Assembly: GCA_937875805.1 (NCBI GenBank)
Contig: CALFHG010000122.1
Location: forward strand, 1-21,334
DNA: 21,334 bases
Origin: an uncultured Nitrosopumilaceae archaeon
GTDB lineage: Archaea > Thermoproteota > Nitrososphaeria > Nitrososphaerales > Nitrosopumilaceae
Reading direction: 5' to 3'
Under the pieces are notes generated by a model. That model saw only the letters and a list, made by a program, of their open reading frames with translations. It was not told where the DNA came from and did not search any database. Each line of letters begins with the position of its first letter. The stretch's first letter is position 1. A program made the position numbers and the translations under genes. Below are positions 1 through 21,334 of the stretch, in pieces.

Positions 1-117
1 GGAACAATATCAATTCCAAAACAGTTTAGAAAGTATATGGACATTCAAAAAGGTGAATATGTTAAGGTAATTCTTGGAAAAGATCGATTGTTGGTAAGAA
101 AAGTAACTATTTCTTAA
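1..117 (+). CDS. AbrB/MazE/SpoVT-like DNA-binding protein, C-terminal part
   Basis: The reading frame is open from the first base of the window and ends in TAA, giving the last 38 residues of a protein whose start lies outside. The peptide begins GTISIPKQFRKYMDIQKGE and runs on through VKVILGKDRLLVRKV. The 'isIPKqfRkymdikkGeyv' pattern followed by a beta strand with charged residues is typical of the swapped-hairpin AbrB/SpoVT fold, which in archaea occurs in small DNA-binding regulators and antitoxin-like proteins. It converges on the next gene with a gap of only 4 bases. The fold call rests on a short fragment, and no target can be inferred. Confidence 0.55.
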   Translation, partial: GTISIPKQFRKYMDIQKGEYVKVILGKDRLLVRKVTIS

Positions 118-121
118 TTAG

Positions 122-508
122 TTATTGTTGTTTTTGTGCTATTTTGATGGATTGATATGTCCATTCTCGGCCAGTTCTAGTTCTATTTACCCTACCTTTT
201 GTAGTAAATCGTGACAAGTATGTCGAAATAATACTAAGTTTTACAGGTTCATTATATTCATCCTCATATTTCTCAAGAATATTCGTTGAGGTAAATTTGC
301 CCATTGGGAAGAATTTATCAACAATATTCCAAATTTTAGAACCTGTCGAATCCATGTTTGTTGGTATTTGTTCTTCTTCAATATTCATCAAATCCATCAT
401 TTCAAATATTTTGAGAATTTTATCTTTAGTGACATTGCCTTCTAATTTGATGTCATATCGTGCACCATCAGAGTCTTCCATATCTATTCGAATACGTTTT
501 TTAGCCAT
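122..508 (-). CDS. conserved-type protein of unknown function next to the origin, possible winged-helix end
   Basis: This is a 128-residue protein with an ATG start and no signal peptide or membrane segment. I do not recognise a named family. The first ~35 residues (MAKKRIRIDMEDSDGARYD onward) look like a beta-rich segment followed by a helix. Residues ~60-122 look like a small helix-turn-helix or winged-helix domain: helix (SKIWNIVDKFFPMGKFTS), helix (TNILEKYEDEYNE), recognition-like helix (KLSIISTYLSRFTTKGRVNR) and a terminal strand (GREWTYQSIKIA). That matches the 'yLsRf..kG.v.R.r.gr.w.Y' shape seen in archaeal winged-helix proteins. It is transcribed away from the putative origin, so its promoter lies inside the origin region. 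A DNA-binding role is inference from fold and position only. Confidence 0.7.
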   Translation of the reverse strand: MAKKRIRIDMEDSDGARYDIKLEGNVTKDKILKIFEMMDLMNIEEEQIPTNMDSTGSKIWNIVDKFFPMGKFTSTNILEKYEDEYNEPVKLSIISTYLSRFTTKGRVNRTRTGREWTYQSIKIAQKQQ

Positions 509-667
509 CTTTGAGATCTAATTGATTGGATGTTAACAGTTGAAATGATCCCAGAATATTTGTTAACTAAGTGGTTTGTTAACATTGACTGCCTGAACCA
601 CGCCTAGGTTGTTTTTTGTTATTAACAACTAATCTATAATTATCTCTCCTTATTAGGATATTTTCGT

Positions 668-689
668 GCCTGGAGTGGAAATAAGAGGG
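668..689 (+). repeat. ORB-like repeat 1
   Basis: GCCTGGAGTGGAAATAAG followed by AGGG. The copy shares GAGTGGAAATA (673-683) with two others in this intergenic region and has the terminal G-run expected for contact by the Orc1/Cdc6 winged helix and AAA+ module. It lies in the same orientation as repeat 2, with the cores 61 bases apart, close to six helical turns. Confidence 0.7.
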
Positions 690-728
690 TAGATTTGAGA
701 TATTCACAGTGTTAACATCCACCTTAAC

Positions 729-750
729 GCCTAGAGTGGAAATAAAGGGG
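729..750 (+). repeat. ORB-like repeat 2
   Basis: GCCTAGAGTGGAAATAAA followed by GGGG. This is the closest of the three copies to the archaeal ORB pattern (TGGAAA core plus G4). It is a direct repeat of copy 1: 18 of 22 positions agree by eye, including the leading GCCT and the GAGTGGAAATA core at 734-744. Confidence 0.7.
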
Positions 751-829
751 TTAAAATGGGTTTTTTCAAACATTTCTTAACACCAAATTAACAATTTTGT
801 TAACTCATATCTAATTTAGGATTAAACCC

Positions 830-854
830 ACACACCAATATTTCCACTCTATCT
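830..854 (-). repeat. ORB-like repeat 3, inverted
   Basis: Read on the minus strand it contains TAGAGTGGAAATATTGG and continues into a GTGTGTGG run, so it keeps the 11-base core (plus-strand 839-849) and a G-rich end, though less regular than copies 1 and 2. It is inverted relative to them and sits at the edge of the AT-rich tract. Inverted outer ORBs flanking an unwinding element are common in archaeal origins. Confidence 0.6.
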
Positions 855-955
855 TTTTCTTTATTTTTTTTTAATAGAAAATCTAAATCTAACTAAAAAT
901 AATTCATTACAAACTAAACTACAACTACTATTCTATACTATACTCTCTTAATTCA
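851..955. other. AT-rich, strand-asymmetric tract, probable duplex-unwinding element
   Basis: The tract is about 80% A/T and begins with a pyrimidine run (851-872, including T9 at 864-872). Its plus strand has a single G (877), and CTA occurs at 883, 889, 893, 914, 919, 925, 928, 933 and 938. It lies between the inverted ORB-like repeat and the cdc6 start, the expected place for an unwinding element. CTATACTATAC (933-943) could also act as the TATA element of cdc6. Assignment as an unwinding element is by analogy. Confidence 0.5.
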
Positions 956-985
956 GATGTAGTTGTGTTAATGTTGAGAAGAAAT

Positions 986-992
986 GAAGGTG
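986..992 (+). promoter_or_regulatory. ribosome binding site deciding the cdc6 start
   Basis: GAAGGTG lies 7 bases before ATG at 1000 and overlaps or abuts the alternative GTG at 994. Normal Shine-Dalgarno spacing therefore favours the ATG. Confidence 0.5.
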
Positions 993-999
993 TGTGAGT

Positions 1000-2202
1000 A
1001 TGTCTGATCCGATAGATGACTTACTTAATGCAGCTGAATCTGGAAAATCAATTATTAAAAATCGTGATATTCTTCATTTTACATACATCCCAGATATTAT
1101 CTTACATAGAAAATCTGAACAAGAACAAGTTACACAATCTCTATTACCAATTCTAAAACAATCAAGACCATCAAATCTTTTAGTATATGGAAAACCTGGA
1201 ACTGGTAAAACTTTGGTAGTAAAAAAAGTATTATCTAAAATTCAAGAAAGAGTTGAGAAATCAAAATTTCCAATTAAACTAGTATATTCTAATTCAAAAG
1301 AAGAGACAACATTATACGGATTATTAGTCAGTCTAGGCAGGCAATTGGACCTAAATGAGAAAGAATTACCCACAACTGGGCTTGCTATTAGTGAGGTATT
1401 CAAGAGACTTCTTGCTAAAATTGATGAGGGAAAACTTAACGCAATTTTTGTAATTGATGAAATTGATTATCTAGCCCAATTAGTAGCAAAAACAGGAAAG
1501 GACATTCTATACCAATTAACTAGGGCAAACGAGCGTCTTACTCAAGGCTCATTAACTCTGGTTGGAATTTCAAATGATCTAACATTCAAAGAAAAATTAG
1601 ATCCCAGAGTAATCAGTAGTCTGGGAGAAGAAGAAGTTGTCTTTACCAATTATGATGTTGAACAGATTAAAAAAATACTTGAAGAGAGAATTGTTGAATC
1701 ATTTATTGAAAATTCAGTGGAAGAACCAGCCCTAAATCTCATTGCTGCTCTTGCTGGAGGAGAACATGGAGATGCTCGACGAGCAATCGATTTACTTCGG
1801 GTAGCAGGAGAACTCGCTGAGCGACAACAATCAGACAAAGTTACGGCTGAACATGTTAGAGAAGCCACTCAAAAAATGGAAGAAAACAAAGAAGAAAAAT
1901 CTCTCAAATCATTCCCACTTCACGAAAAATTAGTCCTTATTTCAATAATGAAGGCAAATGGCTCTTCTACTGGTGAGATTTACTCTTCTTACAAAAATCT
2001 CTGTAAAACAATTGGGAAAGATGAACTTACTCAAAGAAGAATTACACAAATGCTTAGTGAAATCGAGTTATCTGGATTAATATCTGGAAGATTGATTCAT
2101 CAAGGAATTCATGGTAGGACAAAAAAATACAAACTTACAATATCATCTGAAATGATAAAAAAGACATTCAAAGATGATCTAAGTTTGCAAGACATTGTCT
2201 AA
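1000..2202 (+). CDS. cdc6: Orc1/Cdc6 replication initiator
   Basis: AAA+ initiator that binds origin recognition boxes and helps load MCM. About 400 residues is the usual archaeal length. Numbering from the ATG at 1000: Walker A GKPGTGKT at 64-71, Walker B IFVIDEID at ~149-156, a sensor-1 strand ending in GISND, and a sensor-2/lid region with the hallmark GGEHGDARRAIDLLRVAGE. The last ~90 residues (from ~LHEKLVLISIM) form the DNA-binding winged helix. A GTG at 994 would add two residues, but GAAGGTG (986-992) is better spaced for the ATG. The putative origin lies immediately upstream and the replicative polymerase small subunit gene converges on it with a 24-base overlap. Only one orc1/cdc6 gene is in view; whether it is the only one in the genome cannot be told. 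Confidence 0.96.
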   Translation: MSDPIDDLLNAAESGKSIIKNRDILHFTYIPDIILHRKSEQEQVTQSLLPILKQSRPSNLLVYGKPGTGKTLVVKKVLSKIQERVEKSKFPIKLVYSNSKEETTLYGLLVSLGRQLDLNEKELPTTGLAISEVFKRLLAKIDEGKLNAIFVIDEIDYLAQLVAKTGKDILYQLTRANERLTQGSLTLVGISNDLTFKEKLDPRVISSLGEEEVVFTNYDVEQIKKILEERIVESFIENSVEEPALNLIAALAGGEHGDARRAIDLLRVAGELAERQQSDKVTAEHVREATQKMEENKEEKSLKSFPLHEKLVLISIMKANGSSTGEIYSSYKNLCKTIGKDELTQRRITQMLSEIELSGLISGRLIHQGIHGRTKKYKLTISSEMIKKTFKDDLSLQDIV

Positions 2203-3624
2203 ATTAGAACTATAATTCTCATGGAAGACTTGGAAAGTTTTCAAATTAACAATTATAGCAATACCTGGATTTGGAGTCATTCCAACACTTGCCTGAAAAG
2301 GCGTCTGTTTTTGCCAAGAACCAGAATTTACCAACAAGATTCCTTTGTACATATCCAATTGGGCTCTGTGAACATGACCTACATGAAAGATATCTGGAAT
2401 GTCCTGAATTACCAAAAGATCCTCCATTTCAGGCGCAATTGGTGTTTGACTACCATAAATTGGACTAAGATGTCTTGCTTTGAGAAGATGTTTCATAACA
2501 TTAGTAGGCCTGTCATAACTAAGACCAGGTGTAGTCTTTACAATATCATCTATACTTTGTCCATGAAACATTGACACAATAACTCCATTTAATGAGACTA
2601 CGGCTGGATTGCCAACCATTATCACATTTTCCCTCTCCCATAATCCTGAATTATATTTTTTAGGAATTGCCGGTTGCGGTAATGCTCTTCTACCAGGATC
2701 ATGGTTTCCTGGCATTATGATGATTTTCACATTTTTAGGGATTTTGTCAATCAAATCCTCTGCTTTTTTTAATTGCTCTTGTATTGTCTGGCAAACTAAT
2801 TCTTTATTTTGATTTGGGTATATTCCAACACCATCTACTATATCTCCACCAATTAGGACAAATCGAATTTTTCTTGCAACTGGATCTGGACTAGATATCC
2901 ATGATACAAAATCTGAAAATTCTTCTTCCATAAAATATTTACTTCCAATATGCAAGTCAGATAGAAAGACTGCATATGCATCACTTTCTGACTTGTTTTT
3001 TGCTTGATCTGGAATATCTGGAAAAATTAAATCCTTGATGATATATCCTGAGTTTTTAGCAGAACCTACCCTTGCCATAACAAATTGATCCATTAATAGA
3101 GTTCCAGCAGTTTTTTGCAATTCCTCATCAAAAATAATACCTTCAAACGAGCCTGAAGGATCCTCAAGAACTATCTTTGTGATATTTCTCTCAGAATTTC
3201 TAATAGTGACCAGTCCACACACATACAAATCATCATCAATTTTTGCATTTTTTAGAGATGCTGCAGATTTTAGTAGTTTTGATTCTGGTCTATCTGAGAT
3301 GATTCGTTTAAGCTTGTTAAAACGACTAGAAAACATGGCATTGTACCCTTTGACCCCCTCTCCAGATGTAATCTTACTAGTTGGGTCTGATAATATTTTG
3401 ACTTCGCTTTGTAACGATAAATCTTCTTTAATTCCAAGATATGTTTCTAAATCATCTTGATTAATTTGAAATAATTTTTGTCTTGTCTTCTCCCTTACTA
3501 TTTCTTTGATGATTTTTTCTAATTTTTTAACATCTACATCTTCCAAGATTTTAAAAGCATCAGGATGTATCTGAAATCCCTTGTTTAATGCATAGTTTAA
3601 CGCAAAGGAGATTTCCTTTTTCAT
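2179..3624 (-). CDS. polB: DNA polymerase D (Pol II) small subunit DP1
   Basis: Small subunit of archaeal PolD, a replicative polymerase; this subunit carries the Mre11-like 3'-5' proofreading exonuclease. The calcineurin-like phosphoesterase motifs appear in order: DLHIG at ~223-227, GGDIVDG at ~259-265, PGNHDPGRR from ~305 (GNHD 306-309), an HGQS block and GHVHRA at ~416-421. All metal ligands expected for an active exonuclease seem present. The N-terminal ~70 residues are helical, followed by an OB-fold-like segment (~115-210). The start is ATG at 3624. Its 3' end overlaps cdc6 by 24 bases in convergent orientation. The large subunit DP2 is not in the window. The divergent spoIIM-like gene begins 55 bases away, so the two share a promoter region. 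Confidence 0.95.
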   Translation of the reverse strand: MKKEISFALNYALNKGFQIHPDAFKILEDVDVKKLEKIIKEIVREKTRQKLFQINQDDLETYLGIKEDLSLQSEVKILSDPTSKITSGEGVKGYNAMFSSRFNKLKRIISDRPESKLLKSAASLKNAKIDDDLYVCGLVTIRNSERNITKIVLEDPSGSFEGIIFDEELQKTAGTLLMDQFVMARVGSAKNSGYIIKDLIFPDIPDQAKNKSESDAYAVFLSDLHIGSKYFMEEEFSDFVSWISSPDPVARKIRFVLIGGDIVDGVGIYPNQNKELVCQTIQEQLKKAEDLIDKIPKNVKIIIMPGNHDPGRRALPQPAIPKKYNSGLWERENVIMVGNPAVVSLNGVIVSMFHGQSIDDIVKTTPGLSYDRPTNVMKHLLKARHLSPIYGSQTPIAPEMEDLLVIQDIPDIFHVGHVHRAQLDMYKGILLVNSGSWQKQTPFQASVGMTPNPGIAIIVNLKTFQVFHENYSSNLDNVLQT

Positions 3625-3643
3625 ATTAAAAAATATCCTCTGG

Positions 3644-3653
3644 TTTAATTAAA
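3644..3653. promoter_or_regulatory. palindromic TATA element between polB and the spoIIM-like gene
   Basis: TTTAATTAAA is a perfect palindrome in the 55-base gap between the divergent genes. Its centre is ~25 bases from the polB ATG (minus) and ~31 bases from the TTG of the plus-strand gene, so one box could position transcription in both directions. Inferred from spacing. Confidence 0.45.
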
Positions 3654-3679
3654 TCTGCGCCTACACCAACCCTCAAATA

Positions 3680-4240
3680 TTGTTCGTAAAATATGGCATT
3701 GTGAATAAAGTTAGAATAATTATATTTTTTATATTTCTGGGGCTTTTTGCAGCTGCATATCAAATTGGATCAATGTCTACTGTTAGTGAAGAAGAAGCAA
3801 AAGCCTTCATGGCAGAATTTGAAGAACTTGTTTTAGATATTGATGCCTTTGGAATCTTTATTCATAATTTGACTATTTCACTTCCAATGTTTATTCCAGG
3901 ATTTGGTGTTGTATGGGGACTTTTTTCTGCTTGGTCTACTGGATTTGCTTTTGCTTCAATAGCACTAATTACACCACAAATTGCTGAAATTCCTCCACTT
4001 TCAATTCTTTTCTTAACTCCATTTGGATTAATGGAATTAGTTGCATACTCTTTTGGAATTTCTAGAAGTTTTATTTTGATTAGAGCAATAGTTAAAAAAA
4101 TCGACTTGGTTCCACTTGTAAAACCAACACTAATTGAGATTGGAATTGTTGTAGGTCTTCTTTTGGTTGGAGGTTATTTAGAATTTTACATGATAGAAAT
4201 GGCTCAAAAAGAAGGTCTATTGGATATATCTGGAGTCTAA
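3680..4240 (+). CDS. SpoIIM-like (stage II sporulation protein M family) membrane protein
   Basis: 186-residue integral membrane protein with about four or five hydrophobic segments: ~10-28, ~60-78 (FIPGFGVVWGLFSAWSTGF), ~80-98, ~105-122 and ~150-170. The pattern of an early helix, an extracellular acidic loop, then '..N...s.pmfipG.G...g......tG' and 'fGl.El.ay..gis.s' matches the SpoIIM family found widely in archaea, where it has no sporulation role and its function is not established. The start is uncertain: TTG at 3680 is the longest, and GTG at 3701 would remove seven residues without losing the first helix. The next gene is in the same direction but has its own TATA box, so it is probably not in an operon. 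Confidence 0.75.
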   Translation: MFVKYGIVNKVRIIIFFIFLGLFAAAYQIGSMSTVSEEEAKAFMAEFEELVLDIDAFGIFIHNLTISLPMFIPGFGVVWGLFSAWSTGFAFASIALITPQIAEIPPLSILFLTPFGLMELVAYSFGISRSFILIRAIVKKIDLVPLVKPTLIEIGIVVGLLLVGGYLEFYMIEMAQKEGLLDISGV

Positions 4241-4292
4241 ATTTTCTAATTACCTATTGATTTGCCTAATCAGTCTAAAATAATTTAGTAGT

Positions 4293-4302
4293 AAATTATA
4301 AA
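4293..4302 (+). promoter_or_regulatory. TATA box for the secreted cupredoxin-like gene
   Basis: AAATTATAAA is centred ~27 bases before ATG at 4325, the spacing of a leaderless archaeal transcript. It supports ATG 4325 rather than the TTG at 4319 as the start. Confidence 0.5.
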
Positions 4303-4324
4303 CCAAATTAAACTAAAATTGATC

Positions 4325-5218
4325 ATGAAGGCAGCCTTTACACTATTAGCTTTACTTGTAGTTTCATCAGGATATTTTGTAAATGAATCATTTGCAGAAG
4401 TTTCTGAAAATCAAGCATTTCTCTTAGAAGGTTCTGGCTTTGCAGTAACTGAAGAAATCATCAAAATCTCAGAAATTGATATAGGATTATCTTCTCAAAA
4501 ACAGAGCGGAAGTACAATTAACTTTCTTACAGAAGACGGTTTTATCACATTAAATGACAAAGAATTTTTAATTTCTAATTTAGACGGTAAATTTTTGCGT
4601 GAAGGAAAATATATTCGAATAAACGGCGAAATTGAAAGTTCAAGTGGCTTTGATACATCAATTAGCTTTTTTGGAAGATTAGTTGAAGAAAGTAAAGATG
4701 CATCAATCTATGGTTTTACTGGTAGAATAACTACATCGGATGACACCTACAAAGTGATTTACACTACAAAATTATCTTCACTTTCTAAAATTGATATTAT
4801 CACTACAGAATCTAAAACATCTGATGATTCTGCAATCCATATTCTTCTTTATTCATCTGTACAAAAAACCGCCGATGATATAACACCTGGAGTAAATTCT
4901 GCAATCCATCTACGATTCTTTTCACAAGATAGAATTTCAATTGAACCTGGTGCTTCAATTACAATAGTAAATGATGATCTTGTATCTCATAGTATTCTAA
5001 GTGGTAAAGAAAATTCTGATCGTTATATTCAATATACTGCTGATGGTAGAATCTCAACAGGAGAAATCTTACCTGGAGAATCAACTACAATAACTTTCGA
5101 TGATGCAGGATTCTATAGACTATATGATCCTGATTATCAATGGATGGGTATTGTAGCTTATGTATTTCCAGCTTCTGATAGTCTAACTTTTGGTAAAGGA
5201 CAAAACTTAGGAAACTAA
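4325..5218 (+). CDS. secreted protein with C-terminal degenerate cupredoxin-like domain
   Basis: 297 residues from ATG 4325. A clear signal peptide (KAAFTLLALLVVSSGYF, cleavage probably after SFA at ~24) sends it outside the membrane. Residues ~25-190 are beta-rich and not recognised. From ~200 on, the protein resembles the plastocyanin-like domains abundant in thaumarchaea: '...ISIEPGASITIVNDD' then LVSHSILSG, 'GEILPGESTTITFDDAGFYRLYDP' and a final strand (WMGIVAYVF). A type 1 copper site needs two His, one Cys and usually Met. Here one His is in the expected place, but the Cys is absent and the second His is replaced in the YDPDYQWM stretch, so mononuclear T1 copper binding is unlikely. No membrane anchor follows. 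It ends 4 bases into convergent cbiE. Confidence 0.7.
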   Translation: MKAAFTLLALLVVSSGYFVNESFAEVSENQAFLLEGSGFAVTEEIIKISEIDIGLSSQKQSGSTINFLTEDGFITLNDKEFLISNLDGKFLREGKYIRINGEIESSSGFDTSISFFGRLVEESKDASIYGFTGRITTSDDTYKVIYTTKLSSLSKIDIITTESKTSDDSAIHILLYSSVQKTADDITPGVNSAIHLRFFSQDRISIEPGASITIVNDDLVSHSILSGKENSDRYIQYTADGRISTGEILPGESTTITFDDAGFYRLYDPDYQWMGIVAYVFPASDSLTFGKGQNLGN

Positions 5219-5928
5219 TTTTCCCACTGCCATCTATAATTCATGTATGAATCAAGACTGACTTGATTAAACACCATTACAGATAAATCAGAAAATTCTT
5301 TTCCTTCCAAATCTTTTACTGTACCCTCAAAATTTGTCTCATTTTTAGTAGTTATTGCCTCAAAAACATGAACTTTCATTTTATCTGTCTCAAAATTATG
5401 TTTTCTGAGATAGATTGCTATTTCAGAAGGCATGAAATGTTTGTCTGGTTGTTTTGGCCAAGGCCTTGGTACCAAAATTACACTAAAACCATCAATCAAT
5501 GCTTTTTGTAATTCTAATTTCTTATCTTCAATAGGAGTTGTAACATGCATTGTAATTACTTTGGATTTATCAAGAGGAATTTTTGCTCTTGATGCTGCAA
5601 CTTGAATTGAACTAATGCCTGGAATAATCTCAACTTTTCCAAAAATCTCTATTAATCTATCAACAACTTCAGATTCTGAAAAATTAACATCACCAGTAAA
5701 TGGAATTACTAGTGTTCTATCTCCAAGTTTTGGAAGAATTTTTTGATAAGACTCTTCTTGATTGTTCATTGTGATTTCATACACTTCTTTTCCTATAATC
5801 AAATCTTCTATTGTTTTTAGTGTGTATTTGTAACCGATTATTACATCACAATTCTGAACTATTTCTTTAACAATTTCTGTTACATATTTTGGAGAACCAG
5901 GTCCAACGCCTACAGCATATACTTTCAA
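5215..5928 (-). CDS. cbiE: cobalt-precorrin-7 C5-methyltransferase CbiE
   Basis: 237 residues, usual for a free-standing CbiE. It belongs to the SAM-dependent tetrapyrrole methylase family: N-terminal GVGPGSPKYVT (7-17), a D..IGYKYTL strand-helix, a central GDVNFSE segment (the GDP-loop equivalent) and EIIPGISSIQVAASRAKIP (~100-118), the signature that binds SAM and precorrin. CbiE methylates C5 of cobalt-precorrin-7 in the anaerobic route to the corrin ring of cobalamin, which ammonia-oxidising archaea make. CbiT, often fused or adjacent in other organisms, is not seen here. The start is TTG at 5928, only 2 bases after the stop of the upstream gene, so the two are probably cotranscribed. No better start exists upstream because of that stop. 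The CbiE assignment over other methylases of the family is fairly but not fully certain. Confidence 0.85.
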   Translation of the reverse strand: MKVYAVGVGPGSPKYVTEIVKEIVQNCDVIIGYKYTLKTIEDLIIGKEVYEITMNNQEESYQKILPKLGDRTLVIPFTGDVNFSESEVVDRLIEIFGKVEIIPGISSIQVAASRAKIPLDKSKVITMHVTTPIEDKKLELQKALIDGFSVILVPRPWPKQPDKHFMPSEIAIYLRKHNFETDKMKVHVFEAITTKNETNFEGTVKDLEGKEFSDLSVMVFNQVSLDSYMNYRWQWEN

Positions 5929-5930
5929 TT

Positions 5931-6422
5931 TTATTTTGTAAATTTCTGTCTGTCTTTAATATATTGCACAAACGGCTCCCAATCTACTTTCATGTATTTT
6001 GTAGGCTCTTTTGCAGGATATTTTACCCAATCTTGGGCTATTGAATACTGAAATTTCTCATCTTTTCCATCTTTTTGATACTCTAATTGTAATGAACTCC
6101 CCCAATCTTTTTCTGTAAAACTGATACTAGAAATATCATCAAAATTTATTTCTATATTTCTATCATCTTCACAATCATTCATCAAATCTTTTTCATTATA
6201 CCCGTCATGACGAATCATTGTATTTTTTGATTTGATAAAATTAATTACTTGTCTCTGAGTGATGGCTTTCCACCAATTCATTTTAGATTCTGTCTTGTGT
6301 ACAAACATCAAATGTTTGTCTGTAAGTACTAGCATGCCTTCTTTGCCTCCAATTGAAAAGAATTTTTTAGATTCTCTCCATACTGAAACTAAATGTGCCT
6401 GAATCTTTTCATCAGGTTGCAT
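5931..6422 (-). CDS. protein of unknown function, possible PH/GRAM-like fold, upstream of cbiE
   Basis: 163 residues, soluble, no signal peptide. I do not recognise a named family. The early part (GGKEGMLVLTDKHLMFVHK, ~25-44) has the beta-hairpin look of PH/GRAM-like domains ('g.l.lTd.rl.f'). Residues ~88-118 (the INFDDISSISF segment and the following strand) continue that pattern: 'i.l..I.siS...' then a strand with LQLEY. The last ~40 residues hold a Trp- and Lys-rich helix ending in VQYIKDRQKFTK. It is the first gene of a two-gene unit with cbiE (2-base gap). A link to cobalamin synthesis is suggested only by that coupling. Confidence 0.7.
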   Translation of the reverse strand: MQPDEKIQAHLVSVWRESKKFFSIGGKEGMLVLTDKHLMFVHKTESKMNWWKAITQRQVINFIKSKNTMIRHDGYNEKDLMNDCEDDRNIEINFDDISSISFTEKDWGSSLQLEYQKDGKDEKFQYSIAQDWVKYPAKEPTKYMKVDWEPFVQYIKDRQKFTK

Positions 6423-6465
6423 GTTTGTTAATTTATTTGACTTTGTTAAAAATCAATACAATTAG

Positions 6466-6473
6466 CTTTTAAG
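6466..6473 (+). promoter_or_regulatory. TATA-like element for the exported cyclophilin gene
   Basis: CTTTTAAG is centred ~27 bases before the TTG at 6496, consistent with a leaderless transcript beginning at that codon. Confidence 0.35.
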
Positions 6474-6495
6474 TGAGATTTTATGGAAAAAATTA

Positions 6496-8025
6496 TTGTA
6501 TAAAATACTCTTAATCTTATCAGTTTCATTACTTTTAGTTAGTTTTGGAAATTATACATTTGCTCAAGAAATTAACCAAATTAACATAGTTAATCCTGTA
6601 GCTATTTTAGAAACTAATCTTGGAAATATTGCAATAGAATTTTTTTATGACGATGCACCAAAACATGTTGAAAATTTTATCAAACTATCTCAATCTGGAT
6701 TTTATGATGGAACCCTTTTTCATAGAATTATTCCTGGATTTATGATTCAAGGTGGTGATCCAAATACAATTGGTGGTGATCCAAGTACGTGGGGAACTGG
6801 TGGTCCAAGCACAAGTGTAGATGCTGAATTTAACACAATCAAACATAATCGAGGAATTGTTTCCATGGCAAGATCAGCTGATCCTAACAGTGGGGGTTCA
6901 CAATTTTTCATTGTTCATGCTGATTCTAACTTTCTTGATGAACAATATACTGTATTTGGTAGAATCGTAACTGAAGAAAGTTTTGAAACTTTAGATAAAA
7001 TTGCATCAGTAGAAATTTCTTCTCAAGATAGACCACAAGATCCTGAACAAGTAAAAATTACAAAAATAACAATAGTTAATCGTTCAGAAGTATCAAATAT
7101 TCTTAAATTACAAGAACCAGAACGTACTGAATCAATCATAACTCCTTCAACTGGTAATCAAAAATATCAAAGTGCTGAACATGAAATAGGATTCACCGTA
7201 CCTGAAGGATGGTTGTTACAAACTCCTGATAAAACAGAAGCAAATGCTCCTGATGTAGTTGCAGTTGGACCTAAAACAGGAGTAATGAATCCTGTAATAT
7301 CACTAACAGTGCAAGAAACAGATCAAAGAACTTTTGATGAACTTATTTCTGAAAAAATTAAGTTAATCAATCCAGCAGTTGATGCAGGAACACTAAAAAT
7401 TATTTCACAAGAAAAAATGATTGTTAATGGATATGATGCATATGTGATAAATGCACAAGGACACTTTTCATCTAACGGAGAAAGTTTTGATGTACAATTC
7501 AAAGAAGTTATGATTTATGATACTGAAAAATTTTATTCTCTTGCATACAGTAACACATTAGATGATTTTGATTCCCAACTTCCAAAATTTGAAGAAACAA
7601 TTGATTCCTTTGAAATATTATCCCAAGATGCTATAAATAATGAAACATTAACTGAAGAAGGCGGTGGATGTCTAATAGCAACTGCAACATTTGGCTCAGA
7701 ACTTGCTCCACAAGTTCAACAACTAAGAGAAATTAGAGATAATACCATTTTATCAACAAAATCTGGAACTGCTTTTATGAGTGGATTTAACCAATTCTAC
7801 TATTCATTTTCACCAATAATTGCTGATTTGGAACGTGAAAATCCTCTTTTCAAAGAGGCAGTGAAACTCTCAATTACTCCAATACTATCCACATTATCAA
7901 TTCTCAATTATGCAGATATTGATTCTGAAACAGAAATGTTATCTTATGGAATTGGAATAATTTTGATGAATATTGGAATGTATTTTGCAGTACCTGCAAT
8001 AGTTATCTATAAAATTAGAAAATAA
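6496..8025 (+). CDS. exported cyclophilin-type peptidyl-prolyl isomerase with PsbP-like domain and CFI-box membrane tail
   Basis: 509 residues in four parts. (1) Signal peptide 1-23 (YKILLILSVSLLLVS, cleavage near TFA/QE). (2) Cyclophilin domain ~33-200 with VAILETNLGNIAIEFF, FHRIIPGFMIQGGDP (catalytic Arg 77), MARSADPNSGGSQFFI and a YTVFGRIV strand; this catalyses cis-trans isomerisation of proline bonds. (3) ~220-375, a beta-rich domain resembling PsbP/DcrB ('f.vPegW...' then VNGYDAYVINAQG). (4) From Cys 392, the CFI-box GGGCLIATATFGSELAPQVQ and the following RDNTILSTKSG...F..FYYSFSP block, ending in a membrane helix (~487-505) and a basic end (YKIRK). The body should be extracellular and anchored by its C terminus. 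The start is TTG; an ATG at 6483 is one base out of frame (see findings). Confidence 0.88.
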   Translation: MYKILLILSVSLLLVSFGNYTFAQEINQINIVNPVAILETNLGNIAIEFFYDDAPKHVENFIKLSQSGFYDGTLFHRIIPGFMIQGGDPNTIGGDPSTWGTGGPSTSVDAEFNTIKHNRGIVSMARSADPNSGGSQFFIVHADSNFLDEQYTVFGRIVTEESFETLDKIASVEISSQDRPQDPEQVKITKITIVNRSEVSNILKLQEPERTESIITPSTGNQKYQSAEHEIGFTVPEGWLLQTPDKTEANAPDVVAVGPKTGVMNPVISLTVQETDQRTFDELISEKIKLINPAVDAGTLKIISQEKMIVNGYDAYVINAQGHFSSNGESFDVQFKEVMIYDTEKFYSLAYSNTLDDFDSQLPKFEETIDSFEILSQDAINNETLTEEGGGCLIATATFGSELAPQVQQLREIRDNTILSTKSGTAFMSGFNQFYYSFSPIIADLERENPLFKEAVKLSITPILSTLSILNYADIDSETEMLSYGIGIILMNIGMYFAVPAIVIYKIRK

Positions 8026-8033
8026 TTCTCTTT

Positions 8034-9407
8034 TTACCAAACATCATCTACTTCATCGAGTAGCTTGTATTCTTTCTCAGTCTCACGTTTCATTAGTTTT
8101 AGTCTTGAAATATCTCTATCAAAGAACAAATCTATTGTCCAGTCAAGAAATATTCGAGTTTTTTTATCAAACGTTGTAATTTTTGAGAGGTAAATATTTC
8201 TCCAAATTAACCAAGCCCAAAAACCAGAGATATTCATTCCTAAAAATGTAGCAATTCCTGATCTTTTTCCAATAATTGCCATTTGTCCTTTTGAATGATA
8301 CACAAATTTTTCTTTTTTAGTATTTTTAATTAATGAAATTAAATTTTTAGCAGCAATTTTTGCTTGAGCTTCTGCAACTTGTGCAGTTGGAGGTATCGGT
8401 CTCTCTGTTTTAGGATCAATATGTAATGCACAATCACCTATTGCAAATACACCTGGAAATTCTGAAACTTCTAGATAATCATTCACTATTACTTTTCCTC
8501 TTTCTGTCTTGAGCATTGATCTCTTGATAGTATTAACTGGAGTAACTCCTGCAGTCCAAATCAATGTCTTTGTAATTATTGAATTAATTTCAGATGAATC
8601 AATTGAATCCTTTTGATTTTCATCCAATGATTTGATAGTAACTTCATTTCCATCAAAACTGGTAACTGCAGTTTTTAGTCTAATGTCAATACCTCTTTCC
8701 ATCATCTTGTCTTTTGCAAAATCTGCAAGTTTTTTATTAAATCCAGGCAAAATCATTCCTAGAGCTTCTAGAACAATTACTTTGAGATCCTCTTTGTGAA
8801 TATTAGGATAATGTTTTCTTGCATCTAAAATAAGATCCATTAATTCTCCTGCAGTTTCAATTCCTGCAAATCCACCACCTACAACAACAAAATTCAAAAA
8901 ACTTTTTCGAAGAATAGGATCAGTCTCATTTTCAGCTTGCTCAAGCATATCGATTATTCTATTTCTTAACACTACTGCATCATTGAGTGTCTTCATTGTG
9001 TATGCATTTTTTTCAACATCTGCCATTCCAAAAAAATTAGTTTCACTACCTAATGCTACAATTAGAAAATCATAATGTATTGAAATACTTCTTCTATCCC
9101 CCGTTCCCCACAATGTTACTAGTTTTCCATAAGGATCAACATTTTTGACTCTGCTCTCATAGAATTTTGTTTTTTTACAAATGGTTCTGATGGGTAAAAC
9201 AATATGTCTAGTTTCAATCATTCCAGATGCTACTTGCGGTAACATTGGTGTGAATAATAGAAAATTATCTTCACTTACCATTACTAATTCAATTTCAGGA
9301 TCATTTCCAAATTTTGATTCTAACTGTCTGGCACACTCTACTCCTGCAAATCCACCACCTAAAATCACAATTTTTTTCTTATTTCTTGCCAAACGTAAAT
9401 TCTTCAC
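8034..9407 (-). CDS. type II NADH dehydrogenase-like FAD oxidoreductase (NDH-2 family)
   Basis: 457 residues. Two dinucleotide-binding folds are visible: FAD-binding ILGGGFAGVECARQLE (GxGxxG at 17-22) and NAD(P)H-binding VVVGGGFAGIETAGELMD (~175). They are followed by LIWTAGVTPV and a second FAD contact, GVFAIGDCAL, then 'PPTAQVAEAQA', which is typical of the NDH-2/SQR superfamily. The substrate loop SEDNFLLFTPMLPQVASG fits NDH-2 rather than sulfide:quinone reductase, since the redox Cys pair of SQR is not evident. The C-terminal ~60 residues include SGFWAWLIWRNIYLSKI, an amphipathic membrane-binding region of NDH-2. It would pass electrons from NAD(P)H to the quinone pool without pumping protons. 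The start is GTG at 9407 with a TATA-like element (9424-9434) about 22 bases upstream. Its 3' end is 8 bases from the convergent cyclophilin gene. Confidence 0.85.
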   Translation of the reverse strand: MKNLRLARNKKKIVILGGGFAGVECARQLESKFGNDPEIELVMVSEDNFLLFTPMLPQVASGMIETRHIVLPIRTICKKTKFYESRVKNVDPYGKLVTLWGTGDRRSISIHYDFLIVALGSETNFFGMADVEKNAYTMKTLNDAVVLRNRIIDMLEQAENETDPILRKSFLNFVVVGGGFAGIETAGELMDLILDARKHYPNIHKEDLKVIVLEALGMILPGFNKKLADFAKDKMMERGIDIRLKTAVTSFDGNEVTIKSLDENQKDSIDSSEINSIITKTLIWTAGVTPVNTIKRSMLKTERGKVIVNDYLEVSEFPGVFAIGDCALHIDPKTERPIPPTAQVAEAQAKIAAKNLISLIKNTKKEKFVYHSKGQMAIIGKRSGIATFLGMNISGFWAWLIWRNIYLSKITTFDKKTRIFLDWTIDLFFDRDISRLKLMKRETEKEYKLLDEVDDVW

Positions 9408-9461
9408 AAATTGGTTGAATATATGCTATAAGAATAATTTTCACTAAAATGGCTAGTATTC

Positions 9462-10127
9462 TTAGGTTCTCATAATATCTGAATGTAAAATATCATAAGC
9501 CCTTGATGAATCTCTTTCATTTAGAATTATTATGATATTATCTTGACTGAAAAATGCATTTACTAATTCTATTCCATTTGCATGTAATACTTCAGCAACA
9601 TAAGATACTACATCTGTTTGATTTTGACCCCCTGGGATTGAAATTCTAATTTTTGCAAGACCAGTACTAAACATATCATCTCTTGTTGAGACACTGTTGA
9701 AAATCTGCCTAATATCTTCCATATCTTCTGTAAGAAATCTAAATGAATCAGAGAGTCTGAAAAACTCATAGTTACTAGTTACCTTAGAGAATTTATCCAA
9801 AATTGCCATTGGATCCATTTGATTTGAATCCTTGATTGAAAACTTGACATCCATTATTCCATCAGTTAATGCCAATCTTGCATTTTTTAAAACTGATTCT
9901 TCTTTTACTTCATTTTTAATTTCAAATGAATCAGCAAATCTTTTGATTGCAACTACTACGGTATTGAGATTAACAGAATTTCCTAGAATCTTTTCTATCT
10001 CTGGTTGAAGTTTTACTGCCAAAGCTGTATAATTTATCAAATCCATCTTCATGCAATCATAAATTGAACGATTTCTAGTAATGATTTCTTTTACGACTTC
10101 AGGAATAGACATACTTGAAAGTCTCAT
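9462..10127 (-). CDS. ACT-domain-like protein of unknown function
   Basis: 221 residues, soluble. The N-terminal ~90 residues are helical and resemble a small helix-turn-helix-like segment (SIPEVVKEIITRNRSIYDCM, then YTALAVKLQPEIEKILG). The rest carries two beta-alpha-beta units of ACT type: ~95-145 (DGIMDVKFSIKD and the helix after it) and ~160-220 (LAKIRISIPGGQ, 'DVVSYVAEVLHANGIELVNAF', DNIIIILNERDSSRAYDILH). ACT domains bind amino acids or other small ligands and regulate enzymes or transcription, but no ligand can be named. A TATA-like element lies ~27 bases upstream. It is divergent from hsp20 across a 104-base gap. I know archaeal homologues only as ACT-domain proteins without assigned role. 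Confidence 0.7.
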   Translation of the reverse strand: MRLSSMSIPEVVKEIITRNRSIYDCMKMDLINYTALAVKLQPEIEKILGNSVNLNTVVVAIKRFADSFEIKNEVKEESVLKNARLALTDGIMDVKFSIKDSNQMDPMAILDKFSKVTSNYEFFRLSDSFRFLTEDMEDIRQIFNSVSTRDDMFSTGLAKIRISIPGGQNQTDVVSYVAEVLHANGIELVNAFFSQDNIIIILNERDSSRAYDILHSDIMRT

Positions 10128-10146
10128 TAAGATTATTATATTATGT

Positions 10147-10160
10147 CAGTTATAATAGGA
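10147..10160 (-). promoter_or_regulatory. TATA box of the ACT-like gene
   Basis: On the minus strand this reads CCTATTATAACTG, centred ~27 bases before the ATG at 10127, fitting a leaderless transcript. Confidence 0.4.
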
Positions 10161-10192
10161 TTATGTAAGAATTCATTAGAATAGTAATAATC

Positions 10193-10200
10193 TTTATATA
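10193..10200 (+). promoter_or_regulatory. TATA box of hsp20-cdc48
   Basis: TTTATATA, the strongest TATA match in the window, about 35 bases before the hsp20 ATG at 10232. It predicts a start of transcription near 10222 and a leader of about 10 bases. Confidence 0.6.
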
Positions 10201-10218
10201 ATGTAATATACATTACAT
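10201..10218 (+). promoter_or_regulatory. palindromic operator-like site at the hsp20 promoter
   Basis: ATGTAAT-ATAC-ATTACAT: perfect 7-base inverted arms around 4 bases. It abuts the TATA box and covers the expected position of polymerase loading just before the transcription start. In archaea, repressors such as the heat-shock regulator Phr act at this place. The regulator here is unknown. Confidence 0.5.
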
Positions 10219-10231
10219 ATAGTAGATAAAT

Positions 10232-10732
10232 ATGACAAACTTCTTTGATAGTGAATTTGATAGAATTTTCAAAAGAATGTCAAGCTCATTTTTTGATACA
10301 GATGACATTTTTAAGGAATTCAAGGGAAATGGTTCTGAATCTGGTCCATATTTTTATGGTTATACAATGACTGTTGGTCCTGATGGAAAACCTGTAGTAC
10401 AAGAATATGGGAACGTCAAACCAGGCCTTCCACAAACTTCTGATACGCGAGAACCACTTGTCGACACAATTGTCGATGAAAAAGAAAAAGTAGTAAAACT
10501 CATAGCTGAAATGCCAGGAGTAGAAAAGACTGATGTCAAAATTGTTGTTGAAAACAAGACAGTTAATCTTTCAGCAGAACACAATGAAAAAAAATATCAT
10601 GTGAAAGTTCCTGTACAACATAAAGTTGATGAAAACTCTGCAAAAGCTTCTTACAAAAATGGAGTTTTGGAAATCGTCTTCAAATTAATTGAAGAAGAAA
10701 AACCAAAAGGCAAAACGGTGGAGGTTGAATAA
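10232..10732 (+). CDS. hsp20: small heat-shock protein, Hsp20/alpha-crystallin family
   Basis: 166 residues. The N-terminal ~70 residues are variable, Phe- and Gly-rich (FFDSEFDRIFKRMSSSFFD), with a YGYTMTVGPDGKPVVQEYGN motif often seen in archaeal sHSPs of this type. The alpha-crystallin domain spans ~76-160: 'PLVDTIVDEKEKVVKLIAEMPGV' with the conserved EMPGVEK loop, then NKTVNLSAEH, YHVKVPV and NGVLEIVFKL. The C-terminal tail is short and ends KTVEVE; the usual IXI oligomerisation motif is absent unless VEV serves. It holds unfolding proteins as an ATP-independent chaperone. cdc48 follows after 25 bases in the same direction, suggesting an operon. The promoter carries a strong TATA box and a palindrome. 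Confidence 0.93.
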   Translation: MTNFFDSEFDRIFKRMSSSFFDTDDIFKEFKGNGSESGPYFYGYTMTVGPDGKPVVQEYGNVKPGLPQTSDTREPLVDTIVDEKEKVVKLIAEMPGVEKTDVKIVVENKTVNLSAEHNEKKYHVKVPVQHKVDENSAKASYKNGVLEIVFKLIEEEKPKGKTVEVE

Positions 10733-10746
10733 CCCCTCTAATTTTT

Positions 10747-10751
10747 GAGGT
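10747..10751 (+). promoter_or_regulatory. ribosome binding site of cdc48
   Basis: GAGGT, 6 bases before ATG 10758. A Shine-Dalgarno motif here, absent before most first genes of the window, supports cdc48 being an internal operon gene. Confidence 0.5.
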
Positions 10752-10757
10752 AATAAT

Positions 10758-12914
10758 ATGAGTGAAATAATTTTAAAAATAGATGAAATTCCACAACAAC
10801 ATGTTGGAAGAGGTAGGGCTATTGTTGATCCTAAAATTATTGAGGATCAAAAATGGAATACCGGACAAATACTAGAATTAACATATAACAAAAAATCACA
10901 TGTAAAACTTTGGCCAGGTGCACCTGAAGAATATGGATCAGGATTCATTAAAATTGATGGAATGACAAGACAAAATATTGGTGCAGGAATTGGAGATAAA
11001 ATATCTATAAAATCTGTTGAAGCTGTAAATGCTGAACAAATTACATTATCTCCAACTGAAAAATTATCCATTGATGAAGAACAACTACACAATGTAATGA
11101 TTTCAAATTTCCAAAATCATGTTTTTACTGTTCATGATTCAATTCAACTTCCAACACAAATGGGTGGAAAAATACAATTTATTACAACTAGTACAAAACC
11201 ATCAAAACCTGTTATTGTAACAGAAAATACTGTATTCAAACTTGGAACAATGACTAAAGCAATTGATGCTTCTATTCCAAGAATAACATATGATGAACTT
11301 GGAGGCCTAAAACGTGAAGTTCTAAAAATTCGAGAAATGGTAGAGTTACCAATGAGACATCCAGAATTATTTGAGAAAATAGGCGTAGAAGCACCAAAAG
11401 GTGTCTTATTGTACGGTCCTCCAGGAACTGGAAAAACCCTATTGGCAAAAGCAGTAGCTGGAGAAACCAATGCTCACTTTATCTCATTAAGTGGCCCTGA
11501 AATAATGGGAAAACATTATGGAGAAAGTGAAGAGCGAATCAGAGAAATATTTACTCAAGCTGAAGAAAATGCACCTAGCATAATTTTCATTGATGAGATT
11601 GATTCTATTGCTCCAAAAAGAGATGAAGTATCTGGAGAATTAGAGAAGAGAATAGTATCTCAACTTTTGACATTAATGGATGGAATGAAATCTCGAGGAA
11701 AAGTTGTAGTAATTGCAGCTACAAACAGACCTGATTCAATTGATCCTGCATTAAGAAGACCTGGAAGATTTGATAGAGAAATTGAAATTGGAATTCCTGA
11801 TGATGAGGGACGATTTGATATTTTATCAATTCATACACGTGGAATGCCAATTGATGAAAAAGTAGATCTTAAACAAATCTCAAAAATTACACATGGATTT
11901 GTAGGAGCTGATTTGGAAGTTTTATCCAAAGAAGCTGCAATGAGATCTTTACGTAGAAATGTTCTTGATGACAAAGACTTTTCTTATGACGATGATGAAA
12001 TTTCTTCAGAAATTCTTCAAAAGATCCAAATCACTGATGAAGACTTTAGAGAAGCACTAAAAGAAGTTGGACCAAGTGCACTTAGGGAAGTTCAAGTTCA
12101 AATTCCAAATGTTAGTTGGGATGATGTTGGTGGTTTAGATCAATTAAAAGAAGAACTTCAAGAAGCAGTTGAATGGCCAATCAAATACAAGGATGCATAT
12201 GATTATGTTGATGTAGATTCACCCAAAGGAATTCTACTTCATGGTCCTCCTGGAACTGGTAAAACCATGATAGCAAAAGCTCTTGCAAAAATGACAGAAT
12301 CTAACTTTATCAGCATCAAAGGTCCTGAATTACTCTCAAAATGGGTAGGAGAATCTGAAAAAGGAGTTAGAGAAATTTTCAGAAAAGCACGACAAGCAGC
12401 ACCATGTATCATCTTTTTAGATGAAGTTGATGCACTTGTTCCAAGAAGAGGTAGTGGTGGTTCAGATTCACATGTTACAGAAAATGTGGTATCTCAAATT
12501 CTAACTGAAATTGATGGATTAGAAGAACTACACAACGTATTGATAATTGGTGCTACAAACCGATTAGATATTGTAGATGAGGCTCTTCTCAGACCAGGTA
12601 GATTTGATAGAATTATTGAAGTACCAAATCCTGATGAAAAAGGACGATTACACATCTTTGAGATTCATACAAAAAATAAACCACTTGCAAATGATGTTAA
12701 AATCTCAGAAATAGTAAAGTTGACTGATAATTTCAGTGGTGCAGAGATTGCAGCAGTAACTAACAGAGCAGCAATAACTGCTTTGAAGAGATACGTTGCT
12801 GCCAAATCAGAAAATCTCAAAGAGATCAAGATTTCACAACAAGATCTAGTTGATGCTGTGGATAAGGTAAAGCCTCGAAAAAAAGAGGCACCTATACCTC
12901 AATCCATAAAATAG
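10758..12914 (+). CDS. cdc48: Cdc48/p97/VAT-type double AAA+ ATPase
   Basis: 718 residues, close to archaeal VAT length. The N domain (~1-180) has the double-psi barrel ([10 protein letters not shown], '[25 protein letters not shown]') and the second CDC48 subdomain (~105-170). D1: Walker A GPPGTGKT 220-227, Walker B IIFIDEID 275-282, sensor/Arg-finger region [24 protein letters not shown]2: Walker A 496-503, Walker B IIFLDEVD 551-558, then SRH with [20 protein letters not shown]. Both ATPase sites look intact. It unfolds proteins, probably feeding the proteasome. The C-terminal end ([11 protein letters not shown]) lacks the hydrophobic-Tyr-X tail that docks many archaeal unfoldases to the 20S proteasome. 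It sits 25 bases after hsp20 and has its own Shine-Dalgarno motif. Confidence 0.95.
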
Positions 12915-12944
12915 TCTAAATACTAAGAAAAATGACGTAGAATT

Positions 12945-13163
12945 ATGAAACTCTATCTTGATTTTGAACCATGCAAAGAATGCAATACAATGATGAATGA
13001 ATTAAGTAGTCCTGAAATATTATTTGCAGATGATAAAACTAGAGCAGATGAATCAGCAAAGTTTCTTAGACATTTAACATACAATCACAACGAAGTAGTT
13101 CAAGCAGTTATGGAAGATCTTCCAAAACAAAAAAGAGATCAAGAACCTGATTTTTACAAATAA
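12945..13163 (+). CDS. small CxxC protein of unknown function
   Basis: 72 residues, acidic and soluble. The only clear motif is CKEC at 10-13 (LYLDFEPCKECNTMMNEL), which could be half of a metal site or a redox pair. The remainder is helical (TRADESAKFLRHLTYNHNEV, ending QEPDFYK). It lies 30 bases after cdc48 in the same direction. A TATA-like TCTAAATAC (12915-12923) stands ~25 bases before its ATG, so it may be transcribed alone, leaderless. I do not recognise a family. Confidence 0.65.
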   Translation: MKLYLDFEPCKECNTMMNELSSPEILFADDKTRADESAKFLRHLTYNHNEVVQAVMEDLPKQKRDQEPDFYK

Positions 13164-13236
13164 TCTTTATCATTATCAGAAATCAATAATCATATTCATA
13201 TACAAAACTATTGTAATGTTTTTGTGAAATTATAAT

Positions 13237-13674
13237 ATGAATACTAGTCTTATTTTTGGCATGATTGCCCTACTTGCATCTGTTAGTTTTTTACAAACTA
13301 CATTTGCCATTGAAACAGAACAAGAACCAGGGCCGCCACAAATTCCAGAACCTGGTCCTATCTCAGAACCCATTAGAATGCCAGATCCTACACCTGTGCC
13401 AGATCCTTTTCCAGGAGAATCTGATTCAGATAAAGTACAACGATTGAATGAAGAAAATGATAATTTAAAACAACAAAACAATGATCTACAAAGCCAAATA
13501 TCATCTCTAAAAAATGAAAAGTCAAGATTACAAACAGAAATATTAGAACTAAATAATTCTATACAAAATCTAAAGGAAATAACATTAGAGCAGATTCGTG
13601 TAATATTGGAATTAGTAAATCAACTAAAAGAGATAATATTTGAAAAAATATTTTCTCCTACAATACAATTGTAG
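13237..13674 (+). CDS. secreted proline-rich, coiled-coil protein
   Basis: 145 residues. Signal peptide 1-24 (SLIFGMIALLASVSFLQ, cleavage after TFA). Residues 25-65 are rich in Pro, Glu and Asp with repeated E/D-P steps (EPGPPQIPEPGPISEP, MPDPTPVPDPFPG), forming a stiff linker. Residues ~66-120 form a heptad coiled coil (VQRLNEENDNLKQQNNDLQS and onward). The end is a short amphipathic stretch (IILELVNQLKEIIFEKIF-like) that might touch a membrane or another helix. It looks like a surface spacer or oligomerisation protein; no enzymatic domain is visible. Low-complexity composition prevents a family call. Confidence 0.7.
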   Translation: MNTSLIFGMIALLASVSFLQTTFAIETEQEPGPPQIPEPGPISEPIRMPDPTPVPDPFPGESDSDKVQRLNEENDNLKQQNNDLQSQISSLKNEKSRLQTEILELNNSIQNLKEITLEQIRVILELVNQLKEIIFEKIFSPTIQL

Positions 13675-13690
13675 GGTTTTTTGAAATAAT

Positions 13691-14611
13691 CTACTCAATT
13701 AGCTTTAATGTTTTCTTAATCAAGCCGACTCTGTTTCTGATTGTAACATCACTTATTCCAGATTCTACTGCAAACTTTTTTTGACTGATTTTTTCCCCAT
13801 TCATAATACATGAAATGTATAATGATGCAGCAGCTTGTGCTACAGGGTGTTTTCCAGCAGTAATCTGTTCTTTTTCACAGAGGCTTAGTATTTTGAATGC
13901 ATCTCGTTTTGTCTTTTCTCTTAGATTCATGTTGTTTGAGATTTTTGAGATAAACGATGATGTATTGTATTGATTAAGATTCAATTCAAGTTTTTTGATT
14001 ATAGTTCTCAAGTCTCGAGAGAGTACTCTTCTTTCAATATTTCCAACTTTTGCAATATCATCTAGTGTTCTAGGAATGTTGTTTTCTCTACATGCTGCAT
14101 AAAGTGAGGCTGCAATTAGTGATGACATAGTTCTTCCTCTAGTTAATTTTGCACTAACTACTTTTCTGTAAATATAGGCTGCATTTTCTACAACATTGTT
14201 TGATATTCCTAACTTGGTTTTCATTCCATGAAGCAAAGTGAAAGCCTTGCTAAAACTTGCAGTCTTTCTTGATTTACTTCTTTGATCCCATGTACGTAGT
14301 CTATTAAATTCATATTTTGTTTTACTAGAAATTGGTTTTCCAGTAGAATCTCTATTAGTACCAATCACAGTTGATAACCCTCTATCATTCATTGTTAATG
14401 ATGTAGCAGGACCTGTTCTTGCTAGTTTCATAAAACTTTCTTGAGAATAACCATTGTTTTCATGTGATATGTCTGACATATTTTGCAATAAGATAAGACC
14501 GCATCCCCCACAAACAATCTCTCCTCTTTCAGAATCTGTTATTGCAGGGTAGGTTTCGCAAGTATCTAGTTGACACTTGACATCATAATCATTTGAATAA
14601 TTTTCTATCAC
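13691..14611 (-). CDS. tfb: transcription initiation factor TFB (TFIIB family)
   Basis: 306 residues. It recruits RNA polymerase to TBP-bound promoters. The N-terminal zinc ribbon has C13, C18, C34 and C37 (CQLDTCE, then GEIVCGGCGLIL); the first pair is spaced by four residues rather than the usual two. The B-reader/linker follows (GPATSLTMNDRGLSTVIG, with the R-G-L-S-T-x-I motif), then two cyclin folds, ~105-195 (FSKAFTLLHGMKTKLG, GRTMSSLIAASLYAACREN) and ~205-300 (KHPVAQAAASLYISC, SDVTIRNRVGLIKKTL). Start is GTG at 14611 with a TATA-like element about 26 bases upstream (14629-14645). Thaumarchaeal genomes encode several TFBs; this may be a specialised paralogue. The 3' end converges on the coiled-coil gene with a 16-base gap. 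Confidence 0.95.
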   Translation of the reverse strand: MIENYSNDYDVKCQLDTCETYPAITDSERGEIVCGGCGLILLQNMSDISHENNGYSQESFMKLARTGPATSLTMNDRGLSTVIGTNRDSTGKPISSKTKYEFNRLRTWDQRSKSRKTASFSKAFTLLHGMKTKLGISNNVVENAAYIYRKVVSAKLTRGRTMSSLIAASLYAACRENNIPRTLDDIAKVGNIERRVLSRDLRTIIKKLELNLNQYNTSSFISKISNNMNLREKTKRDAFKILSLCEKEQITAGKHPVAQAAASLYISCIMNGEKISQKKFAVESGISDVTIRNRVGLIKKTLKLIE

Positions 14612-14778
14612 TACTGTTTACTGTTGGTGATTATTAAATAAAAACAATATGATTCAGGTAATTTTGTAATCAAAACCAAACTTTACAAACTAAAAATTCC
14701 TAGAATTTTCTCAAAATCTAATTCTTAATTGAGATATAACACACATTGTAATAAATGTTAAAAATGAAAATAATTTTT

Positions 14779-14797
14779 TTAGAAATTTATTTTCTAA
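14779..14797 (-). terminator. hairpin followed by a T-rich run, possible terminator
   Basis: TTAGAAA-TTTAT-TTTCTAA is a perfect 7-base inverted repeat around 5 bases that includes the stop codon of the 63-residue gene. Downstream on the minus strand follows a T-rich stretch (14759-14778). Archaeal termination relies mainly on the T-rich part; the hairpin is AT-only and weak. Confidence 0.3.
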
Positions 14798-14978
14798 TTG
14801 ATTCTAAAGAATGTCCACGATTGGTAATCATTTGAGTAACTGCTTCAACAGTATAATCAATTCCATGTTCTTCTTCAAAATGATTTCTTAGTTTTTCAAT
14901 TGTAGCTATGGATTTTGATTCATCAATAACATATTCACATTCAAAACCATAGTCATCACATCTCAACTTTAATGTCAT
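14787..14978 (-). CDS. DUF1059-like small metal-binding protein
   Basis: 63 residues. The pattern LRCDDYGFECEYVIDES with Cys 7 and Cys 14, followed by a helix with IEKLRNHFEEEHGIDY (His 33, His 39), is that of the DUF1059 'predicted small metal-binding protein' family: C.d.gf.C.fv......e.......H....H. The two Cys and two His could make a zinc-finger-like site. The function of the family is unknown. Transcribed alone, with a possible terminator just at its end. Confidence 0.75.
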   Translation of the reverse strand: MTLKLRCDDYGFECEYVIDESKSIATIEKLRNHFEEEHGIDYTVEAVTQMITNRGHSLESIRK

Positions 14979-15042
14979 TCAGTTTGGGAAAAATATTGAA
15001 CCTATAAAAACTGTGAATACATATTTCTTAATTAAATCAAAA

Positions 15043-15063
15043 TTAGGCACAAATTATGCCTAA
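15043..15063 (+). promoter_or_regulatory. inverted repeat upstream of crcB
   Basis: TTAGGCA-CAAATTA-TGCCTAA: perfect 7-base arms, 7-base spacer. It lies just before a TATA-like AAAATTATA (15063-15071), about 48 bases upstream of the crcB ATG. Position and symmetry suggest a regulator site. The TTAGG..CCTAA outer half-sites recall DtxR/MntR-type metal-regulator operators, but the spacing differs and this is only a resemblance. Confidence 0.4.
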
Positions 15064-15110
15064 AATTATACAAATAGCACTAATAATGTCAATTAGTTTC
15101 AAATGATTAG

Positions 15111-15491
15111 ATGAAAGGTCTAGAATTTATTTTTCTTGCAGTAGGTTCTGTACTTGGAGCATATCTGAGACTCAAAGTTATTGAATCTCCTTTACTTTTC
15201 AATACAATACCTGTCAATGTTTTGGCAGTAAATGTACTTGGAGCATTTATTCTTGGTGCCTTTATTGTAATGTCTCAACAATGGCATCTTGATGGAAAAT
15301 ATTCTCTTTTTGCTGCTATAGGATTTTGTGGTTCACTTACTACAATGTCTGGACTTGCACTAGAATCTAACACTCTTCTTGAACATAGTCATTATGGAAC
15401 GTTTGCAATCAATTTGATAGCTAACATTGGCCTTTCTATTGCAGCATTAATTGGTGGAAAGTCATTAATGAGTGCAATTATTAATAATTAA
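15111..15491 (+). CDS. crcB: fluoride channel CrcB/Fluc
   Basis: 126 residues, the usual length of a Fluc subunit, with four hydrophobic helices (~5-20, ~32-55, ~64-84, ~98-118). Family marks: VGSVLGAYLR with Arg 20 in helix 1, VNVLGAFILGAF with Asn 41 in helix 2, and GFCGSLTTMSG at 71-81, the helix-3 break that holds the central Na+ and lines the pore (the family pattern is GfcGg.TTfS). Fluc dimers let fluoride leak out of the cell and so protect against toxicity. A palindrome lies ~50 bases upstream. A small gene follows after 6 bases, probably cotranscribed. No fluoride riboswitch structure was recognised upstream. Confidence 0.92.
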   Translation: MKGLEFIFLAVGSVLGAYLRLKVIESPLLFNTIPVNVLAVNVLGAFILGAFIVMSQQWHLDGKYSLFAAIGFCGSLTTMSGLALESNTLLEHSHYGTFAINLIANIGLSIAALIGGKSLMSAIINN

Positions 15492-15497
15492 TTAGAA

Positions 15498-15728
15498 ATG
15501 GTCTATTCATATCAAGTTGTAAAGTTTCAAACAATTTCCTTTGTACAAGGAACCCATTGGTCTCAATCAGTAGGGGATAAAGGCATTCTTTACAAATCAC
15601 TTAAGGATCCATATTCAAAACTCATTGTTCAATCTTCTAATGGTTCAAAAAAATTATACCATGTTCCAAAAGATAGAACAGTTGTTGTAACAAATGATAT
15701 TATACATTTCCTAGGCGAAATAGCCTAA
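15498..15728 (+). CDS. small protein of unknown function downstream of crcB
   Basis: 76 residues, beta-rich and without membrane segments. The sequence alternates strands and turns (VVKFQTISFVQGTHW, KLIVQSSNGSKKLYHVPKD, RTVVVTNDIIHFLG), like a small barrel or SH3-type fold, but I do not recognise it. It begins 6 bases after crcB, so it is very likely in one transcript with it. Its stop codon abuts directly the stop of the convergent next gene with no base between. Confidence 0.65.
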   Translation: MVYSYQVVKFQTISFVQGTHWSQSVGDKGILYKSLKDPYSKLIVQSSNGSKKLYHVPKDRTVVVTNDIIHFLGEIA

Positions 15729-16001
15729 TTATTTAAAAAACTGATCAACTTGATCTCTAAATTTGAGAGATATTTTTCCAAATTCTGTAAAATCATCTGC
15801 AGTTGGATATTTCATTTTCATTGCATATTGATTTATGAATATGGATAATGCACTTCCCATAATTATATTGTATACCCCATCTGCAATATTATTTGAATAC
15901 GGAAATGCCACTCTGATAAATGGCAAATATGTCTCAGTCTGAGAAATCATTAATTTGATATGTTTTTCAACAAATTCTTCTATGTCTGCAGGAATAGGCA
16001 T
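15729..16001 (-). CDS. small helical protein of unknown function
   Basis: 90 residues, soluble, mostly helical (DIEEFVEKHIKLMISQTE, DGVYNIIMGSALSIFINQY, KISLKFRDQVDQFFK). No family recognised and no Cys or His clusters. Start ATG at 16001 with a TATA-like TACTTATAAGA on the minus strand (16021-16031), about 25 bases upstream, pointing to a leaderless transcript. Confidence 0.6.
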   Translation of the reverse strand: MPIPADIEEFVEKHIKLMISQTETYLPFIRVAFPYSNNIADGVYNIIMGSALSIFINQYAMKMKYPTADDFTEFGKISLKFRDQVDQFFK

Positions 16002-16054
16002 GATTAGATTTGTATTGATTTCTTATAAGTAGGACTTTAATTCTTAGGCATGAT

Positions 16055-16264
16055 TTATCTTATAATTTGAGCCATGTACTTTTCCTTTCCTTTTCTACTT
16101 CTCGGGAGACATCTAAGTTGTCTATTACAACATGGGCAAATAATTCCCTCATATTCTACAAATACTTCACAGTGATTGCATCTTTTTTGTCCGGCAGCAT
16201 ACCTGCCAATTTCTGATGGTTTTACTGCCTTGTATTGTTTGCATTTTCCTATACAATAAGTCAT
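16055..16264 (-). CDS. small zinc-ribbon protein
   Basis: 69 residues with seven Cys: C4-x3-C8 near the start, C29-x2-C32 (KRCNHCE), C43-x-C45-C46 (IICPCCN) and C52. The pair CNHC plus CPCC makes one clear zinc ribbon or knuckle, and C4/C8 could add to a second site. The ends are basic (CLPRSRKGKEKYMAQ), fitting nucleic acid binding. Small proteins of this look (Y-C-x-x-K-C...G-x-x-R-C-x-x-C) are frequent in thaumarchaea; function unknown. Own TATA-like element at ~16286-16292, about 25 bases upstream. Confidence 0.7.
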   Translation of the reverse strand: MTYCIGKCKQYKAVKPSEIGRYAAGQKRCNHCEVFVEYEGIICPCCNRQLRCLPRSRKGKEKYMAQIIR

Positions 16265-16323
16265 GAAATAGTTACAAATTATCTAAAGATAAAACGTTTG
16301 ATTGCACTGCACTCATATTTTTA

Positions 16324-16343
16324 AATTTGATTAAAATCAAATT
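16324..16343 (+). promoter_or_regulatory. 20-base palindrome next to a TATA box
   Basis: Arms AATTTGAT and ATCAAATT are perfect inverted repeats around TAAA. The site ends just where the probable TATA box begins (16344-16353), which is where a transcription activator or repressor would sit in an archaeal promoter. AT-rich composition raises the chance of coincidence. Confidence 0.35.
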
Positions 16344-16353
16344 GAATTTATAG
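16344..16353 (+). promoter_or_regulatory. TATA box of the 97-residue gene
   Basis: GAATTTATAG, centred ~26 bases before TTG 16375, supports a leaderless transcript starting with TTG. Confidence 0.4.
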
Positions 16354-16374
16354 AACTAATTTCATTTTTTATTA

Positions 16375-16668
16375 TTGCTTGATCTAGATAGGAAAGTATT
16401 TGGAAGTATAACAACTAAAGAAATTATAGGTGCTGATCCACCCGCACTTCCTGATACTAAAGAGAATTTTGAAAAAGAACTTGCAACCCTACTTGTAGAA
16501 TTAGAATCAGCACCAAAAATAAATCTTGAGAAACTCTTAGAAGAACAAAAAATTGCTGAAAATCATATCAATAGTAGACCAGGCGCTATGGCTCTAGCTC
16601 AGGACAAAATTCAACTATTCAATGTGTATAATGAAAAATATATCAAATCAATAAATGAAAAATTATAA
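16375..16668 (+). CDS. small acidic protein of unknown function
   Basis: 97 residues, soluble. Start TTG: the frame is closed by a TAA at 16357-16359 and has no ATG or GTG before the coding part, and a TATA box sits at the leaderless distance. Sequence: a short N-terminal segment (VFGSITTKEIIGADPPALPD), then helices (ENFEKELATLLVELESA, INLEKLLEEQKIAENHINS, KIQLFNVYNEKYIKSINEKL), probably a helical hairpin. I do not recognise a family. It stands alone between two oppositely directed genes. Confidence 0.6.
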   Translation: MLDLDRKVFGSITTKEIIGADPPALPDTKENFEKELATLLVELESAPKINLEKLLEEQKIAENHINSRPGAMALAQDKIQLFNVYNEKYIKSINEKL

Positions 16669-16769
16669 TCTTAGAGAGATATTGCAGACTGCAAATATTA
16701 TTGAAGTAATTATTAGAAACAGGCACAAGATTTTCTAAAATTATCTAGTTCTGCATAGTTAGCAATGCT

Positions 16770-18242
16770 CTATTCTTTTTCAGATTTATCTAATTTTTCT
16801 TTGATAAATCCACCTTCAATATTATCCTCTATGGAAATATCAGATATTTTTTCTACTATTGAATCATCTTTAGATTCTTCTGGAGGTTTAACAAATCCAC
16901 CTTCAACAGATTCTGGTGGAGGAATATTCTTTGATTTTCCTAATCCAATTGTTGTAATAATTACTGATGATAAAATAATAAAGAATACAAGTTGTGGGTA
17001 TGCTTCTGCGTTTGGTAATCCCATAGTAATTGGATATGTTGCAAGCACTGCAGCAGCCAAGCCTCTTGGAATCATAGAGTTTGTTACTGCCCTATCCAAA
17101 CGTGAAAATCGTTTTGTCAATGTTACCTTTCCAATAAACATTCTTCCAAAGTATACGGCAATTGTTATCAAAACTCCAAACACAAGATATTCTATCTGTC
17201 CAAAACTTGCCATCAACCCTACAAACACAAAGAAGAATGATCTTACCAAAAATGTCAATTGATTATGTGTTGGATCATCCATCTCAATTCTTGGAAGTTT
17301 GAATCTTAGTAAACGTGATAGATGACTTTTGTTTCCAATCATCAAACCAAATACCAAAGCAGTCAATGCACCAGATTCTCCAAACGAATTTGCCAAAAAG
17401 AATAGAACAAACAAGACTCCTAATGTAAGCATGTAGGCGTGTTGTGCATTTCCAAGTTTTGTCGAAACATACATCCAAGGAATTCCTACTCCAAATCCAA
17501 GAATTAGACCAACTACAACTGCTCTTCCAATGGTTTCTTGTAGAGTTTGAATATCAAAATGTCCTGCTAATATTGCTTCAAATAATATGAATGCAATAAT
17601 CGTGGCTAAAATATCAGTTAATGCTGATTCAAAACTTAACATTGATTTTGTTTCTTCTGAAATTTTGATATTTTTAACTAGTCCAAATACAATTGCTGAA
17701 CTGCTTCCACCAACAATTGATCCTAAAAGAATACTCTCTAACCATAACCATCCCAATGCGAAATGTGCAGCAAGAGTAATCATTGCAACTGATAAAATAA
17801 AACCAAGAATAGCAAGTGCAAATGAAAAATGTGCAGTTTTTATGACATGTTTGATATCTAAATTTAGTCCACCATCAAACATGATGATGATTAATGCAAG
17901 AGCTGCAAAATACGGTATTACTTGAATGACAGCTTCAGGTTGAATAAGTCCAAGTACTGGTCCAATAATTACACCAAGAATCATTAGAAAAGCTACATCT
18001 GGAATACCAGTTTTTTTGAAGAATGCTTCTCCTGCTACTCCTAGAAAAATCACAACACCTGCGGCAAGCAATATCACATGAGCTTCAGCAATAGGTCCAT
18101 CATGAATAAACAATGCTGCTATAGAATTTTGTAACTCTGTAATTTTATCAAAAATCATACTTGTATCAAAATTAGATAACGGAAATGTATCTCCCAATTG
18201 ACTTCTAAATAAATTCAAAATGGATAAAACTATGAGATTCAT
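16770..18242 (-). CDS. cation:proton antiporter (CPA family, NhaP/Kef-like)
   Basis: 490 residues. After ~50 soluble residues come 11-13 membrane segments from ~55 to ~440. Family marks include MFDGGLNLDI (121-130), GSIVGGSSSAIVFGL (174-188) and SFESALTDILATIIAF (203-218), where the ESALTD Asp 210 is the likely ion-binding residue of the CPA1-type site. It would exchange Na+ (or K+) for H+ across the membrane. A hydrophilic cytosolic tail of ~60 residues follows (~430-490) with two copies of an EGGF(V/I)K motif, encoded by a 14-base direct repeat. No RCK/TrkA domain is attached, unlike Kef proteins. Ion selectivity cannot be told from sequence. TATA-like element at ~18268-18276. Confidence 0.88.
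   Translation of the reverse strand: MNLIVLSILNLFRSQLGDTFPLSNFDTSMIFDKITELQNSIAALFIHDGPIAEAHVILLAAGVVIFLGVAGEAFFKKTGIPDVAFLMILGVIIGPVLGLIQPEAVIQVIPYFAALALIIIMFDGGLNLDIKHVIKTAHFSFALAILGFILSVAMITLAAHFALGWLWLESILLGSIVGGSSSAIVFGLVKNIKISEETKSMLSFESALTDILATIIAFILFEAILAGHFDIQTLQETIGRAVVVGLILGFGVGIPWMYVSTKLGNAQHAYMLTLGVLFVLFFLANSFGESGALTALVFGLMIGNKSHLSRLLRFKLPRIEMDDPTHNQLTFLVRSFFFVFVGLMASFGQIEYLVFGVLITIAVYFGRMFIGKVTLTKRFSRLDRAVTNSMIPRGLAAAVLATYPITMGLPNAEAYPQLVFFIILSSVIITTIGLGKSKNIPPPESVEGGFVKPPEESKDDSIVEKISDISIEDNIEGGFIKEKLDKSEKE
16806..16906 (-). repeat. 14-base direct repeat encoding EGGF(V/I)K in the antiporter tail
   Basis: AAATCCACCTTCAA occurs at 16806-16819 and 16893-16906, 87 bases (29 codons) apart and in frame, so the cytosolic tail carries EGGFVK and EGGFIK. 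Either an ancestral in-frame duplication or a recurring short linear motif. Confidence 0.5.
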
Positions 18243-18313
18243 TAATGTCTAAATGTAAATCCATCTGAATAAAAATTAAACTTGATTATTTGGTATTTTT
18301 AGGCTCTATCTGA

Positions 18314-18325
18314 TTTTTAAATAAC
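18314..18325 (+). promoter_or_regulatory. TATA box of the hemerythrin-like gene
   Basis: TTTTTAAATAAC, centred ~25 bases before ATG 18344: leaderless arrangement. Confidence 0.45.
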
Positions 18326-18343
18326 GTATTTTAGACAAATATT

Positions 18344-18886
18344 ATGAGCGCCTCAAATCAACTTCGTACTGATCATGATCAAGTCAGGCGTTTAGAAAAA
18401 ATAATATCAAAATGTGCATCTGAATTGTACAAAGGCACTAAAATTCCCTTTTCAGATCTAACAAAAATTACCATAGTCATTTCAGAATTTGTTGACACCA
18501 TTCATCATTCAAGAGAGGAAGATTCGTATTTTCCATGTGTTGCAAGTTATGATACACTAAAAGAAGAAATTCGAAAATTTATGATTGAACATGAATTTGG
18601 AAGGAATATCGCTAGACAAATATCACATCATCTAAAAAGATGGAAAAATGGTGAGGATGCACAAGAACCTGTATCAAGATATTTGAGAACATATGCAATT
18701 TTTCTCCATGATCATCTTAACAAAGAAAATAAATTTTTTGATATTGCAGAAGCTGAAGTTTTATCAAAAGAGGAAGAAATTGAAATGTATGAACAATATA
18801 GATCAGTTTTTGCAATAGTAAAAAAAGTCAAAGAACTAATTGCAGATATTGATTATTTAGAAAATCAACCTTGGGCTAAAAACTAA
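18344..18886 (+). CDS. hemerythrin/HHE-domain protein
   Basis: 180 residues forming a four-helix HHE cation-binding domain. Probable di-iron ligands: His 11 (LRTDHDQVRRLE), His 54 or 55 with Glu 58 or 59 (TIHHSREEDSYFP), His 83 (IEHEFGRNIA), His 122 and/or 124 with Glu 128 (FLHDHLNKENKFF). This order matches the family, whose members bind O2 or NO or sense iron and oxygen. A final helix pair (~140-175) extends beyond the core. No signal peptide, so cytosolic. Start ATG with a well-placed TATA box. APS kinase begins 12 bases after the stop, so the two genes are likely cotranscribed. The substrate is unknown. Confidence 0.88.
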   Translation: MSASNQLRTDHDQVRRLEKIISKCASELYKGTKIPFSDLTKITIVISEFVDTIHHSREEDSYFPCVASYDTLKEEIRKFMIEHEFGRNIARQISHHLKRWKNGEDAQEPVSRYLRTYAIFLHDHLNKENKFFDIAEAEVLSKEEEIEMYEQYRSVFAIVKKVKELIADIDYLENQPWAKN

Positions 18887-18898
18887 CGTAAGCTCTTT

Positions 18899-19438
18899 AT
18901 GGGTTATTCAGATATTTTACTCATGAAACCTTTCATTCTTTGGATGACTGGTCTTCCTTGTTCAGGAAAGACTACGATTGTAAAAGATTTGCAAAAAGAT
19001 ATTCCAAATTTGGCAATGCTTGATGGTGATGAACTAAGAGAATGGTTTTCCCCAAAAGACTTTTCAAAAGCAGGACGTGATGAGCATAACAAAAAAGTTG
19101 CTCATTTAGCAAAGCTTTTGCTAAAACATGGTGTTCCAAGTGCAGTATCTCTTGTATCTCCATATCTTGAGAACAGAGAAAATGCTAGAGAAATTATCAA
19201 TGCAGGTGATCAGTTTGCAGAATGTTATGTAAAATGTTCACTAGAAAAATGTGAAGAAAGAGATGTCAAAGGTATGTATGCTAAGGCTAGAAAAGGAGAA
19301 ATCAAAGGATTTACAGGAATTGATGATCCTTATGAAGCTCCAGAAAAAGCAGATTTAGTTGTTGATACAGAACATGATTCACTTTCAGACAGTGCACAAA
19401 AAGTAAAGGACTTTCTTAAAGGAAGAAACCTACTTTAA
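18899..19438 (+). CDS. cysC: adenylylsulfate (APS) kinase
   Basis: 179 residues, normal CysC length. It phosphorylates APS to PAPS in sulfate activation. P-loop GLPCSGKTT at 18-26 (a variant of the usual GLSGxGKST), DGDELREWFSP at 42-52 with the substrate-binding D-G-D, 'GRDEHNKKVAHLAKLLLKHG', and the lid segment YAKARKGEIKGFTGIDDPYEAP with the family K-x-x-x-G-x-I-x-x-F-T-G-I-D-x-P-Y-E-x-P pattern. ATG 18899 is used; an internal ATG at 18923 would still keep the P-loop. It follows the hemerythrin-like gene by 12 bases and its end overlaps the convergent cysQ by 9 bases. No ATP sulfurylase is in the window. Confidence 0.93.
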   Translation: MGYSDILLMKPFILWMTGLPCSGKTTIVKDLQKDIPNLAMLDGDELREWFSPKDFSKAGRDEHNKKVAHLAKLLLKHGVPSAVSLVSPYLENRENAREIINAGDQFAECYVKCSLEKCEERDVKGMYAKARKGEIKGFTGIDDPYEAPEKADLVVDTEHDSLSDSAQKVKDFLKGRNLL

Positions 19439-20245
19439 TTTTTTAAATTCTTCAACTATTTTATTATGAACTAATCCATTTGTAACAAGAATTCCATTCT
19501 GATGATACACATCTTTGTTATTGTATGTGATATCATTTCCTAACATGTCTGTCATTTTACCTCCAGCTTCTGAAATTATACAATAAGAAGCAGCTGAATC
19601 CCATTCTTTCATTTTATTTGTAGTTGTAATGTATGCTTCAGCTTCACCAGAACTAATCATTCCAACTTTTAATGAACTACCAATACTTGTAAAATCTTCA
19701 ATACCTAATTTTTTAATAAATGATTTTTCCTTATCTGATAAATGATGTCTAGAACCTACAGTTCTACTTTTTGGAACTTCTGAAATTTTTGTTACTGAAA
19801 TTTTTTCCCATTTTTCATTTGAAAATCTAAATGCTCCACTTCCTTTTTGAGCCACAAACAATGTATTTTCTGTAGGCCATCCAATTACCCCAAGAATTGG
19901 TTTTTTATTTTTAATTAAGGAAATCATAACTGTAAATTCGCCTGTTTTGTCAATGAAATCAGAAGTTCCATCAAGTGGATCCACAATCCAAATTATTTCT
20001 TGTGATAATCTATCTAAATTATCTTTATCTTCTTCAGATAAAATCCAATGTTTTGTTTGTGATAGAATTTCTTTAATGACTTCATTACTTTTCAAATCAG
20101 CATCTGTGATTGGAGAATTATCATTTTTTGTAGATGTTTTGTAATCTTTCTGATAAATCTCTAGAATTGCATTGCCAGCCTCTATTGCAGCCTTAATAGC
20201 AATGTCTAATTCAGGAATCTTATCAGAAATTGGAATATCTTTCAA
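19430..20245 (-). CDS. cysQ: 3'(2'),5'-bisphosphate nucleotidase CysQ / inositol monophosphatase family
   Basis: 271 residues. Metal-dependent phosphatase motifs: SPITDADLKSNEVI (44-57), EED at 71-73, WIVDPLDGTSDFI (86-98; Asp 89, Asp 92) and MKEWDSAASYCIISEAGG (Asp 216 in W-D). The 'DPLDGTSDFI...GEFTVMISLI' form favours CysQ, which removes the 3' phosphate of PAP (or PAPS), over inositol or fructose phosphatases. Convergence with cysC supports this. The start is TTG at 20245, 10 bases after the stop of the 68-residue gene, suggesting an operon SDR, small membrane protein, cysQ. Substrate choice within this superfamily is hard to settle by sequence alone. Confidence 0.85.
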   Translation of the reverse strand: MKDIPISDKIPELDIAIKAAIEAGNAILEIYQKDYKTSTKNDNSPITDADLKSNEVIKEILSQTKHWILSEEDKDNLDRLSQEIIWIVDPLDGTSDFIDKTGEFTVMISLIKNKKPILGVIGWPTENTLFVAQKGSGAFRFSNEKWEKISVTKISEVPKSRTVGSRHHLSDKEKSFIKKLGIEDFTSIGSSLKVGMISSGEAEAYITTTNKMKEWDSAASYCIISEAGGKMTDMLGNDITYNNKDVYHQNGILVTNGLVHNKIVEEFKKLK

Positions 20246-20255
20246 TTGAAATTAC

Positions 20256-20462
20256 CTAAGTTGTAAGTTCTGGCTTTAACGTCCAAACAACTCCGAGCAT
20301 AATGAATGGAATTGACATTACTCCAATGATAGTAAGTATAGTATTGAATTGTGCCGTTGATATGTCCGGATTGTTTACTATCCAAGGTAAAGGTAATGTT
20401 ATGACAATCCAAATAATTCCTAAAAGTACAATTAATTTTGCTTTTGCTTTTCTATCTTTCAT
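20256..20462 (-). CDS. small membrane protein with two helices
   Basis: 68 residues: a basic start (KDRKAKAK), helix 1 (~9-27, LIVLLGIIWIVITLPLPWI), a short loop (NNPDISTAQ) and helix 2 (~38-60, LTIIGVMSIPFIMLGVVWTL). No family recognised. A Shine-Dalgarno motif AAAGGAG precedes the ATG by 8 bases. It lies 40 bases after the SDR gene and 10 before cysQ, all on the minus strand. Confidence 0.65.
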   Translation of the reverse strand: MKDRKAKAKLIVLLGIIWIVITLPLPWIVNNPDISTAQFNTILTIIGVMSIPFIMLGVVWTLKPELTT

Positions 20463-20470
20463 CTCTATTT

Positions 20471-20477
20471 CTCCTTT
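20471..20477 (-). promoter_or_regulatory. ribosome binding site of the small membrane protein
   Basis: AAAGGAG on the minus strand, 8 bases before the ATG at 20462. It confirms this start and fits an internal operon gene. Confidence 0.55.
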
Positions 20478-20502
20478 GAAGTTGTATTAAATTCATGTGA
20501 AT

Positions 20503-21245
20503 TCATTTTATTGATTCTCCTCCATCTACAGTCAGTATTGCACCTGTAGTCCATGATGCATCATCTGATGCAAAATATAACACTGCTTTTCCTATTTCTT
20601 CAGGCTGTCCAATTCTTCCAATTGGGTGCTCATTATTCATAAATTCTTTGTCTTTCTCAGTCTTCAAAAATGGTTTTGTCATATCAGTATCTACTACACC
20701 AGGACAAATACAATTAACTCTAATTTTGTCTTTAGAGTATTCAAGAGCCCAACATTTTGTTAATAGAATTAATGCAGCTTTTGATGCAGAATATGCATCT
20801 GCATTAAATCCTTGATATGCCTTTATTCCAGCATCTGATGAAATGTTAATTATTGAACCACATGTTTTTTGCAAATAAGGTATGGCCTCCTTAGTAAATC
20901 TAAACTGACCTGTAAGATTTACATCTAAAACTTCATTCCATTCATCTTCATCAATTTCATGTATTTTTTTATTTTTGGAAAAATTCCTGCATTATTCACA
21001 AGAATATCTAATTTAGTAAATTTTGCAATTACCTTACTTACAACATTTTTTACATCATTTGTATTTCTGATATTAGCTGCAATACCTATTGCATTAGGAA
21101 TTTCTTTTACTGCGCTTTCTAATCTTTTTTCATCTTTTGCAGTGATTACAACTGTAGCTCCATTTTCTGATAGAATTTTTGCAGTTGCTAATCCTATCCC
21201 ACGACTACCACCAGTTACTAATGCAATTTTACCTGATAATTTCAA
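20503..21245 (-). pseudogene. short-chain dehydrogenase/reductase interrupted by a one-base frameshift
   Basis: Two frames together make one SDR. The first (TTG 21245 to about 20965) has TGGSRGIG for NAD(P) binding and ILVNNAG; the second (from about 20963 to 20503) continues with the expected VLDVNLTGQF, SIINISSDAG, AYSASKAALILLTK (catalytic Tyr-x3-Lys) and ICPGVVDTDM...DGG. In the T7 run at 20964-20970 one more base restores a continuous 247-residue protein with family-typical length (PKIKKIHEIDEDEWNEVLDV across the join). As it stands the first part ends after 106 residues. Causes may be a sequencing error in the homopolymer, a true recent mutation, or slippage that rescues it. All catalytic residues survive, so decay is recent at most. 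Substrate unknown. Confidence 0.85.
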
Positions 21246-21267
21246 TAATTGTTAGAGTAAATTTAGT

Positions 21268-21276
21268 AATTTATAG
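21268..21276 (-). promoter_or_regulatory. TATA box of the SDR gene
   Basis: CTATAAATT on the minus strand, centred ~27 bases before TTG 21245. It supports a leaderless transcript with TTG as start. Confidence 0.45.
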
Positions 21277-21334
21277 ATCCATTAATTTATGACTGGGTAT
21301 AAAAATTATACAAAAAATAGTAATTTATTATAAA

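Follow-up and report, generated by a model that had tools for sequence, protein, structure and literature searches.

Locus organization and neighbouring genes

The DNA analysed here (the window; contig C122, 21,334 nucleotides) comes from an uncultured archaeal genome of 350 contigs and 1,320,120 bases that is 88.6% complete. By its sequence the host is a Nitrosopumilus-like archaeon; its closest relatives among public genomes are mostly labelled Nitrosopumilus, and ammonia oxidation by the host would be expected from these relatives. A gene for a winged-helix-like protein (P0002) and an orc1/cdc6 initiator gene diverge from the two sides of a gap (509–993), and orc1 is followed on the opposite strand by the gene for DP1 (Table 1). 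The initial annotation had placed the gap directly before orc1, which was confirmed. Its description as the only long gap holds in that 509–993 is the longest ORF-free gap noticed in the window; the ORF list shows another of similar length (14612–15110), but with an ORF inside. This ORF of 63 residues (14787–14978, minus strand) lay below the first ORF-list cut-off and fills the apparent gap. Searches of the window for tRNA genes and Rfam families gave no matches.

For comparison, 136 candidate relatives were reduced to 80 loci; the window was aligned with 79 of these (80 rows), L076, whose upstream sequence covers just 148 bp, being omitted. An outgroup of 23 genomes from other genera, families and orders was picked by hand. 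Translation of orc1 likely starts at ATG 1000 rather than at GTG 994; the ATG is present in 66 of 72 relatives (eight were left out), and CTG or GTA replaces the GTG in 14 of the 72. A single orc1/cdc6 match was found in the source genome at its 88.6% completeness. Many genomes in a survey of the class contain at least two Orc1-like matches, some of them in the same genus, and a paper on Nitrososphaera evergladensis contains a report of three Orc1 proteins in that organism. A second origin is possible in relatives, since several carry at least two Orc1-like matches. The orc1–DP1 neighbourhood is known from euryarchaea, as stated in passages of PMC2643942.

Table 1. Coordinates of genes and sequence elements around the orc1-proximal gap
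Feature	Position	Strand	Remarks
P0002, 128-residue winged-helix-like protein	122–508	-	Remote BlaI/CopY similarity; candidate array reader
Box 1, TGTTAACA	531–538	.	23–30 nt upstream of the 122–508 gene start; GTTAAC in 71/80 rows
Box 2, TGTTAAC	561–567	.	79/80 rows
Box 3, TGTTAACA	577–584	.	66/80 rows
Conserved block with GCCTG and GCCTAGG	587–608	.	Mean column identity 0.858; GCCT common to left end of ORB1/2
Half-site TTAACA	622–627	.	
ORB1, GCCTGGAGTGGAAATAAGAGGGT	668–690	+	671–690 matches published common ORB at 16/20; mean column identity 0.938 (80 aligned rows)
Box 4, TGTTAACA, between ORB1 and ORB2	710–717	.	65/80 rows
ORB2, GCCTAGAGTGGAAATAAAGGGGT	729–751	+	732–751 matches published common ORB at 18/20
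Two half-sites TTAACA	777–782, 788–793	.	
Box 5, TGTTAAC, between ORB2 and ORB3	798–804	.	53/80 rows
ORB3, inverted, AGATAGAGTGGAAATATTGGTGT	832–854	-	Matches published common ORB at 15/20
AT-rich, G-poor tract, between ORB3 and ORB4	857–970	.	79.8% AT; 6 G of 114
Lone half-site	966–971		At edge of 857–970 tract
ORB4, degenerate, inverted mate of ORB3	971–993	+	974–993 matches published common ORB at 15/20
orc1/cdc6 initiator gene	1000–2202	+	TIGR02928, 361.6 bits (cut-off 181.3); Cdc6_C match
DP1, small subunit of DNA polymerase D, gene following orc1	2179–3624	-	NF003118, 538.7 bits (cut-off 445)

ORB boxes, AT-rich tract and strand composition

An oriC1-type origin is expected to have an adjoining orc1/cdc6 gene, several ORBs with a TGGAAA-type core and a G-string, an AT-rich region bracketed by inverted ORBs and a reversal of strand composition. 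The adjoining gene is present, as are several ORBs of this type. The three exact copies of GAGTGGAAATA on which the initial annotation was built (673–683 and 734–744, plus strand; 839–849, minus strand) were found again, and no other exact match exists in either the window or the 1,320,120 genome bases; the reversed control pattern occurs once in the same bases. Only exact copies are informative, because with two mismatches allowed the window contains ten sites against 9.7 expected. Flanks included, the direct copies form a 23-nucleotide repeat, 87% identical and 61 bases from start to start. Both have the adjacent G-run noted earlier (GAGGGT and AAGGGGT), and the inverted copy carries GGTGTGTGGG. 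The common archaeal ORB given in passages on Ori-Finder 2, TCCA[CG]T[TG]GAAA[TC][GA]AAGGGGT (PMC4164010), was used for the comparisons in Table 1; the standard CTCCAGTGGAAATAAAGGGGT form of the ORB is present in some more distant relatives. The 61-base spacing had been read as placing both direct copies on about the same helix face, and no more than an approximation is warranted, as it equals 5.8 turns at 10.5 bp and varies in the alignment (62 in 46 rows, 61 in 32). The helix-phase argument was dropped, since the spacings of the GTTAAC boxes (30, 16, 133 and 88) and of the ORBs (61–62) have no common phase.

Two direct ORBs and one inverted ORB are conserved in 76 of the 80 rows (exceptions L046, L052, L074 and L082) when scored with a position weight matrix trained on ORB1–3 of the same rows, in agreement with the expectation that the cores be kept in close relatives. 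Mean column identity is 0.92–0.95 for ORB1–3, 0.84 for ORB4 (976–993) and 0.94–1.00 for the five GTTAAC boxes, compared with 0.47–0.76 for three linkers. More distantly, a direct pair of TGGAAA-type cores 60–64 bp apart was found at 12 of the 23 outgroup loci, down to ∼43% Orc1 identity; of the 11 loci where it is absent, three had less than 320 bp of upstream sequence. The GCCT elements of the conserved block at 587–608 are possibly half-ORBs.

The degenerate ORB4, an element additional to the initial annotation, was left out of the training of the matrix. ORB1–3 are the top matrix sites in the window and in the complete chromosome of a relative (G001), a result that is circular by construction, while the rank of ORB4, fourth of 42,624 window sites, is not circular. 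Its score of 7.0 bits is 26 below that of ORB3 and 13 above that of the next window site, and a score of at least 6.98 is reached in 0.05% of ∼2,000 random 120-bp pieces of G001. The position ranks fourth within its own region in 69 of the 80 rows and scores above 3 bits in 61, and its counterpart in G001 ranks sixth of 3,345,278 sites, with two sites elsewhere scoring higher. ORB3 and ORB4 lie within a 24-nucleotide inverted repeat that is 75% complementary, and ORB4 ends 6 nucleotides before the likely orc1 start. An AT-rich region is thus bracketed by inverted ORBs, one of them degenerate, with an AT content that is high and not extreme: 1.3% of 114-bp stretches in the window are equally or more AT-rich. 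This tract, also conserved in relatives (mean column identity 0.904 for 884–946 in the 80 rows), is a candidate unwinding element and probably overlaps the orc1 promoter.

Strand composition was analysed in two relatives, the source genome with its 350 contigs being too fragmented. G001 (OX638319.1, 1.67 Mb, labelled as a chromosome) has its ORBs at 498 kb; G002 (CATOSM010000001.1, a 1.86 Mb contig) has them at 1331 kb and was sampled in 51 blocks of 20 kb, denser near the ORBs. The raw cumulative GC skew of G001 is so flat that its minimum (597 kb, at a distance of 99 kb from the ORBs) could not locate an origin; skew was therefore computed at third codon positions with correction for gene strand, using a simple ORF caller and a 20-kb grid (10 kb for G001). 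The best breakpoint in G002 lies at 1340 kb for GC skew (GC3) and at 1320–1360 kb for AT skew (AT3). In G001 AT3 breaks best at 510–550/1280 kb, and GC3 disagrees, with breaks at 980–1230 and 1620–1660 kb. The skew check proposed in the initial annotation thus came out in favour of the locus with both measures in G002 and near the locus with AT3 in G001, and against it with GC3 and the raw GC minimum in G001. Because breakpoints alone cannot tell an origin from a terminus, the assignment was decided by the ORBs and orc1. The third-codon AT skew of G001 also flips sharply at ∼250 and ∼1600 kb, so that the orientation of ∼320 kb looks opposite to that of its replichore, and the size of the skew in this genome tends to rise with distance from the origin.

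Could the gap instead be a long divergent regulatory region from which Orc1 regulates its own gene, with the origin elsewhere? An Orc1 paralogue of one archaeon is described in the abstract of PMC9738581 as a regulator and not an initiator, and the GC3 breaks of G001 would fit such an arrangement; against it speak the AT-rich tract between inverted ORBs and the skew breakpoints, which fall at the locus for both measures in G002 and close to it for AT3 in G001, and we regard it as very improbable. The match to the published ORB, its uniqueness in the genome, the conservation, the skew breakpoints, the single orc1, the DP1 neighbour and ORB4 all support the initial assignment of the gap as a replication origin, which on its sequence features we consider highly likely.

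The TGTTAA array and the neighbouring protein P0002

The gap contains a second array, of TGTTAA/TTAACA half-sites, with 12 present against 1.0 expected; this array and the neighbouring winged-helix gene likewise go beyond the initial annotation. GTTAAC occurs 132 times in the genome, five times in the gap and nowhere else in the window. The five GTTAAC within 500 bp at the ORB locus of G001 are the densest cluster of that chromosome, which has at most two elsewhere, and TGTTAA/TTAACA reach 12 per 500 bp there against at most five elsewhere. Among the 80 Nitrosopumilus-like rows, the half-site at 777 reads TTAACA in 52 and TTCACA in 19, and the two forms would therefore seem interchangeable.

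The 31 tested regions preceding orc1 come from the window, from 18 outgroup loci and from 12 loci outside the class, the last including short coding flanks. The five remaining outgroup loci were left out (L258, L260, L263, L270 and L271; P0002 not facing orc1, more than 1.2 kb away, or little sequence); L256 and L264 are plain orc1-upstream stretches without an adjoining P0002, and L254 and L262 were joined across contig ends. Expected counts were taken from dinucleotide shuffles, and the regions share ancestry, so that the sums are not independent. For the eight Nitrosopumilaceae, 11 other class and 12 outside-class regions, respectively, observed and expected counts of TGTTAA are 75/5.9, 86/11.1 and 31/15.1 (161 against 17.0 over the 19 class regions) and those of TGTGAA are 8/3.7, 14/4.7 and 56/7.1. 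The corresponding control values are 3/5.9, 4/10.8 and 26/15.0 for TGTAAA (raised outside the class), 4/3.4, 6/4.7 and 5/6.7 for TGTCAA, and 7/5.1, 8/7.7 and 9/19.1 for TCTTAA. TGTTAA is enriched in 16 of the 19 class regions (p ≤ 0.01), the other three (L261, L267 and L268) being enriched in TGTGAA instead (p ≤ 0.013); outside the class, TGTGAA/TTCACA is enriched in 11 of 12 regions (p < 0.02), with L284 as the exception (p = 0.087). We have high confidence from these sequence comparisons that the second array is real. A full-text search on whether GTTAAC is an origin element already named in archaea returned two papers, in one of which the letters are the ends of oligonucleotides. No description of the TGTTAA array, or of a gene for a winged-helix protein at the origins of Thaumarchaeota, was seen in listings and passages of the freely accessible literature.

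In a profile comparison, P0002 resembles the winged helices of PF03965 (BlaI/MecI/CopY), to which it is remotely similar over residues 60–120. It differs from this family in scoring below the Pfam gathering cut-off (20.2 against 22.6 bits), in having its own N-terminal region and in its linkage to orc1; 30 of 42 members of the P0002 family match PF03965 at E ≤ 0.01, the best at 1.1e-7. The operators of BlaI, MecI and CopY are palindromes with TACA/TGTA. P0002 faces orc1 in 78 of the 80 relatives, and at the remaining two loci a contig end intervenes. It was found in a single place in each of 24 class genomes (the source genome and the 23 picked). When places were compared by hand, with single contigs taken as circular, 17 of these had P0002 facing orc1 at up to 0.9 kb (two across contig ends) and three at 1.2–3.0 kb (one across contig ends); in three it has the same direction as orc1 within 0.3 kb (one across contig ends), and in one it is on another contig. 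Of 151 genomes sampled across the phylum, 97 gave one match each, and 72 of these share only the phylum. From these 72 we chose 28, and in 27 of them Orc1 was matched at E ≤ 1e-50. In 12 of the 27, P0002 faces the matched gene within 0.9 kb; in the other 15 it is not beside it (eight on the same contig at least 3.4 kb off, seven on another contig).

The putative recognition helix of P0002, assigned by homology rather than from a structure, comprises residues 91–101. Residue 101 is Phe or Tyr in all 14 of the TGTTAA-type class regions in which P0002 was seen (14 of 16), and Leu, Ile or Met in all ten TGTGAA-type regions in which it was seen (three class and seven outside). Two loci fit this pairing poorly: in G442/L291 both half-site types are enriched with Leu101, and L263 has three of each type near P0002, also with Leu101. 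The G447/L294 region is mildly mixed in half-site type. A first form of the idea, set before the outside rows were fetched, comprised Thr93, Thr/Ala/Asn at 99 and Leu101; in eight new outside-class rows Thr93 was seen in six, the residues at 99 in three and exactly Leu101 in six. These counts weakened the proposal that the half-site type also depends on residues 93 and 99. Two changes of the TGTTAA label suffice on a 24-row Orc1 tree (five rows of unknown type counted as not TGTTAA), and the support from residue 101 therefore amounts to about two events.

That the residue–array association rests on few events leaves room for a different array-binding protein, either of the nucleoid type or a divergent Orc1 paralogue, with P0002 an unrelated neighbour. 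We consider this unlikely: P0002 is found once per genome, is DNA-binding-like and faces the origin, and half-site type and residue 101 switch together. This alternative overlaps in part with a weightier one, to which we give a slightly less than even chance, that the ORBs are the origin and the TGTTAA array is nothing more than a P0002 operator, serving auto-regulation and perhaps control of orc1 with no part in initiation. With box 1 in the expected promoter, part of the array may simply be an operator; across the 31 regions, half-sites of either form cluster towards P0002, with 205 of 270 in the half nearer to it; and L260, where P0002 is turned round and has Leu101, carries four TGTGAA against one TGTTAA upstream of P0002. 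Boxes 4 and 5, however, are placed between ORBs at a distance of 200–300 bp from where P0002 starts and are kept in 65 and 53 of the 80 rows. Twelve half-sites would also be many for one small gene, and its linkage to the origin is long-lived.

Proposed organization of the origin and comparison with known systems

The two arrays, their conservation, the gene linkage and the skew reversals can be read directly from the sequences. It is very probable that 509–993 is a chromosomal replication origin of the oriC1 type and, jointly, that the second array is real. Orc1, encoded beside the gap, would bind the four ORBs, two of them a direct pair at 61 bp (ORB1–ORB2) and two, ORB3 and ORB4, inverted on either side of the AT-rich tract, at which MCM loading and DNA opening would take place; the course from Orc1 binding to MCM loading is well founded, with both steps predicted here. 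Orc1 on ORB4 may also repress its own gene, since ORB4 ends at the orc1 start. The half-sites, often fused as TGTTAACA, run from the P0002 promoter through the ORB1–ORB3 region. A P0002 dimer could bind this array, regulate its own gene and organize or gate the origin, much as nucleoid proteins organize other origins; that P0002 is both the reader of the array and an origin factor is a tentative proposal.

The chromosome origin of Nitrosopumilus maritimus was reportedly studied by Pelve et al. in 2013. N. maritimus has a single origin mapped by marker frequency, according to passages in PMC4010727, PMC5333045, PMC4588119 and PMC5797428, and in passages of the Nitrosocaldus genome paper the origin was placed by analogy with it. 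The N. maritimus origin is single, like the gap described here; ORB4, a TGTTAA array and a link to P0002 are not mentioned in the passages on it. Passages of PMC12141716 on Sulfolobus oriC1 (ORB2–DUE–ORB3, with the ucm motif and its protein UBP) describe a similar placement of inverted ORBs around an AT-rich region and a second, non-ORB motif with its own protein, which here is a candidate. In Sulfolobus a single short ucm lies within the DUE, halfway between the inverted ORBs, whereas the array lies mostly outside the candidate DUE, with its five palindromes at 531–804 and the tract at 857–970. UBP, in the same passages, binds DNA through β-hairpins and has more than 300 genomic sites, while the candidate here is winged-helix-like and encoded at the origin. 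Haloarcula hispanica oriC1 likewise has an AT-rich region between inverted ORBs with G-strings and an accessory repeat that enhances its function, but that repeat is G-rich and inside the ORB pair, as passages of PMC3936714 describe.

As an origin, the gap belongs to a known type. In Nitrososphaeria and related lineages outside the class, P0002 could be a second sequence-specific origin protein that has co-evolved with a TGTKAA array since before their split, a reading we hold with some reserve. Such a protein would, by analogy and just as provisionally, be a counterpart of UBP or of bacterial IHF/Fis encoded at its own origin. In passages of PMC12141716 its authors ask whether other lineages have analogues of accessory origin proteins. 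If the array and P0002 do work together, they would answer this 2025 question (PMC12141716) for archaea outside Sulfolobales and Desulfurococcales, in a host group central to nitrification.
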